Source of the DNA: Ruegeria atlantica
Lineage (GTDB): Bacteria; Pseudomonadota; Alphaproteobacteria; Rhodobacterales; Rhodobacteraceae
Assembly: GCF_013032455.1 (NCBI RefSeq)
Contig: NZ_WQCF01000003.1
Coordinates: 62,001 to 126,000 of the forward strand
DNA length: 64,000 bases
Direction of reading: 5' to 3'
The notes beneath the pieces are model-generated. The model was not told the origin of the DNA. It worked only from the letters and a program-made list of their open reading frames with translations, and made no database searches. A program made the position numbers and the translations under genes. The stretch's first letter is position 1. Each line of letters starts with the position of its first letter. Below are positions 1-64,000 of this stretch, in pieces.

Positions 1-1799
1 AATGCGATGCCGTGGCCATGTCGGGCGGGTGGTCTCCTGTTGTTCATATGTGGTCGCATTGCGGTGGCAAGCTGACCTGGGATGAGGCGAACGCCCATTT
101 CCGTCCCGATCCCGAACGTCCACCGCTGGGCGCGAATGGCGAAGGCTTTGTGGTCGCCGCCGGTTCCGCCAACGGTCCGCTGGCGCTGGGTGATGTGCTG
201 GCCGACGCGCAGACCGCAGGTGAAGCCGCCGCCAACGCTGCGGGTTTCAAACCAAAAACGGCTGACGCTCCAAAAGGGGAAACCACCACCGAGGCTCCGA
301 TGGAGCCGGTCTGGCTGATGCCTTCCAACGCCGAGATCAGCCTGCGCATGAAGTCCTGGCTCGACTTCCAGAACGACGTCAAAGTTTCCGACGTCCAACT
401 GGCGGCGCGCGAAGGCTATGAGAGTGTCGAGCACACCAAGCGTTACACCACGCTGGGTATGGCGACTGATCAGGGTAAGCTCAGCAATATCAACGGGTTA
501 GCGATCCTTGCTGATGCGTTGGATGCGGAAATTCCCAAGGTGGGCACCACCACATTCCGTCCGCCCTATACGCCCATCTCGCTGGCGTCGATCGGTGGTG
601 AGGCACGTGGTGAGGTGTTCCAGCCGATCCGTCAGACCCCGATGCACGACTGGCACAACAAAAACGGCGCAGATTGGGAGCCGGTCGGCCACTGGCGTCG
701 GACCTATGCCTATGTCCGTCCCGGTGAATCCGTGCATGACGCGGTAAATCGCGAGGTGAAGAACACCCGCGAAAACCTCGGCCTGTTGGATGCCTCGACG
801 CTGGGCAAGCTGATTGTCAAAGGCCCGGATGCCGGCAAGTTCCTGGATATGATGTACACCAACATGATGTCCACGCTGAAGGTCGGCAAATGCCGCTATG
901 GCCTGATGTGCTCGGAAAACGGCTTTTTGATCGACGACGGTGTTGTTGCCCGCATCGATGAGGACACCTGGCTGTGCCACACAACCACCGGCGGAGCCGA
1001 ACGTATCCATGGTCACATGGAAGAATGGCTGCAGACTGAGTGGTGGGACTGGAAAGTCTATGTCGCCAATGTGACCGAGCAATATGCGCAGGTTGCGGTG
1101 GTTGGCCCTAACGCCCGAAAGGTGCTGGAAAAGCTCGGCGGCATGGATGTCAGCAAAGAGGCGCTGCCGTTCATGGAATGGCGCGATGGCAAGATCGGCG
1201 ACTTCGATTGCCGGGCCTATCGCATCTCGTTCTCGGGCGAACTGTCCTATGAAATCGCAGTTCCCGCGTCTCAGGGTCGGGCGTTCTGGGATGCGTTGAT
1301 CGCGGCGGGGCAGGAGTTCGGTGTCATGCCTTACGGCACCGAATGTCTGCACATCCTGCGGGCCGAAAAGGGCTTCATCATGATCGGCGACGAGACCGAC
1401 GGCACCGTGATCCCGCAGGATCTGGGACTGCACTGGGCGCTGTCGAAAAAGAAAGAGGATTACCTCGGTAAACGCGCACATTCGCGCACCCACATGGCCG
1501 ATCCTGAACGCTGGAAACTGGTGGGTCTCGAGACTGTGGATGGTTCTGTCATTCCCGACGGAGCTTACGCAGTCGGCGAGGGCGTCAACGCCAACGGCCA
1601 GCGCAACATGATCGGGCGCGTGACCTCGACCTATTATTCGGCCAATCTGGACCGCGGCATCGCCATGGGTCTGATCAAACACGGCCCCGACCGCATGGGC
1701 GAGATTGTCGAGTTCCCGGGCACCGATGGTAAAACCTACAAAGCCAAGATCGTGGACCCGATCTTCTATGATAAAGACGGGGAGAAGCAGAATGTCTGA
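1..1799 (+). CDS. soxA: Sarcosine oxidase alpha subunit, C-terminal part (5' end outside window)
   Basis: The frame is open to the left edge (first full codon at base 3), so only about 598 codons of a family that is usually near 1,000 residues are present. The visible part holds the end of the FAD/NAD-binding half (the SGGWSPVVHMWSHCGGKL stretch right at the start) and then the C-terminal GcvT-like folate-binding domain over roughly the last 370 residues. The heterotetrameric enzyme oxidatively demethylates sarcosine and passes the methyl carbon to tetrahydrofolate; this subunit binds NAD and folate. The stop overlaps the start of soxG by 8 bases, as expected for the soxBDAG operon, whose earlier genes should lie upstream. 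Confident family call. Confidence 0.95.
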   Translation, partial: CDAVAMSGGWSPVVHMWSHCGGKLTWDEANAHFRPDPERPPLGANGEGFVVAAGSANGPLALGDVLADAQTAGEAAANAAGFKPKTADAPKGETTTEAPMEPVWLMPSNAEISLRMKSWLDFQNDVKVSDVQLAAREGYESVEHTKRYTTLGMATDQGKLSNINGLAILADALDAEIPKVGTTTFRPPYTPISLASIGGEARGEVFQPIRQTPMHDWHNKNGADWEPVGHWRRTYAYVRPGESVHDAVNREVKNTRENLGLLDASTLGKLIVKGPDAGKFLDMMYTNMMSTLKVGKCRYGLMCSENGFLIDDGVVARIDEDTWLCHTTTGGAERIHGHMEEWLQTEWWDWKVYVANVTEQYAQVAVVGPNARKVLEKLGGMDVSKEALPFMEWRDGKIGDFDCRAYRISFSGELSYEIAVPASQGRAFWDALIAAGQEFGVMPYGTECLHILRAEKGFIMIGDETDGTVIPQDLGLHWALSKKKEDYLGKRAHSRTHMADPERWKLVGLETVDGSVIPDGAYAVGEGVNANGQRNMIGRVTSTYYSANLDRGIAMGLIKHGPDRMGEIVEFPGTDGKTYKAKIVDPIFYDKDGEKQNV

Positions 1800-2358
1800 A
1801 CCCATCAGCGCACTGAATCACGCCAGCTATGAAGGCATTGCCAAGGTCGAGGAATGCGGCCTGCAGGGTATGATCACCCTGCGTGGCGACCTGTCCGACA
1901 AGGTGCTGGCCAAGGCCGTCAAAGACGCAACCGGGCAAAAGGTGCCCGGACAACGCGAAGCCTTGGTCGCAGGGGATACTGGCGTCTGCTGGATGTCTAC
2001 AGACGAACTGCTGGTGCTTGTTCCTTACGCCGAGGTCGAGGCCAAACTGGCCGCGATGACCAACGCCCTCAGTGGCACTCATGCGCTGGCGGTCAATGTG
2101 TCAGACGCACGGGCGGTGTTCCGCATCTCGGGCGCAAGCGCGCGTGAGGTGATGGGCAAGCTGGCACCTGTTGATCTGTCGGTCGACGCGTTCCAGCCCG
2201 ACCAGATCCGCCGCTCTCGATTGGCACAAGTGGCGGGCGCGTTCTGGATGGACGACGCCGAAACCTTGCGCGTGGTCTGCTTCCGATCGGTGGCGGATTA
2301 TGTCTTTAACCTCCTCAAGGTTGCGGCGCAGCCGGGCAGTGAGGTTGGGGTTTACTAA
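1792..2358 (+). CDS. soxG: Sarcosine oxidase gamma subunit
   Basis: A 188-residue protein starting MSEPISALNHASYEG, matching in size and character the small gamma subunit of heterotetrameric sarcosine oxidase. It packs against the alpha subunit and carries no catalytic residues of its own. I chose the ATG at 1792, which overlaps the soxA stop by 8 bases, because translation upstream of it is just the soxA region in another frame. It is the last gene of the sox operon: a palindromic repeat follows and the next gene points the other way. Its sequence is divergent in the family, so the neighbourhood carries much of the assignment. Confidence 0.9.
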   Translation: MSEPISALNHASYEGIAKVEECGLQGMITLRGDLSDKVLAKAVKDATGQKVPGQREALVAGDTGVCWMSTDELLVLVPYAEVEAKLAAMTNALSGTHALAVNVSDARAVFRISGASAREVMGKLAPVDLSVDAFQPDQIRRSRLAQVAGAFWMDDAETLRVVCFRSVADYVFNLLKVAAQPGSEVGVY

Positions 2359-2382
2359 GCCCTGATGGCATTGGGCAAAAAC

Positions 2383-2447
2383 GGGTGAGGGGGCTTTGCC
2401 CCCTCGGCCTGTGGCCTCACCCCCAGGATATTTTTGGCCAGATGAAG
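2383..2447. repeat. GC-rich palindromic intergenic repeat, copy 1
   Basis: The element begins with a perfect 8-bp stem (GAGGGGGC 2387-2394 with GCCCCCTC 2398-2405), runs through a second C-rich stretch that can pair with GGGTGAGG at 2383-2390, and ends in GGATATTTTTGGCCAGATGA and AG at 2447. It lies between the convergent soxG and FkbM genes, where it may terminate transcription. A shorter copy with the same ending lies inside a coding sequence at 49001-49049. From memory, this ending is frequent between genes of roseobacter genomes; that was not checked here. Confidence 0.75.
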
Positions 2448-2469
2448 TACGGATCGTGTGTTCCAAGCG

Positions 2470-3237
2470 TCAGGTGTTTGCGTCGAACAGGAATGTCGGG
2501 AACTGGGTGAGTGCCCTTTGGCTGATGAGAGCTGGCTTGCCGGTTTCACCTGTAAATGGGTCTCGGCAATGGCGGTAGAAAGTCAGGTCTTCGGAAAGTT
2601 TATCCATCGCAGCTGCGCGGCTTTCTGCACTCAGATAGGGCGCGTGTGTAGAGAGGAACAGCGCGGGGCTTGTCTCTTTTAGCCAGGGCAACAAAGAGGG
2701 CAGAACGGAAAACTCGGCACCTTCGATGTCCATTTTTACCAGTGATACGTCAGACAGATCTACAGATTTAGAAAACTGATCCCATCCAATGGTGAGCGCG
2801 TCTGTGCCATGGTTACCGCCATGCAGCAGCGACGATGTGGAATCGCCCGCCTCTCCATGCGCCGATGCCATTTGGGTTACTCCAAATCCGTTTGACAGGG
2901 CGATGCCGAAGGCCGACACGTTGCGGATGTCGTTGAGTTCAAGGTTCCAGACCAAGTAGCGGTAAGCCACCGGGTCAGGCTCGAAACACCATACATGGCG
3001 GGCGCGGCGCGCGGCATAGAGGACAGTGGGGCCGATCCAGGCACCGATATCCAGGTAATCTCTGTCCGGCGATAGGTATTTGTCCAATACGGCGAAGGTT
3101 TCGGGTTCCCACTTGCCCGCGGACGCCTTGCGCCAGAATTTCGAGTGATAGGGGTCCAGCCGAAAATGCTCGCCGTTCAGGGTGCCCGCATAGTATCCGC
3201 GAGCGCGGTAGAACATCTTGCGCGCCTGTGTCAGCAT
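2470..3237 (-). CDS. FkbM-family SAM-dependent methyltransferase
   Basis: A 255-residue protein with the FkbM methyltransferase layout: the SAM-binding motif I region around YLDIGAWIGPTVLYAA, an acidic motif II (CFEPDP), and the later VKMDIEGAE segment typical of this family. Members O-methylate sugars, polyketides or other small molecules; the substrate here cannot be read from the sequence. I chose the ATG at 3237 because a good ribosome site (CCGGAGG) lies 7 bases upstream, whereas a longer frame reaching 3294 has none. The first 30 residues are basic with no membrane segment. It is a single gene between a repeat element and the divergent sodB. Confidence 0.85.
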   Translation of the reverse strand: MLTQARKMFYRARGYYAGTLNGEHFRLDPYHSKFWRKASAGKWEPETFAVLDKYLSPDRDYLDIGAWIGPTVLYAARRARHVWCFEPDPVAYRYLVWNLELNDIRNVSAFGIALSNGFGVTQMASAHGEAGDSTSSLLHGGNHGTDALTIGWDQFSKSVDLSDVSLVKMDIEGAEFSVLPSLLPWLKETSPALFLSTHAPYLSAESRAAAMDKLSEDLTFYRHCRDPFTGETGKPALISQRALTQFPTFLFDANT

Positions 3238-3337
3238 CGCCTGCCTCCGGGTTTTGTTATCTCGGCCCTTGACCTGCGGCGGCTGCCAAAGCATTTAACC
3301 TTGGGAACCGCAACTTACATTTTAACAGGGGGCCGAC

Positions 3338-3937
3338 ATGGCTTTTGAACTTCCTGATCTTCCTTATGCACATGACGCGCTGGCAGCCAAGGGTATGTCC
3401 GCGGAAACGTTGGAATATCACCACGACCTGCACCACAAAGCCTATGTCGACAACGGCAACAAGCTGATCGCTGGCACCGAGTGGGACGGCAAGTCGCTGG
3501 AAGAGATCATCGTTGGCACCTACGACGCCAACGCAGTCGCTCAGAACGGCATCTTCAACAACATCAGCCAGCTGTGGAACCACAACCAGTTCTGGGAGAT
3601 GATGGGCCCCGGCGACAACGCTATGCCCGGTGAGCTGGAAAAGGCTCTGGTCGAAAGCTTCGGCTCGGTTGACGAGTTCAAGTCGCAGTTCAGCGCTGCT
3701 GGTGCTGGTCAGTTCGGCTCGGGCTGGGCGTGGCTGGTCAAGAACGCTGACGGTTCGCTGGCTGTCACCAAGACTGAGAACGGCGTGAACCCGCTGTGCT
3801 TTGGTCAGACCGCGCTGCTGGGTTGCGACGTTTGGGAGCACTCGTACTACATCGACTTCCGCAATAAGCGTCCGGCTTACCTGTCGAACTTCCTCGACAA
3901 TCTGGTGAACTGGGAAAACGTTGCATCGCGGATGTAA
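3338..3937 (+). CDS. sodB: Superoxide dismutase, iron type
   Basis: A 199-residue Fe/Mn superoxide dismutase that converts superoxide to oxygen and hydrogen peroxide in the cytoplasm. The four metal ligands are visible as His28, His82 (WNHNQFW), Asp164 and His168 (CDVWEHSYY). The outer-sphere glutamine sits in the N-terminal half (Gln78, SQLWNH), which is the iron-type arrangement; the manganese-type glutamine in the C-terminal half is absent. The start has an AGGGGG ribosome site. The next gene begins 3 bases after the stop, so the metallophosphoesterase is probably cotranscribed. Confidence 0.96.
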   Translation: MAFELPDLPYAHDALAAKGMSAETLEYHHDLHHKAYVDNGNKLIAGTEWDGKSLEEIIVGTYDANAVAQNGIFNNISQLWNHNQFWEMMGPGDNAMPGELEKALVESFGSVDEFKSQFSAAGAGQFGSGWAWLVKNADGSLAVTKTENGVNPLCFGQTALLGCDVWEHSYYIDFRNKRPAYLSNFLDNLVNWENVASRM

Positions 3938-3940
3938 TCT

Positions 3941-4822
3941 TTGACCCGGAGAGGGTTCATAAAGGGCCTGCTGGCGGTGACGCTGGCAGGCCTTTTTGCT
4001 GCCGTATACGGGTTCTTTGTTGAGCCCGCGCTGCGCCTGCGCGTGCGGCGATGGCGGCTGAGGCGCACAGACTGGACTGCGCCGCCCCTGCGTGTCGCTG
4101 TTCTGGCGGATCTGCATGTAGGGGAACCGCATGTCGGGCTGGATAGAATCCAACAGGTGGTGCGACGTACAAACGCGCTGGCCCCCGATCTTGTGCTGCT
4201 GTTAGGGGATTTGGCGGCTGGGCACAGGTTCGTCACGCGGCCAGTTGAAATTGCAGAACTCGCACCGGTTTTAGGTGGATTGCAGGCCAAGCACGGTGTT
4301 TTTGCTGTGTTGGGCAATCACGACTGGTGGGATGATTTGGCGGCACAGCGGCGTGGCGGCGGGCCAAACCTGTACGCTGACGCCTTGCAGCGGAACGGTA
4401 TTCCGGTCCTATCCAACGAGGCCGTCAAACTTGAAGGCCCCGGCATTTGGCTGGCTGGTTTGGAGGATCAACTGGCGATTGTACGGGGTGGCGGACGGTT
4501 TCGGGGGTTGGATGATCTACCGGGAACGCTGGCGCAGATCACCGACGACGCGCCCGTGGTCATGATGGCACATGAACCCGATATTTTTCCGCAAATTCCT
4601 GATCGCGTGGCACTGACCCTGTCTGGCCACACCCATGGTGGGCAAGTGCGACTGTTCGGTTGGTCGCCAATGGTGCCGTCCCGGTTCGGAAATCGCTATG
4701 CCTATGGGCATGTGCGTGAGGGCGGGCGCGATCTGGTTGTGTCCGGGGGTATAGGATGCTCGATCCTGCCGGTGCGGTTCGGTGTGACGCCTGAGATCAC
4801 GGTAATCGAGCTATCGGCCTGA
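3941..4822 (+). CDS. Tat-exported metallophosphoesterase (YkuE/YaeI-like)
   Basis: A 293-residue calcineurin-like phosphoesterase. Metal-binding motifs appear in order: DLH at residues 57-59, GDL at 89-91, GNHD at 125-128 and GHTHGG near residue 228. The start is a TTG only 3 bases after sodB. It is supported by the twin-arginine signal it reveals: TRRGFIK at residues 2-8 followed by a hydrophobic stretch to about residue 27. The active domain should therefore be exported folded, probably staying membrane-anchored. Related Bacillus YkuE is a Tat substrate and YaeI-type enzymes act on UDP-sugar lipids, but the substrate here is unknown. Likely cotranscribed with sodB. Confidence 0.88.
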   Translation: MTRRGFIKGLLAVTLAGLFAAVYGFFVEPALRLRVRRWRLRRTDWTAPPLRVAVLADLHVGEPHVGLDRIQQVVRRTNALAPDLVLLLGDLAAGHRFVTRPVEIAELAPVLGGLQAKHGVFAVLGNHDWWDDLAAQRRGGGPNLYADALQRNGIPVLSNEAVKLEGPGIWLAGLEDQLAIVRGGGRFRGLDDLPGTLAQITDDAPVVMMAHEPDIFPQIPDRVALTLSGHTHGGQVRLFGWSPMVPSRFGNRYAYGHVREGGRDLVVSGGIGCSILPVRFGVTPEITVIELSA

Positions 4823-5024
4823 CTGGTGAAATCCCGCTTATGAAGAAAGTTTCATATTGAGATAGTGTTGTACGCAACTCCGCAGTGCTTACCTTAGACG
4901 AAGCGGAGGGAGAGAACCGCACATCAAATGAAACGAACTCGGGCAACGCGCCAGATACCACTGGCCGCGTCAGGGTATTCCTGCGCCTGAGGAATGGCCA
5001 CTGAAACCATTACAGGAGAGCACG

Positions 5025-5483
5025 ATGGTTGCACTTGAACAGGGAACTTGGGTTGTCATTGCCGACGGGGAAAAGGCGTTATTTGTTGAAAATATCACTG
5101 ATGCGGAAGACCCCAATCTGGTTGTTGTTGCGGTCGAAGAGCAGGAGACATCTACCGGCCCAACTGACCGGGCCGGACGGCGTTTCGATGGTGGACCGAA
5201 CCAGAAATCGGCGATGGAAGAACCAGATTGGAAAACTCATGCGAAATCCCTGTTCGTTCAGGATGTTGCCAATCTGCTGAACCGTAAGGGATTGAAGGGG
5301 GCGTTTAACCGGCTGGTTCTGGTTGCCAGCCCGCATGTGCTGGGCCTGTTGCGCCGCCGTCTTCATAGTGAAGTTCTGGCCAAGGTCGTCGCTGAAGTTG
5401 ACAAGACTTTGACCAACCACCCGTTACACAAGGTCGAAAAGCTCCTGACCAGCCGTTCGAATCCCTCTGCGCAAGCGGTGTAA
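5025..5483 (+). CDS. Host-attachment family protein (PF10116-like)
   Basis: A 152-residue cytoplasmic protein resembling the family first named 'protein required for attachment to host cells'. The recognisable start is TWVVIADGEKALFVE, followed by an RRFDGG segment and a C-terminal half with VLVASPHVLGLLR and LTNHPLHKVEKLL. The family has an eRF1/archaeal-release-factor-like fold and no settled biochemical function; the attachment role comes from Agrobacterium work and should not be assumed here. The ATG has an AGGAG ribosome site. The 200 bases in front hold no other gene, so it probably has its own promoter. A hairpin at 5489-5511 lies between it and the converging next gene. Confidence 0.8.
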   Translation: MVALEQGTWVVIADGEKALFVENITDAEDPNLVVVAVEEQETSTGPTDRAGRRFDGGPNQKSAMEEPDWKTHAKSLFVQDVANLLNRKGLKGAFNRLVLVASPHVLGLLRRRLHSEVLAKVVAEVDKTLTNHPLHKVEKLLTSRSNPSAQAV

Positions 5484-5488
5484 ACTTA

Positions 5489-5511
5489 ACGGGCGGCCCA
5501 TGGTCGCCCGT
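5489..5511. terminator. Hairpin between converging genes
   Basis: ACGGGCG (5489-5495) pairs perfectly with CGCCCGT (5505-5511). There is no clear T run on either side, so this is only a possible bidirectional terminator between the host-attachment and LOG genes. Confidence 0.4.
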
Positions 5512-5518
5512 CCATACG

Positions 5519-6070
5519 CTAGGTCAGGAACCCTCGAAGTGTGGACATTGCATCTGCCGGATCGTCCACCCAAGTGATGAAATCTGCAAGCGATCCATCC
5601 GCAAACCCTTGGCCAATGACCTGCTGCAACAGATCATGCAGCGCGTCCCAGTAACCGTCCACATTCATCACCAGAATGGGTTTGTCGTGCAGGCCAAGTT
5701 GGCGCCATGTCAGGGCCTCGAACAGCTCGTCCAGTGATCCGGGGCCGCCCGGCAGCACAACAACGGCATCAGCGTTCATGATCATGACCTTTTTGCGCTC
5801 GTGCATTGTTTCGGTGATGACAAAGCGCGTCAGGTCGGTTTTGCCGACCTCACGTCGCAGCAAATGAACCGGGATCACACCGAACGTATCACCACCTGCA
5901 GATTGAGCGGCGCGTGCGACTTCGCCCATCAACCCCACATCGCCGGCGCCGTAGACCAGCCGCCAACCTTCCTGCGCCAGCATTGTTCCAAATGCTCTTG
6001 CAGCATCGGAATAGGTGGAATTGGCGCCATTGCGTGACCCGCAATACACACAAACGGATTTCTGAGACAT
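5519..6070 (-). CDS. LOG family protein (nucleotide 5'-monophosphate phosphoribohydrolase-like)
   Basis: A 183-residue Lonely Guy/YgdH-like Rossmann protein. It opens with VCVYCGSRNG, has LVYGAGDVGLMGEVA near residue 40 and the phosphate-binding segment PGGPGSLDE near residue 115, a slight variant of the usual PGGxGTxxE with Ser for Thr. Family members cleave the N-glycosidic bond of AMP or cytokinin nucleotides; older annotations call them lysine decarboxylases, which is wrong. I chose the ATG at 6070, where GGAGAG lies at good distance; a much longer frame extends upstream to 6577 but overlaps the next, divergent gene and shows no family match. Confidence 0.88.
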   Translation of the reverse strand: MSQKSVCVYCGSRNGANSTYSDAARAFGTMLAQEGWRLVYGAGDVGLMGEVARAAQSAGGDTFGVIPVHLLRREVGKTDLTRFVITETMHERKKVMIMNADAVVVLPGGPGSLDELFEALTWRQLGLHDKPILVMNVDGYWDALHDLLQQVIGQGFADGSLADFITWVDDPADAMSTLRGFLT

Positions 6071-6196
6071 TGTGATCGCTCTCCGGGGTTGTGCCTGAGC
6101 TTTTGACCCGTGATAGCGAGATTGATAGATTGGCTCAACCGTCAGGCAGAAGGTGTTGTACTCAAGGCACTTGCGCTGCGGAGTGAAAGGAAAAAC

Positions 6197-7450
6197 ATGA
6201 ACGCCGACTCGGGAAGCGGAAGCGCTGGTAGTGTTGTCTGGGGGGTGATCGCCGGAATTGTAGTTGTGGCAGGGATAGGCGGATTGTTCTTGTCCGGATT
6301 GATTGGGGGCTCTTCGGAAGACCCGGTGTCGCAGGCTGATGTTGCGGTTCAAACTGAGGATAGCAACGCCAAGCCTGAAACCGCTGAACAGCCAGCTGAG
6401 GTTGCTGTTGAGCCTGAGGAACCTGCAAACGAACAAGAAACGGCCGCAGAGATCCCGCCGCAGGTGGCTCCGATCTTGGATCAGATTTTCGTTGAACCTG
6501 ATGGCAATGCAGTACTGTCGGGCTCTGCCGAACCGGGCGCAGAGCTGAGCGTGCTGCTGGACGGAGCCCCTGTGCACAGCTTTACCGTTGATCCCAGCGG
6601 GCAGTTCGCTGAATTCGTTACTATCCCATTCTCTGAAAATGCGCGGGGCTTGGTAATTGAATCACAAGGCGAACAACCACTTCGATCTGATGATTATTTA
6701 ATAGCGGCTTTGCCTGAACCCGAGCCCGAAGAAGCGCCAGTACAATCTGCACAGACAGTTGACACTACGAACACGGAAACAGGCACCGCTGATGCCGAAA
6801 CCGGCGACAGCGCCACTGTTGAAACGGCGGACGCGACTGAGCAAGACGCCCAAGATCAACCCGCCCAAGATACGGTGGCAGAGGAACAGGACAAGCAGGT
6901 TGCCATTCTGCGATCGGGTGAGGATGGTGTTGAACTGGTACAGGGCGCGGGCGGTCAAACGCAGGCACCGGAACAGGTAGCGCTGGACACAATTGGCTAT
7001 TCTGACGCCGGTGAAGTTGAACTGACAGGTCGCGTTCCGGACGGATCGGTCGTGCGGTTGTACCTGGACAATCAATTGGTGGATGACGTGCCTCCTGCAG
7101 ATGACGGCAAATGGAGGAGTGAATTGGACGGTGTTGAGCCCGGTGTCTACACCCTGCGAGTGGACGAGGTTGCGCCGGACGGAACAGTCGTCAGCCGACT
7201 TGAAACTCCGTTTAAGCGCGAGCCGCTGGAGGTTTTGCGCGCCGTCGAGACAACGGACAAGCCGACGCCAGAAACAGATACACCTCCGATCCGGTCGGTT
7301 ACCGTGCAGAAGGGCGATACCCTTTGGGCTATCTCGCGTGAGCGGTTTGGTGACGGTATCCTTTATGTGAAACTGTTCGAGGCCAATCGGGATGCGATCC
7401 GCGATCCGGACCTTATCTATCCCGGTCAGATTTTTACGATTCCTGAATAA
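6197..7450 (+). CDS. LysM-domain envelope protein with acidic linkers
   Basis: A 417-residue protein with one membrane segment near the N-terminus (about residues 13-35), then an acidic Glu/Ala/Pro-rich linker, an Ig-like repeat ([19 protein letters not shown]), a second acidic low-complexity linker, another Ig-like repeat ([19 protein letters not shown]) and a C-terminal LysM domain beginning [18 protein letters not shown]. The layout suggests an inner-membrane anchored protein that reaches peptidoglycan through the LysM. I chose the ATG at 6197 because GAAAGGAAA precedes it and the membrane segment then lies at the expected place; a GTG at 6110 would add 29 residues. Roseobacter relatives are common but uncharacterised. 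Confidence 0.82.
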
Positions 7451-7510
7451 GTCCTTGCCTTTGGCGCTTTTCAGGGCGAGGTCTTTCTCTGACCGCAGAA
7501 CAGGTACGTG

Positions 7511-9334
7511 ATGAGACGATTGGCCCCAACGCATTCGAACGACATGCCCCAGACCGACGAACGCCGGTCTGGTTGGCGTACGATCCGAAAGGTAGCACCT
7601 TATCTTTGGCCGGATGATGAGCCTTGGGTAAAACGCCGGGTTGTCATCGCCATGGGGATGCTTGTATTGGCCAAGCTGATCGCGGTCTATACACCGATCC
7701 TCTACAAGGGGGCGGTCGATAGTCTGGCAGGAGAGGGCGTACCGCCGCTAGCGCTGGGTGCAGTTGGGTTGACCGTGGCCTATGGCGTGGCGCGCATGAT
7801 GACCGTGGGGTTCCAGCAATTACGCGACGCGGCTTTTGCCCCGGTCGGACAGAGGGCCTTGCGCGCACTGGCGTTAGAGACCTTTCAGCACATTCACCAA
7901 CTCTCGATGCGCTACCATGTAACGCGCCGCACCGGGGGGCTTAGCCGGATTATCGAGCGGGGTGTGAAAGGGGTAGAGTTCCTACTGCGGTTCCTGCTGT
8001 TTTCCATTGGCCCGTTGATTCTGGAACTGCTACTGGTCGCGATCATCCTGATGTGGTTGTTCGATGTCTGGTACCTGGTTGTCGTGGCGGTGACCATTGC
8101 GCTTTATATCTGGTTCACCTTCGCGGTCACCGAGTGGCGCGTGAAACTGCGGCGCGAGATGAACGATCAGGATACCGAGGCCAATCAACGTGCTATCGAC
8201 AGCTTGCTGAACTTTGAAACCGTCAAGTATTTCAATGCTGAACAGCGTGAAGCTCAACGGTATGACGTATCGATGAAAGCCTATGCCGGAGCGGCGCTGA
8301 AAACAGCTTACTCGCTGGCCTTTCTGAATTTCGGTCAGTCCTTCCTGATTACTTGCGGGTTGATCGGCGTGATGGTTCTGGCGGCTATCGGGGTGCAGAG
8401 CGGCACGCTGACAGTGGGCGATTTCGTTATGGTCAACGCCTATATGATCCAGATTACTGTGCCGCTGAACTTTCTGGGCACGGTGTATCGGGAAATCCGT
8501 CAGTCTCTGGTGGATATGGGGCAAATGTTTGATTTGCTAGAACAGCCCGCCGAAGTCACCGACAAACCCGCCGCGCAGGAGTTGGTCGTCAATGGTGGCG
8601 AGGTTACGCTGGACAATGTGCACTTTGGCTATGACGCGGATCGGGAAATCCTCAAGGGCGTGTCACTGACAGTTCCCGCTGGGCAGACGGTGGCAATTGT
8701 AGGGGCTACGGGGTCGGGCAAGTCCACCATAGGACGGCTGCTGTTCCGCTTCTACGATGTGACCGGCGGGGCACTGAGGATCGACGGGCAGGATGTGCGC
8801 GATGTGACCCTGAACAGCCTGCACGCAGCCATCGGTGTTGTGCCGCAGGATACGGTGCTGTTCAACGACACCATTCGCTACAACATTGCCTATGGTCGTG
8901 ACGGGGCTACGCAAGAAAATGTTGAGGCCGCGGCCAAAGCCGCCCAGATCCACGACTTTATTGTAACCTTGCCGGAAGGTTATGACACCAAGGTTGGCGA
9001 GCGTGGTCTGAAGCTGTCAGGGGGTGAGAAACAGCGTGTTGGTATTGCGCGCACCCTGCTGAAGAACCCGCCAATCCTGCTGCTGGATGAGGCGACGTCG
9101 GCGTTGGATACGGATACCGAGCAGGACATTAAGGACGCCTTGGCGCGGGCCGGAGAAGGACGCACTGTTCTGACCATCGCGCACCGCCTCAGTACGATCG
9201 CAGAGGCGGATCGCATTGTCGTTCTAGAGCAGGGTGCAATCCTTGAACAAGGCACCCATGACGAACTGCTGCAACGCGAAGGGCGCTATGCGCAGCTATG
9301 GAGCCGCCAGCAATCGGACGCGCAGGCTGCCTGA
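7511..9334 (+). CDS. Atm1-type ABC exporter (fused permease and ATPase)
   Basis: A 607-residue half-transporter: six transmembrane helices in the first 330 residues and an ATPase domain in the rest with Walker A GATGSGKST, signature LSGGEKQR and Walker B ILLLDEATSALD. The LLNFETVKYFNAE segment after the third helix pair is diagnostic of the Atm1/HMT1 group, which exports glutathione-related compounds, linked to iron-sulfur cluster work and heavy-metal resistance. It acts as an inner-membrane homodimer. The start is uncertain between ATG 7511 and ATG 7544. It is likely a single-gene unit; the spacing to the LysM gene is 60 bases. Confidence 0.92.
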   Translation: MRRLAPTHSNDMPQTDERRSGWRTIRKVAPYLWPDDEPWVKRRVVIAMGMLVLAKLIAVYTPILYKGAVDSLAGEGVPPLALGAVGLTVAYGVARMMTVGFQQLRDAAFAPVGQRALRALALETFQHIHQLSMRYHVTRRTGGLSRIIERGVKGVEFLLRFLLFSIGPLILELLLVAIILMWLFDVWYLVVVAVTIALYIWFTFAVTEWRVKLRREMNDQDTEANQRAIDSLLNFETVKYFNAEQREAQRYDVSMKAYAGAALKTAYSLAFLNFGQSFLITCGLIGVMVLAAIGVQSGTLTVGDFVMVNAYMIQITVPLNFLGTVYREIRQSLVDMGQMFDLLEQPAEVTDKPAAQELVVNGGEVTLDNVHFGYDADREILKGVSLTVPAGQTVAIVGATGSGKSTIGRLLFRFYDVTGGALRIDGQDVRDVTLNSLHAAIGVVPQDTVLFNDTIRYNIAYGRDGATQENVEAAAKAAQIHDFIVTLPEGYDTKVGERGLKLSGGEKQRVGIARTLLKNPPILLLDEATSALDTDTEQDIKDALARAGEGRTVLTIAHRLSTIAEADRIVVLEQGAILEQGTHDELLQREGRYAQLWSRQQSDAQAA

Positions 9335-9396
9335 ACTGTTACCGGCCTGCGCCCGATCATGTGGTATAATGGCCAGTATTAGCAGGAGGGAATTTG

Positions 9397-9801
9397 ATGC
9401 GTAGTTTCATATCAAGAAATGCTTGCCCAGCCGCGTTAGCCCTGTTGATACCAGCTTTGGCGGTCGCTGATCCCATTGTGGGTGTTTGGAAAACTGAACC
9501 TGACCGCAAGAACCTGATCTCACATATCAAGATAACGGCCTGTGGCGACAAGTTCTGTGGCCTGATCCAGTCTGCCTATGACAAATCGGGCAAAGAGGTG
9601 CAGACGCCGAATATCGGGAAAAAGCTGTTTTGGGACGTCGCCAGCGAAGGGGGCGGCAAATACGGCGGCGGAGATTTCTGGATACCGATGGTCAATGTGG
9701 ATGTCGCGCCGCAAATGACGTTAAGCGGAGACTCTCTGACCGTGCGTGGCTGTGACCACGCGATCTGCGGGCATCAGACTTGGACCCGGTTGGCCAAGTG
9801 A
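9397..9801 (+). CDS. DUF2147 secreted protein
   Basis: A 134-residue protein with an N-terminal signal peptide (cleavage probably after LAVA, residues 22-25) and a DUF2147 domain: DPIVGVWKTEPD, then KITACGDKFCGLI, a GKKLFWDV segment and a closing LTVRGCDHAICGHQTWTRL. Two cysteine pairs suggest disulfides in the periplasm. The family is lipocalin-like and of unknown function. The ATG at 9397 has a perfect AGGAGGG ribosome site, and a TATAAT sequence at 9363-9368 could be its -10 element. Confidence 0.85.
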   Translation: MRSFISRNACPAALALLIPALAVADPIVGVWKTEPDRKNLISHIKITACGDKFCGLIQSAYDKSGKEVQTPNIGKKLFWDVASEGGGKYGGGDFWIPMVNVDVAPQMTLSGDSLTVRGCDHAICGHQTWTRLAK

Positions 9802-9831
9802 ATTGTTCGTAAATTCGGATCAATGTGCTGT

Positions 9832-9861
9832 AAAAAAATGACGAGCCTGAGGGCTCGTCAT
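9832..9861 (-). terminator. Rho-independent terminator of the RND efflux operon
   Basis: Perfect 10-bp stem ATGACGAGCC (9838-9847) / GGCTCGTCAT (9852-9861) with a TGAG loop. On the minus strand it is followed by seven T (complement of 9832-9838), so it ends transcription of the RND permease gene, whose stop lies 6 bases before the hairpin. Confidence 0.85.
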
Positions 9862-9866
9862 TCATG

Positions 9867-12800
9867 TTATTCTGCGGCTTTCAGCGGTGAGGTGGGTGGC
9901 GACCCCGGATCCTCTTCTGATTCCGTACCTGGGTCCGCGATGGGTGTTTCGTCGCCCCAGACCACTTCGGTCGCCTGCGCGTGGCGTACTGCTTTTCCGA
10001 TTTCCATGTCCTGCGCCACCCGACTGGACCGTCCCCCTGAAACGCGAGCCAGGAATTTGCCGAGCCACACCAGATAAGTCGTTACCCAAACCCGCAGCGC
10101 CAGCAGAGATGGCGTTACGATCAATGTCAGAACCGTTGCGATACCCAACCCGAACACAACGGCGGTGGCCAGTTGCTTCCACCACAAAGCCGTCGGGCTG
10201 TTGATCGAATAACCGCCATTGATGAAATCCAGTGACAGCCCGAACATCATCGGCGTCAGGCCGGCCATCGTGGTCAGAGTGGTCAGCAAAACCGGGCGGA
10301 TGCGTGCTTCGGCAGTGCGAACAATCGCCTCGATCCGGGGCATGTAGCGGCTGTATTCCTGATAGGTGTCGATTAGAACGATGTTGTTGTTTACCACGAT
10401 CCCGGCCAGCGCCACGATACCGGTCCCGGTCATGATGATCGAGAAAGGCTGTTGCATGACAATCATTCCGATCAGAACACCTGTGGTCGACAGCACAACA
10501 GCCAGCAGAACCAGAACCGAGTTGTAGAACGAGTTGAACTGTGCCAGCAGGATCACGAACATCAGCCCCAGCGCGCCCAGGAATGCGCTTTGCAGGAAGG
10601 CGCCGGATTCCTCCTGATCTTCCTGATCGCCCGTCCATTCCCAGCTGACAGCGTTCGAGAAGGGATCAGTTTCAAGCCACTGTGTCAATTTTTCGATACG
10701 TTCATTCGCAGTCATCGGAACGAGCTGAACCGTTGCTTTTCCAGCATCAAGCTGATCTTGCACGACATCTAGGCTGATGGATTGCGCGACTTGTGGTACA
10801 TGGTACCGCATCGTTTTGGGGCCGAAGATCCATGAAAACGGAAAGCTTCGTTCAATGACCAGTGTCACGTTATAGGGATCACCATTTTCTGCTTCTTCTG
10901 CCGAAACGCCGTAACCAAAGCCTACGTCTAACAATCCGTCTTCTACTGGGTTTCCTTCTTCATCCAGCGGAACCATTTGAAGAATTTCTATTCCCTCAAC
11001 AACATCCGCCTTCACATCGTAGTAACGTTGCTGGTTGATCCGGTTGATCTCGGCCAATTTGGCAACCGGTTGCCGCGTGACAAAGTTAGACAGAGGGACC
11101 AATCCGTCCGGTGTGCGCACCTTCAGCGAGTCAAGCGTCGATAGCACCCTGTCTTGTTCGGGCAGGCGCACGCGGATTTCGACTTCTTCATCCGTAGTGT
11201 CAGGGCGCATTTCGCCCAGCAGTATGCCGCGCGTGACCAATTGCACCATTGCGCCGACTGTGGCCACGTCAGCACCGAAACGGCCAGCCTTGGCCACATC
11301 CACGTCAATCTGCCAGTCGATACCGGGCAGGGGCAGTGTGTCTTCGATCTTGATCAGGCCCGGCGTTTCGTCGAACACTTCGCGTGCGGATTGGGTTGCG
11401 AAGGTCAGTTCCTCCCACCCATCTGCCTTGATGCGCAGATGCACTGGCTTGGCTGAGGCCGGGCCCTGCTCCAATGGCAGAATTTCAACGATGAAACCGG
11501 GCAGTTTGGCAAGTTCCGCATTCAGCTCATCCAGAACGTAATCACCGTCAAATTCGGGATCGATGATCTCACGATCGAAAAGGCCGAATAAGGCAGGTTC
11601 TGTTTGTGTGGGCCGATCTTCCCAAGGGGTGATTTCGAATTGTACGCGGCCCACGGTATCTGCAGGAGCCGAGGCCCCCCCATCGTTCTGGTTCAAACCA
11701 CCTTCACCAGCAAAGGCGAACACATTGGTCACGGCCGGGTGTGCGCTGATCACTTCTTCGGCGGCCAGCACCAAGGCGTCCTTTTCCTGTAGCGACAGGT
11801 TGCCCCGTGCCCGAACATAGGCAGTGGCCTGTTCCGGTTCGGTTTCGACAAAGAACTCAACGCCGCGATTGTTGTTCACAAAGTAAATCATCACTGCCAT
11901 CACGCTGCAGGCGACAACAACAATTGAGACAACGGGCATGATCGGATTGCCGACCAGGAATTTGACCACAGAACCGAACGGAGTGTGCTCGCGTGCGGAA
12001 TGGACGCGCTCCTCGTGGTGGCGTTCGATCTTGGCCGCGCTCAGGGTCACCGACCCGGCAAAGCCACCCAGTATGAACAGCAATGCGCCAAAGACCACGC
12101 CGCCTGATGCGCCCTCGGGCAGCAAATAGCCTGGGTTCAGCATCTGCATCGCGCCAAGGAAAATCATATACAACGACGGCGGGACGAGCACGGCACGCAC
12201 CCACCACGGTGCTACACTGCGCAACCAGTTAGACGTCCGGTCGAACGTCCGGCTAAGGCGGCCCGACACGCCGCCCACAATGGGAAGATAGATCAACGCA
12301 ACAATCAGCGAGGACGACAGCACAAAGATCAACGTGATCGGCAGCATCTTCATGAACTCGCCCGGAACACCGGGCCAGAACAGCATCGGCAAGAAAGCAC
12401 AAAGCGTCGTTGCGGTGGATGATACGATGGGCCAGAACATCCTTTGCGCCGCCTCGACATAGGCGTGCATCGGGCCGATGCCCTCTTTGATGCGCTTGTC
12501 GGCGTATTCCACCACGACGATGGCACCATCGACCAGCATCCCCACAGCAAGGATCAGACCGAACATTACCATGTTCGAAATGGTAACACCCATGACGGCC
12601 AGGAAAGCAAAACTCAGCAAGAAGGAGGTCGGGATCGCAAAACCCACCAACAGTGCCGCGCGCGTGCCCAGCGAGGCCAGAACAACGATCATCACCAACG
12701 CGATCGCGGTCAGGACCGAGCCCTCAAGCTGGCGTACCATCGAGGCGACGATACGGCTCTGATCGTTTGACGTGCCTACGTCTACTGCGGCACGCAGCTC

Positions 12801-13733
12801 TGCAGGCCACTTTTCCTGTGCAACGGCCAAGGTCGCTTTAACGTCGTCCACGGTGTCGATAAGGTTGAAGCCCTTGCGTTTGACCACCTGCAGGGCCACC
12901 GTCGATTGCCCGTCGAACCGCGCGGTGCCTTCACGGTCTTCGAAGGTGTAGTTGATCTGCGCCAGCTCACCCATTGTCACGACGCGGTCGCCATTGACCT
13001 TGACGGGCAGGCTATAGACATCCTCGGCGGTCTTGAATGAAGACGGGATCTTGACCGAGAATGTGCCTTGCGCCGTGTCCACCTCGCCCGCTGCGATCAG
13101 CTGGTTGTTGTTTTGTACAACGTTGATCAACTCGTCTGCTGATACGTTATAGGATTCCAACCGCAGCGGATCGATGATCACTTCCAGCATTTCGTCCCGG
13201 TTGCCTGCGATACCGGCTTCAAGCACCGAATCCAGTGCCTCAAGCTCATCCTGCAAGTCCTTGGCGATACGCGCCATTGTGCGTTCCGGCACCGCCCCGG
13301 TCAGATTGACGATGACAATAGGAAATTCAGAGAAGTTGATTTCGTTGAGCGTATATTGCTCGGCACCTTCCGGAAAATCAGCCTGTGCGCTGTTCATCGC
13401 GTCGCGCACGTCGGCCATAATAGCCGTCTTGTCCCAGCCGAATTCGAACTCCAGTGCGATACCGGCATAACCTTCGGCGGCGGTGGCGGTCATTTCCTTG
13501 AGACCATCCAAATCCGCCAGTTCGGTCTCCATTGGCTTGATCAGCAGGTTTTCCGAGTCTTCAGCCGAGATGCCGGGGAATTGAACCGAGACGAACAGAG
13601 CCGGAATTTCGATGTCCGGCTCTCCTTCCTTGGGCAGTCCAACATAGGCAAACCCACCGACGATCAGCGAGATCGCGATGAAGGCCAGTACCATGCGGGC
13701 TCGGTTAGCGGCCCAAGCGACTAGCCCTTTCAT
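9867..13733 (-). CDS. RND-family efflux permease
   Basis: A 1,288-residue inner-membrane RND transporter, longer than the typical 1,030-1,050 of AcrB-like pumps. Near the N-terminus are a first membrane helix and the usual GEPDIEIPALFVSVQFPG region; the NMVMFGLILAVGMLVDGAIVVVE segment holds the conserved acidic residues of the proton relay helix. A second set of helices occurs near residues 1,025-1,190. RND pumps use the proton gradient to expel drugs, lipids or metals. The gene overlaps the adaptor gene by 4 bases (ATGA), so the two are translationally coupled. No outer-membrane channel gene or regulator is adjacent; a TolC-like protein elsewhere would be needed. Substrate unknown. Confidence 0.93.
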   Translation of the reverse strand: MKGLVAWAANRARMVLAFIAISLIVGGFAYVGLPKEGEPDIEIPALFVSVQFPGISAEDSENLLIKPMETELADLDGLKEMTATAAEGYAGIALEFEFGWDKTAIMADVRDAMNSAQADFPEGAEQYTLNEINFSEFPIVIVNLTGAVPERTMARIAKDLQDELEALDSVLEAGIAGNRDEMLEVIIDPLRLESYNVSADELINVVQNNNQLIAAGEVDTAQGTFSVKIPSSFKTAEDVYSLPVKVNGDRVVTMGELAQINYTFEDREGTARFDGQSTVALQVVKRKGFNLIDTVDDVKATLAVAQEKWPAELRAAVDVGTSNDQSRIVASMVRQLEGSVLTAIALVMIVVLASLGTRAALLVGFAIPTSFLLSFAFLAVMGVTISNMVMFGLILAVGMLVDGAIVVVEYADKRIKEGIGPMHAYVEAAQRMFWPIVSSTATTLCAFLPMLFWPGVPGEFMKMLPITLIFVLSSSLIVALIYLPIVGGVSGRLSRTFDRTSNWLRSVAPWWVRAVLVPPSLYMIFLGAMQMLNPGYLLPEGASGGVVFGALLFILGGFAGSVTLSAAKIERHHEERVHSAREHTPFGSVVKFLVGNPIMPVVSIVVVACSVMAVMIYFVNNNRGVEFFVETEPEQATAYVRARGNLSLQEKDALVLAAEEVISAHPAVTNVFAFAGEGGLNQNDGGASAPADTVGRVQFEITPWEDRPTQTEPALFGLFDREIIDPEFDGDYVLDELNAELAKLPGFIVEILPLEQGPASAKPVHLRIKADGWEELTFATQSAREVFDETPGLIKIEDTLPLPGIDWQIDVDVAKAGRFGADVATVGAMVQLVTRGILLGEMRPDTTDEEVEIRVRLPEQDRVLSTLDSLKVRTPDGLVPLSNFVTRQPVAKLAEINRINQQRYYDVKADVVEGIEILQMVPLDEEGNPVEDGLLDVGFGYGVSAEEAENGDPYNVTLVIERSFPFSWIFGPKTMRYHVPQVAQSISLDVVQDQLDAGKATVQLVPMTANERIEKLTQWLETDPFSNAVSWEWTGDQEDQEESGAFLQSAFLGALGLMFVILLAQFNSFYNSVLVLLAVVLSTTGVLIGMIVMQQPFSIIMTGTGIVALAGIVVNNNIVLIDTYQEYSRYMPRIEAIVRTAEARIRPVLLTTLTTMAGLTPMMFGLSLDFINGGYSINSPTALWWKQLATAVVFGLGIATVLTLIVTPSLLALRVWVTTYLVWLGKFLARVSGGRSSRVAQDMEIGKAVRHAQATEVVWGDETPIADPGTESEEDPGSPPTSPLKAAE

Positions 13734-14962
13734 TGTGCCGTGTCCCGATAGGTGGGCTTAACTTTTACGCCCTGGGTTACGAATTCCTGCCCGACAACAA
13801 TGACATCAGCCGTTTCCGGCAACCCATTTACCCAAATACCCTCTGCGGTATCGCGCAACAGTTTGATTGGCATGAAATCGACAATACTACCTGCGCCCAC
13901 GGTGCGCACACCCACTTGCCCTTCGTTGTTCAGGGTCAGGGCAGACTGGGGCAGGAGATGTGCCTTTGCTCCGTCGGCCGAAATGCGGATATCGGCGGTT
14001 TGACCGTCGCGAATGGTCAGGTCCGGGTTCGGAACCGTGATCTCGACTTCGAATGTGCGGGTGGTTTCATCCGCTGAACGGCTGAGAAAGGTCACTCGAC
14101 CTGCGACTTGTCGTCCGGTGACGAGCTGCGCCGAAGCTTCGGAACCGACAATGATCTTGTTCACGTCAACCTCGGGTACGAAGCCGACCAGCTTGATCGG
14201 ATCAAGTTGAATTACCGTCGCACAGAGCGATCCGGGCTGCATCAAGCTGCCAAGCTCAGCAGTGTCGCTTTCCAGCAATCCTTTGAAAGGTGCTTCGATG
14301 GTTTGCCGGTCAATTTCGCGCTGGGCGGCTTTGACTTCTGCGTTTGCGGCTTCAATTCCCGCGCGGGTGGCTTCAAGGCCGGCTTCAGCGGTTTTGATGC
14401 CGGCCTCGGCAGATCGCATCGCAGCCTCGCTTGAAATTCGGCGGGTTTCCGATCCGAAGCCCGTCTCTGACAACTTTTGTGCCGCGGTCAGATTGATCTG
14501 CGCTTCGGCGACAAGTGCGTGCGCCTCATCCAAACGAGCTTCGGCCTCGGGGATGCGGCTTTCTGCCTCCAGCTTGGCGGCTACGGCCTCGGCCAGACTG
14601 GCGGGGCGGGTGCCTGGGTCCAGCTCGCACAGAAGATCTCCGACTTCAACGAATGCACCCTTACGCTTGGGTTCCGAGATTACGGTCGAGGTGGTTTCGG
14701 CCAATACTTCGACCTGTCGATTGGCCCTGGTCTGCCCGCGCACCAACACGGCGCCGTCAATTTCCCGTGCGATGGACCGCATGGCAACCACAGCAATTGC
14801 TGATTGGCTCGACGTTTCGTGATCGGCGGTTTCAGCATCGGACGTTACGTCAACTTCGGTGTCACCTCGACCGGCAAATGCAAACAGCGCGTCCCTTTCG
14901 AAAACCAGAAGGTACAACGCGGTAACAACCAAGATTGCATTCACGAATGAAATCAGACGCAT
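13730..14962 (-). CDS. RND efflux periplasmic adaptor (membrane fusion protein)
   Basis: A 410-residue HlyD/AcrA-type adaptor: one N-terminal membrane segment (residues 4-22), a lipoyl-like half (ALVRGQTRANRQVEVLAETTSTV), a long alpha-hairpin rich in Ala/Glu (about residues 130-200) and a beta-barrel region with DIRISADGAKAHLLPQSAL. It bridges the inner-membrane pump and an outer-membrane channel. I chose the ATG at 14962, preceded by GTGAGG, since it puts the membrane segment right at the N-terminus; a longer frame to 15028 has no support. First gene of the efflux operon. Confidence 0.9.
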   Translation of the reverse strand: MRLISFVNAILVVTALYLLVFERDALFAFAGRGDTEVDVTSDAETADHETSSQSAIAVVAMRSIAREIDGAVLVRGQTRANRQVEVLAETTSTVISEPKRKGAFVEVGDLLCELDPGTRPASLAEAVAAKLEAESRIPEAEARLDEAHALVAEAQINLTAAQKLSETGFGSETRRISSEAAMRSAEAGIKTAEAGLEATRAGIEAANAEVKAAQREIDRQTIEAPFKGLLESDTAELGSLMQPGSLCATVIQLDPIKLVGFVPEVDVNKIIVGSEASAQLVTGRQVAGRVTFLSRSADETTRTFEVEITVPNPDLTIRDGQTADIRISADGAKAHLLPQSALTLNNEGQVGVRTVGAGSIVDFMPIKLLRDTAEGIWVNGLPETADVIVVGQEFVTQGVKVKPTYRDTAQ

Positions 14963-15187
14963 ACACGGCCTCACAACAAAATTATTCGCCGATTTTTTCT
15001 CGGCGCGCATGCTAGAAAATGGGGACAAGCATGCATCTTTTCCACACTAAACTGAATAGTTCGGTTCACTTTTTTTCGCAAGGGTGGCGTGTCGCCGCGA
15101 AAATGTGCGAATTCCGACCCTTGGCTTGGCCGGGAGGCCGAGGTATGACATGGCGCCATACATCAGCACAAAGCCTGGGGAGCAGGG
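14963..15187. other. Divergent promoter region
   Basis: The 225 bases between the efflux operon and the yfgM-like gene carry no ORF that I can support. They are AT-richer than the surroundings, with T-rich stretches at 14993-15000 and 15070-15078, and must hold promoters in both directions. No clear operator palindrome was found. Confidence 0.5.
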
Positions 15188-15859
15188 ATGAGCGACGTCG
15201 ACAGTTTTATTGATGAGGTGACCGAAGAGGTTCGCCGTGATCGTCTGTTTCTGCTGCTGCGCCGTTGGGGCTGGGTCGGGGTTCTAGCCGTGGTCCTGAT
15301 CGTGGGTGGTGCCGCTTTCAACGAGGTTCGCAAGGCTCGTATCACCGGGCAGGCTCAGGATTTGGGTGATGCGATTCTTAGCGCGTTGTCGCAAAATGAC
15401 TCGGCTGATCGTGTCGCCAGCCTTGAGGGGATCGAGGCCGCCACGCCGGGCGGAGATGCCGTTTTGAACATGTTGCTGGCGTCTTCGCAAACCGAAGCCG
15501 GATCGCGGGATGAGGCGGTTGCAAGCCTGAACGCGGTGGCGGTACAGGGCGAGCTGCCGGAAATTTACCGGGCGATTGCTTCTTTCAAGGCTTTGCTGCT
15601 GCAGGCCGATACAATGCCAGCGGCAGACCGCCGTCAGCAATTCGAAGCGTTGGCGACACCAGGTGCGCCGCTGCGGTTGCTGGCCGAGGAACAGTTGGCC
15701 TTGATCGACATCTCTGAAGGCAATGTCGATGCCGCGCTCGACCGGTTGCAGGCAATGCGTCAGGATGCCGAAATTGGCGTCGATCTTCAGCAACGCGTCG
15801 CGCAATTGATTGTCGCTCTGGGCGGTGAACCAGAACCGCTGGTGGCCCGGCAGGGTTGA
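15188..15859 (+). CDS. YfgM-like TPR membrane protein
   Basis: A 223-residue protein with a short cytoplasmic N-terminus, a single membrane helix at about residues 27-46 (GWVGVLAVVLIVGGAAF) and a periplasmic TPR-like domain. The same layout is seen in E. coli YfgM, an ancillary partner of the SecYEG translocon that helps periplasmic chaperones. The order yfgM-bamB-der is shared with E. coli and backs the assignment. ATG with GGGG-type ribosome site. Followed 39 bases later by bamB. Confidence 0.85.
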   Translation: MSDVDSFIDEVTEEVRRDRLFLLLRRWGWVGVLAVVLIVGGAAFNEVRKARITGQAQDLGDAILSALSQNDSADRVASLEGIEAATPGGDAVLNMLLASSQTEAGSRDEAVASLNAVAVQGELPEIYRAIASFKALLLQADTMPAADRRQQFEALATPGAPLRLLAEEQLALIDISEGNVDAALDRLQAMRQDAEIGVDLQQRVAQLIVALGGEPEPLVARQG

Positions 15860-15898
15860 TCCAGCGGCATAAAGAATGACAGGCGAGTTCGGAGTACG

Positions 15899-17221
15899 AT
15901 GGTGACAAGTATAATCTCCCGCATTGGATTGCCGATCGCGGCACTATCGCTGACTGTGCTGGCCGCCTGTGAGGAACCTGAAACTATCCTTTCCGGCCCG
16001 CGCGAGGATATTCGCCAGACTACCGACAATGTGACGGTGGCTACGCTTGGTTCGAAACCGATCAGCTTGCCTGCGCAGAAAGCGAATGCCAATTGGCCGC
16101 AAAGCGCAGGGACGCCTGCGTATCGCACCACCAATGCGGCTTTGCGTGCAGCACCGCAGCGCATTTGGTCCGCGTCAATCGGAGATGGAGATTCGCGCAA
16201 GCGCCGCATCACCGCCGAGCCGGTTGCCGCCGGTGGCCTGATATTTACGTTGGACGCGGGCGCGAAAGTTTCTGCGGTTACCCCACAGGGGCAGGTGGCG
16301 TGGAGCACAAACCTGATCCCCGCGAACGATGGCGACAGCGATGCGACCGGAGGCGGGATGGCGTATGCCAACGGCGTGCTCTACGTGTCATCGGGCTTTG
16401 GGCGGCTGACTGCGTTGGAAGGCAAGACCGGTGCGATCATATGGCAAAAGCGCCTGAACGCCACCGGCAGTGGTGCGCCTTTGGTTAATGACGGCCTGTT
16501 GTATCTGGTAGCAGGTGACGAAACCGGTTGGGTCGTGAACACCAAGGATGGTCGCATTGCCTGGCAGGTTCAGGGCACCCCGAGTGTGGGGAATGTACTC
16601 GGCGCTCCGGCTCCGGTGATTGCGTCGGAATTTGCTGTTTTTGCTTTCGGCTCGGGCGATATTTCTGCCGCGTTTCGCAGGGGTGGGATTCAGCGCTGGA
16701 ACGCATCGGTGGCAGGCGGACGTCGGGGACGTGCAGTATCACAGATTGTTGACGTAACCGGCGGACCTATGGTTGTCGGCAACACTATCTACATCGGCAG
16801 CCACTCGGGACGCACCGTGGCGTTCGACTCAGGGTCTGGTGAACGGATCTGGACTGCCGAAGAAGGGGCTGTCGACACGGTCTGGCCTGCGGGCAATAGC
16901 CTGTTCCTGATCAGCGATCGTAGCCAATTGGTTCGACTGAATAGCTCTGATGGTTCCATCGTTTGGGCGCGAGACTTGCCGGGGTTTGTCAAAGATAAAC
17001 CGGGGCGTCGTGGCCCGATTGTCGCTCACTATGGCCCGATCGTCGCTGGTGGGCGCGTTGTGATAGCCTCGAATGACGGCTTCCTTCGGTTCTTTAATCC
17101 GGTGGATGGAACGCTGGTCAACAGCGTAGAAGTGCCCGGTGGTGCCACCACCGCACCCGTTGTCGCGGGACAGACGCTGTACGTCGTGTCGTCCAAAGGT
17201 GAACTGCACGCTTTCCGTTGA
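15899..17221 (+). CDS. bamB: Outer membrane assembly lipoprotein BamB
   Basis: A 440-residue lipoprotein: signal peptide ending in the lipobox LAAC (Cys23 or so), then a series of PQQ-like beta-propeller blades visible as repeated segments such as GGGMAYANGVLYVSSGFG, GAIIWQKRL and DGRIAWQVQG. BamB scaffolds the BAM complex that inserts beta-barrel proteins in the outer membrane. It sits between the YfgM-like gene and der, as in E. coli. The ATG at 15899 has GGAG 4 bases upstream, rather close. Confidence 0.9.
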   Translation: MVTSIISRIGLPIAALSLTVLAACEEPETILSGPREDIRQTTDNVTVATLGSKPISLPAQKANANWPQSAGTPAYRTTNAALRAAPQRIWSASIGDGDSRKRRITAEPVAAGGLIFTLDAGAKVSAVTPQGQVAWSTNLIPANDGDSDATGGGMAYANGVLYVSSGFGRLTALEGKTGAIIWQKRLNATGSGAPLVNDGLLYLVAGDETGWVVNTKDGRIAWQVQGTPSVGNVLGAPAPVIASEFAVFAFGSGDISAAFRRGGIQRWNASVAGGRRGRAVSQIVDVTGGPMVVGNTIYIGSHSGRTVAFDSGSGERIWTAEEGAVDTVWPAGNSLFLISDRSQLVRLNSSDGSIVWARDLPGFVKDKPGRRGPIVAHYGPIVAGGRVVIASNDGFLRFFNPVDGTLVNSVEVPGGATTAPVVAGQTLYVVSSKGELHAFR

Positions 17222-17269
17222 CCGCAAGATGCGCTAAAGGGCGCGTCTGAGTCTTGAAAGTTGAGTATC

Positions 17270-18733
17270 ATGTCGCTGACCCTCGCCATCGTGGGGCGCC
17301 CGAATGTGGGCAAATCCACTCTGTTCAACCGCCTTGTGGGCAAACGTCTGGCTTTGGTCGACGACCAGCCCGGCGTGACGCGCGACTTGCGCGAAGGCGA
17401 AGGGCGTCTGGGCGATCTGCGCTTTACGGTGATCGACACGGCGGGCCTTGAGGACGCGACCGATGACAGCCTGCAGGGCCGAATGCGCCGCCTGACCGAG
17501 CGCGCCGTGGATATGGCCGATGTCTGCCTGTTCATGATTGACGCGCGTGTGGGTCTTACACCGACGGATGAGATGTTTGCCGAGATACTGCGCAAACGTT
17601 CCAAACACGTAATTCTAGCGGCCAACAAGGCCGAAGGGTCAGCTGCGGATGCCGGTGTGCTTGAGGCTTATAATCTGGGCTTGGGTGAGCCGGTGCGCCT
17701 GTCGGGCGAGCATGGCGAGGGGATGACGGACCTCTACACGCAGCTAATGCCGCTGGCTGACGCCGCCGAGGAACAGGCTGCGGACGATGCGCCGGAAACG
17801 GATATCGAACTGGACGAGGATGGTGAGGGCGAAACCCCGCTGATCACTGATGCGAAACCACTGCAGGTCGCGGTTGTTGGGCGCCCGAATGCCGGGAAGT
17901 CCACCCTGATCAACAAGATAATTGGCGAAGATCGATTGCTGACCGGTCCCGAGGCCGGAATTACACGTGACGCGATCAGCTTGCGGGTGGATTGGGCCGA
18001 TCCTGACGGCGATAGCACGCCAATGCGGATTTTTGACACGGCTGGGATGCGCAAGAAGGCCAAGGTGCAGGAAAAGCTGGAAAAGCTCTCGGTCTCGGAC
18101 GGTCTGCGCGCGGTGAAATTTGCCGAAGTGGTCGTCGTGCTGCTGGACGCAGCCATTCCGTTTGAACAACAGGACCTGCGTATCGCTGATTTGGCTGAGC
18201 GCGAGGGTCGTGCTGTTGTTGTTGCTGTCAACAAATGGGACATTGAAGAGGACAAGCAGGAAAAGCTGCGTGATCTGAAAGAATCCTTTGATCGCCTGCT
18301 GCCGCAGCTGCGCGGCGCGCCTCTGATCACGGTTTCTGCGAAAACAGGCCGAGGATTGGAGCGTTTGCGTGCCGCCATCCTGCGCGCCCATGATGTTTGG
18401 AACCGCCGGGTTCCGACCGCTGCCCTGAACCGCTGGCTGACCGCTATGCTTGAACAGCACCCACCGCCAGCACCTCAGGGACGCCGGATCAAGCTGCGCT
18501 ACATGACCCAGGCCAAGACAAGGCCGCCGGGGTTTGTTGTAATGTGCTCGCACCCTGACAAGATGCCCGCCAGTTATACGCGCTATCTGGTCAACGGCCT
18601 GCGCGAGGATTTTGACATGCCGGGCACACCGATCCGCCTGACTTTACGCGGGCAGGGCGACAAGAACCCCTACAAGGGCCGGCGTAAGAAAAACGCGGGC
18701 GCTTTGGCAAAACATCTCAAAGGTCGCGCGTAA
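17270..18733 (+). CDS. der: Ribosome-assembly GTPase Der (EngA)
   Basis: A 487-residue protein with two GTPase domains in tandem, the hallmark of Der: first P-loop GRPNVGKST at about residues 9-17, second GRPNAGKST near residue 208, each with its own DTAG and NKxD motif (NKAE in the first domain, a variant, and NKWD in the second). A KH-like C-terminal domain and a Lys/Arg-rich tail follow. It helps 50S subunit maturation. I chose ATG 17270 ([12 protein letters not shown]), which puts the P-loop at the usual distance; a TTG three codons earlier adds nothing. A terminator follows at 18783. Confidence 0.96.
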
Positions 18734-18782
18734 CTGCGCCAATTTTCAGCATTTTTGGCTGAAGGGCGTGACAGCCCCGGTG

Positions 18783-18818
18783 CCGCAGGTTAGCATTAAC
18801 CTGCGGGCATTTGTTTTT
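18783..18818 (+). terminator. Rho-independent terminator after der
   Basis: Perfect 10-bp stem CCGCAGGTTA (18783-18792) / TAACCTGCGG (18797-18806), loop GCAT, followed by a T-rich stretch (GCATTTGTTTTT). It closes the yfgM-bamB-der unit. Confidence 0.85.
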
Positions 18819-18897
18819 GTGCGCGCTGATTATATATGAGTAAAACGCAAATAGTTTCTCTTGGATATTAACTGAGCCAGACGTAGGGACAGGCCAA

Positions 18898-19884
18898 ATG
18901 AATTTGCGGGAATACACACGACAATACGCAGTGCAGGACAATCGGCTGGCTGCGCTGAGCTATTTTGGAACCTTCGCTGTTTATTTCGCGTCGCTCACGC
19001 TGGCGATCATTTATGTCGACCGCTGGTACATCATGATACCCGCCGGGATCGTTTTCGCTTTTTCGGCCGTGCGTCTCTATGTGCTGCAGCATGATTGCGG
19101 TCACCATTCCTTGTTTGAAACCCGCGAGCAGAATGAATGGGCGGGGCACGGGCTGTCGCCATTCACCTTTGCACCGTTTGAGGTAATGAAGCAGAACCAC
19201 AATCTGCACCATGCGGGTATCGGCAATCTGGAACATCGAGAGACCGGTGAAATTCACACCATGACGCTGCGCGAGTGGAATGGGGCGGATTGGAAAAAAC
19301 GTTTGTACTACCGTCTTTACCGTAACCCGTTCATCTTGGTACCTGTGGGTGCGCTGTTCACATATTTCATCCGCTACCGCTGGCCCAAGAACACAGTGCG
19401 GTTCGGAGTGACAGGCGTGTTGCTGCACAATCTGTCGATCGTTGTCTTCCTTGGGGTGCTCTATCTGATCGCCGGACAAACGGGCATTCTGGTCTGGCTG
19501 GTGTTTTCGCTTTTGGGGGGCATGTTGGGCGTGTTCCTAGTCTACCTACAGCATAATTTCGAGGACACATACTGGGACCGCCGCCCGGACCTTGACCCGC
19601 AACTGGCAGCTTTGCAAGGATCATCTGCCTTGGATTTTGGCTGGTGGTTCGACAATGCGGTGGCTTGCATCACCCTGCATGACATCCACCATTTCAACTC
19701 ACGCATTCCATCGTATCGGTTGCGGGCATGCCATTATAACCTGCCGCCCGAATACACGCCGCGCCGGATCAAGTTCCCCGAGGCAGTGGCGGCGTTGAAT
19801 CTGAAACTCTGGGACGAGGACGCCAAACGCCTTGTGCCATTCCCCAAAAATGACAGGACCGGTAAGCTGGCCCATGGCGCTTGA
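18898..19884 (+). CDS. Membrane fatty acid desaturase
   Basis: A 328-residue integral membrane protein with the three histidine boxes of di-iron desaturases/hydroxylases: HDCGHH at 65-70, HNLHH at 101-105 and HDIHH at 261-265. About four membrane helices lie between and around them. Such enzymes insert a double bond in an acyl chain of a membrane lipid or in a related hydrocarbon substrate; the exact substrate and position cannot be told. It starts at ATG 18898 and stands as a single gene after the der terminator. Confidence 0.88.
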   Translation: MNLREYTRQYAVQDNRLAALSYFGTFAVYFASLTLAIIYVDRWYIMIPAGIVFAFSAVRLYVLQHDCGHHSLFETREQNEWAGHGLSPFTFAPFEVMKQNHNLHHAGIGNLEHRETGEIHTMTLREWNGADWKKRLYYRLYRNPFILVPVGALFTYFIRYRWPKNTVRFGVTGVLLHNLSIVVFLGVLYLIAGQTGILVWLVFSLLGGMLGVFLVYLQHNFEDTYWDRRPDLDPQLAALQGSSALDFGWWFDNAVACITLHDIHHFNSRIPSYRLRACHYNLPPEYTPRRIKFPEAVAALNLKLWDEDAKRLVPFPKNDRTGKLAHGA

Positions 19885-19979
19885 AACTCACGAAGCGTTT
19901 AAAAGACCGGCTGGCTTGCAGGTGTGATAACCCAGTGCATATTCGATAGAAGAACTGGGAGAAATAGGAAGGAGCCGAA

Positions 19980-20558
19980 ATGACCGCAGTGACCGAAGTT
20001 AAGGGTGTAGGCGAGGCGCTGGAGCGGGCGCTGATTGCCAATGGATTTAAAACCGCAGAGGCCATCGCCAAAGCAAGCCCCGCTGACCTGGTAAAAATCC
20101 CCCGAATTGGCGCTGCTCGCGCCGCGGTGTTGATCGCCGCAGCGAAAGAGGCGATCGCAGCTAAACCCGCGACGGGCAAACCTGCTGCGAAACCTGCGGC
20201 CCGAAAACCGGTCACGCGTCGCACTGTCGCGCGCAGGCCAAAGGCACGTAAAACTGTCGCCGCTGCTGCTGCCGAGAAACGGGCAGAAGAGGCTGCGCGC
20301 AAGGCTGCCGAAGAAAAAGCAGCCGCTGCGGCCGCTGAAGCAAAGGCCCGTAAGAAAGCCAAAGCCAAGGCAAAGGCCGAGAAAGCCGCCAAAAAGCTGC
20401 AAGAGATGGAGGCCGCGTTCTCGAAAGCTAAGGAAAAGGTGAAGGCCAAGTCCAAGAAAGACAAAAAGTCCAAGAAGGACGACAAGAAAAAAGACAAATC
20501 CAAGAAGGATAAAAAGAAGAAAGACAAGAAGAAGGATAAGAAAAAGGCGAAGAAGTAA
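19980..20558 (+). CDS. Helix-hairpin-helix protein with histone H1-like lysine tail
   Basis: A 192-residue protein in two parts. Residues 1-60 form a helix-hairpin-helix domain (VKGVGEALERALIANGF and LVKIPRIGAARAAVL), which usually binds DNA backbone without sequence preference. The rest is low complexity: first Ala/Lys/Pro-rich with AKPA-type repeats, then an Ala/Glu/Lys coiled stretch (about 95-145), and a final 45 residues built almost wholly of Lys with some Asp and Ser. That tail resembles bacterial histone H1-like proteins such as AlgP or HctB. A nucleoid-binding role is an inference. A strong ribosome site (AGGAAGGAG) precedes the ATG, suggesting high expression. Single gene with its own terminator. 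Confidence 0.8.
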   Translation: MTAVTEVKGVGEALERALIANGFKTAEAIAKASPADLVKIPRIGAARAAVLIAAAKEAIAAKPATGKPAAKPAARKPVTRRTVARRPKARKTVAAAAAEKRAEEAARKAAEEKAAAAAAEAKARKKAKAKAKAEKAAKKLQEMEAAFSKAKEKVKAKSKKDKKSKKDDKKKDKSKKDKKKKDKKKDKKKAKK

Positions 20559-20585
20559 CTCTCCTCCGCCTTCCGTTCTTTTTGA

Positions 20586-20617
20586 CCGGCACCGCGATGC
20601 GCGTGTGCCGGCTTTTT
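20586..20617 (+). terminator. Rho-independent terminator of the HhH gene
   Basis: Stem CCGGCAC (20586-20592) / GTGCCGG (20605-20611), then C and five T (20613-20617). The T run reaches into the last codon of serS on the other strand. Confidence 0.8.
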
Positions 20618-21908
20618 ATGCCAGTGTGCCGTCCAGTTGCAGCGTCAGCTTGCCGCCCAGATACGGGGACAGCACCTCGGGCAGTGTCACTGTACCGTCT
20701 GCGTTCTGTCCGTTTTCAAGCACCGCAATCAGGCAACGCCCGACCGCCAGACCGGACCCGTTCAACGTGTGAACGTATTCCGGTTTGCCTCCGCCCTCTG
20801 GACGGAAACGCGCGTTCATCCGGCGCGCCTGAAAGTCACCACAGGTCGAGACCGAGCTGATCTCGCGATAGGTGTCCTGACCGGGCAACCATGCCTCGAT
20901 GTCATAGGTGCGGCGCGCACCGAAACCCATGTCTCCGGTGCACAGGATCACGGTGCGATAGGGAATGCCCAGTTTTTCCAGAATACCCTCGGCACAGCGC
21001 AACATGCGCTTTTGTTCGTCATCCGATTTGTCCGGATGCGTGACCGAGACCATCTCGACTTTTTCAAACTGGTGCTGCCGCAGCATGCCGCGCGTGTCTT
21101 TACCTGCGCTGCCCGCTTCGGACCGGAAACACAGGGAATGCGCGGTATAACGGCGAGGCAAGTAGCTTTCCTCGATCAATGTGTCGTTGACGATATTGGT
21201 CAGCGAAACTTCGGAGGTGGGGATCAGCCACCAGCCTTCGCGGGTCTGATAGCTGTCCTCGCCGAACTTCGGCAACTGGCCGGTGCCCTGCATCATTTCG
21301 GACAGCACCAGAACCGGGCCGTTCACCTCGGTCAGCTCGTTCTCGTTAATATGCGTGTCCAGCATGAACTGTGCCAACGCGCGATGGATGCGTGCAACGC
21401 CACCCGACAGCAGTACAAAGCGCGAGCCAGAGAGTTTGGCAGCCGTTTCGAAGTCCATGCCGTTTTGAACGGCATCGATCTCAAAATGCTCCTTGGGCGC
21501 AAAGTCCAGTTCGCGCGGTGTGCCCCAGCGGTTGATCTCGACATTGTCGTTTTCATCTGCGCCTTCGGGCACATCCTCGGCGGGCAGATTTGCAATGCGG
21601 ATCAGTTGATCGGTCAGTAGGGCGTCCAGGTCTTTGGCCTCGGTCTGCATGCGGGCAATCTCGGCTTTTTTCTCCGCGACCAGGGCGCGCAGGCGTTCGA
21701 ACTCGGCCTCGTCCCCACGCCCTTTTGCAGCGCCGACCTCTTTGCTGGCCTTGTTCTGTTCGGCCTGAGCCGTCTCGGCGGCCAGAATCTTGGCCCGACG
21801 GCTTTCGTCTAGCCGCAGCACATCTGACGACACCGGCGCATCCCCACGGCGCGCCAGAGCGGCGTCGAAGGCGTCAGGGTTTTCGCGAATGGCGCGGATG
21901 TCGTGCAT
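20616..21908 (-). CDS. serS: Seryl-tRNA synthetase
   Basis: A 430-residue class II synthetase that charges tRNA-Ser. The N-terminal coiled-coil arm that grips the tRNA is visible over about residues 30-105, followed by the catalytic core with motif 2 ([26 protein letters not shown]) split around the ATP-binding Arg residues and motif 3 ([16 protein letters not shown]). Length is normal for the family. The ATG at 21908 is the only reasonable start. Convergent with the HhH gene. Confidence 0.97.
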
Positions 21909-21979
21909 GGTTCAGATCCTTAATGCGTGAATCACTAGGATCGCTTATGCACCATCTGAAAGGCGGGGTGTAGCACCGG

Positions 21980-23644
21980 TTACGACTTATCGGCGTCCTC
22001 GTGTGTTTCATGCGCCAAATGGCCGTCCCATTCCTCTGCCGGGATCTTTGGATCGGCAGGATCGGCCATGTAAGACGGTGTCATGATCTGCACGTTGTTC
22101 TCATTGAACACGGCCACAATATTGCGGTGCAGGTCCGAGCGGATTTTCGGGATGATGCTGCCCCGCGTGGTGTAGCCGTTGATCTGATAGTTGATCGCGT
22201 AGTCCGCCAGAGCGGTCCACAGAACAAATGGTTCCGGCTTGGCCTTGATCCCCTTGGTGCGGTGGGCGGCCTCAATCAGCATGGCTTCGACCTTCTCAGG
22301 TGGTTCCTCATAGCCAATACCAACAGTGGTATGCAGCAACAGCCCGCTGCCATCTGTTTTCTTTGAGAAATTCACCACATCCGAGTTCATCAACTGCGCA
22401 TTGGGGATCGAGATCAGCTCGTTCTTGATGGATTTTAGGTGAGTCTCCATCAACTTGATCTGCACCACGTCGCCGATGTGATCCCCGATCTGGATACGGT
22501 CGCCGATCGAGGTCGACCGGCGATATATCACGAACAGACCTGCCAGCATGTTCGACACGACCGAGTTTGCGCCCAATGACAGCATCGCGCCCACAAGAAT
22601 TGTCAGCCCTTGAAACGCAGCCGAATCCGAGCCCGGAATGTAGGGCACTGCAAAGACCAGAGCGATAAGGATCACGATGACACGGGCAATGTTGAAGGTG
22701 GGGCTGACCCAGTGTTTCTCGAAATCGCCCATGTCGAATGAGCCAGCTTCGACCGCATCAAAAAACACGCGCATGCCTTTGATAATGTACATAGTCACCC
22801 AGGTGATCAGGCCCAGCATGATCAAATTGGGGAAATAGCTTAGGATGCCTTGGAAAATCAGCAGGACCGGTTCGGTCAAGTATGTAAGCAGAAGCTGCGC
22901 GAAATAGCGGGTTTCGGCAAAGGCCAGCAGAACAAAGGAGAGGTAGTAGTAGAAGCCAAGAAAGAAGATAACCAGCAGAACGAAATTCAGACCATACCGA
23001 ACCAGTGCAGCAATCGCCTCGGCCTGAACGCTTTTGGCGGTGGCGGTCTCTACGTCCTTCAGGTGACGTTTGACGAATTTCAGCGTGCGACGACGAATTC
23101 TCCGGTGCAGCCATAGGATCACCACGACAAATACAACAAAGCCTATGGTCCAGGCAGCGGCCTCGATCGCGCCCGAGACACGCGCCTCTTCCGTGCGATT
23201 GGCGCGATAGGCTTCAATGGCTTCTTTGATCGCGGTGCCGTGCAACACGCTGAGAACGCTCAGCTCCATCTGATCCAATTCGGCATCGGCGTTGGTAACA
23301 ATAGATATCCGATCACCATCGGCCAGAATCCAGACACCGAACTCGCTCTCTTCATAAGTGATCTCAACGGAAGGTGCGTCCGAAGCTTCGGCGATTTCTA
23401 TGATCTTCTCTTGCACACCTTCTGCGCGTTCGGGCGCGGGAAGGGCACTGGAGCCTCGAACCTGAAACAAAACGTCCCCGTCCACGATAACCGGAGCCAT
23501 GAAAACTTCGGACTCTTCGACTTCTGGTGCTGTGTTTTCGATGGGTGTTTCCTGCGCCCATACCGGGAAGGCAAACCACAGGCTCAGCGCCAGTGAGATC
23601 AGGAAATAAAACAATAAATCGAAGGGCTTGAATTGCCGTACCAT
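21980..23644 (-). CDS. MscS-family mechanosensitive channel with periplasmic domain
   Basis: A 554-residue membrane protein. It begins with a signal-like hydrophobic segment ending FPVWAQ, continues with a roughly 130-residue periplasmic region, then five or so membrane helices and the MscS core, recognised by the pore helix region LGANSVVSNMLAGLFVIYRR and the following beta domain (IGDRIQIGDHIGDVVQIKLME). Such channels open under membrane tension after osmotic downshock. The extra N-terminal periplasmic region places it with the larger MscS-like proteins, not the minimal E. coli MscS. Single gene, divergent from yajC across 200 bases. Confidence 0.9.
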   Translation of the reverse strand: MVRQFKPFDLLFYFLISLALSLWFAFPVWAQETPIENTAPEVEESEVFMAPVIVDGDVLFQVRGSSALPAPERAEGVQEKIIEIAEASDAPSVEITYEESEFGVWILADGDRISIVTNADAELDQMELSVLSVLHGTAIKEAIEAYRANRTEEARVSGAIEAAAWTIGFVVFVVVILWLHRRIRRRTLKFVKRHLKDVETATAKSVQAEAIAALVRYGLNFVLLVIFFLGFYYYLSFVLLAFAETRYFAQLLLTYLTEPVLLIFQGILSYFPNLIMLGLITWVTMYIIKGMRVFFDAVEAGSFDMGDFEKHWVSPTFNIARVIVILIALVFAVPYIPGSDSAAFQGLTILVGAMLSLGANSVVSNMLAGLFVIYRRSTSIGDRIQIGDHIGDVVQIKLMETHLKSIKNELISIPNAQLMNSDVVNFSKKTDGSGLLLHTTVGIGYEEPPEKVEAMLIEAAHRTKGIKAKPEPFVLWTALADYAINYQINGYTTRGSIIPKIRSDLHRNIVAVFNENNVQIMTPSYMADPADPKIPAEEWDGHLAHETHEDADKS

Positions 23645-23846
23645 ACGTCCCCCTTAACCCGAACTATACCCAGTTTTTGCCCTGTTCATAGGGCATATCT
23701 GCAACGCTTTTCCTATTCTTGCAGCGTTAGGTTTGGGTTCAGGTAGGACACAGAGCTGCCTTCGCTTGCAAAGGGGCAACTCTAAGCATAGGTTCTCGCC
23801 AAATTTGCGGAGCTTGTCCGCAACGTCAAAACAAAAGGAATATCCC

Positions 23847-24134
23847 ATGGAAGGTGGCGCAATCGCCCAGTTTCTCCCGCTGATCCTGATCTTCGCGATC
23901 ATGTATTTCCTGCTGATCCGTCCGCAGCAGAAGAAGATGAAGCAACATCAGGCCATGGTCGAGGCTGTGCGCCGGGGCGATCAGGTTGTCACCCAGGGTG
24001 GTCTGATCGGCAAGGTGTCGAAGGTCAAGGAAGGCGACAACGAGATCGAGGTCGAGATCGCCGAGAACGTCAAGGTACGTGTGGTCAAATCGACCATTGC
24101 GCAGGTTCTGAACAAGACTGAACCAGCGAAGTAA
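23847..24134 (+). CDS. yajC: Preprotein translocase subunit YajC
   Basis: A 95-residue single-span membrane protein: helix at about residues 7-26 followed directly by the RPQQKKMKQHQ motif diagnostic of YajC, then a small basic/acidic cytoplasmic domain. It accompanies SecD and SecF, which follow immediately, and supports Sec-dependent export. ATG 23847 has AAGGAA upstream; an in-frame extension to 23733 lies in the promoter region and is not supported. Confidence 0.95.
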   Translation: MEGGAIAQFLPLILIFAIMYFLLIRPQQKKMKQHQAMVEAVRRGDQVVTQGGLIGKVSKVKEGDNEIEVEIAENVKVRVVKSTIAQVLNKTEPAK

Positions 24135-24167
24135 TTTCGCGCGACAATCCCTTGAAAAGGCAGGGTA

Positions 24168-25829
24168 ATGCTGCAAATTGATACCTGGAAGCGGGTTCTG
24201 ATCTGGTCGGTCTGTGTGATCGGCCTGCTCATGGCCCTGCCGAATGCGTTTTATACGCGCGTCGAGCAATCCAATGACGCCAAGGCCGCGATCGAACTTG
24301 GCATCGACACCCCCGAAATGCAGGCCGAAGCAGGGCAGTGGCCGAACTGGCTGCCGTCATCACTGGTCAATCTGGGCCTCGACCTGCGGGGTGGTGCGCA
24401 TCTGCTGGCCGAAGTGAAGGTCGAAGATGTCTACGAATCCCGGATGGAGGCGATGTGGCCGGAAATCCGAGATGCCCTGCGGGATGAGCGTTCAACCGTA
24501 GGCACGATCCGCAAACAAGAGTCGGCCCCGGATGAGATTCGCGTCCGCATCAGTCAGCCCGAGGGGATGTCCCGCGCGCTGGAGGTTGTGCGCGGTCTGG
24601 CCCGTCAGGTGCAGACGCTGACCGGCGTCGGTGCCACGGATATCGAAGCCCGTGCCGAAGGCGACACGATTGTCGTGCAATTGTCCGAAGCGGAAAAACT
24701 GGCCTCGGATGACCGCACCGTGCGGCAGGCGCTGGAAATCATCCGTCGCCGGATTGATGAGGTTGGCACCCGCGAACCTACCATTCAGCGTCAGGGCGCA
24801 GACCGTATCCTGATTCAGGTGCCGGGCATCGGCAGCGCTGGAGAACTGAAAGAAATCATAGGCACAACCGCGCAGCTTACTTTCAATCCGGTGGCTGGTC
24901 GCGGCACTGACCCGGATGCCGTGCCGGGTATCGGGCAAGAAGTCGTACCGTCGATAGATGAAACCGGCGTTTTCTATACGCTGGAATCCGCCCCTGTTGT
25001 TACTGGTGAAGAGCTGGTGGATGCGCAGCCGTCGTTCGATCAGAACGGCCGTCCGGCGGTCAGCTTCCGGTTCAATACCTCCGGTGCGCGGAAATTCGGT
25101 GACTATACACTGGAAAATATCGGTGCGCCTTTCGCCATCGTGCTGGATGACGAGGTGATCTCGGCCCCGGTGATCCAATCCCATATCCCGGGTGGATCGG
25201 GTATCATCACGGGTAACTTCACCGTCGAAGAAAGCACCAATCTGGCCGTCTTGTTGCGTGCTGGTGCGCTGCCTGCGGGGTTGGAATTCCTTGAGGAACG
25301 CACGATCGGGCCTGAGCTGGGGCAGGACAGTATCGACGCGGGTAAGGTTGCAACAATCGTGGCCTTTGTCGCGGTTCTGGTATTCATGGCGCTGAGCTAT
25401 GGCCTTTTCGGGGTATTCGCCAACATTGCGCTGATCATCAACGTCGGTCTGTTGTTTGGGCTGCTATCGTTGATCGGGGCAACGCTCACTCTGCCGGGGA
25501 TCGCGGGGATTGTTCTGACAGTCGGTATGGCGGTGGACGCCAACGTGCTGATCTTTGAACGTATCCGTGAGGAACTGAAATCTGCCAAAGGCCCGGCGCG
25601 GGCGATCGAGTTGGGATATGAAAAGGCATTGTCGGCCATTCTGGACGCCAATGTGACCACTTTCATCACGGCAACGATCCTGTTTGCCATGGGCAGCGGC
25701 CCGGTTCGCGGCTTCGCAATTACGCTGGGGCTGGGTATTCTGACCTCAGTCTTCACTGCGATCTTCGTGACACGTCTGATGATCGTCATATGGTTCGAAC
25801 GCCGCCGTCCGAAAATGATCGAGGTTTGA
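24168..25829 (+). CDS. secD: Protein translocase subunit SecD
   Basis: A 553-residue RND-like membrane protein. First membrane helix near the N-terminus, then LGLDLRGGAHLLAEV, a large periplasmic P1 domain, and five helices at the C-terminus including GMAVDANVLIFERIREEL, which carries the conserved Asp of the proton pathway. With SecF it uses the proton gradient to pull exported proteins through SecYEG. It lies between yajC and secF with one base before secF, clearly one operon. Confidence 0.97.
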   Translation: MLQIDTWKRVLIWSVCVIGLLMALPNAFYTRVEQSNDAKAAIELGIDTPEMQAEAGQWPNWLPSSLVNLGLDLRGGAHLLAEVKVEDVYESRMEAMWPEIRDALRDERSTVGTIRKQESAPDEIRVRISQPEGMSRALEVVRGLARQVQTLTGVGATDIEARAEGDTIVVQLSEAEKLASDDRTVRQALEIIRRRIDEVGTREPTIQRQGADRILIQVPGIGSAGELKEIIGTTAQLTFNPVAGRGTDPDAVPGIGQEVVPSIDETGVFYTLESAPVVTGEELVDAQPSFDQNGRPAVSFRFNTSGARKFGDYTLENIGAPFAIVLDDEVISAPVIQSHIPGGSGIITGNFTVEESTNLAVLLRAGALPAGLEFLEERTIGPELGQDSIDAGKVATIVAFVAVLVFMALSYGLFGVFANIALIINVGLLFGLLSLIGATLTLPGIAGIVLTVGMAVDANVLIFERIREELKSAKGPARAIELGYEKALSAILDANVTTFITATILFAMGSGPVRGFAITLGLGILTSVFTAIFVTRLMIVIWFERRRPKMIEV

Positions 25830-25830
25830 C

Positions 25831-26799
25831 ATGAGACTGAAACTCGTACCCCAGAACACCTCGTTCGATTTCTTCAGCCGCTGGAAGATCTGGCTGGGTA
25901 TTTCGGGCCTGATGATGGTTGTGGCGTTTACGTCCTTCATGTTGCAAGGACTGAACTTCGGCATCGACTTCCGGGGCGGCACCACTATCCGAACCGAAAG
26001 CGCGCAAGAGATTGATGTGGGCGCTTATCGCGACGCCATCTCCCCGCTGGAGTTGGGCGATGTGACGATAACCGAGATCTTCGATCCCACATTCGGGCCG
26101 GATGAGAACGTCGCCATGATCCGGATTCAGGCACAGGCGGATGCTGAGGCTGTTTCAGCCGCGACAGTTTCGGCTGTTGAACAGGCGCTGAAGGTAGCCG
26201 CCCCGGATATCGAATTCGTCTCGGTAGAATCTGTTGGCCCCAAGGTTTCGGGGGAACTGATTCAGACCGCCGTGATTGCGGTGGTCCTCGCGATCGGAGC
26301 GGTGTTGGTTTACATCTGGCTGCGTTTTGAGTGGCAGTTTGCCTTGGGCGCCGTTGCTGCGCTCGTGCACGACGTGATCCTGACCATCGGCATCTTCTCG
26401 GAACTGCAAATCCGTTTCGACCTGGCTATCATTGCAGCGTTGCTGACCATCGTCGGATACTCGCTGAACGACACTGTGGTCGTGTTCGACCGCGTGCGTG
26501 AGAACCTGCGGAAGTACAAGAAGAAAGACCTGAAAGAGGTTCTGAACATCTCGATCAACGAAACGCTCAGCCGGACGGTGATGACCTCGGTGACCACGTT
26601 GCTGGCACTGATCTCGCTTTATGTGCTGGGCGGCGACGTGATCCGTGGCTTTGTATTCGCGATGATCTGGGGTGTGATCGTGGGGACCTATTCCTCGGTC
26701 TTTGTGGCCTCGACCATCCTGCTGTGGCTGGGGGTCAAGCGGGACTGGTCCAAGCCGTCGAACACCGCTGGTAACCAGTTTGCCAACATCGATGCCTGA
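25831..26799 (+). CDS. secF: Protein translocase subunit SecF
   Basis: A 322-residue partner of SecD with six membrane helices. The conserved FGIDFRGGTTI stretch follows helix 1, and GYSLNDTVVVFDRVRENL is the SecF signature in helix 4. The gene starts one base after secD and its stop overlaps the start of the TauE-type permease by 8 bases, so three or more genes are read as one transcript. Confidence 0.97.
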   Translation: MRLKLVPQNTSFDFFSRWKIWLGISGLMMVVAFTSFMLQGLNFGIDFRGGTTIRTESAQEIDVGAYRDAISPLELGDVTITEIFDPTFGPDENVAMIRIQAQADAEAVSAATVSAVEQALKVAAPDIEFVSVESVGPKVSGELIQTAVIAVVLAIGAVLVYIWLRFEWQFALGAVAALVHDVILTIGIFSELQIRFDLAIIAALLTIVGYSLNDTVVVFDRVRENLRKYKKKDLKEVLNISINETLSRTVMTSVTTLLALISLYVLGGDVIRGFVFAMIWGVIVGTYSSVFVASTILLWLGVKRDWSKPSNTAGNQFANIDA

Positions 26800-27538
26800 G
26801 TACTTCGGCCAGTCCCCCACGGGGCTGGCCATTATCCTTTTCGCTGCGTTTCTCGGCGGAGTGGTGCGTGGATTTTCCGGCTTTGGCACCGCGCTTATTT
26901 TTCTTCCTATCGCTACGCCGTTTCTAGGCCCGTTCGGGGCCATCATTGGCCTGACCATCATGGACCTTTTCGGCCCATTGCCGAACCTGCGCCGGGCGTG
27001 GAGCGCGGTGCATCGCAAGGATTTGCTGCGGTTATTGGCAGGGTGTGCGCTGGCATTGCCAGTTGGGTTGTGGACGCTGACGCAGGTCCAGCCAGAGGTC
27101 TTTCGCTATGCAGTCAGTTTTCTGGCGCTTTTCATGCTGGCCGTGTTGATCCTTGGGCTGCGTTACCACGGGCATGTAGGCCGAGCGATGGTCGCAGGCA
27201 TCGGCGCAGCGGCTGGTTTTCTAGGGGGGGTATCAGGCCTGCCCGGTCCGGCAGTCATCCTTTTCTATATGTCCCGCCCGGTTCCGGTCGAAGTAATCCG
27301 CGCCACGATTCTACTGTTTCTGTTTGGCTTTGATTTCCTGATACTCGGATATCTGATGGGGATGGAACGGATTACCTGGTCCGCCGCCGCACTGGGGTTG
27401 GTGCTGTCCGTGCCCAATTTGGTCGGCAATTGGCTGGGTGGTTGGCTGTTCCGGCCCGAGCGGGAAAAACTTTATCGTGCTGCCGCCTATCTGGCGATTG
27501 CGGCTGCGGCCTTGTCGGGCCTGCCGCTTTGGGGCTAG
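26792..27538 (+). CDS. TauE/SafE-family permease
   Basis: A 248-residue membrane protein with about eight hydrophobic segments and the TauE/SafE pattern: GGVVRGFSGFGTALIFLP near the N-terminus and the inverted repeat AAGFLGGVSGLPGPAVILFY in the second half. Members export sulfite or sulfoacetate-type anions or remain unassigned. The ATG overlaps the secF stop by 8 bases, so expression is coupled to the Sec genes, though no functional tie to Sec is known. Substrate cannot be inferred. Confidence 0.88.
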   Translation: MPEYFGQSPTGLAIILFAAFLGGVVRGFSGFGTALIFLPIATPFLGPFGAIIGLTIMDLFGPLPNLRRAWSAVHRKDLLRLLAGCALALPVGLWTLTQVQPEVFRYAVSFLALFMLAVLILGLRYHGHVGRAMVAGIGAAAGFLGGVSGLPGPAVILFYMSRPVPVEVIRATILLFLFGFDFLILGYLMGMERITWSAAALGLVLSVPNLVGNWLGGWLFRPEREKLYRAAAYLAIAAAALSGLPLWG

Positions 27539-27546
27539 AAGACGCC

Positions 27547-27900
27547 ATGCGCCTGAATGAGATTACCTACAATAATGCAGCCCCGGTTGATGGATACGGC
27601 CCCGGCTTTTTCCGGATTGGTGGACAGGTTCACGAAGGGGCCGTTCTGACCGGCCCAACGGGAACCGCAGCATGGGGTGGATACGAGGATGACGCACCGC
27701 TGCTTGAGCTGTCGGAAAACGTGGACGTGGTGTTCATCGGTACCGGAGCGGAGCTTGCGCACATCCCCTCAAACCTGCGCACAACATTGGAAAACGCCGG
27801 GCTGGGGGTCGAGATCATGAACTCTCCGGCTGCTTGTCGCACCTATAACGTGCTGCTGTCCGAAGGGCGGCGTATAGCACTGGCCTTAATGCCGGTCTGA
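27547..27900 (+). CDS. Mth938-like domain protein (DUF498, NDUFAF3-like)
   Basis: A 117-residue soluble protein of the Mth938-like fold: YGPGFFRIGGQVHEGAVL, then VDVVFIGTGAELAHIP and a C-terminal GVEIMNSPAACRTYNVLLSEGRRIALAL, which are the conserved family blocks. Its eukaryotic relative NDUFAF3 assists complex I assembly, and alphaproteobacterial members are commonly next to sec or ccm genes. It begins 8 bases after the permease gene, continuing the sec-ccm operon. Role here unknown. Confidence 0.87.
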   Translation: MRLNEITYNNAAPVDGYGPGFFRIGGQVHEGAVLTGPTGTAAWGGYEDDAPLLELSENVDVVFIGTGAELAHIPSNLRTTLENAGLGVEIMNSPAACRTYNVLLSEGRRIALALMPV

Positions 27901-27956
27901 GGACCTGCGTCAAATCTTGCCTTTTGCCTCTGTCAGCAATCAGATAAGCGGAACCC

Positions 27957-28571
27957 ATGACACTGACTGTGACCGATCTGGCCATCGCCCGTGGTGGCGT
28001 TCCCGTCCTTGAGGGGCTGAGTTTTGCGCTGCATCCGGGCAAGGCGTTGATCCTGCGCGGGCCGAACGGCATCGGCAAGACAACGCTGTTGCGTACGCTG
28101 GCGGGATTGCAGCCACCTCTGACCGGACAGATCGAAGGGGCCGAGGACCAGATCGCGTATGCCTCGCATTCCGATGGGCTGAAGCCGACCCTAACTGTAG
28201 TCGAGAACCTGACCTTTTGGGCCTCGGTCTTCGGCACTCACGACATTCAACCCGCGCTTGACGCCTTTGCGCTGAATGAGCTGTCGGATCGCCACGCAGG
28301 CAACCTTTCGGCTGGGCAGAAGCGACGGCTGGGATTGGCGCGGATGCTGGTGACCGGGAGGCCAATCTGGATGCTGGACGAACCCACCGTATCATTGGAC
28401 CGAAACGCGGTGCAGATGTTCGCTGATGCCGTACGTGCGCATCTGGGGCAGGGCGGGTCTGCCCTGATCGCCACCCATATCGACCTGGGCCTGGACGGAG
28501 AGGTTCTGGACGTTGGCCCCAACAAGGCGAAACCCAAACCCATCGACGATTTCGACGGAGGCTTCCTGTGA
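27957..28571 (+). CDS. ccmA: Haem exporter ATPase CcmA
   Basis: A 204-residue ABC ATPase for cytochrome c maturation: Walker [10 protein letters not shown], signature [14 protein letters not shown] and Walker B IWMLDEPT. CcmA powers release of holo-CcmE from the CcmC-haem complex. Its stop overlaps the GTG start of ccmB by 3 bases, and ccmC, ccmD and ccmG follow. CcmE, CcmF and CcmH are not in this window. Confidence 0.96.
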
Positions 28572-29224
28572 TCGCTCTGTTGCTGCGAGACCTGAAACTG
28601 GCTTTCCGTGCAGGCGGGGGCTTTGGCCTTGGTCTGGCATTTTTTCTGATCGTTACGGTTCTGGTGCCCTTCTCGGTGGGGCCGCAATCCTCGCTGCTGT
28701 CGACCATCGCGCCGGGCGTGTTGTGGCTGGGCGCTCTGCTGGCCTGTCTGTTGTCGCTGGACCGTCTGTTGGCGTTGGATTGGGAGGACGGTTCACTGGA
28801 TTTGTTGGCCACTGCGCCGCTGCCGTTGGAATCGGTGGTTTCAATCAAAGCGTTGGCCCATTGGCTGACCACTGGCTTGCCTTTGGTTTTGGCTGCGCCG
28901 TTTCTGGGGGTATTGCTGAACCTTCCGGTGCCCGGGTTCTTCTGGCTGGTTATCTCGTTGCTGATAGGTACGCCAGCCATGAGTGTGATCGGCACCTTCG
29001 GTGCGGCGCTGACCGTAGGGCTTAAGCGTGGGGGGCTGTTGCTGTCGCTGCTGGTCCTTCCGCTATACGTGCCAACATTGATATTCGGCGCAGAAGTAGC
29101 CCGCCGTGGGGCTACGGGGATGGAGACACAGACGCCTCTGTTGATGCTGGCTGGGATCACGGCAGCCACGATTGCCCTTTTGCCCTTTGCCAGCGCAGCC
29201 GTTCTGCGCATCAACCTTCGGTGA
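28568..29224 (+). CDS. ccmB: Haem exporter permease CcmB
   Basis: A 218-residue protein with six membrane helices. The family landmarks [20 protein letters not shown] and [10 protein letters not shown] are visible. It partners CcmA in the inner membrane. The start is a GTG overlapping the ccmA stop (GTGA), which implies translational coupling. Length is normal. Confidence 0.95.
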
Positions 29225-29285
29225 CGCGTTCAAACTTTGACCAATGTCAATTGAGAACACACCCGACTCGGACTAGATAAGGCCC

Positions 29286-30059
29286 ATGTCTATCGCAGCC
29301 AAAGCCAACGCCCTCTGGGAATACGCCAACCCGCGCAAGTTCCTTGCCACCAGTGAACGGGTGATGCCGTTTTTCTGGATAACCTCGCTTGCGTGCATCG
29401 TGGTCGGGCTGATCTGGGGGTTCTTCTTCACGCCGGACGATTACAAGCAGGGTTCGACCGTCAAGATCATCTACTTGCACGTGCCGGCTGCGTTGATGGC
29501 GATCAATTGCTGGCTGATGATGCTGGCGACCTCGCTGGTCTGGCTGGTGCGCCGCCACCATGTCAGCGCGCTGGCTGCCCGTGCGGCCGCTCCGATCGGC
29601 ATTGTCATGACGCTGATTGCGCTGGCGACGGGCGCAATCTGGGGGCAGCCGATGTGGGGTACCTGGTGGGCTTGGGATCCACGTCTGACCTCGTTCCTGA
29701 TCCTGTTCCTGTTTTACTTGGGCTACGTCGCCCTATGGGAAGCAATCGAAGATTCTGATACAGCTGCCGACCTGACCTCGGTCCTGTGTCTGGTCGGATC
29801 GGTCTTTGCAATCCTTAGCCGCTATGCCGTGAATTTCTGGAACCAGGGTTTGCATCAGGGGGCATCCGTAATGCGCGCTGCTGCCGTGACAGGCGCGGAC
29901 ACCGAAGAGAAGGTCAGCAATATCTATTTCTATCCGCTGCTGCTGTGTATCATCGGCTTTGTGCTACTATTCATTGCGCTGGTCCTCTATCGCACCGGTA
30001 CTGAAATCCGGGCACGGCGGATCAAGTCGCTGCTAGCGCGGGAAAGGGTAACCGGATGA
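29286..30059 (+). CDS. ccmC: Haem transporter/handling protein CcmC
   Basis: A 257-residue six-helix membrane protein with the tryptophan-rich WWD motif (WGTWWAWDPRLTSFLILF) and the two haem-liganding histidines in flanking loops (IYLHVPAALMA and NQGLHQGAS). CcmC loads haem on the chaperone CcmE in the periplasm. It starts 61 bases after ccmB and overlaps ccmD by 4 bases (ATGA). Confidence 0.96.
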   Translation: MSIAAKANALWEYANPRKFLATSERVMPFFWITSLACIVVGLIWGFFFTPDDYKQGSTVKIIYLHVPAALMAINCWLMMLATSLVWLVRRHHVSALAARAAAPIGIVMTLIALATGAIWGQPMWGTWWAWDPRLTSFLILFLFYLGYVALWEAIEDSDTAADLTSVLCLVGSVFAILSRYAVNFWNQGLHQGASVMRAAAVTGADTEEKVSNIYFYPLLLCIIGFVLLFIALVLYRTGTEIRARRIKSLLARERVTG

Positions 30060-30214
30060 TCCCTGATCTTGGAAAATACGCAGATACGGTTCTGTGGTCC
30101 TATGCGGCCTCGATCGGGCTGTTGGTGCTGTTGATTGTGTTCAGCATTGCGCGTGGGCGCAAAGTGCGCGCCGAAATGGAGAAGGTCGAACAACGGATGA
30201 CGCGCAATGGCTAA
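30056..30214 (+). CDS. ccmD: Haem exporter protein CcmD
   Basis: A 52-residue membrane peptide beginning MIPDLGKYADTVLWSYAAS with one helix (about residues 13-33) and a charged C-terminus (GRKVRAEMEKVEQRM). Size, single helix and position between ccmC and ccmG identify CcmD, which tethers CcmC, CcmA and CcmB to CcmE. Its ATG overlaps the ccmC stop (ATGA) and its stop overlaps the ccmG start by 8 bases, so the reading frame is locked in from both sides. Confidence 0.93.
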   Translation: MIPDLGKYADTVLWSYAASIGLLVLLIVFSIARGRKVRAEMEKVEQRMTRNG

Positions 30215-30746
30215 GATATCGCCTCTGATGCTTGCGCCTCCGCTGATATTCGGCGCTTTTGCTGTTATGGCCGGTATCGGCATGTTCCGTGACGATCCCG
30301 ATGCGCTGCCATCGGCACGGCAAGGTCAACCGTCGCCGCCAGTGGTTCTGACCGAGTTTCCGGGAAAGACAGCCTTCACTGATGAGACATTGCGCGACGG
30401 AGAGGTCAAACTGGTCAACTATTGGGCCAGTTGGTGTGCGCCTTGCCGTGTTGAACACCCGAACCTTGAGGCGTTGTCCAAGGAAGGCATTCCTGTTTAC
30501 GGCATTAATTACAAAGACAAGTTGGACAATGCCGAAGCTTTCCTGAACGAATTGGGTGACCCCTATGAGGGCATCGGGCGGGATGAAAAGGGCCGTATGG
30601 CGTTGGATTGGGGCGTCTATGGTGTGCCAGAAACTTATGTTGTAGACGGCGATGGAAAGATCATCCTGCGTTTTGCCGGGCCTGTCACCCAACGCGTCAT
30701 TGAAAGCACGATCCGCCCGGCGCTTGAAGAGGCAAAGAGCGACTAG
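30207..30746 (+). CDS. ccmG: Thiol:disulfide interchange protein CcmG (DsbE)
   Basis: A 179-residue periplasmic thioredoxin-like protein with one N-terminal membrane anchor, the active site WASWCAPCRVEHP and the cis-proline loop VYGVPETYVVD. It reduces the haem-binding cysteines of apocytochrome c (directly or through CcmH). Overlaps ccmD by 8 bases. Last gene of the ccm block; a hairpin at 30825-30848 separates it from the converging aconitase gene. Confidence 0.95.
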   Translation: MAKISPLMLAPPLIFGAFAVMAGIGMFRDDPDALPSARQGQPSPPVVLTEFPGKTAFTDETLRDGEVKLVNYWASWCAPCRVEHPNLEALSKEGIPVYGINYKDKLDNAEAFLNELGDPYEGIGRDEKGRMALDWGVYGVPETYVVDGDGKIILRFAGPVTQRVIESTIRPALEEAKSD

Positions 30747-30824
30747 ATATTGGTTTGGAGTTTGTCTTTTGGGCCAACAAAACCCATTGGGCTGGTCTGC
30801 GACAACGTAGCCATCGAATAAACA

Positions 30825-30852
30825 AAGGGAGCCCGATTGGACGCCCTTCTTT
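30825..30852. terminator. Hairpin terminator between ccmG and acnA
   Basis: An imperfect stem formed by AAGGGAGCCC (30825-30834) and GGACGCCCTT (30839-30848) with a GATT loop, followed by CTTTT on the plus strand and by TTTGTTTA on the minus strand, so it can serve both converging genes. A near-identical 24-mer lies after glnA at 46851-46874. Confidence 0.7.
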
Positions 30853-30863
30853 TCTGCGCAAAT

Positions 30864-33554
<2,691 letters not shown>

Positions 33555-33776
33555 ATGTTGGCCTCCCTCTCAAATATCTTGGATTTTGGGGTTTGCTGTT
33601 TGATTTCTTTAGCATGATCGCTGTGCGTTCAAGGCTTAGTTGCCTTGATGTCAAAATTGTAAGTGCAGGTATATGTGACAAGGGCGGTTGCACAAAAATC
33701 TCAAGAAACCTTGATTGGAGGTTGAACGTCGATCCGTTTAAACCTTTTGAACACCTTCAAGATTCCGAGATTCCTA

Positions 33777-34478
33777 ATGTTCAGAATTGCTCCTGCGACT
33801 GCGTTTCTTTCCTTGCTTCTCGCCTCATCCGTCGTGGCAGAAAATGACCCGGTCGTGGTTGAGTTGTTCACCTCGCAAGGATGTTCATCCTGCCCGCCTG
33901 CTGACAGGTTGCTGCATGATCTGGTGCAGCGCGACGACGTGATCGGGCTGGCGCTGCACGTGGACTATTGGGATTACATCGGGTGGGAGGATGAGTACGC
34001 CATTCCTGGTCACACCCGACGTCAGCGTGCTTATGCTCGGCAGGGTGAGAGGTCAATGATTTACACGCCGCAAATGGTGGTGAACGGGCAGCATGACGTG
34101 GTGGGGGCGCAATCACGCGAGTTGGATCAGTTGATCAATGCGCATCTTAGCGCTGCACCTGAGGCCGAGGTTAAGGCAGCAAGATCTGGCCAAGACGTTA
34201 CAGTGAATGTAACCCCGATCGAGTTGGACGAAGATGAAGTCTATGATGTTCGACTGGTGCAGTACTCACCCATGCGTCACGCTTCAATTCGTCGGGGTGA
34301 GCTGGCGGGGCATGAACTTGACTACGCCAATGTTGTGGAGTCCTGGCAGCTTGTCGGGCAGTGGGACGGGGTTGCGCCGCAGAAATTTTCAGCGGTGTTG
34401 ACTTCGGACCTGCCAGCTGTGGTGCTGGTGCAAAGGGCCGGACACGGCCCGATTGTAGCAGCCACCAAGGTCAAGTAA
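33777..34478 (+). CDS. DUF1223 secreted thioredoxin-like protein
   Basis: A 233-residue protein with a signal peptide (MFRIAPATAFLSLLLASSVVA) and a DUF1223 domain beginning VVVELFTSQGCSSCPPAD; the CxxC pair sits where thioredoxin folds carry their active site. Further family blocks are HVDYWDYIGWEDEYA and YTPQMVVNG. Function is unknown; a periplasmic redox role is plausible from the motif. I chose ATG 33777 since it gives a clean signal peptide; a TTG 10 codons upstream is the alternative. Stop codons of this gene and the next, convergent one are directly adjacent. Confidence 0.85.
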   Translation: MFRIAPATAFLSLLLASSVVAENDPVVVELFTSQGCSSCPPADRLLHDLVQRDDVIGLALHVDYWDYIGWEDEYAIPGHTRRQRAYARQGERSMIYTPQMVVNGQHDVVGAQSRELDQLINAHLSAAPEAEVKAARSGQDVTVNVTPIELDEDEVYDVRLVQYSPMRHASIRRGELAGHELDYANVVESWQLVGQWDGVAPQKFSAVLTSDLPAVVLVQRAGHGPIVAATKVK

Positions 34479-35402
34479 TCAGGGCATGTCCTCGGGCTGC
34501 ACGCCCAAGCGCCTCCAAGCTTTCCAACGCCGGTGAATCCAGAACCATTGCCCCATATGCTGCCGGACGATGGCTTCAAGGTCATCGTTGGTGAACTGGG
34601 TCATGGTTGTGGGGTCGGTATGTGGGACCGGATCGTGCAGCACGATTTCAAAGTCAATCCCGTTGGGCTGGCGAATGGCATAGCATGGGATGAGCACGGC
34701 CTTATATTTTATCGCCAGTTCCGCGTTCAAAACTGACGTCACGGCGGGTTTACCGAAAAAGGTAAGTTCCTCGCCGCCATGGGCATGCAGGTCCGAGACG
34801 ATCGCAATAATGCCACCCTTCTTGAGAGAGCGTACCATCTCAACCATACCGCGTCGCCCTTGTTCAAACATGGGTGCACCGGTTTTATAGAATGCCTCGA
34901 CATACATGTCGTTGAAATACGGGTTTGCCATGCGTCGGTAGAGGCAGCCAATGGGCTGGCCGCTACGGTTTTGCAGCGCTATGCGGGCGGCAAGATAGTG
35001 TCCAAAATGCGCTGTTATCATCATAACTGGGCGCCCCTCGGCCACGGCGGCGTCAAACGCAGCTATGCCGGAGCCGGAAACCTTGGCCTTAGCTTGGCGT
35101 TTGGTGAAGTCCTCGGGCGAGAAATGTTCCATAATCGCCCGGCCCGCGTTGTCAGGAACAGCCCGGCAGATGCGCTTGACCTCGGAGTTTGGCAGATCAG
35201 GGCAGGTCAGTTTTAGATTGCGCTGCACGCGCTTCGTAAAGCCGACTAGAGGAGCAACCCCACGTACAATGGCACCCATCGTTGCGATGCGCCGCTCATA
35301 GGGCAGCAGGCGCATTGCGCCTATCAAGCCCTTTAGAAACAGCCCGGTGACATAATATTTCCGAAGCGCCCCTCGGCTGAGTTCCGACTTTTCGACGGGC
35401 AT
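34479..35402 (-). CDS. LpxL/HtrB-like lysophospholipid acyltransferase
   Basis: A 307-residue protein of the LPLAT superfamily branch that adds secondary acyl chains to lipid A. Recognisable blocks are MRLLPYERRIATMGAIVRG, the substrate region GCLYRRMANPYFND and SDLHAHGGEELTFFGKPA, and the ending QWFWIHRRWKAW. The catalytic HX4(D/E) motif reads HFGHYL: the His is kept but the acidic residue is Leu, and no acid sits nearby. It may thus be inactive, altered in mechanism, or a paralogue with a structural role. One N-terminal hydrophobic segment (about residues 18-35). No lipid A genes are adjacent. Confidence 0.8.
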   Translation of the reverse strand: MPVEKSELSRGALRKYYVTGLFLKGLIGAMRLLPYERRIATMGAIVRGVAPLVGFTKRVQRNLKLTCPDLPNSEVKRICRAVPDNAGRAIMEHFSPEDFTKRQAKAKVSGSGIAAFDAAVAEGRPVMMITAHFGHYLAARIALQNRSGQPIGCLYRRMANPYFNDMYVEAFYKTGAPMFEQGRRGMVEMVRSLKKGGIIAIVSDLHAHGGEELTFFGKPAVTSVLNAELAIKYKAVLIPCYAIRQPNGIDFEIVLHDPVPHTDPTTMTQFTNDDLEAIVRQHMGQWFWIHRRWKAWRRLGVQPEDMP

Positions 35403-35500
35403 AATCTGGTCTCACCGGCTGTTGCGTTTTGCCGGATCAGACATACAAGGCGCGTCCTCTGACCACAAGCGCTCCTGTGCGTTGGTCACGCCAATAGCAT

Positions 35501-36589
35501 TTAGTCTTCAGTTTCTTCTTCAAGCAAAGTGATCGCACGTTCATCCACCAGGTTTCGAATAGCACCTACAATTTGTGTCATTGCCGCTTCTGCTTCAGGT
35601 TGTTTGACCTTGCCGCGCTCGGCTATTTCTTCGCGTAGGTTGTCGGCCATTCTCGAAGACATATTGGTGAGCAGAAATTCTACTGTAGCTTGATCATCTT
35701 GCGTTTCGGCACCGGCCAGTGCGGTTATCAGATCAGCCTGATCCACACCCCGTAGAATTGCTGGTACATCGCGGGGTTGAAGACGGGTTGGCACGTGGGC
35801 AAAAGTAAAGATCGAGCGACGTACAACGCTGGCGAAATCCGAATCCTCTTCATCCAGAGCGGTCAGTAACCCATCACGTGTCGAGGCCGCCGATTGGTTC
35901 AATATCGCACCGACCCGCGCCCCGGGGCCGTCAGAAAAGGCTTGTGACGGTCGCTGGTCCAATTGCGCCGCCAGCGACCAGCCGATGCGCTCGACCGCCT
36001 CGGGGGTAACATTGCCTGTTTTGGAAACGGCATAGGTAATCCGGCGCGCGATCGGGCCAGGTAGGTGTCCAAGCAGTTGCGCCGCTTTCGACGTTTCCAG
36101 CTTTGACAGTATCACGGCGGCAATCTCAGTACTCTCAGCCTGTGCCATCGCGGCCAGATCTTCGGCTGGGATTTCGCGCAGACGCTGCCAGGGATCACCG
36201 ATCTGGCGCACCCCGGCGACCTTTCGCAATCGCGCTGCCGTGCCCGGGGCAATTTTGCCATCGACAACATCCAACGCACCGGCCAGCCCATGTGGGAAAG
36301 ACAGGCCGACACTGTCCAGCGCCTCAGAAAATTCCTGCGCCACGGCCTCCAGCGTCACCCGGTCCACTAAACCCATCTGCCCCAGTTGGTGCGTCAACTT
36401 TTCCTGTAACTCGTCGGGGAGGTCTTCCAGCGGAATATCCGCACCATCGTTCAACAAAAGGCGAACAACGACTGCGGCTTTCTGGCGGTTGCTAAGCGCA
36501 CGCGGGACCACGCGCGGCGCTTCGTCATTCTGATCGACCACCGGAGCCGCGCCCGGTGCCACTTGTACCAAGGTGTTTGTATCCTGCAT
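35501..36589 (-). CDS. fliG: Flagellar motor switch protein FliG
   Basis: A 362-residue protein with FliG middle and C-terminal domains. The middle domain segment AESTEIAAVILSKLETSKAA matches the FliG EHPQxxA region with Ser in place of His. The C-terminal domain FTFAHVPTRLQPRDVPAILR and NMSSRMADNLREEIAERG contains the charged helix that contacts the stator. FliG is part of the rotor C-ring that sets torque and direction. No other flagellar gene is within the window, so it lies apart from the main flagellar cluster. The N-terminal 30 residues are Pro/Ala-rich and not conserved. Confidence 0.85.
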   Translation of the reverse strand: MQDTNTLVQVAPGAAPVVDQNDEAPRVVPRALSNRQKAAVVVRLLLNDGADIPLEDLPDELQEKLTHQLGQMGLVDRVTLEAVAQEFSEALDSVGLSFPHGLAGALDVVDGKIAPGTAARLRKVAGVRQIGDPWQRLREIPAEDLAAMAQAESTEIAAVILSKLETSKAAQLLGHLPGPIARRITYAVSKTGNVTPEAVERIGWSLAAQLDQRPSQAFSDGPGARVGAILNQSAASTRDGLLTALDEEDSDFASVVRRSIFTFAHVPTRLQPRDVPAILRGVDQADLITALAGAETQDDQATVEFLLTNMSSRMADNLREEIAERGKVKQPEAEAAMTQIVGAIRNLVDERAITLLEEETED

Positions 36590-36657
36590 CTGCCTGCGGT
36601 GCCAAAATTGCGTTCCACAAGTAGACTACGGAGAGTCGGGTAAAGAAAGGCTGAACC

Positions 36658-37200
36658 TCAGTAGTTATAGGTTAGCCCGGTACGGATCGCCTCACGCAGA
36701 GATACCTCGGCCCAGGTGCCTTCGCCGCCACGCGCCTTGATTTCGCGCCACTGTTCGATGGCAAGATCGGTTTTGCCCTCGGTGACAAAGCCTTGCCCCA
36801 TATAGCTGCGAGCCAAGATGTTGTCGGGGTTGGTGGAAATGGCATCGTTGTAGAAGGCGTTTGCCAACTTAAGCTCGCCCATTTTCCTGTAGGTAAAGCC
36901 CCAATAGGTGAGCACTCGATCATCGTTCTGATCCATGATCCGAAGAATGTTCTGCGCGTTTTCGAGTTGACCATCATAGGCCAGTTCACGCACAGCATCG
37001 TACAATTCGTCCTGAGTAAAATTCGTCTTGTTGGGTTTAACGCAACGACCTGCTTCTTCGTCGAAGACTCGACCAAAGAGGCACTTCTTTGTCGTATTCG
37101 TCGGCATTGGTGCAGAGCCGTCACCGCCGCCCGCAGCATACGCGACCGGTGCTAAAACAAAGGCATGAAGAGCAATAGCTGAAACTAATACGAGACGCAT
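36658..37200 (-). CDS. Secreted TPR protein
   Basis: A 180-residue protein with a signal peptide (cleavage probably after AYAA, residue 23) and two to three tetratricopeptide-type helices pairs (LAYDGQLENAQNILRIMDQND, then LTYWGFTYRKMGELKLANAFY and ILARSYMGQGFVTEGKTDLA split over helices). A Cys pair (KKCLFGRVFDEEAGRC) lies before the TPR part. It is expected in the periplasm as a protein-protein interaction adaptor; partner unknown. Lies downstream of a small secreted Cys-containing ORF (37304-37456) on the same strand. Confidence 0.8.
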   Translation of the reverse strand: MRLVLVSAIALHAFVLAPVAYAAGGGDGSAPMPTNTTKKCLFGRVFDEEAGRCVKPNKTNFTQDELYDAVRELAYDGQLENAQNILRIMDQNDDRVLTYWGFTYRKMGELKLANAFYNDAISTNPDNILARSYMGQGFVTEGKTDLAIEQWREIKARGGEGTWAEVSLREAIRTGLTYNY

Positions 37201-37303
37201 TTTCCTACTCCGTTCTTTGGGCTGCTCAGGTCAAGCATAGCGCGATTTGACAAAAAGCTAACAACCGCAGTCTCGCTTTTATTCACAAGTAGGAGAACTT
37301 TTC

Positions 37304-37456
37304 TCAGCTATTGACGATTTTTGCGCAAGTTTGGGTCTCAGAGTCCCAATATGTTCCTGACGCACAAGACTGGGTTTGCTTTGAATGTGCGCTGCATGCC
37401 AACGCGACGGATGCTGAACAGCAAAGAGCCAACGCGCAAAGGATGGTCCGGATCAT
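37304..37456 (-). CDS. Small secreted Cys-containing protein, 50 residues
   Basis: Read directly on the minus strand: MIRTILCALALCCSASVALA is a signal peptide, followed by a mature part of 30 residues with three cysteines (CSAHSKQTQSCASGTYWDSE then TQTCAKIVNS). An AGGAGA ribosome site lies 6 bases before the ATG, which is the main support. The CxxGxxWDxxTxxC pattern recalls small chitin-binding-like or toxin-like folds and, from memory, similar tiny proteins occur near purB in roseobacters, where they have been mislabelled. No function known. Confidence 0.6.
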   Translation of the reverse strand: MIRTILCALALCCSASVALACSAHSKQTQSCASGTYWDSETQTCAKIVNS

Positions 37457-37512
37457 CGTGTTTCTCCTGTTGGAAATACGTCGCCACTATAGCTGATTTC
37501 GGTCCGTCTGGC

Positions 37513-37553
37513 AAAACAACAAGGCCCGGAACGCGTCATGCGAACCGAGCCTT
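37513..37553 (-). terminator. Probable terminator of purB
   Basis: A long imperfect stem: AAGGCCCGGAACGCG (37521-37535) pairs with most of GCGAACCGAGCCTT (37540-37553), with an AA/AA internal loop. On the minus strand it is followed by GTTGTTTT. It lies 24 bases below the purB stop. Confidence 0.6.
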
Positions 37554-37576
37554 GGTACTGTTTGATCTGTTCGGAT

Positions 37577-38881
37577 TTAGTCGCCGAACACACGGGCGAA
37601 GATCGTATCGACGTGCTTGGTGTGGTAGCCGAGGTCGAATTTCTCTTCGATCTCTTCAGGGCTCAGCGCAGCGGTGACATCGGCGTCGGCCAGCAATTCC
37701 TCTTTGAAATCGGTGCGGTGTTCCCAGACTTTCAGCGCGTTGCGCTGAACCATGGCATAGGCATCTTCACGGCTGACCCCAGCTTGGGTCAGCGCCAGCA
37801 GAACCCGCTGGCTCATTACAAGGCCGGGGAACTTGTTCATGTTCTCGAGCATGTTCTCGGGGAAGATCAACATTTTGTCGACCACGCCGGTCAGGCGGGC
37901 CAGTGCGAAATCCAGCGTAATGGTGGCATCCGGGCCGATCATGCGTTCGACCGAAGAGTGCGAAATATCACGCTCGTGCCACAGCGCCACGTTTTCCATC
38001 GCCGGGATCACAGCCGCGCGTACCATGCGGGCCAGACCGGTCAGGTTTTCGGTCAGGACCGGGTTTTTCTTGTGCGGCATGGCCGACGAGCCCTTTTGAC
38101 CCATCGAGAAAAACTCGGCCCCTTCCAGCACCTCGGTCCGCTGCATGTGGCGGATTTCGATGGCGATGTTTTCGATGCTGCTGGCGATGACGCCAAGTGT
38201 CGCAAAGAACGCGGCGTGACGGTCGCGGGGGATGACCTGCGTACTGATCGGCTCGGGCACCAGGCCCAGCTGGTCGCAGACATGTTCCTCGACGCGCGGG
38301 TCGATATTGGCAAAGGTGCCAACCGCGCCGCTGATCGCACCGGTGGCGATCTCGGCACGGGCGTCTCGCATGCGGGACAGGTTACGGTCCATTTCGGCGT
38401 AGAAACGGGCAAAGGTCAGGCCCATTGTGGTGGGTTCCGCGTGGATACCGTGGCTGCGGCCGATGCGGACGGTATCCTTGTGTTCAATCGCGCGGCGCTT
38501 CAAGGCGGCCAGCAGGCCTTCGAGGTCAGCGATCAACAGGTCGGCAGCGCGAGTGAGCTGCACGTTCAAACAAGTGTCCAGCACGTCCGAAGACGTCATG
38601 CCCTGATGCACGAAACGCGCCTCTTCGCTGCCGACATGCTCGGCCAGATGGGTCAGGAACGCGATGACGTCGTGCTTGGTGACGGCTTCGATCTCGTCAA
38701 TGCGGGCCACGTCGAATTCCACGTCCTTGGCCTTCCACACGGCCTCGGCGTTCTCGCGCGGGATCACGCCCAGATCGGCCATTGCGTCACAGGCATGAGC
38801 CTCGATCTCGTACCAGATGCGGAACTTGGTCTCGGGCGACCAGATGGCAACCATATCGGGGCGGGAATAACGTGGAATCAT
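37577..38881 (-). CDS. purB: Adenylosuccinate lyase
   Basis: A 434-residue enzyme of the fumarase/aspartase superfamily that acts twice in purine synthesis: it splits SAICAR to AICAR and adenylosuccinate to AMP, releasing fumarate. The superfamily signature GSSAMPHKKNP is visible, as is the HQGMTSSDVLDT segment that contributes catalytic residues. I chose ATG 38881 (MIPRYSRPDMVAIWS), the family's normal start; the frame stays open upstream but without match. Terminator at 37513-37553. Confidence 0.97.
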   Translation of the reverse strand: MIPRYSRPDMVAIWSPETKFRIWYEIEAHACDAMADLGVIPRENAEAVWKAKDVEFDVARIDEIEAVTKHDVIAFLTHLAEHVGSEEARFVHQGMTSSDVLDTCLNVQLTRAADLLIADLEGLLAALKRRAIEHKDTVRIGRSHGIHAEPTTMGLTFARFYAEMDRNLSRMRDARAEIATGAISGAVGTFANIDPRVEEHVCDQLGLVPEPISTQVIPRDRHAAFFATLGVIASSIENIAIEIRHMQRTEVLEGAEFFSMGQKGSSAMPHKKNPVLTENLTGLARMVRAAVIPAMENVALWHERDISHSSVERMIGPDATITLDFALARLTGVVDKMLIFPENMLENMNKFPGLVMSQRVLLALTQAGVSREDAYAMVQRNALKVWEHRTDFKEELLADADVTAALSPEEIEEKFDLGYHTKHVDTIFARVFGD

Positions 38882-38957
38882 TGGCGGCGAGACCTTTTTG
38901 TGATTGGGATAGGACGTTGGCGCGGGGTTTAAACCCAGCGGCACAAGGGAACAAGGC

Positions 38958-39302
38958 GTGAGTGATGGTATGAGACGGTTTGCCCTGATTTTCACCCTTT
39001 GGCCGTGTTTTCTGACGGCGCAAGAGTTTCGCACGCTAACAGGAGACGAGATTCTATCGGCACTGGCTGATCAGAAATTGGATTACGGAAATGGCGTCTG
39101 GCAGACCTTCGATAAGGCAATGTTGACGCAATACTTTGCAGGCGGACACAGCGCAGGCCGCTGGTCGGTACGAGATGATAGGTATTGTTCGCTCTGGCCG
39201 CCGTCCGATCTGTGGGCTTGCTATGACGTGCACCAAAACGGTGACGTGATCCGGTTTGTCGATGAAAATGGCGCCACAACCGATGGGAAGCTTGCAGATT
39301 AA
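38958..39302 (+). CDS. Small secreted protein of unknown function
   Basis: A 114-residue protein with an N-terminal signal (cleavage probably after FLTA, residue 21) and a compact domain with GGHSAGRWSVRDDRYCSLWPP and WACYDVHQNGDVIRFVDENG. The two cysteines 11 residues apart likely form a disulfide. Similar short secreted proteins with a GRW...YCS.WPP pattern exist in alphaproteobacteria without known role. Start is a GTG at 38958 with AAGG upstream; ATG 38970 is an alternative. Divergent from purB with 76 bases between. Confidence 0.65.
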   Translation: MSDGMRRFALIFTLWPCFLTAQEFRTLTGDEILSALADQKLDYGNGVWQTFDKAMLTQYFAGGHSAGRWSVRDDRYCSLWPPSDLWACYDVHQNGDVIRFVDENGATTDGKLAD

Positions 39303-39367
39303 GGTGCTGGACAAAACAGGTCGGCAGAGTCCAATCTGTCGTAGTGAAATCATTAGGTTATTGAGAT

Positions 39368-39928
39368 ATGCGTATTCCAATTGGTTCGGCACTGGCCGTA
39401 TGCGCGGCCTTGTGGCTCGGGGGCGTAACTCCAGCGTCGGCGGATACTCCGATCACTTATTCAGATTCAGGGCGCGGGTTATTCAGCTTTGCAGTGCCCG
39501 ACTTCTGGGTCGTGCGCACAGGCGGCCCGCGCGAGATTGAAGATACTGAACTGGGTGATCTTCGCGCGGTTGCGCGTGTTATGGCTATACGGCCTGTGAC
39601 CGATGACAATGTCTGGATGGGGTTTGTGTCACCTGCGGGGGTCGCCTCGATCGAAGGTGGGCTGCGTTACCTTGAAGATATAGACAAGTTTCTCGTCGAA
39701 GATCCTGTGGTTTCAAGCACTTCGAACACCCGTATTGGCGGATTGCCCGCGCGGGTTATCCGGGGCACCGGTAACCGCGACGGGCGTGGCATCAACTTTA
39801 CCGCCACCGTTGTCGACCTGCCAAACGGTCGCGTAGCTGTTGTCGTGGCTATCCTGCGCAACGGTGCCGATCCGGCCTACGTCGACGAACTGAACGCCGT
39901 TTTCGCGTCGTTCCGGGCCTTGCAGTAA
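39368..39928 (+). CDS. Secreted protein of unknown function
   Basis: A 186-residue protein with a clear signal peptide (cleavage after ASA, about residue 25) and a single domain that looks beta-rich (LFSFAVPDFWVVRTGGP, then GLPARVIRGTGNRDGRGINF and VAVVVAILRNGADPAYVDELN). The closing pattern of an Asn-Ala-Val-Phe-x-Ser-Phe helix resembles PsbP/YcnI-like small folds where a lipid- or protein-binding role is typical, but this is only an impression. It is 3 bases before the next lipoprotein gene region, so the two are likely cotranscribed. Confidence 0.7.
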   Translation: MRIPIGSALAVCAALWLGGVTPASADTPITYSDSGRGLFSFAVPDFWVVRTGGPREIEDTELGDLRAVARVMAIRPVTDDNVWMGFVSPAGVASIEGGLRYLEDIDKFLVEDPVVSSTSNTRIGGLPARVIRGTGNRDGRGINFTATVVDLPNGRVAVVVAILRNGADPAYVDELNAVFASFRALQ

Positions 39929-39940
39929 GGAGTGGCGGAG

Positions 39941-40294
39941 ATGATCAGCAAACGCATCAAACGTGTTGTCCTTGCGCTAAGTCTTGGCGCGGCAGGTTTC
40001 ACATTGTCTGCCTGCGATGGCACTTCGGTCGGGGTTCGCTATGGGTACGGTTACGACCCTTTCTATGACTCGATGCTGTGGAACGACTATTATCGATGGG
40101 GTGGAAGCGTCAACCGTCCACCGAAGCCGAAACCACCCGAGGGAAAACCTCCGCCGCGGCCAACTCCGCCGATCGCCAAACCACCGCCGCGACCGACGCC
40201 GCCGATCGCCAAGCCGCCTGCACGTCCGCCAGTCGCACGGCCACCTGCGGCAAGGCCTCCGATCCATCGTCCGGCTCCACGAGCGCGCAGATAG
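39941..40294 (+). CDS. Proline-rich lipoprotein
   Basis: A 117-residue putative lipoprotein: signal peptide ending in the lipobox LSAC (Cys28 or so counted from the ATG at 39941), a Tyr/Gly/Trp-rich middle (VRYGYGYDPFYDSMLWNDYY) and a Pro/Lys/Arg-rich tail. The tail contains two copies of an 11-residue unit PPRPTPPIAKP, encoded by a 33-base tandem repeat, then looser PPARPPVARPP units. Such tails are extended and may cross the periplasm or bind peptidoglycan. The AAGGAG site 8 bases before ATG 39941 decides the start over a GTG at 39932. No function known. Confidence 0.7.
   Translation: MISKRIKRVVLALSLGAAGFTLSACDGTSVGVRYGYGYDPFYDSMLWNDYYRWGGSVNRPPKPKPPEGKPPPRPTPPIAKPPPRPTPPIAKPPARPPVARPPAARPPIHRPAPRARR
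40151..40216 (+). repeat. 33-base tandem repeat, two copies
   Basis: Units 40151-40183 and 40184-40216 differ at five positions or so and encode the Pro-rich 11-residue repeat of the lipoprotein. A degenerate continuation runs on to about 40260. Confidence 0.75.
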
Positions 40295-40304
40295 CCTCAG
40301 AGGG

Positions 40305-41519
40305 TCAGGCCAGCAATTCGGTGCTAATATGGGCTGACCCCTCCAACGTTCTATGAACGGGGCATTTATCTGCGATCTCAAGCAGGCGCGCCCGCTGTTC
40401 CTGAGACAATGGTCCTTCCAAGCGGATTTTGCGCCGGAATTGGTCGATCTTGCCGTCCCCGGCCAGACCGGCATCTTGCCCGTGCACCTTGTTGTGGCAG
40501 ACATCGACCGTGATGCCCTTCAGGGGCCACCGTTTGCGTCGTGCGTACATGCGGATGGTCATCGAAGTACATGCACCCAAACCCGATGAGACGAAACCGT
40601 AAGGCGACATGCCTTGGTCAGTGCCGCCATAAGACTCAGGCTCGTCCGCCACTGTGTGATGTTTGGGACCGGACTGGATATCCTGCAAAAAGCCTGAAGG
40701 ATCAACCTCGGTCACGCGTACCACACCTTCGGGCGCGCCCGGTGGCGGCGCGGGAGGGCAAAGCGTGACGTACCTTTTTACCCACGCGGCAATAACGTCC
40801 GCTGCATATTCGGCATCAGAAGCGCGAGTAATCAGGTGGTCGGCATCGTCCAGCGTGACAAAGCTTTTGGGGTGTTTGGCAGCAAGGAAAATAGAGCTGG
40901 CATTGTCGATGCTGACTGTTTCATCGCGGGGTGCGTGCAGGATCAATAACGCGGCCTTTAGATCAGAAATGGAAGTGGTCAGCGCTGTTTCCGAAATGTC
41001 ATCCACGAATGCCTTGCCGATGCGGAACGGGCGACCACCTAGCATAACCTCGGCTGAACCGTCCTGTTGGATTTGAGGTAAGGCGTCTTCGAAGTGATGA
41101 GACACATGCCCAGGATCCGCTGGCGCGCCCAATGTGACGACAGCCTTGACGCTTGGGATTCCCGCTCGGGCACGCAGAACGGCCGCGCCACCAAGAGAGT
41201 GACCTATCAGCAGGGCAGGAGCCATGTTGCGTCCGGCCAAATAATGCGAGGCAGCTATCAAGTCCTCGACATTTGAGGTGAAGGTGGTGTTCGCAAACTC
41301 TCCGCCTGAATGCCCTAGCCCTGTGAAGTCAAAGCGTAAAACCGCAATGCCCATCGCCGCCAGGCGTGCGGCGATACGGCGGGCAGCTGGAATATCCTTG
41401 GAACAGGTGAAACAATGGGCAAACAAGGCTGTTGCCAGTACCGGCCCATCCGGTAGATCAAGGCGCGCAGCCAATTGGTTGCCGTCGTGACCGGCAAAAG
41501 TAATGCGTTCGGTGGGCAT
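40305..41519 (-). CDS. Bifunctional alpha/beta hydrolase - OsmC family protein
   Basis: A 404-residue fusion. Residues 1-245 are an alpha/beta hydrolase with nucleophile elbow GHSLGGA and a late acid/His pair (HAPRDETVS, DADHLI). Residues 260-404 are an OsmC-type peroxidase domain with both redox cysteines visible (GLGACTSMT and DKCPVHRTLEG). OsmC domains reduce organic hydroperoxides with thiols. The fusion suggests that the hydrolase releases or handles the substrate of the peroxidase; this fusion is known in alphaproteobacteria but its substrate is not. Single gene. Confidence 0.9.
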   Translation of the reverse strand: MPTERITFAGHDGNQLAARLDLPDGPVLATALFAHCFTCSKDIPAARRIAARLAAMGIAVLRFDFTGLGHSGGEFANTTFTSNVEDLIAASHYLAGRNMAPALLIGHSLGGAAVLRARAGIPSVKAVVTLGAPADPGHVSHHFEDALPQIQQDGSAEVMLGGRPFRIGKAFVDDISETALTTSISDLKAALLILHAPRDETVSIDNASSIFLAAKHPKSFVTLDDADHLITRASDAEYAADVIAAWVKRYVTLCPPAPPPGAPEGVVRVTEVDPSGFLQDIQSGPKHHTVADEPESYGGTDQGMSPYGFVSSGLGACTSMTIRMYARRKRWPLKGITVDVCHNKVHGQDAGLAGDGKIDQFRRKIRLEGPLSQEQRARLLEIADKCPVHRTLEGSAHISTELLA

Positions 41520-41754
41520 GACACTTCCTTACGTATCGGGATGGGACTAATACTGTGTGCTTCGGTCGGGGGGCTCAACCCCATTGTAAGAAGCGTCACG
41601 GGAAGGTGAGTAAAATGAAGCCTTTTCGGGGCAGGCTACACGGATTAAGTGACTTCACGTTTTGTGATGATTGGTTAATCAGATATTCGTTTTAATAATC
41701 TTATACGCGTGCCTATCTTGCGGCTATCACACAAAGCCAGCCAAGGAGGCACAC

Positions 41755-41946
41755 ATGGCACATATCGCATCCGCCCCGCGTGGCATCGTTTTTCGCCCCG
41801 ATCTTCTGGTCGTCGTCGCCCTGACCGGTATTCTTGGGTTTACACTGGGGCAGAGCTGGCCAGCGGCGACCTCGACCACTGCCGAGACCGCACTGTCTTC
41901 TGAAGACTGGCACGGTAATGTGCGGCGTTCGACCTGGCCGGATTAA
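41755..41946 (+). CDS. Small membrane protein, 63 residues
   Basis: A 63-residue protein with one hydrophobic segment (PDLLVVVALTGILGFTLGQ, about residues 15-34) and a short polar tail ending STWPD. The ATG has an excellent AAGGAGG ribosome site, which is the main reason to accept it. Its TAA stop interlocks with the TAA of dddP on the opposite strand in the sequence TTAA at 41943-41946, so the two genes converge with no gap. No homologue is recognised. Confidence 0.65.
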   Translation: MAHIASAPRGIVFRPDLLVVVALTGILGFTLGQSWPAATSTTAETALSSEDWHGNVRRSTWPD

Positions 41947-43283
41947 CGCCCCATTAGCTGAGGGTCGAACGGATAGGTGGTCAGGTTTTCGTACCCGTCC
42001 TCGGTGATCAGAACCTGATCTTCCAGTTTGATCGAGAAGTCGCCCCCAACTTCGCCCACAGCGGCTTCGACACATAAGACCATGCCGGGCTCAAGCGGAT
42101 AGTCGTACGAGCCCGCCACAGCCTTGTCAGGATAGGCGACCAGAGGCCATTCATCACACAGACCAACGCCGTGCATCAGGCAGCCGTATTTCTGCGCCTG
42201 ATATTTGTCATCAAGTTTATGCGCATTGGCAGTCAGCTCGGGGATCATCACGCCAGGTTTCAGCATCTCCATATTGGTCATGATATGTTCATACGCGTGC
42301 TGCATGGCGTAGACCATGTCGGGGCGGGGCTGCTTGTCCCCAATCCACCAAGTGCGCGAGATGTCTATGCAAATGCCGTAGGACCCGATCAGGTCAGTGT
42401 CGAAGGCGATGATCTCGTTCTTTTGCGTGATGCGTGGCCCACATTCCTGAAACCAGGGATTGGTGCGCTGGCCGGAAGCCAGCAGGCGGGTTTCAATCCA
42501 TTCCCCCCCGCGCCGAATGTTTTCGGCATGTAGAACGGCCCAGATGTCATCCTCGGAAGTCTTGCCGTCACCTACATTGGCGCGGGCGAAATTCTCCATC
42601 TCGGCCACGGCGGTTTCGCAGGCATGGTGGGCGCAGCGCATGGCCAGAATCTCATCGGGGCCCTTGATGGCACGAGTCTTTTCGGTGACCTCTTCGCCTT
42701 CCATGATTTCAAACCCCTGCGCTTCCAAAGCGCGCAGGCCATGCAGCATGATCTTGTCGACGGCCAAACGTTTGTTGCCGCCGCCATGCGCGCCGATCAG
42801 TGTGCGGACCTCGTTCGAGAACACATCGGCCTGAACATCCACCTTGTCGCCCCGATCGAAATAGAACAGGTCGGCGCCCGAGCGTTGTTCGCGCACCAGA
42901 GGGTTGAACTTCGACAGAAAAGGCGAGTTTTTGTAGTCCCAGATCACCATGTAACCATCAGCGCAAAGCAGCACGGCACGGAAGGGGTTATGGGTGTTCC
43001 ACAACTGCATATTGGTGCTGTCGGTAGCATAGCGAATGTTCAGTGGGTCAAACATCAGCAGCCCACCATACCCGCGATCAACTATTGCCTTGGTCAGGCG
43101 CTTCCAACGATATTCTCGCATCCGGGTCAGATCGGGCAAGGCCAGTCCAGCCGCTTCCCATTCGGCAAAGGCCAGTTGCGTCGGGCCTATCTCGATCCGG
43201 TCATTCTCGTTGGGGGTGCCGTCGCCAAGAGTCGCGCCCTTGGTCGGGTCGATCTTGCGGGTATCGCGGTAATGCTGGTTCAT
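41943..43283 (-). CDS. dddP: DMSP lyase DddP
   Basis: A 446-residue M24-peptidase-fold protein that cleaves dimethylsulfoniopropionate to dimethyl sulfide and acrylate. Counting from the ATG, the residues reported as metal ligands in the Ruegeria DddP structure all align: Asp295, Asp297, Asp307, His371, Glu406 and Glu421, and the catalytic Asp377 is present (HGVGLCDEWP). The N-terminus MNQHYRDTRKIDPTKGATLG matches DddP and not Xaa-Pro dipeptidases. The enzyme is cytoplasmic and dimeric. It is divergent from a DUF3445 gene with 123 bases between. DMSP lysis releases climate-relevant DMS; roseobacters often hold several DMSP routes. Confidence 0.95.
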   Translation of the reverse strand: MNQHYRDTRKIDPTKGATLGDGTPNENDRIEIGPTQLAFAEWEAAGLALPDLTRMREYRWKRLTKAIVDRGYGGLLMFDPLNIRYATDSTNMQLWNTHNPFRAVLLCADGYMVIWDYKNSPFLSKFNPLVREQRSGADLFYFDRGDKVDVQADVFSNEVRTLIGAHGGGNKRLAVDKIMLHGLRALEAQGFEIMEGEEVTEKTRAIKGPDEILAMRCAHHACETAVAEMENFARANVGDGKTSEDDIWAVLHAENIRRGGEWIETRLLASGQRTNPWFQECGPRITQKNEIIAFDTDLIGSYGICIDISRTWWIGDKQPRPDMVYAMQHAYEHIMTNMEMLKPGVMIPELTANAHKLDDKYQAQKYGCLMHGVGLCDEWPLVAYPDKAVAGSYDYPLEPGMVLCVEAAVGEVGGDFSIKLEDQVLITEDGYENLTTYPFDPQLMGR

Positions 43284-43345
43284 TAGAGGCCTCCCTGCCT
43301 GATTTTGCAGCGTGGAGAATCATTTCCCAAGCGTCTTTAAAGTTT

Positions 43346-43369
43346 GCGACCGCGTGCCGGTCGCTTTTT
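43346..43369 (+). terminator. Terminator-like hairpin in the dddP/DUF3445 divergent region
   Basis: Perfect 7-bp stem GCGACCG (43346-43352) / CGGTCGC (43358-43364), 5-base loop, then TTTTT (43365-43369). On the plus strand it has the form of a Rho-independent terminator, yet it lies 37 bases before the DUF3445 start and not after any plus-strand gene. Confidence 0.6.
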
Positions 43370-43406
43370 GACCGACAACCGGGCGAGCAGGTGGTAGGTC
43401 CGACAT

Positions 43407-44147
43407 ATGACGATCCTTCAGACATCAATTCCCTATGATCCGCTGTCGCCACGGCCTTTGCCGGGCATTCAGCCGGGCAGCATGGAAAATTGGTTGCATT
43501 GTGATGAGGCATTTGCCGGCCAAATGCTAAGACGCGCGGCTCTGCTGGCGGATCGAAAGAAGGATGTTCTGGCACTGGACCCAAGTGCCGAACCAGCCGC
43601 GCAAGAGCTTTTGGATTTAGTCCTGCAACACGCCTATCCAGATTGTTCGGATCACGTTACACGCCCAGACGGGCAGATTGTTGAGGTCGACCGATCCCAG
43701 CCCATGGAGACGTTGTGCCAGTTGGTACAAGAGGATTTCTGTATCCTTCAAAAGAAAGGGGGCGAGCACGTTCTAACAGGTGCAGTCCTGTGCTTTCCCG
43801 CCAGTTGGCGCTTGTCGGAAAAGTTCATGTGCCCCCTGATCGACATTCACGGGCCGGTGGCCAGCTATGATGAAAGCATTGCCCGCAGAGTGCAGCGCTT
43901 GTTCGACGGGATTCAGCCGGGGCGGCCCCTGTGGCGGTTCAACGCGCTTTGGTATGAAGACCCCGAACTATTTCAGCCCCGCAGTGCCAGTGAACCACGC
44001 GATGCCAAAGCCCCCGGAGCCGCGCCTTACATGCGCAGCGAGCGGCAAACATTGTTGCGCCTTCCACGCACACGAGCCGTGGTCTTTTCGATTCATACTT
44101 ATGTGATTGAGGCTAAGCGCCTGCAAAATATGGAAAACCCCGCCTGA
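43407..44147 (+). CDS. DUF3445 protein, haem-dependent oxidative N-demethylase alpha-like
   Basis: A 246-residue protein of PF11927. Family landmarks: LPGIQPGSMENWLHCDE near the start, VQEDFCILQKKGG and VLCFPASWRLSEKFMCPLIDIHGPV in the middle, and LRLPRTRAVVFSIHTYV near the end. Characterised relatives include the alpha-like subunit of a haem-dependent oxidative N-demethylase and a subunit of dimethylamine monooxygenase. Here no partner subunits (reductase or ferredoxin genes) are adjacent, so activity on methylated amines is only a possibility. It starts divergent from dddP. A hairpin overlapping the stop (44138-44155) could act as terminator. Confidence 0.82.
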   Translation: MTILQTSIPYDPLSPRPLPGIQPGSMENWLHCDEAFAGQMLRRAALLADRKKDVLALDPSAEPAAQELLDLVLQHAYPDCSDHVTRPDGQIVEVDRSQPMETLCQLVQEDFCILQKKGGEHVLTGAVLCFPASWRLSEKFMCPLIDIHGPVASYDESIARRVQRLFDGIQPGRPLWRFNALWYEDPELFQPRSASEPRDAKAPGAAPYMRSERQTLLRLPRTRAVVFSIHTYVIEAKRLQNMENPA

Positions 44148-44183
44148 TGGCGGGGCCTCCAAGGAGGGTCTTCTGGTTTAGTG

Positions 44184-45098
44184 CTAAATGCCCAACGCGT
44201 TGGCGACACCGGCGATTGCTCCGCTTGTGCTGAGAGCAGAGATTGCGACGGAGTAGGCAAGAACCTGAGTGTTGAGGCGAAAGTCTTCACCCTTGATCAG
44301 GTTAACTGCGGCGAGGGAAGCCGCGATGGGAACCGACACGCTGGCCACGGCACCGGTCAATCCCCACGTGGTTAGTCGCAGGATATCGCTGGGCTGGTCG
44401 TGGTCGAGGGGGGGCGTGTCTTCATCCCCATCAGTGGGCTGCTCGAATGGTTCTGTCCGAAATGCGATGTTGAGCAATTGCTCATCCGACAGCTGGATCG
44501 GCCGGGCTGCTGGTTTCAGCGCCTTTTTTTGTGGCTCTTCCGGGTAGTCTTCATAAATTATATTCAGCCCCGCGAACGGGCCTGAAACTGCCTCAAAAAT
44601 CTGTTTCCTGTTTCGTGGCTTGGATGGCGCCAAAGTATCAAAGGCGCTCATGAATTGTTCGATTGTCAGAACCGTGTTCGACGATAGCCATTCCACGCGC
44701 TGCGTCGCGCAGATATCGACCATTCGATATAGAATAACCACCAGCATAAGTTCAGATATCTCGCTGTCATCAAGCAGCGCAGACACAGGCGTGATGGTGA
44801 TAGCCAATCGGTTTTGCGGTAGGGTCACGATGGGCCTGTGAGCTGTTTTTAGCCCCACTGCGCGATCAAGGCGTTCGAAGCGATCGACGGTTTCTGCAAC
44901 TTGCGTATCCAGAGTCAGTCGAACCAGATACTGGCTGGACACAATGCTGGCCTCTGTCGCGCTTAACTCGTTCTTGCGCTCAACCAGATGGCCATAGTCT
45001 TCCAATGTCGCCGCGACGATCGAGCTGAAGCGTTCGATCGAGCCTTCGGTCTCACCGTTGAATTGAAGACCACCATGATAGCTGTGCTTCGGAGACAC
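44184..45098 (-). CDS. Unknown protein with two C-terminal membrane helices
   Basis: A 304-residue protein that I do not recognise. The N-terminal 160 residues look helical and soluble (LVERKNELSATEASIVSSQY, DSEISELMLVVILYRMVDIC), followed by a polar Pro-rich linker and then two hydrophobic segments near residues 248-266 and 280-300 in the C-terminus (GLTGAVASVSVPIAASLAAV and a final Ala/Gly/Ser-rich stretch). The start is taken as GTG 45098 because AAAGGA lies 7 bases upstream; a TTG at 45143 would add 15 residues. Neighbours give no hint: DUF3445 gene and a lytic enzyme. Confidence 0.65.
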   Translation of the reverse strand: MSPKHSYHGGLQFNGETEGSIERFSSIVAATLEDYGHLVERKNELSATEASIVSSQYLVRLTLDTQVAETVDRFERLDRAVGLKTAHRPIVTLPQNRLAITITPVSALLDDSEISELMLVVILYRMVDICATQRVEWLSSNTVLTIEQFMSAFDTLAPSKPRNRKQIFEAVSGPFAGLNIIYEDYPEEPQKKALKPAARPIQLSDEQLLNIAFRTEPFEQPTDGDEDTPPLDHDQPSDILRLTTWGLTGAVASVSVPIAASLAAVNLIKGEDFRLNTQVLAYSVAISALSTSGAIAGVANALGI

Positions 45099-45297
45099 GG
45101 CACATTCCTTTGTCACATCCTGCCTTGAGAAACAGGTTAACAACGGAAATGGGACAGATTTTGGCGAAAATGGAAAAAAATTAGAAAACGCCCGGATTGA
45201 TTACTCATTGGAAACCTAGGCATTTTAGGGGCCGTTTGATGTCTGTGGCAACAATGTGGCTGGATTGAGGAAGGTGCAGTTTAGTTTGTGGCGAAGG

Positions 45298-46086
45298 TCA
45301 GCCGTCGATTCGCGCTGCCATGATCGCGATGGATTTCTGGTAGACAGAGGCCGCGTTCCATTGCTGGATCACCTCAAAGTTAGGCTGCCCTGGTTGATAG
45401 CCGCGCCCCGGTTTCCACCCTTTCTGGCGCAGAAAATTGGCTGTTGAGGCCAGCGCGTCGGTCATATTGTAGAAATCGACCCAACCGTCGCCTGTAGCAT
45501 CGACGCCATAGGTCAGCGCGTTGCCCGGCAGGAACTGAGTGTGCCCCAATTCGCCATGCTTCGCCCCTTTGGTGGCCGTCGTAATGCTGCCTTGATCGAC
45601 CAGTTTGAGTGCTCCGATAGCATGCGGAATAAAGAACTCGGATCGGCGACAATCATAGGCGAGCGTCGTGATTGCTGAAACAACCTGACTGTCGCCCATA
45701 AAATTCCCAAAGCCCGTTTCCATTCCGTGAATAGCGATAAGCACGCCGCTAGGGACACCATATTGGCGTTCCAACGCGGCGTAGAACTGTGGATTGCGGG
45801 CTTTGCGCTTGCGCCCCTGAGCAACGATAGTGTCAGCGCCGCGGATCTGCATGAACTTGTCCAGCGAGTATTTGAAGCTTTTCTGATTGCGGTCCGCTGC
45901 AATTGTTCGGGTTGCGTATTGGCTTTGGGCCAGTGCCTGCAGCCCTTTTTTCTTTACGCCTGCGCGCTTGGCCTGTTTTGCAAAATCCTGTTTCCAGGCA
46001 TCAAAGCCATTGCTGGTGTTACCACAGGGCGCTGCAGCCGCGTAGGAGGGCAGGGCCAGAACGAACAAAAGTACAAATCGAAGCAT
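45298..46086 (-). CDS. Lytic murein transglycosylase, MltB type
   Basis: A 262-residue secreted enzyme of glycoside hydrolase family 103. Signal peptide MLRFVLLFVLALPSYAAAA, then the catalytic block IAIHGMETGFGNFMGDSQVV containing the acid Glu, and later GELGHTQFLPGNALTYGVDATGDGWVDFYN, a family signature. It cleaves the MurNAc-GlcNAc bond of peptidoglycan with formation of an anhydro end. No lipobox, so likely soluble in the periplasm. Start taken as ATG 46086, which places the signal peptide at the very N-terminus; GTG 46104 is an alternative. Confidence 0.88.
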   Translation of the reverse strand: MLRFVLLFVLALPSYAAAAPCGNTSNGFDAWKQDFAKQAKRAGVKKKGLQALAQSQYATRTIAADRNQKSFKYSLDKFMQIRGADTIVAQGRKRKARNPQFYAALERQYGVPSGVLIAIHGMETGFGNFMGDSQVVSAITTLAYDCRRSEFFIPHAIGALKLVDQGSITTATKGAKHGELGHTQFLPGNALTYGVDATGDGWVDFYNMTDALASTANFLRQKGWKPGRGYQPGQPNFEVIQQWNAASVYQKSIAIMAARIDG

Positions 46087-46152
46087 CGACAAAATCCAGG
46101 TCACTAAAATGCTGAGAAAAGGGTACGCTGCATTTCCTTATCAGCAAAGGCG

Positions 46153-46797
46153 TTAATACAGGTCTAGTTCGTCCGTGCCTTTTAGGGTTTCGAACCACTC
46201 CTCGGGTGTTTTGTTGATCTTGGCATGCTTGACCATCATTGCGTTCATGTTGGGCAGGTCCGACGAATCCGGCCAAGCCTCGGGTTTCCAAAGGTTCGAA
46301 CGAATGACGCATTTGGGGCAGTGGGCAAAAACCGTTTCGATATGAACTAATAGAGACAGTTTGGGGGCGTGGTCGTTGACTGCCATGGTTGCAAGCAACT
46401 CGGGGTCCTTGCAGATGCGCGCCGATCCTCGAATGCGCAGCGTTTCCATTTTGCTGGGAACGAAGAAAATCAGGCTTACGCGCGGGTCCTGCAGGACATT
46501 GTGAAACGTGTCCACGCGCTTGTTGCCGGGGCGGTCTGGGATTGCGATCAGTGCATCCGACAGCACTTGTACGAAACCCTCAGGATCACCGCGAGGGGAG
46601 ATGTCCAAATGGCCTTCGGGGTTGGCCGATGCAATCAGGCAAAACGTGGACTTGGCGATAAAGTCGCGGCACATCTGATCCAGCGCCGACAGCTCTTTGG
46701 CGATGATCTGGGGCAGAGGCGCGCCAGTTATTTGCTCAAGCTTTTCGGCCGAAGTTACAAAGTCAGTATAATTGGAGAAGGGGTTATCTGAAGGCAT
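46153..46797 (-). CDS. PPOX-class flavoprotein (pyridoxamine 5'-phosphate oxidase family)
   Basis: A 214-residue FMN-binding split-barrel protein. The core includes FIAKSTFCLIASANPEGHLDISPRGDPEGF and the FMN-contacting stretch IPDRPGNKRVDTFHNVLQDPRVSLIFFVP (here split in reading), with a C-terminal CPKCVIRSNLW segment found in one PPOX subgroup. Such proteins reduce or oxidise small molecules using FMN or F420; the substrate is unknown, and it is not PdxH itself. ATG 46797 has GGAG upstream. Located 100 bases below glnA on the same strand. Confidence 0.82.
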   Translation of the reverse strand: MPSDNPFSNYTDFVTSAEKLEQITGAPLPQIIAKELSALDQMCRDFIAKSTFCLIASANPEGHLDISPRGDPEGFVQVLSDALIAIPDRPGNKRVDTFHNVLQDPRVSLIFFVPSKMETLRIRGSARICKDPELLATMAVNDHAPKLSLLVHIETVFAHCPKCVIRSNLWKPEAWPDSSDLPNMNAMMVKHAKINKTPEEWFETLKGTDELDLY

Positions 46798-46841
46798 ACG
46801 ATCGCTCCTGGCCGGGTGACCCGAGTGTGAAAGATCCTGCG

Positions 46842-46874
46842 GAATGAAACAAGGGCGCCCGTTTGGACGCCCTT
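46842..46874 (-). terminator. Hairpin terminator after glnA
   Basis: AAGGGCGCCC (46851-46860) pairs with GGACGCCCTT (46865-46874) with one mismatch; loop GTTT. On the minus strand it is followed by GTTTCATTCC. It differs at two of 24 positions from the hairpin between ccmG and acnA. Confidence 0.75.
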
Positions 46875-46897
46875 GCCATAGTGACTCTGCAACCGGA

Positions 46898-48304
46898 TTA
46901 GCAGCTGTAGTACATGCCGTATTCAACCGGGTGCGGAGTGTGCTCGTAGGTTTCGACCTCTTCCATCTTCAGTGCGATGTAGCCGTCGATCTGGTCTTTG
47001 GTGAACACGTCGCCCTGCAGCAAGAAGTCGTGATCCGATGCCAGAGCTTCCAGAGCTTCGCGCAGCGAGCCGCAAACGGTCGGGATGTCGGCCAGTTCTT
47101 CGGCAGGCAGATCGTACAGGTTCTTGTCCATGGCTTCGCCCGGATCGATCTTGTTCTTGATGCCGTCCAGACCGGCCATCAGCAGAGCGGCAAACGCCAG
47201 GTAGGGGTTTGCGGCCGGATCGGGGAAGCGGGCCTCGACGCGCTTGGCTTTCGGGCTTTCGGTCCACGGAATACGGACACAACCCGAACGGTTACGGGCC
47301 GAGTAGGCGCGCAGAACGGGGGCTTCGAAGCCCGGGATCAGACGCTTGTAGCTGTTGGTCGCCGGGTTGGTGAAGGCGTTCAGCGTTTTGGCGTGCTTCA
47401 GGATGCCGCCGATGAAGTACAGCGCTTCGTCCGACAGGTCTGCGTATTTGTCGCCAGCGAACAGAGGCTTGCCGTCTTTCCAGATCGACATGTTCACGTG
47501 CATACCGGTGCCGTTGTCGCCATATATCGGTTTTGGCATGAACGTGGCCGATTTGCCGTAGGCATGCGCGACGTTGTGGATGACGTACTTGTATTTCTGC
47601 AGTTCGTCGGCTTGCTTGGTCAGGCTGTCAAAGATCAGGCCCAGCTCGTGCTGACACGAGGCAACCTCGTGGTGGTGCTTGTCCACCTTCATGCCCAGAC
47701 GCTTCATGGTCGACAGCATTTCGGAGCGCAGGTCTTGCGCTTCGTCGATCGGGTTGACCGGGAAGTAGCCACCCTTGACGCCGGGACGGTGGCCCATGTT
47801 GCCCATCTCGTATTCGGTATCGGTGTTCCAGGATGCGTCGGTTGCATCAACTTCGAAGGATACCTTGTTGATAGTGTTCGAGAAACGCACATCATCAAAC
47901 AGGAAGAATTCAGCTTCTGGGCCCATGTAGGCCACATCACCGATGCCCGACGATTTCAGGTAGGCTTCGGCCTTCTGCGCGGTGCCGCGCGGGTCGCGGC
48001 CATAGGCTTCGCCGGTGTCGGGCTCGACAATCGAGCAGTGCAGGCAGAGCGTTTTTTCGGCATAGAAGGGATCGATATATGCTGACGTGGTGTCGGCGAT
48101 CAGTTTCATGTCCGAGTTTTCGATCGACTTCCAGCCTGCGATTGAGGAACCGTCGAACATGAAGCCTTCTTCAAGGAAGTCTTCGTCGACCAGATCCACG
48201 TCCACAGTTACGTGCTGCAGTTTGCCACGCACGTCGGTGAAACGGATATCAACATACGCGACGTCTTCATCGCGGAGTGTTTTGAGAACTGCTTCTGCGC
48301 TCAT
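46898..48304 (-). CDS. glnA: Glutamine synthetase type I
   Basis: A 468-residue enzyme that makes glutamine from glutamate, ammonia and ATP. Signatures seen: [20 protein letters not shown], the ATP-binding [21 protein letters not shown] segments and the NLYDLPAEE region holding the tyrosine that is adenylylated in the GSI-beta group. This predicts post-translational control by GlnE, itself steered by the P-II protein. It lies 41 bases after glnB on the same strand: the classic glnBA operon. Confidence 0.98.
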
Positions 48305-48345
48305 TCCCTTTGTCCTTCTGGTAGATGTTTCAGTATTCAGTTAAT

Positions 48346-48825
<480 letters not shown>

Positions 48826-48853
48826 TCAGAATTGAATCGCCGAGGGATTTGAG

Positions 48854-50458
48854 ATGACGGAATTGCTGACAGCCGCGCAGATGCGCGCCATCGAACAGGC
48901 CGCGATTGACGCCGGTGAGCTGACAGGCCTTGAGCTGATGGAGCGGGCCGGGCGGGGTGTTGTCGAAGCGATTTTTGAAGAATGGCCGGAGTTGGACAGG
49001 CGAGGGGCCAGCCCCTCGCGCTCCCCGGGATATTTGGGGCCAGATGAAGGGAAGCCCTTGCGCGCTGTTGTGCTGTGCGGGCCGGGAAATAATGGGGGTG
49101 ACGGTTTTGTTGTAGCGCGGCTGCTACACGAGCTTGGTTGGGAGATTGATGTTTTTTTGTATGGCGATCCGGAGAAGCTGCCCTCAGACGCGCGAAAGAA
49201 TTATGAGCGGTGGGCAGATCAGGGCATAGTTAAGGTCTATTCGATCAATCCGCCTCCGCTAGTGGATGAATACCTGAAGTTGCCAAACAAAATTGACCTG
49301 ATTGTTGATGGGCTATTCGGAACCGGACTCACACGGCCTCTACAGGGGGTGTTTACGCTGTTGGCGGAGGCAGAGATCAGAAGTCTTTTGCGAAAACACA
49401 GTGTACGTGTCGCCGCAATTGATACGCCAAGCGGTTTGTGCGCTGATAGCGGGCGTGTCATCGGACAAATTATTACCGCTGATCTGACTGTTACATTTCA
49501 TAGTAAGAAGATTGGGCACATGACAGCCAAAGGCCCCGCGAATTGTGGTGTTGTTCGAACCAAACCCATTGGGTTGAGGTCTTCGGAGGGGGATGAAATT
49601 GTGCGCTTGGTTGACCCTGAGGGCGAATTGCATCCCAAGGATACGCCTAGCAACAAATACGCTCACGGCCATGCCCTCATCCTTTCGGGCGGCTCATCGA
49701 AAACCGGTGCAGCGCGGCTGGCGGCGCGGGGTGCTTTGCGCGTTGGAGCTGGTTTGGTGACATTGGGGGTGCCTCTATCCGCCCAGATGGAAGTCGCATC
49801 GCAGGTGACCGCCGTCATGATACAGAGAGTTGAGGGCGCTGATGATTTGTCCGGGGTGCTTTTAGATGAACGGTTGAATACGCTGTGTCTTGGCCCCGGA
49901 TTGGGGCTGGAGCGCGCACGGGAGTTGGTGCCGGTTGTTTTGGACGCAAAACGCGCAACGGTGTTGGATGCGGATGCGCTGACGGCTTTTGCGGATGACC
50001 CTTCAGCATTGTTTGCTCAACTGCACGAAAAATGTGTTTTGACGCCGCATGGCGGGGAGTTTGCGCGGCTGTTTCCTGATCTGTCCGAAAAGCTCGCGGC
50101 TATGCCAACCAAAGGGCCAGCCTATTCCAAGGTGGATGCAGCGCGAGACGCGGCCAAACGGGCAGGCTGTGTGATCCTGTTCAAGGGGCCGGACACTGTG
50201 ATCGCCGCCCCAAACGGTCGTTGCTCGATCAACGCGGCGGTGTATGAGCGCGCGGTTCCGTGGCTGGCGACGGCTGGGTCCGGTGATGTGCTGGCGGGGT
50301 TCATTGCCGGACTGTTGGCACGAGGGTTGGAGCCCATGCAAGCCGCTGAAATGGCGGCTTGGTTGCATGTTGAGTGCGCGCGTAGTTTTGGGCCGGGACT
50401 GATTGCTGAAGATTTGCCCGAGCAACTGCCTAAAGTCTTAAAACAAATGAATATATGA
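48854..50458 (+). CDS. nnr: Bifunctional NAD(P)H-hydrate epimerase / ADP-dependent dehydratase
   Basis: A 534-residue repair enzyme. The N-terminal YjeF domain (to about residue 235) epimerises S/R-NAD(P)HX: VVLCGPGNNGGDGFVVARLL is its signature. The C-terminal ribokinase-like domain dehydrates S-NAD(P)HX using ADP: LSGGSSKTGAARLAARGALR, TPHGGEFARLFPD, FKGPDTVIAAPNGR and GSGDVLAGFIAGLLARG are seen. Together they restore damaged NADH and NADPH. Odd point: residues 49-65 or so (RRGASPSRSPGYLGPDEG) are encoded by an in-frame copy of the GC-rich palindromic repeat found elsewhere between genes; this lies on a surface stretch ahead of the VVLCG strand. GC and codon use are otherwise as in neighbours. 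Confidence 0.93.
   Translation: MTELLTAAQMRAIEQAAIDAGELTGLELMERAGRGVVEAIFEEWPELDRRGASPSRSPGYLGPDEGKPLRAVVLCGPGNNGGDGFVVARLLHELGWEIDVFLYGDPEKLPSDARKNYERWADQGIVKVYSINPPPLVDEYLKLPNKIDLIVDGLFGTGLTRPLQGVFTLLAEAEIRSLLRKHSVRVAAIDTPSGLCADSGRVIGQIITADLTVTFHSKKIGHMTAKGPANCGVVRTKPIGLRSSEGDEIVRLVDPEGELHPKDTPSNKYAHGHALILSGGSSKTGAARLAARGALRVGAGLVTLGVPLSAQMEVASQVTAVMIQRVEGADDLSGVLLDERLNTLCLGPGLGLERARELVPVVLDAKRATVLDADALTAFADDPSALFAQLHEKCVLTPHGGEFARLFPDLSEKLAAMPTKGPAYSKVDAARDAAKRAGCVILFKGPDTVIAAPNGRCSINAAVYERAVPWLATAGSGDVLAGFIAGLLARGLEPMQAAEMAAWLHVECARSFGPGLIAEDLPEQLPKVLKQMNI
49001..49049 (+). repeat. Palindromic repeat copy 2, inside a coding sequence
   Basis: Perfect 8-bp stem CGAGGGGC (49001-49008) / GCCCCTCG (49011-49018), then CGCTCCCCGGGATATTTGGG and GCCAGATGAAG to 49049. 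The last 27 bases match copy 1 (2383-2447) closely, with the same order of stem, C-run, GATATTT and GCCAGATGAAG. It keeps the reading frame open and adds about 17-20 residues to the epimerase domain. Confidence 0.75.
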
Positions 50459-50763
50459 TTGTTTAGGCGGGAATTGGCCGATCGACAGAGTCGTCGGCGG
50501 CAATTGGCCGACCGCTTTGACATGGTGTCAAAGCGAGTGTTTGCCAGATGCATGGCTGAACGTCAGAATCCCCTTGGAGGGGGCCTCCAGCTGCGGTTAC
50601 ACCGCAGGTAATTCTTTGATTCAGATAGGAATTAATTCCAGCTTTTCGCGGACCGCGTGGCAAGCATGCAATAGTTCGAAAGTATCAGTGCAGGTTGCTG
50701 GAACCTTAGTAACATGTGCGCGATGTAGGGTTACTGATAGCCGGAATTTTCAAGGTGAGTGAA
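50459..50763 (+). promoter_or_regulatory. Structured region ahead of the porin gene; possible small RNA or long leader
   Basis: A 305-base region without a supportable ORF but full of symmetry: a 19-base direct repeat (50466-50484 and 50496-50514, two mismatches, 30-base period, core GGCGGNAATTGGCCGA), a perfect 9-bp inverted repeat GCTTTGACA (50514-50522) / TGTCAAAGC (50526-50534), a CCCC/GGGG stem near 50572-50584 and a perfect CTGCGGT / ACCGCAG hairpin at about 50591-50607. The first hairpin may also terminate the nnr transcript, though no T run follows. Confidence 0.45.
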
Positions 50764-51888
50764 ATGACCCAGAAACTAAAATTGTCTTCGATAGCTGCGG
50801 TTCTGGCCGCAACTACGGCAATTCCTGCCGCGGCAGAGTTGAAATACGAAAACAATAGCGGCGGCTATGTCCTGTTGTACGGACAATTGCACCCGGCCCT
50901 GATCTCAGTGGATGACGGCGAGGAAACGGATACCCGCGTTCTGGACAACGACCTGTCGAACAGCCGGGTCGGACTGCGCTTGATGCAACCCTATGGTGCA
51001 AACGAATTTACTTTCCGGTTTGAAACTGCGTTGGGCCTGCCGAATTCGACAGAATGGAACCAGGATGGCACTGATTTCAGCGGTTGGACGCGGGAAGACC
51101 TTCGCCATGTCGATTTCGCACTGAAGGGGAACTACGGTAAGTTTTCGGCTGGTCAGGGCAGCATGGTTTCCGACGGGGCGGCTGAAACCGACCTCTCTTA
51201 TGTGGGGACCACTCTGTATTCATTCACGAATGACGAAAACTCGGCCTTCTTCTACCGAGGCACAGATGGAATCCTGAGCGATATCACTGTCGGCGCCTCG
51301 AGTAGCAACCTTGATGGGGCTCGCCGTGGACGAATTCGTTATGATACGCCGGATTTTAATGGGTTTTCGGCGGGTATTGCCTATGGTGAGAACATTCTGT
51401 CCAGCAGTGATGATGATACCTACTACGACATAGGCGTTTTCTACAAAAACACCTTTGCGGGCGGCATCGAATTCGCTGCAAGTGTTGCCTATGCGGTTCG
51501 CGACTATGATGACATATCGGGCGAGCGGAAAGACACTCTCGGGTCTGCCTCGGTTCTGTTCCCCAGTGGGTTCAGCTTTACCGCCGCTGCGGGTACGCGC
51601 GATGACACCGCCACCGACGCCAGCGATCCAAACTACTGGTATGCTAAGCTTGCATATGAAGATGACTGGGTATCTTGGGGTAAGACCGGCATCGGGATTG
51701 ACTATTTCGATGGTTCGGATTTCGACACTGATGGTTCAAGCACCGAAGCTTGGGGTATAGCCGTTGTGCAGAAATTCGAGTCGATCAACACAGACGCGTA
51801 TCTGAAGTACCGTAACCATGACTTCGATGACGGAACCTCGTTCGACAACAACGAGGCTTGGGTATTGGGTGCACGTTGGAAGTTCTAA
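50764..51888 (+). CDS. Outer membrane porin
   Basis: A 374-residue porin of the alphaproteobacterial type. Signal peptide with cleavage after AAA (about residue 24), mature start ELKYENNSGGYVLLYGQLHPAL, alternating beta-strand pattern, and the C-terminal strand ending in Phe (EAWVLGARWKF), the signal for BAM-dependent insertion. It forms general diffusion channels. I chose ATG 50764, preceded by AAGGTGAG; a frame extension to 50716 has no signal peptide. A strong terminator follows at 51911. Confidence 0.9.
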   Translation: MTQKLKLSSIAAVLAATTAIPAAAELKYENNSGGYVLLYGQLHPALISVDDGEETDTRVLDNDLSNSRVGLRLMQPYGANEFTFRFETALGLPNSTEWNQDGTDFSGWTREDLRHVDFALKGNYGKFSAGQGSMVSDGAAETDLSYVGTTLYSFTNDENSAFFYRGTDGILSDITVGASSSNLDGARRGRIRYDTPDFNGFSAGIAYGENILSSSDDDTYYDIGVFYKNTFAGGIEFAASVAYAVRDYDDISGERKDTLGSASVLFPSGFSFTAAAGTRDDTATDASDPNYWYAKLAYEDDWVSWGKTGIGIDYFDGSDFDTDGSSTEAWGIAVVQKFESINTDAYLKYRNHDFDDGTSFDNNEAWVLGARWKF

Positions 51889-51910
51889 TCTGACCCTGTT
51901 TGATTCAAAG

Positions 51911-51940
51911 ACGCCCCGGTTCTTTCCGGGGCGTTTTTTT
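51911..51940 (+). terminator. Rho-independent terminator of the porin gene
   Basis: Perfect 9-bp stem ACGCCCCGG (51911-51919) / CCGGGGCGT (51926-51934), loop TTCTTT, then seven T through 51940. Confidence 0.92.
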
Positions 51941-51970
51941 GTTCAAATCGACGGCAAAACAAGGCTGATC

Positions 51971-52048
51971 GGGGCATTGCCCCTTGCACGCAGGCGGCAG
52001 GGCAAATAGAAGGCGTCAAATTTGCCCGGCGCGCCCTTTTTGCGCGCC
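51971..52048 (+). promoter_or_regulatory. Structured leader of tig
   Basis: Three successive hairpins: GGGGC/GCCCC at 51971-51983, GGGCAAAT (52000-52007) / ATTTGCCC (52020-52027), and directly abutting GGCGCGC (52028-52034) / GCGCGCC (52042-52048). All stems are perfect. They end 24 bases before the tig start codon. Confidence 0.5.
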
Positions 52049-52072
52049 CCGAATCCTATGGGGACTACCATA

Positions 52073-53404
52073 ATGCAGGTTACCGAGACGCTGAACGAAG
52101 GTCTGAAACGCGGTTACAACATCGTCGTATCCGCAGCCGAGCTGGACGACAAGGTCAATGAAAAACTGACCGAAGCGCAGCCTGAAATCGAGATGAAGGG
52201 TTTCCGTAAAGGCAAGGTGCCGATGGCGCTGCTGAAAAAGCAGTTTGGTCAGCGCCTGCTGGGTGAAGCGATGCAGGAAAGCATCGACGGCGCCATGAGC
52301 AAGCACTTTGAAGACAGCGGTGAGCGTCCGGCGCTGCAGCCCGAAGTTAAGATGACCAACGAAGACTGGAAAGAAGGCGACGACGTCGAGGTTGCGATGT
52401 CCTATGAGGCGCTGCCTGAGATTCCGGAAGTCGACCTGAAGTCGGTCGAACTGGAGAAACTGGTCGTCAAAGCCGACGACGCAGCCGTGGAAGAAGCGCT
52501 GCAAAGCCTGGCCGAAACCGCGCAGGATTTCAAAGCGCGTCGCAAGGGCTCCAAGGCAAAAGACGGCGATCAGGTTGTTATCGACTTTGTAGGTAAGGTT
52601 GACGGCGAGGAGTTCGAAGGCGGTTCGGCCGAGGACTATCCGCTGGTTCTGGGCTCCAACAGCTTCATCCCCGGCTTCGAAGAGCAGTTGGTTGGCGTGA
52701 AAGTCGAGGAAGAAAAAGACGTCAACGTCACCTTCCCCGAAGAATACGGCGCTGAGCATCTGGCCGGTAAAGATGCTGTCTTCACTTGCACCGTGAAAGA
52801 AGTGAAAGAGCCCGTCGCCGCCGAGATCAACGACGAGCTGGCCACCAAATTTGGCGCCGAAGATCTGGAAGCGCTGAAAGGTCAGATCGCCGAGCGTCTG
52901 GAGGCCGAGTACACTGGTGCGTCGCGCGCGGTCATGAAGCGTGCTCTGCTGGACATTCTGGACGAGAAGGTTTCCTTCGACCTTCCGCCGTCGCTGGTTG
53001 AAGCTGAAGCCAAGCAGATATCACACCAGCTGTGGCACGAAGAAAACCCAGAAGTGGAAGGCCACGACCACGGTGAGATCGAGCCGACCGACGAGCACAA
53101 CAAGCTGGCCGAACGCCGTGTGCGTCTGGGACTGCTGCTGGCCGAGTTGGGTCAGAAGGCCGAGGTGGAAGTCACCGATGCCGAGATGACCCAGGCGATC
53201 ATGAACCAGGCGCGTCAGTACCCGGGTCAGGAACGTCAGTTCTTTGAATTCGTGCAGCAGAACGCTCAGATGCAGCAGCAGTTGCGCGCGCCGATCTTCG
53301 AAGACAAGGTCATCGACTACATCGTCGAACTGGCTCAGGTCGCGGACAAGGAAGTCAGCAAAGACGACCTGCAGAAAGCCGTTGAGGCACTGGACGAGGA
53401 GTAA
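52073..53404 (+). CDS. tig: Trigger factor
   Basis: A 443-residue ribosome-bound chaperone and peptidyl-prolyl isomerase. The ribosome-binding domain has the expected [17 protein letters not shown] signature near residue 45; the FKBP-type domain follows with [22 protein letters not shown] and [11 protein letters not shown]; the rest is the helical chaperone body. Start at ATG 52073 ([16 protein letters not shown]), the family's usual N-terminus, with GGGGA 8 bases before; ATG 52058 in frame is less likely. Single gene; hairpin at 53444-53470 after it. Confidence 0.96.
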
Positions 53405-53443
53405 TCCTCGTCTGCCCATCCTACGGAATGGGTTTAAAAAAGC

Positions 53444-53470
53444 GGAGCCGCCTGTAAATCAGACGGCTCC
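53444..53470. terminator. Hairpin between tig and luxI
   Basis: GGAGCCGCCTG (53444-53454) pairs with CAGACGGCTCC (53460-53470) in ten of eleven positions. It separates the converging tig and luxI; T-rich only weakly on the plus side and preceded by AAAAAA, which gives a T run for the minus strand. Confidence 0.65.
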
Positions 53471-53504
53471 GGTGGGTGGCTTTTGTACTTATGAGGTGAG
53501 GGGG

Positions 53505-54359
53505 TCAGGCCTCATGAGCAAAAGCACGGGGGGTACTTAGCAGAGCAAACTTCTGCTCTGGCGTGAAACGATCTGAGAGCGCTTCGATCAGTTTCAGAAC
53601 GGCCTCGACTTCGTGTTTCGTTCTTGCCGAATGCATCTGTTCGACAAAGTAGCTTTCCAGCCCAGTTAGCGGTTGGTGATTGGAATTCGCTGGCTTGGCG
53701 GTGTTGCTTCGGGCGAAGCGTGCTACTGCCTGTTCGTCGGTCAGAAAGACATCATGCTCGATGCCCGCATACTCGCGGATGCCCGAGATCCTTTCCTCTG
53801 AACAATCCATCATCGCAGCCATTGCGACCACTTTGCCCATAGGTTTGGCCGTGCCAAGATAGTCGTACGGCGCGTTGCCCGAGCGTTGCAGGACGCGGTT
53901 CATGACTGGGTCGATCACAGCGATAGAATCCAGCACACCCGCAGTTTTAGCGTACTCGAACGAGCCGATCATCACTTCGCTGGTGACATATGAGACCGAG
54001 TTCTTGCCACGACCGCGGCCAAGCTTTTTCGTGTCGACGCAGAACCGGGTGGCTTCCCACACCTGTGTGCTGCGCAGCGGTGGTTCGCCATCCAAAATCG
54101 AGTTGAAGACGTCCGCAAGCATATGTGGGCCTGTCGTTTGCAACAGGCGCATGCATCCGACGACTTCCCCATCATCGTCGATGCTGACCACATGTGTCGG
54201 ATTAAGGTCGTCGAACATGTCGCGTTCGCGCCCGTCCTTGATATTGACTTCCCAGCCCAACCGATCTCCGAACACGCGTGCGCGGAGCTTGAACATCTCG
54301 TCTAGGACATCACTAAATTTATGTTGGTTGATACCATCAATTACGATGATCATATCCAT
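53505..54359 (-). CDS. N-acyl-homoserine-lactone synthase, LuxI family, long form
   Basis: A 284-residue LuxI-type enzyme that makes acyl-homoserine lactone signals from SAM and an acyl-ACP or acyl-CoA. Conserved positions are present: Arg26, Phe30 and Trp36 (LRARVFGDRLGWEV), Asp48 and Asp51, Arg71, and Glu102/Arg105 (VWEATRFCVD). LuxI proteins usually end near residue 210-220; here about 70 residues are added, with a Ser/Asn/Pro linker and a helical end (FVEQMHSARTKHEVEAVLKL). Start ATG 54359 or 54353. It lies 91 bases after luxR on the same strand. Confidence 0.9.
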   Translation of the reverse strand: MDMIIVIDGINQHKFSDVLDEMFKLRARVFGDRLGWEVNIKDGRERDMFDDLNPTHVVSIDDDGEVVGCMRLLQTTGPHMLADVFNSILDGEPPLRSTQVWEATRFCVDTKKLGRGRGKNSVSYVTSEVMIGSFEYAKTAGVLDSIAVIDPVMNRVLQRSGNAPYDYLGTAKPMGKVVAMAAMMDCSEERISGIREYAGIEHDVFLTDEQAVARFARSNTAKPANSNHQPLTGLESYFVEQMHSARTKHEVEAVLKLIEALSDRFTPEQKFALLSTPRAFAHEA

Positions 54360-54450
54360 CCCCCTGCAGTCTGGTTACCGTGAACTCAAAGTTAACCAAG
54401 TTGTGATCAGGGGCTATTGGGGGTATCCCGTATTTTTGTGGGTTTTTTGC

Positions 54451-55197
54451 TTATCCAGGTGCGATTATGCCCAAGCCGATGGCTCGGCCTATGGCTTGAG
54501 GCGTGGTTAACGCACCTAGCTTTTCGCGACCGGATCGCATGTGAACCTCAACAGTTCGGTGGGAGATGGATAGGATGTCTCCGATATCCTGCTGGGATTT
54601 TCCAACGGCTACCCATTGCAGGATTTCTTTTTCGCGCGTGGAAAGCGCTGGTAAGTACAGTGCCTTGGAAAGAAGGCCGGATTGCATGACTGTGTCGTGT
54701 GCTTGGACAGCTGCCAGCTGAAGGTCGCCCATGACGTTTTTCTTCAGCTTCTCCCATTCGGCATCTGAACAATCCCGGGTAACGTTCAGCAAGCCGCATT
54801 CACCATATGGGCCACGGACGGGGACAGTTAAACCGCGTGAAGTAATCCCAAAGTCATGGGCATCTCGAAAGACGGAGTTGAACTTTTCATCCTGATCGAA
54901 CCGTGCCCAATCCACGGGCGCGATGCTGAGTGCCGACTTGTACAAGGTTGGGTCAAAATGATGAAAGCCCTGACTGCCATAGTGGATTTTCCATTCGTCC
55001 GGGTAGTTGGCGTAGCCCTGAACATCCCCTTTGACCGGGTTCATGGTCGCGTAAGAGGCATAATCAAAACCCAACTCCTCACAGACGGAGTTTATGATGT
55101 CTGCAGCCGACTTCTCCTCGTGGTCGATTGCGGCCAAGTCTATGAGTTTCACCTGTCCAACCTTTGCAGCGACGCCCATCATCCCCACGAGCGCCAA
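54451..55197 (-). CDS. LuxR-family quorum-sensing regulator
   Basis: A 248-residue transcription factor. The N-terminal autoinducer-binding domain shows the expected order of conserved residues (NYPDEWKIHYGSQGFHHFDP, then PVDWARF and GLTVPVRGPYGECGLL); the C-terminal LuxR helix-turn-helix is LSTREKEILQWVAVGKSQQD followed by ISHRTVEVHMRSGREKLG. It should bind the signal made by the neighbouring LuxI. Start is uncertain: TTG 55197 has an AGGAAG site 7 bases upstream, while ATG 55182 gives a more usual codon. Ends 91 bases before luxI. Confidence 0.92.
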   Translation of the reverse strand: MALVGMMGVAAKVGQVKLIDLAAIDHEEKSAADIINSVCEELGFDYASYATMNPVKGDVQGYANYPDEWKIHYGSQGFHHFDPTLYKSALSIAPVDWARFDQDEKFNSVFRDAHDFGITSRGLTVPVRGPYGECGLLNVTRDCSDAEWEKLKKNVMGDLQLAAVQAHDTVMQSGLLSKALYLPALSTREKEILQWVAVGKSQQDIGDILSISHRTVEVHMRSGREKLGALTTPQAIGRAIGLGIIAPG

Positions 55198-55389
55198 GTC
55201 TGTACTTCCTAAAGTCTACGTTGCGTCAACCTATGGGGTAACTACAAGGGAATAGTTCGTTTCGCACAGGCATAATGCGTTCTTCAAGCAACAAAAGTAC
55301 CCGACACATGCCGATGTCGGCAATAATCCACCTATCTTGAAGCGGTTTTTTGTCGGAAATCGAGTGTCATGTCGCGATTTGCCAGAGAT

Positions 55390-55866
55390 CTATTGTGGTT
55401 CCAGTCCGGTTTCGACCAGCATACCTCGGGCTTTGGCTTCGGGATAATACCCCTTGGCATACAGAAAAATGGCTCTTTGCTGATCGCCGTCCGACAACAA
55501 CCACGCGCCGCGTAAGTACTTGCCAGCAAATTCCAGATTTGTATCCGCGTCCAGCAACCCCTTTGCATTACCGGAATACCCCATGGAGCGAGCCGTCGCG
55601 GGCAGAATTTGCAGCAGGCCGTAATAGGGCCGGTTCACGGCCCATGGACGGTGCGTGCTTTCGCGGACCGCCAGTTTGTGCACAAGTTCGCGCGGCAGTT
55701 CGTAGTGATCGGCCCACTTATTTATCGACGCCCTTAGCTCAGGGGTTTCATTAGGATAAAGGGGTGGATCGAACGCTTCCTGCGTGGGTGTCTCGGGGCC
55801 GCCGCAGGCAGCGATGGGGATGGAAAGCAGCATGGTGAGTACGCTGCGGCGCAAGATAGATATCAT
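55390..55866 (-). CDS. Lytic transglycosylase lipoprotein (SLT domain)
   Basis: A 158-residue lipoprotein: signal peptide with lipobox IAAC (Cys21 or so), then an SLT domain with the catalytic Glu in VRESTHRPWAVNRPYYGLLQILPATARSMG. Shorter than Slt70, close to EmtA-like membrane-bound enzymes. It cuts peptidoglycan glycan strands. The start at 55866 is fixed by the signal peptide; an upstream in-frame extension has none. It precedes luxR on the same strand by 192 bases; no evidence of cotranscription. Confidence 0.85.
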   Translation of the reverse strand: MISILRRSVLTMLLSIPIAACGGPETPTQEAFDPPLYPNETPELRASINKWADHYELPRELVHKLAVRESTHRPWAVNRPYYGLLQILPATARSMGYSGNAKGLLDADTNLEFAGKYLRGAWLLSDGDQQRAIFLYAKGYYPEAKARGMLVETGLEPQ

Positions 55867-55968
55867 CTGTGTACTCCGAATTTCAGGGCGCGATGATAGA
55901 AAGCAACGCACCAGCTGCAAGCATAGGGCTGGAATCTGGCTGAATTTTGCCCGTCTAGTGCAGGCATG

Positions 55969-55997
55969 AAAAAAGGCCGCACAAGTGGTGCGGCCTT
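55969..55997 (-). terminator. Rho-independent terminator of the rpsF-rpsR-rplI operon
   Basis: Perfect 10-bp stem AAGGCCGCAC (55973-55982) / GTGCGGCCTT (55988-55997); on the minus strand the stem runs into six T (complement of 55969-55974). Confidence 0.92.
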
Positions 55998-56019
55998 CTT
56001 GTTCGTTCGTTAAGCCGGA

Positions 56020-56640
56020 TCAGGCTTTGGCTTCGTCTTCCTCAGCCGGAGCTTCTTCAGCAACCAGATCGTCGTCTTCCGAAGCAGCGGAACCGATATC
56101 GTCAAACAGCTCGGCGATTTCGAATTCAGCGGCGGCTTCTTCTTCAGCAGCCAGTTCCTGGATCGACTTGCCCGACGCCTGCAGCTCGGCTTCTTCTTCC
56201 GAGCGAGCGACGTTCATTTTGATCTCGACTTCAACCTCGGGGTGCAGCTTAACCGCCAGAGAGTGCAGGCCCAGTTCCTTGATCGGAGCGATCAGAACGA
56301 CCTGTTTCTTATCGACGGTAAAACCAGCTTCGGTTGCGGCCTCTGCGGCGTCACGCGGAGTGACCGAGCCGTACAGAGCGCCGGCATCCGATGCCGAGCG
56401 AATCACGATGAACTGCTGACCGTCCAGCTTTTCAGCCAGTGCTTCAGCTTCTTTCTTGGTTTCCAGGTTGCGGGCCTCAAGCTGCGCTTTCTGGGCTTCG
56501 AACGACGCGATGTTGGCGTCCGATGCGCTCAGAGCTTTGCCCTGGGGCAGCAGGAAGTTGCGGGCGTAGCCAGACTTGACGTCAACGACGTCGCCCATCT
56601 GACCCAGTTTCGCAACGCGTTCCAGCAGGATAACTTGCAT
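56020..56640 (-). CDS. rplI: 50S ribosomal protein L9, acidic C-terminal extension
   Basis: A 206-residue L9. The first 150 residues are the normal protein: [35 protein letters not shown] and the C-terminal RNA-binding domain. About 55 residues are added, strongly acidic (Glu/Asp/Ala, ending EEDEAKA). From general knowledge, long L9 versions occur in Rhodobacterales. The protein binds 23S rRNA near the L1 stalk. Last gene of the rpsF-rpsR-rplI operon. Confidence 0.95.
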
Positions 56641-56652
56641 GTCAGTCTCTCC

Positions 56653-56880
56653 TTACTTCACGGCGTAGGGCAGCAGGGCGAGGAAGCGGGCGCGCTTGAT
56701 AGCACGGGCCAGTTCACGCTGCTTTTTCGCCGAAACGGCGGTGATGCGCGAAGGTACGATCTTGCCGCGCTCAGAGATGTAGCGCTGCAGCAGACGAGTG
56801 TCTTTGTAGTCGATTTTCGGCGCGTTCTCACCCGAGAACGGGCAGACCTTGCGGCGGCGGAAAAATGGTTTTGCGGCCAT
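56653..56880 (-). CDS. rpsR: 30S ribosomal protein S18
   Basis: A 75-residue S18 with [20 protein letters not shown] at the start and [20 protein letters not shown] in the core. It pairs with S6 on the platform of the 30S subunit. The cysteine in KVCPFS is one of those seen in zinc-binding S18 forms. It lies between rpsF and rplI with 12-27 base gaps. Confidence 0.97.
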
Positions 56881-56907
56881 GGTTTATGTCCTTTCGTCAG
56901 GCGTTGA

Positions 56908-57261
56908 TCAGCGGCGCTCGCGGCGGCCTTCGCGCTCATCGCGCTTCTGCATCTGGACCGAGGGGCCCTCGGCATGCTCGTCGACCTTGATGGTCAGAAC
57001 GCGCATGACGTCTTCATGCAGGCGCATCAGGCGTTCCATTTCCTGAACGGCACCAGCGGGGGCGTCGGTCTTCAGGAAGGCATAGTGGCCTTTGCGGTTT
57101 TTGTTGATCTTGTAGGCCATCGTCTTGACGCCCCAGTACTCGCTGTCGACGACGTTGCCGCCATTGTCAGCCAGAACGGTGCCGAAATGTTCGACGAGGC
57201 TTTCTGCCTGCGCGTTGGACAGGTCCTGACGCGCGATCATTACATGCTCATACAGTGGCAT
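56908..57261 (-). CDS. rpsF: 30S ribosomal protein S6
   Basis: A 117-residue S6: MPLYEHVMIARQDLSNAQ at the start and MAYKINKNRKGHYAFLKTDA in the core; the C-terminal 15 residues are a charged Arg/Glu tail. ATG 57261 has AGGAG 5 bases before and is preferred over a GTG two codons upstream. First gene of its operon, with a long inverted repeat in the leader (57299-57370). Confidence 0.97.
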   Translation of the reverse strand: MPLYEHVMIARQDLSNAQAESLVEHFGTVLADNGGNVVDSEYWGVKTMAYKINKNRKGHYAFLKTDAPAGAVQEMERLMRLHEDVMRVLTIKVDEHAEGPSVQMQKRDEREGRRERR

Positions 57262-57298
57262 GTGCACTCCTGTTTATATCAAGGCGCATTTCATAGGC

Positions 57299-57370
57299 GG
57301 GGCCATCTGGTCCTTCGCGACCCTGCCACGAGAGGCTGCGCGATTCACGTGATTTGCGAAGGATGGCCCC
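57299..57370 (-). promoter_or_regulatory. Structured leader of the rpsF operon
   Basis: GGGGCCATC (57299-57307) plus CCTTCGC (57312-57318) pair with the single stretch GCGAAGGATGGCCCC (57356-57370), leaving a 4-base bulge (TGGT). The stem of about 15-16 bp closes a region holding further small hairpins. On the minus strand it precedes the rpsF ATG by 37 bases. It may be an S6:S18-binding autoregulatory leader, a class known in other bacteria; I could not match that motif base by base. Confidence 0.5.
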
Positions 57371-57556
57371 ATATACACGTTTCAGCGTGGGGGGCAAGAC
57401 CCGCACCGACGCCTTGGCATCGTCGCGCTATTAACAACCAATTAACATTGGCTTGCCCAATTCCTGACGCTTTTCGGCTCAAAGTTGTTTTGCATACCGG
57501 GGACGATCCGAACCGACGGAACCCAGAACGGCAACCTGAAAACAGGGCGAGAGATT

Positions 57557-58075
57557 ATGAGTGTCATGAATACGAATGCATTCGGAGAAACTGCGACCAA
57601 CACTGGCTATGAGAATTCTGTGCCTGTCTTAATCGCATTCGCGCCAAACTGGAAAGTTCGGATGATACTCGCTCGGGTGGTAGGTGCCTTTCTGGTCATG
57701 ATGGCCTTCTCCATGTGGTTGGTGCCTGGCTCGGCAATGGCTGCCGAGGTCTGGCCGATCAAGCTTGCTTCGTCGCTGCTGTTTCTGCTGGTTGGTGTCA
57801 GCTTGCTGACTGTTCAGGTGCTGGATGCCCGCCCTGACGCTTACTTTGACCCCATTCGCCAAGAAGTTCGGGTTCTGCAAAAGAACGAAAACGGCCGCCC
57901 TCAGACGGTTCTGCGTCGCAGCTATGATACATTGGGCGGAGCGCGTTTCGCGGATGATCAGGTCGAGCTGTTCGATGTTGACGGCAGCCTGCTGATGAAA
58001 CTGCCGCTGCAATCGGCCGACGTGAGCCGGGCGCTCAAGGGGCAACTCAGCGGAAGTGTAACAATCTTCGCCTAG
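57557..58075 (+). CDS. Membrane protein of unknown function
   Basis: A 172-residue protein. Two hydrophobic segments at about residues 36-60 (ILARVVGAFLVMMAFSMWLV region) and 67-87 (LASSLLFLLVGVSLLTVQ) are followed by a soluble C-terminal domain that looks beta-rich (FDPIRQEVRVLQKNENGRPQ, LFDVDGSLLMKLPLQ). I see no known family. ATG 57557 follows a GGGCGAGAG site. The gene lies between the rpsF operon promoter and the YceI cluster. Confidence 0.7.
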   Translation: MSVMNTNAFGETATNTGYENSVPVLIAFAPNWKVRMILARVVGAFLVMMAFSMWLVPGSAMAAEVWPIKLASSLLFLLVGVSLLTVQVLDARPDAYFDPIRQEVRVLQKNENGRPQTVLRRSYDTLGGARFADDQVELFDVDGSLLMKLPLQSADVSRALKGQLSGSVTIFA

Positions 58076-58083
58076 AACTTATT

Positions 58084-58145
58084 CTGTTCATCTGGGAACA
58101 GATGCTGTGAGTGATTACAGGTTGCGTGCTGCCCTTGGGCAGCAC
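58084..58145 (+). promoter_or_regulatory. Duplicated YceI leader, copy A
   Basis: Two perfect inverted repeats: CTGTTC (58084-58089) N6 GAACAG (58096-58101), then GTGCTGCC (58126-58133) N4 GGCAGCAC (58138-58145). The stretch between also matches copy B (58961-59023), including GTGAGT and TTG positions. It lies 57-118 bases before the first YceI start. Confidence 0.65.
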
Positions 58146-58201
58146 ATCTTCGTTTATGTGCATCCAAATAGGTTTGCGCCCTACATTTTGCGGAGATTGT
58201 T

Positions 58202-58792
58202 ATGAAAACCAACTTATTTGCCACCACGATGTTCGCCGCCGCGGCAATGGCTTCATCAGCATTTGCAGAAACCTGGAAAGTGGATCCGGGTCACACTGAA
58301 GTTCGGGTGTACTACTCTCACGCCGGGTTTTCGCGGCAATCCATCGAGTTTGGAACCGTTGAAGGTGAGCTGGAATTTACCGAAGGCGCCGTTGCGGATG
58401 CAAAAGCCAACTTCAGCATTCCGGTAAGCAGCGTTGTAACGGGGAACGATCAGTTTAATTCGGACATAGTGGGCGAGGCTTTGTTCAACGAAGCGAACTT
58501 CCCAATTGTTCAATTCGTTTCAACTTCGGTAGAACAGACAGGTGACAACACGCTCAACGTCGTTGGTGATCTGACAATCAAGGATGTTTCGAAACCGGCA
58601 ACTTTCGAAGTTACCGTCAATGGATACGGTGAACATCCGGTTGGGCAGTTCTTCGATTACTACAAGGGCCAGTGGTTGGGCATCACAGCGACCACCAAGA
58701 TCAAGGCCTCGGATTGGGAAATGGGCGCATTCTTCCCGCCAAACGGCGACGAGCTGGAAATCGTCATCAATGCGGAACTGAAGGCTCAGTAA
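58202..58792 (+). CDS. YceI family protein 1
   Basis: A 196-residue secreted protein with signal peptide (cleavage after AFA, about residue 21) and a YceI lipocalin-like beta-barrel: TWKVDPGHTEVRVYYSHAGF, GEALFNEANFPIVQFVSTSV and LTIKDVSKPATFEVTVNGYG. Family members bind isoprenoid lipids such as polyprenyl-pyrophosphates or quinones in the periplasm. The Gly-Glu-Ala-Leu-Phe-Asn segment is the usual LxxxxFF variant. RBS CGGAGA. Followed 293 bases later by a paralogue with the same leader; about 40 percent similarity by eye, not computed. Confidence 0.88.
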   Translation: MKTNLFATTMFAAAAMASSAFAETWKVDPGHTEVRVYYSHAGFSRQSIEFGTVEGELEFTEGAVADAKANFSIPVSSVVTGNDQFNSDIVGEALFNEANFPIVQFVSTSVEQTGDNTLNVVGDLTIKDVSKPATFEVTVNGYGEHPVGQFFDYYKGQWLGITATTKIKASDWEMGAFFPPNGDELEIVINAELKAQ

Positions 58793-58960
58793 TCGATTAA
58801 ATCATTCGCTTCTTCGGGCGGTGCGCTTCGACGGCTAATAAGCGAGTTTGGTGAACGCTGACGGCAGGTTTTTGAAAAAGCCTGCCGGATTCGGCGGATG
58901 TCTGCCGAGTATTTTCGCCCAAATGAGCCAAAGATCAGCAATGATTGCCCAAAAGCATTT

Positions 58961-59023
58961 CTGTTCAAAAAAGAACAGAGATTGTGAGTCAGTTGGACTT
59001 GTGTGCTGCTGTTGCACAGCACA
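58961..59023 (+). promoter_or_regulatory. Duplicated YceI leader, copy B
   Basis: CTGTTC (58961-58966) N6 GAACAG (58973-58978), then TGTGCTG (59002-59008) N8 CAGCACA (59017-59023), in the same order and spacing as copy A. The block up to the start codon also shares CGGAGATTGT directly before ATG AAA. Confidence 0.65.
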
Positions 59024-59085
59024 TTTACTTAAGAGCAACCCAACCGGATTGCTCATAAACATACTCAAATAAAACGGAGATTGTC

Positions 59086-59670
59086 ATGAAATCCACCCTT
59101 CTTGCTGCTGCTCTTGCCGTGTCGGCGACGTCGGCATTTGCCAGCGCCGAGAAATACGTTCTGGACCCCAGCCACAGCCAAGTTGTCTTTAGCTACAAAC
59201 ATCTGGGCTATTCGACCACTACCGGCATGTTCTCGGGCTTTGAGGGCGAGATCATGTTCGATCAGAACGACCCTGCCGCGTCCAGCGTGACCGTTTCGAT
59301 GCCGGTCGTCGAAATGATCACAGGCTGGAAGCCGCGCGAAGACCATTTTATGACCGAGGATTTCTTTGGTGCCGACGAAGGTGATCTGGTGACTTTCACG
59401 TCGACGGCCATCGAGGTGACAGGCGAAAACACCGCCAATATCACCGGTGATCTGACCATGAACGGTGTGACCAAATCGGTTGTTCTGGACGCAACGCTGA
59501 ATCAGGTGGGCGATCACCCGATGGCGAACAAGCCATGGGCCGGGTTCGACGCGACAACCACGCTGGTCCGCAGCGACTTCGATCTGGGCCAGTTCGCACC
59601 CTTTGTTAGCGACGAGGTCGAAATTCGGATTTCGATCGAAGCACAGAAGGCTGAAGGCGTAGGCGGCTAA
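59086..59670 (+). CDS. YceI family protein 2
   Basis: A 194-residue secreted YceI protein: signal peptide MKSTLLAAALAVSATSAFAS, then EKYVLDPSHSQVVFSYKHLG, REDHFMTEDFFGADEGDLVT and LTMNGVTKSVVLDATLNQVG. It carries the HFxxEDFF motif typical of the family, more conserved than in its neighbour. Probably binds an isoprenoid lipid in the periplasm. It shares the leader structure with YceI 1 and converges on a third YceI-domain gene at 59728. Confidence 0.9.
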   Translation: MKSTLLAAALAVSATSAFASAEKYVLDPSHSQVVFSYKHLGYSTTTGMFSGFEGEIMFDQNDPAASSVTVSMPVVEMITGWKPREDHFMTEDFFGADEGDLVTFTSTAIEVTGENTANITGDLTMNGVTKSVVLDATLNQVGDHPMANKPWAGFDATTTLVRSDFDLGQFAPFVSDEVEIRISIEAQKAEGVGG

Positions 59671-59700
59671 TCAAGCAAAGTCCTACTATCTGAAATGAAA

Positions 59701-59729
59701 CCGCCGGGGCAGCCCCCGGCGGTTTTTTT
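59701..59729. terminator. Terminator after YceI 2
   Basis: Perfect 9-bp stem CCGCCGGGG (59701-59709) / CCCCGGCGG (59714-59722), loop CAGC, then seven T (59723-59729) on the plus strand. Flanking A residues allow the stem to extend. It may also serve the converging cytochrome b561 gene. Confidence 0.9.
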
Positions 59730-60957
59730 ATTCCTGACGCTCAGCTGTCAGATCGACTGATACTACGACACCAAAGCCCAGGGATTCCTCGGTTGGCTGG
59801 GAGATGCCGACATCGTAATCCATTCGGTTCAGCTCCAGCTGGCCGGATACGGTGGCGGTATTGCCCTGTATGTCCAGAGCAAATGGCAGAACCACGTCCA
59901 AGGACTTGTCGCGAATGGTCAGTGGGCCACGTGCCTCGTATCCGGAGTCGGTTTTATAGATGTCGGCTTTGAACTTAGCTGTCGGGAACTGGGCGCTGTC
60001 AAAGAAATCTGCGCCCAATGCCTGACCCGTGACAGTGCCAATTGTCAGAGATGGGATGGCTATTGTGACGTCAACCGTACCAGCCAACCCTGGTTCAGAG
60101 GGATCTTCGAAGGCAATCGCTGCAGTCCACTCGGCAAAGCCGCCGGTCACCGGATTGCCCAACTGGGTTATGGTGATGGACAGGGTGCCGTCCTGCACCT
60201 GCCAGTCCGACTGTACCTCTGTCAGTTCGGCCGTATCGGTCGCAGCGGCAGAGTGGTCCGAGAAGACGCCGTTGGACCAGCCAGCTGCCAGCACCGCGCC
60301 CCAAATCGCCAAGGCGGCCAAAGCAGGGGCAGTGGAATGGTGCTGAGCAGGGGGGTGCGGGGCATCGAACTGTCCCGGCAGCATCCGCCGCAAGGTGCTG
60401 TCTTTGTCGATTACGTGATGTTTGAGCGCTCCGGCGATGTGCAGCAGCAATGAGCCAGCAAGAACCATGATAAACAGCCAATGCAAACCAGCCGTGACCT
60501 CGGCCAGATAGGGCGATTTGGGCACGAAGGGCAGGTTCTGCCCGAATGGCCACAGAATTGGTGCAAACCCTTCCGAGGCTGCATGATGGATCCAACCGGT
60601 CAGTGGCACTAAAACCAGCGAGGCATAAAGCATCCAGTGCACGGTTTCGGCCGCGAAGGCCTCGAGCTTGTTGTCTGCGTTCAAAAGGCCGGGTTTCGTT
60701 TGCGTCATGGCCCAAAGGATTCGAGTAAGGGCGACGAAAAACACAGTGACACCCACAGTCTTGTGGGCGGTGAAAAGCCGCGCGGCCCAAATGATATCAG
60801 CTTCGGTAATTGCGATGTTCGGATCGTAGATGGCATGAGCCAACTGATTGGCGAACCAACCCAGCGGCAGGGCAGTGAGTATCAGCAGGGCTGTGAGCCA
60901 GTGAAAGGTCTTGGTCACGCTGCCATAGCTGGAAAACGTATTGGTCGAGGGCATCAT
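59728..60957 (-). CDS. Cytochrome b561 - YceI fusion protein
   Basis: A 409-residue fusion. Residues 1-200 form a four-helix cytochrome b561 domain with haem-ligand candidates His in KTFHWLTALL, TAHKTVGV, VHWMLYASL and GLHWLFIMV. A linker with one more helix (APALAALAIWGAVLAAGW) leads to a periplasmic YceI domain from about residue 240 (WQVQDGTLSITITQLGNPVT to the end). The layout suggests electron exchange between membrane quinone and a lipid or quinone held by the YceI barrel; that is inference. Third YceI-domain gene of the cluster. Start ATG 60957 (MMPSTNTF) or 60954. Confidence 0.9.
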   Translation of the reverse strand: MMPSTNTFSSYGSVTKTFHWLTALLILTALPLGWFANQLAHAIYDPNIAITEADIIWAARLFTAHKTVGVTVFFVALTRILWAMTQTKPGLLNADNKLEAFAAETVHWMLYASLVLVPLTGWIHHAASEGFAPILWPFGQNLPFVPKSPYLAEVTAGLHWLFIMVLAGSLLLHIAGALKHHVIDKDSTLRRMLPGQFDAPHPPAQHHSTAPALAALAIWGAVLAAGWSNGVFSDHSAAATDTAELTEVQSDWQVQDGTLSITITQLGNPVTGGFAEWTAAIAFEDPSEPGLAGTVDVTIAIPSLTIGTVTGQALGADFFDSAQFPTAKFKADIYKTDSGYEARGPLTIRDKSLDVVLPFALDIQGNTATVSGQLELNRMDYDVGISQPTEESLGFGVVVSVDLTAERQE

Positions 60958-61124
60958 TTGCTCCGAAATGGGGTGGCTGGGATCAAGTTAAGGCTATGGG
61001 ATCAGGACGCAATAGCGAGACACGCACAGTCACAGTGCCAAAGTGCAGAGGTCAGGCAACGCTTGTGCCGAGCGGTCACACGGTTTACACCCCGCCGCAA
61101 CCTAACGTCATCCAAGAGGTCGCA

Positions 61125-62063
61125 ATGACACGCGCATTTGTTTTTCCGGGGCAGGGCGCCCAAACCATCGGGATGGGCAAGGCTCTGGCCGAGGCTTACC
61201 CGGCAGCTCAGGCTGTTTTCGACGAGGTCGACGAGGCGCTGGGTGAAAAGCTGAGCAGCCTGATCTGGGAAGGTGATATTGCGGAACTGACGCTGACGCA
61301 GAACGCGCAGCCGGCACTGATGGCGACTTCGATCGCCGCAATGCGCGCGCTGGAGGCCGAGGGCGCCTCAGTGACCGACGCAGCGTTTGTTGCAGGTCAT
61401 TCGCTGGGTGAGTATTCGGCACTGGCGGCAGCTGGCGCACTGTCTGTTGCCGATACGGCCCGTTTGCTGCGCACTCGTGGTCTGGCGATGCAAAGCGCCG
61501 TGCCGGTGGGTGAAGGTGCGATGGCCGCAATTCTGGGCCTTGATCTGGATGCTGTCCGTGCCGTCGCCGAGGAGGCTGCACAAGGTGAGGTCTGTCAGGC
61601 GGCGAATGACAACGACCCGACGCAGGTTGTGGTGTCGGGTGCCAAGGCCGCCGTGGAACGCGCGGCTGAGATCGCCAAGGAAAAGGGCGCCAAGCGCGCG
61701 GTAATGCTGCCAGTGAGTGCTCCGTTCCATTGTGCGCTGATGCAGCCCGCGGCTGATGTGATGGCCGAAGCTTTGGCGGCCGTGGAGATCAAGGCGCCTT
61801 CCGTGCCTCTGGTGGCCAACGTGCGCGCCGAGGCGGTCAGCGACCCGGACCTGATCCGTCAGTTGCTGGTCGAGCAGGTTACAGGCTCGGTCCGCTGGCG
61901 TGAAAGCGTGCAGTACATGGCAGCGCAGGGTGTGACCGAGACGTGGGAAATCGGCGCAGGCAAGGCTCTGTCTGGCATGATCCGCAAGATCAATCGAGAC
62001 ATCGCGGGCAAAGCCGTTGGTACGCCGGATGATGTTCAAAAGGTTCTTCAGGCCGAATCGTAA
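61125..62063 (+). CDS. fabD: Malonyl-CoA:ACP transacylase
   Basis: A 312-residue enzyme that moves malonyl from CoA to ACP at the start of fatty acid synthesis. The nucleophile motif GHSLGEYSA is at about residues 90-98, the substrate-gating QNAQPAL segment precedes it and the later His region reads SAPFHCALM. I chose ATG 61125 (MTRAFVFPGQGAQT), the usual start; a frame extension to 60996 is non-coding promoter. First of the fabD-fabG-acpP set. Confidence 0.96.
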   Translation: MTRAFVFPGQGAQTIGMGKALAEAYPAAQAVFDEVDEALGEKLSSLIWEGDIAELTLTQNAQPALMATSIAAMRALEAEGASVTDAAFVAGHSLGEYSALAAAGALSVADTARLLRTRGLAMQSAVPVGEGAMAAILGLDLDAVRAVAEEAAQGEVCQAANDNDPTQVVVSGAKAAVERAAEIAKEKGAKRAVMLPVSAPFHCALMQPAADVMAEALAAVEIKAPSVPLVANVRAEAVSDPDLIRQLLVEQVTGSVRWRESVQYMAAQGVTETWEIGAGKALSGMIRKINRDIAGKAVGTPDDVQKVLQAES

Positions 62064-62103
62064 GTTAGTAAAGTCCCAATGGACATACCAAGAGGGAAAC
62101 CGA

Positions 62104-62841
62104 ATGTTTGATTTGACAGGTAAAAACGCGCTGATCACCGGTGCTTCGGGCGGTATCGGGGGTGATATCGCGCGTGCTTTGCACGGCGCGGGGGCCACTG
62201 TTGGTCTGTCCGGTACGCGGGTTGAGCCGCTGCAGGCATTGGCGGACGAACTGGGTGAGCGCGTTCATGTGCTGCCTTGCAACCTGGGCGATGCCGAAGC
62301 GGTTGCTGCGCTGCCGAAGCAGGCGGCGGATGCGATGGGCTCGGTTGATATTCTGGTCAACAACGCGGGTATTACGCGGGACAATCTGTTCATGCGCATG
62401 TCGGACGAGGAATGGCAGAGCGTCATCGACGTGAACCTGACCGCCACCGCCAAGCTGTGCAAAGGCGTGCTGCGAGGAATGATGAAGGCGCGTTGGGGCC
62501 GGATCATCAACATCTCGTCCGTGGTTGGTGCGACCGGCAACCCTGGTCAGGTTAACTATGCCGCGTCCAAGGCGGGTATGGTCGGAATGACCAAATCGCT
62601 GGCCTATGAGGTCGCAAGCCGCGGAATCACGGCCAATGCGGTGGCCCCCGGTTTCATCACAACTGCGATGACAGACAAGCTGACCGACGATCAGAAGTCC
62701 GGTATTCTGGGGCAAGTTCCCGCCGGTCGCATGGGGGATCCGTCGGAAATTGCTGCGGCAGTTCTGTACCTTGCAAGCCCCGAGGCAGGATATGTCACAG
62801 GAACAACCTTGCATGTGAATGGCGGTATGGCCATGTTGTGA
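62104..62841 (+). CDS. fabG: 3-oxoacyl-ACP reductase
   Basis: A 245-residue short-chain dehydrogenase. NADPH motif TGASGGIGGDIA near residue 12, NNAGITRDN near 87, catalytic Ser in ISSVVG and YAASK with the Tyr/Lys pair. It reduces beta-ketoacyl-ACP in fatty acid synthesis. It starts 40 bases after fabD and precedes acpP by 208 bases. Confidence 0.96.
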   Translation: MFDLTGKNALITGASGGIGGDIARALHGAGATVGLSGTRVEPLQALADELGERVHVLPCNLGDAEAVAALPKQAADAMGSVDILVNNAGITRDNLFMRMSDEEWQSVIDVNLTATAKLCKGVLRGMMKARWGRIINISSVVGATGNPGQVNYAASKAGMVGMTKSLAYEVASRGITANAVAPGFITTAMTDKLTDDQKSGILGQVPAGRMGDPSEIAAAVLYLASPEAGYVTGTTLHVNGGMAML

Positions 62842-62869
62842 GCGCACACCGAAGTGGACGCGAAAGCGT

Positions 62870-62897
62870 TTGCCTCGGGCGTTGTCTGTGCTATAGG
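62870..62897 (+). promoter_or_regulatory. Candidate promoter of acpP
   Basis: TTGCCT (62870-62875) and TATAGG (62892-62897) are spaced by 16 bases and resemble a sigma-70 promoter. Transcription from here would give a leader of about 145 bases before acpP, with small GC-rich hairpins (CCCGG/CCGGG near 62945 and GCCCGG A CCGGGC near 62966). Confidence 0.4.
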
Positions 62898-63049
62898 CGG
62901 CGCATGTATGCAGGGGTCGACCGATTGGTCGGCCTTCTACTTTCCCGGTCTTCCGGGACCCAACCGCCCGGACCGGGCAAATCAAAGCCAGCCTGAGCGG
63001 GCAAGGGCTGAACCGGGCATTACGCCCTGAAACGGAATGAGGAATAGAC

Positions 63050-63283
63050 ATGAGCGACGTCGCAGATCGCGTTAAAAAGATCGTTGTTGAGCACCTGGGT
63101 GTTGAAGAAGACAAAGTGGCTGAAAACGCTTCCTTCATCGACGATCTGGGCGCAGACAGCCTGGACACCGTTGAGCTGGTTATGGCCTTCGAAGAAGAGT
63201 TCGGCATCGAGATCCCGGATGATGCAGCCGAAACCATCCAGACCTTTGGCGACGCCGTCAAATTCATCTCTGAAGCCTCCTAA
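63050..63283 (+). CDS. acpP: Acyl carrier protein
   Basis: A 77-residue acidic protein carrying growing acyl chains on a phosphopantetheine arm bound to the Ser of [36 protein letters not shown] is the usual start. It has its own strong terminator (63302-63338). It completes the fabD-fabG-acpP order; fabF, which often follows, is not seen before the window ends. Confidence 0.98.
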
Positions 63284-63301
63284 GCGCTTCAAACCCTTAA
63301 A

Positions 63302-63338
63302 AACGGCGCTTCCGGGCAACGGAGGCGCCGTTTTTTTT
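63302..63338 (+). terminator. Rho-independent terminator of acpP
   Basis: A 12-bp stem AACGGCGCTTCC (63302-63313) / GGAGGCGCCGTT (63321-63332) with one G-T pair, loop GGGCAAC, then eight T to 63338. Confidence 0.95.
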
Positions 63339-63422
63339 GCCCCCGTTAAATTCGTCCTTGCTTGACGCAAATCCGCTAAGCACAGTCTGAGCTGAGGCAA
63401 ATTTTTTCCGAGCGGGCAGGGC

Positions 63423-63962
63423 ATGATACGATCCACCCCGACGATAAACACAGCACGCTTGATGCTTAGCGCCATGCGGCCCGAAGATTTCAACCGGTTC
63501 GCCGAGATTTGGCGCAACCCGTGCATCGTGCAGCATATCGGCGGCAAGCCACGTTCGCGCGGTGAGGCGTGGGATTCCTTCCTTAGAAACGCCGGACATT
63601 GGCATATGGCTGGATTCGGACAATGGGCGGTTTTACAGCAATCGAATCGGCTGATGATCGGGCAAGCCGGTTTCTTTTATGGCAACCGTTCCATGGGCGA
63701 GGATTTTGACAGCTTCCCCGAGGCGGGTTGGATTCTGGTTCCCGAGGCGCAGGGGCAGGGACTGGGGCTTGAGGCCGCGCAGGCCGCGCATGACTGGTTT
63801 GACCGCATCATGCCCGGCCCATTGGTAGCAATGGTAAATTCAGCCAATGCGGCCTCGCAAAAACTGGCCAAGAAGTTGGGCTATGTGGCAATGCGCGAAA
63901 GTGAATACAACGGCTCTCAGGTTGTGTTGCTGCGCCGGAACGGGCCGCCGAAACGCCTGTAG
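63423..63962 (+). CDS. GNAT N-acetyltransferase (RimJ/RimL-like)
   Basis: A 179-residue acetyltransferase. The N-terminal TARLMLSAMRPEDFNRFAEI (here NTARLML) and the acetyl-CoA loop VPEAQGQGLGLEAAQAAHDW (the Q/RxxGxG/A motif) place it in the Acetyltransf_3 group with RimJ/RimL-type enzymes that modify protein N-termini or small molecules. Substrate unknown. It follows the acpP terminator by 84 bases, so it has its own promoter. Confidence 0.88.
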   Translation: MIRSTPTINTARLMLSAMRPEDFNRFAEIWRNPCIVQHIGGKPRSRGEAWDSFLRNAGHWHMAGFGQWAVLQQSNRLMIGQAGFFYGNRSMGEDFDSFPEAGWILVPEAQGQGLGLEAAQAAHDWFDRIMPGPLVAMVNSANAASQKLAKKLGYVAMRESEYNGSQVVLLRRNGPPKRL

Positions 63963-64000
63963 TCTCAATATATGTCGATGCCGCAAATTGTCCTCATTTT

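Follow-up and report, generated by a model that had tools for sequence, protein, structure and literature searches.

The nnr gene of Ruegeria atlantica carries an in-frame copy of a short palindromic repeat of the intergenic type. The copy was located by sequence and ORF reading at 49000–49049 on the plus strand of the window, which is the whole stretch of 64,000 nucleotides analysed, and it encodes residues 49–66. We consider it probable that a copy of a non-autonomous palindrome landed in frame in a loop of Nnr, was tolerated there, and has been kept similar to the other copies by copying or conversion. The initial annotation had reported an intergenic palindromic repeat within this gene, and its reading is supported in substance. 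New beyond that reading are the family-wide extent of the repeat, the occupation of the nnr loop in many genera and in three reading frames, the agreement of the tails with the host genome, and a second host gene, xdhA.

Repeat copy in the nnr gene

The nnr ORF (48854–50458, plus strand) encodes a bifunctional NAD(P)H-hydrate epimerase/dehydratase of 534 aa. It contains the Pfam domains YjeF_N (3.4e-40) and Carb_kinase (1e-48), a carbohydrate-kinase-like dehydratase domain, and the top PDB match of its product was Nnr TM0922 (2ax3). The open frame is uninterrupted across the repeat, whose sequence is GCGAGGGGCCAGCCCCTCGC GCTCCCCGGGATATTTGGGGCCAGATGAAG. The copy starts with the hairpin GCGAGGGG CCAG CCCCTCGC (49000–49019, plus strand), which folds as an 8-bp stem and is also present in two intergenic copies of the same genome (L013 and L019). 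The hairpin is followed by GCTCCCCGG-GATATTT-GGG-GCCAGATGAAG; this core and type I tail (49020–49049, plus strand) is read in frame within residues ..RSPGYLGPDE. The gain in fold energy over shuffled sequences was modest, with z = −1.63 for the nnr copy, −1.97 for intergenic copy 1 and −0.47 for intergenic L013.

The alignment of 38 same-genus nnr rows showed that 22 codons (residues 48–69; 48995–49060, plus strand) replace the 5 native-loop codons of the empty allele of congeners. The net difference between the filled and empty alleles is +51 nt, or 17 codons, and a clear target-site duplication is not evident between them. The glnB (P-II) ORF (48346–48744, minus strand), which is divergent from nnr, is a conserved neighbour and marks the compared nnr copies as orthologous. 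Its motif was found near nnr at 43/43, 29/29 and 30/30 loci (102/102 checked), indicating that the compared loci represent the same gene.

The AlphaFold model of Nnr, built with a 42-row alignment, had a mean pLDDT of 90.7. The insert is modelled as the loop between helix 25–43 and strand 70–75 (the α1-β1 loop). The mean pLDDT was 53 in residues 51–60 and 73 in residues 61–70, and the remainder of the model was confident. Given the open frame, the insert is presumably translated as part of Nnr.

Composition and copy number of the repeat family

In the repeat unit, which is approximately 50–65 nt long, a GC-rich hairpin and a C-run are followed by a GRRRTATTT box, from which a 3-nt spacer separates the A/G-rich tail; a genome has one or a few tail types. 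Intergenic copy 1 (locus L009; 2383–2447, plus strand) has a type I tail and the T-run GATATTTTTGG, and by ORF scoring it lies between two convergent genes. Its sequence, tail pattern and ORF context agree with its earlier placement as an intergenic copy. The initial annotation had further stated that copy 1 and the nnr copy share the stem, the C-run, GATATTT and the end. The C-run, GATATTT and GCCAGATGAAG are indeed common to both, but the stems differ: that of copy 1 is GAGGGGGC-TTT-GCCCCCTC, accompanied by a second small hairpin.

The spaced tail pattern matched twice in the window and in 0/100 shuffles. The type I pattern, GGRTATTTN{1,5}GCCAGATGAAG, had 24 matches in the R. atlantica genome, and its reversed form had 0. 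It was found in 29/61 genomes, namely 29/37 of the same genus and 0/24 of other families. Across the family, it occurred in 8/198 genomes, 6 of them from other genera (6/196). A second tail form, one that occurs in roseobacter sequences, was seen in L090 and then tested as the type II pattern GTATTTN{1,6}AARATGAAG. This pattern had 24 matches in the R. atlantica genome, of which one (in ValS) is a chance match, 0 in the reversed control, and was present in 47/54 genus genomes. The genome-wide count suggested earlier thus gives 24 + 24 pattern matches, with the nnr copy as the one accepted genic copy. The common part CCCCGRRRTATTT was present in 165/198 family genomes at up to 177 copies, and the reversed control gave at most 2 per strand.

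Pairs of copies in inverted orientation, with the tails facing each other across a central GGATC(C), are seen in L011/L012 (G000:C23:168911-168967), L024 and L022. The 35-base offset of L011/L012 recurs in three genus genomes (G029, G015 and G032) and is BIME-like. The nnr copy is single and is not paired with an inverted partner.

Rfam covariance models gave no gathering match in the window, and at E up to 1 over 9 loci they gave three weak matches, all of them away from the element. The profile Y1_Tnp (PF01797), which we take to be the domain of RAYT, had 0 matches in the R. atlantica genome, and 5/14 control genomes were positive, including E. coli and Caulobacter. Neither a mobilising gene nor a target-site duplication was found with this profile on the R. 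atlantica genome and in the comparison of filled and empty nnr alleles, respectively.

Genomic placement of the copies

The placement of 83 copies was determined in three genomes: the 48 pattern matches of R. atlantica, 16 of the 48 copies listed for G087 and 19 of the 26 listed for G133. The genes are our own calls, predicted as ORFs scored with a hexamer model trained on the window. The copies were tandem forward (28), tandem reverse (21), convergent (26), divergent (2) or inside an ORF (6). By class (tandem or convergent), 75/83 have at least one flanking gene 3′-end. By these counts, the typical position of the repeat is close to a gene 3′-end, in either orientation, as for REP sequences.

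In our judgement, two of the six ORF-internal copies are truly genic: the nnr copy and the copy in xdhA of G133. Among the 48 strict pattern matches of the R. atlantica genome, the nnr copy was the sole one accepted as genic, and three others were scored as ORF-internal. The match in ValS (L334; YEYLEKDEDG) corresponds to the type II tail and has no hairpin, and it was rejected as chance. L008 overlaps a predicted gene start, and in L322 the overlap is with the 5′-end of a cytochrome-type gene. L345 of G087 was rejected because we judged the predicted start to be over-long. A 143-codon open frame over a copy in G004 was also discarded, as this copy is intergenic. The type II tail of L322 (G000:C12:40388-40407) ends in GATGAAG, and ATGAAG may start a secreted cytochrome-type protein; the repeat could have supplied the start codon there.

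A T directly after TATTT was found in 150/322 copies listed for ten genomes, compared with 0/10 nnr copies, and 21/49 tandem copies point against their genes. The T-run statistics fit a role of T-run copies in ending transcription, which would be harmful inside a gene. Both orientations occur within tandem gene pairs, so a terminator role is not the only property of the copies, and a purely intrinsic-terminator role was set aside.

The nnr loop within the genus

Of the 38 same-genus nnr rows, 20 have a short native loop, 16 have the repeat and 2 have other long loops. The short native loop is of the WPELAKTSGRAVV type and has the same length in all 20 rows. Among named sequences, the Ruegeria nnr records L110 and L114 come closest to several genus rows (identity up to 79% and 84%). 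The tail is of type I in 14 of the filled rows and of type II in 2 (G031 and G103). In G031, the counts across the genome are 37 for type II and 0 for type I, and nnr likewise carries type II. One of the two other long loops, that of G034, has a possible remnant.

The genus rows include several single cases. The most decayed nnr insert is that of G036 (L039), and G034 (L045) has at most a remnant; type I copies are absent from both genomes and type II copies number 1 or 0, respectively, but these are two cases only. G001 and G026 have good nnr inserts, yet 0 strict type I copies in their genomes. G004 has 13 type I copies in its genome, and its nnr loop contains no recognisable element.

When the loop is left out of the nnr tree, at least 10 changes of the short-loop label are needed, 8 of them forced by well supported branches. 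In a tree of glnBA, the neighbouring region, which covers 30 of the rows, 5 changes are required for the filled-versus-other label. The two trees disagree, which indicates that parts of this region are exchanged between species by recombination, and separate insertions inside the genus were therefore left uncounted. The joints of most type A inserts (GGACAG before the hairpin and GGATCC after the tail) are the same in distant species, and part of the scattered distribution is therefore probably due to recombination.

The nnr loop in other genera

nnr was present in 179/198 family genomes. The sample outside the genus comprised 143 nnr 5′ regions (29 loci and 114 stretches, one of which was the genus genome G103) and 43 named loci (L091–L133). 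After removal of identical regions and G103, 172 were readable, one of which (L110) is a named Ruegeria; 10 were unreadable, some of these being visibly short. Among the 172 distinct regions, 150 have a short loop, 13 a recognisable element and 9 a longer loop without the element, of which L179 and L102 look like decayed copies. The initial annotation had anticipated that related roseobacters would lack residues 49–66, and the short native loop in 20/38 genus rows and 150/172 further regions is consistent with this. Since most of the relatives examined have the short loop, the insert most likely postdates the gene, as had been proposed.

Most of the 13 inserts have other hairpins (e.g., GGGGGCGCTGCCCCC and GCGGGGGCCAGCCCCCGC) and other tails. 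Two Leisingera inserts, L133 and G201, carry the genus hairpin GCGAGGGG and thus need not be separate insertions. G201 has the nnr insert, yet only 2 pattern copies in its genome. The box is read as TAT-TTx in 9 inserts, as AT-ATT-T in 3 (G133, G087 and L094) and as GTA-TTT in 1 (L121). The family tree, based on 167 columns, was weak, with 9 starred of 176 branches. On this tree, the insert label required 17 changes for 18 rows, and shuffled labels, which required 17.4, were equally scattered. We infer that many of the recurrences at the nnr loop outside the genus are separate insertions.

In a few relatives (G194:C1:313773-315356, G244:C1:1617161-1618495 and L283 of G199), the nnr read-through match contains in-frame stops or a stop is located just before NNGGD. 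L283 also has a GAGTATTT...AAAAGAAGG stretch at the loop. These relatives with internal stops are possibly pseudogenes or assembly errors.

The repeat in the xdhA linker

The xdhA gene of G133 contains an antisense copy of the element, in the stretch for the linker that joins the [2Fe-2S] and FAD domains. We sampled the 30 best-scoring xdhA loci, of which 24 were readable. The antisense box was present in 7 of these 24 (G133, G135, G170, G065, G062, G241 and G091), similar peptides were found in G144 and G142, and 15 had no box. The copy listed for G247 likewise falls within its xdhA. All seven inserts are in one reading frame. The linker peptide read from the antisense copies (L374 and those of G135, G170, G065, G062, G241 and G091) contains RGE..GRGAEPP in several cases.

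The linker is 56–66 residues long with the element and 43–62 without it, so that the ranges overlap; in the 15 loci with no box it measures 43–59 residues. The solved enzyme of Rhodobacter capsulatus (1jro, 2w3r) aligns over the linker with a net difference of approximately 2 residues, and its linker might hold a relic of the repeat. The overlapping lengths and this alignment make a clean insertion less evident in xdhA than in nnr. With the same frame in 7/7 cases, one old insertion followed by tail conversion explains the xdhA copies as well as repeated insertion does.

Tails and host genomes

The tails of 11 nnr and 5 xdhA inserts were compared with 423 other copies in 13 genomes, over 18 positions, with the 3-nt spacer excluded and a one-base shift allowed. 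The inserts were those from genomes with listed copies, which excluded L099, L102 and G178, and G201, with only 2 copies in its genome, was also left aside. For some genomes the comparison covered a subset of the copies, e.g., 9 of 68 for G066, and 15/46 of the R. atlantica matches fall outside the stricter pattern.

A mismatch-free twin elsewhere in the same genome was found for 14/16 inserts, and the remaining two were one base off. On average, a share of 0.52 of the own-genome copies lay within 2 mismatches. Neither the number of twins nor the mean share was reached in any of 100,000 shuffles of genome identity. For the nnr inserts alone, the share was 0.588 in the own genome versus 0.116 in other genomes (0/100,000 shuffles). 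Ranked by share among the 13 genomes, the own genome was first for 7/16 inserts, second for 6, fourth for 2 and eighth for 1 (Leisingera G278). A twin was also present in another genome for 6/16 inserts; tail types recur between genera, and for this reason the own genome is not always at the top.

The tail of the R. atlantica nnr copy is within 2 mismatches of 20/31 other tails scored in the same genome, 19 of which are mismatch-free over the 18 positions. In G135, the usual tail end RTGAA is replaced by RTGAC in 13/17 other listed copies, and the xdhA copy likewise ends in GTGAC. Together with the distribution of the repeat, the tails support the suggestion of the initial annotation that the element is mobile or spreads by copying. 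Copy number and insertion were weakly linked, with p = 0.03 for nnr across the family, p = 0.03 for xdhA and p = 0.09–0.33 within the genus.

Origin and maintenance of the insert

Codons for the same residue were identical in 1063/1094 comparisons (97%) inside the insert (13 inserts of equal length) versus 11265/24379 (46%) in the remaining nnr, where the best of 484 other 17-codon windows reached 66%; pairs of related sequences are not independent here, and the figures are given without a p value. The initial annotation had considered that relatives might encode the same residues with unrelated codons, and the filled genus rows have near-identical ones.

We propose that a short non-autonomous palindromic repeat was dispersed through the genomes of the family by a copying route, and that one copy landed in frame in the flexible α1-β1 loop of Nnr. 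Once translated, this copy would form a disordered loop rich in Pro, Ser and Arg that the enzyme tolerates. Its effect on Nnr appears to be about neutral. Recent copying, or gene conversion among the scattered copies, would explain the codon identity and the genome-matched tails. We speculate further that free-living alphaproteobacteria may have an active homogenising system that overwrites dispersed copies, the translated ones included, with the current version, and that the α1-β1 loop of Nnr and the linker of XdhA would be its repeated landing sites; this wider proposal is tentative, and we regard it as possible rather than probable. If true, parts of both enzymes would undergo concerted evolution with non-coding sequence.

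A different history is that nnr received the repeat once, in an ancient ancestor of the family, and lost it many times, and that gene conversion from the repeats of their own genomes overwrote the surviving copies. The inserts of all genera lie in the same loop, and genome-matched tails fit conversion. In L244, a type II tail lies between flanks that are otherwise shared with the type I rows L030 and L036, and sister species differ in hairpin type (G021 B/G035 A, G029 A/G027 C and G001 A/G026 B). The genus hairpin shared by L133 and G201 and the overlapping xdhA linker lengths led us to give this history more weight. On the other hand, 150/172 relatives and 20/38 congeners have the short native loop with no visible scar, and the inserts occupy three reading frames with differing numbers of flanking residues. 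We therefore consider a single ancient insertion unlikely.

Purifying selection for a role of the DNA or RNA in nnr, such as that of a hairpin that binds a protein or acts in regulation close to the 5′-end and beside glnB, would also account for the codon identity of 97% against 46% elsewhere in the gene. In keeping with such a role, the stem is retained through paired changes across hairpin types A, B and C, and G001 and G026 have good inserts despite their 0 strict type I copies. However, most relatives examined live without the insert, and the 3-nt spacer varies in the nnr inserts as it does in the intergenic copies. The most decayed insert and a possible remnant were found in the donor-poor genomes of G036 and G034, respectively, as expected if donors keep the copies alike, although these are two cases and G004 is contrary. 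Selection for such a role is accordingly hard to favour, and we rate it as improbable.

That the loop is native protein resembling the intergenic copy by chance in GC-rich DNA is extremely improbable: one such match does exist (ValS against the type II tail, with no hairpin), but in nnr the hairpin, C-run, box and tail are all there, the residues are absent from most relatives examined, and the shuffles (0/100), the reversed control (0) and the comparisons with relatives all reject this possibility, which the initial annotation had raised.

Comparison with known systems

The initial annotation compared the nnr copy with Rickettsia palindromic elements (RPE), a comparison that holds for behaviour but not for size. 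RPE are dispersed alphaproteobacterial palindromes that lie between genes as well as in frame in conserved genes, where they are apparently tolerated, and they are approximately 105–150 bp long, have a long stem and terminal inverted repeats, and are found in many different genes, according to the available parts of two papers (PMC2229807, PMC10969869). The present repeat is likewise found both within and between genes, with one accepted genic copy (nnr) and the rest of the 48 matches being intergenic, at gene ends or due to chance. In contrast to RPE, its unit is approximately 50–65 nt, with a short hairpin and a conserved tail, and it lacks the size, long stem and terminal inverted repeats of RPE. 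It also differs in being mostly intergenic (three genomes), and its hosts nnr and xdhA are shared across genera. We liken the repeat to RPE by behaviour only and do not claim membership. Wolbachia palindromic repeats are grouped with RPE as similar, as judged from a reference title in the available part of PMC2229807.

The RAYT (Y1) transposase gene is the usual companion of REP sequences. The repeat resembles REP and BIME in its short palindromes, its tens of copies near gene 3′-ends, its two orientations, its rare divergent placement and its inverted pairs. It differs from them in that no Y1_Tnp match was found in the R. atlantica genome and in that its coding copies recur at the same loops; REP sequences are described as short palindromes that seldom overlap coding regions in the available part of PMC12306157. 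MITEs combine terminal inverted repeats with a target-site duplication and a partner transposon; for the present repeat, the comparison covered the filled and empty nnr alleles, where a duplication is not clear, and Y1_Tnp as the partner. The main texts of two REP surveys (PMC3733652, PMC12306157) do not name Rhodobacter, Ruegeria or Roseobacter, and the stem-loop survey PMC2267715 does not name Rhodobacter or Silicibacter. In the literature on Rhodobacterales palindromic repeats and in-frame palindromes, the repeat was not described among the matches listed and cannot on that basis be called unpublished; the matches listed for the tail 10-mer were unrelated.

RU-1, RU-2, RU-3 and ERIC of enterobacteria are short, mobile intergenic repeats that contain open frames and are also found within genes (PMC2759123, PMC2229807, available parts). 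At 103–168 bp (PMC2759123, available part), they are longer than the present repeat, and they occur in another bacterial class; these parts showed no case in which the same codon position is occupied in several genera. The available part of the stem-loop survey describes Cod-2 as a small genic repeat read in different frames in various genes (PMC2267715). By this description, the present repeat is similar to Cod-2 in being small and read in different frames, and the genic character of Cod-2 sets it apart.

For Rickettsia, obligate intracellular life and weak selection offer an easy explanation of in-frame repeats. The family studied here has genomes of 2–6 Mb, includes marine isolates, and has the same loop occupied in many genera. 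According to the available parts of PMC2229807 and PMC10969869, in-frame palindromic repeats have been described mainly from Rickettsia and relatives. The host-tracking tails make repeat copying testable by the comparison of sister species, and the filled and empty loops provide a natural experiment on how proteins accept loops born from DNA. The best reading is that the repeat is REP-like and non-autonomous, and is tolerated in translation as RPE are.
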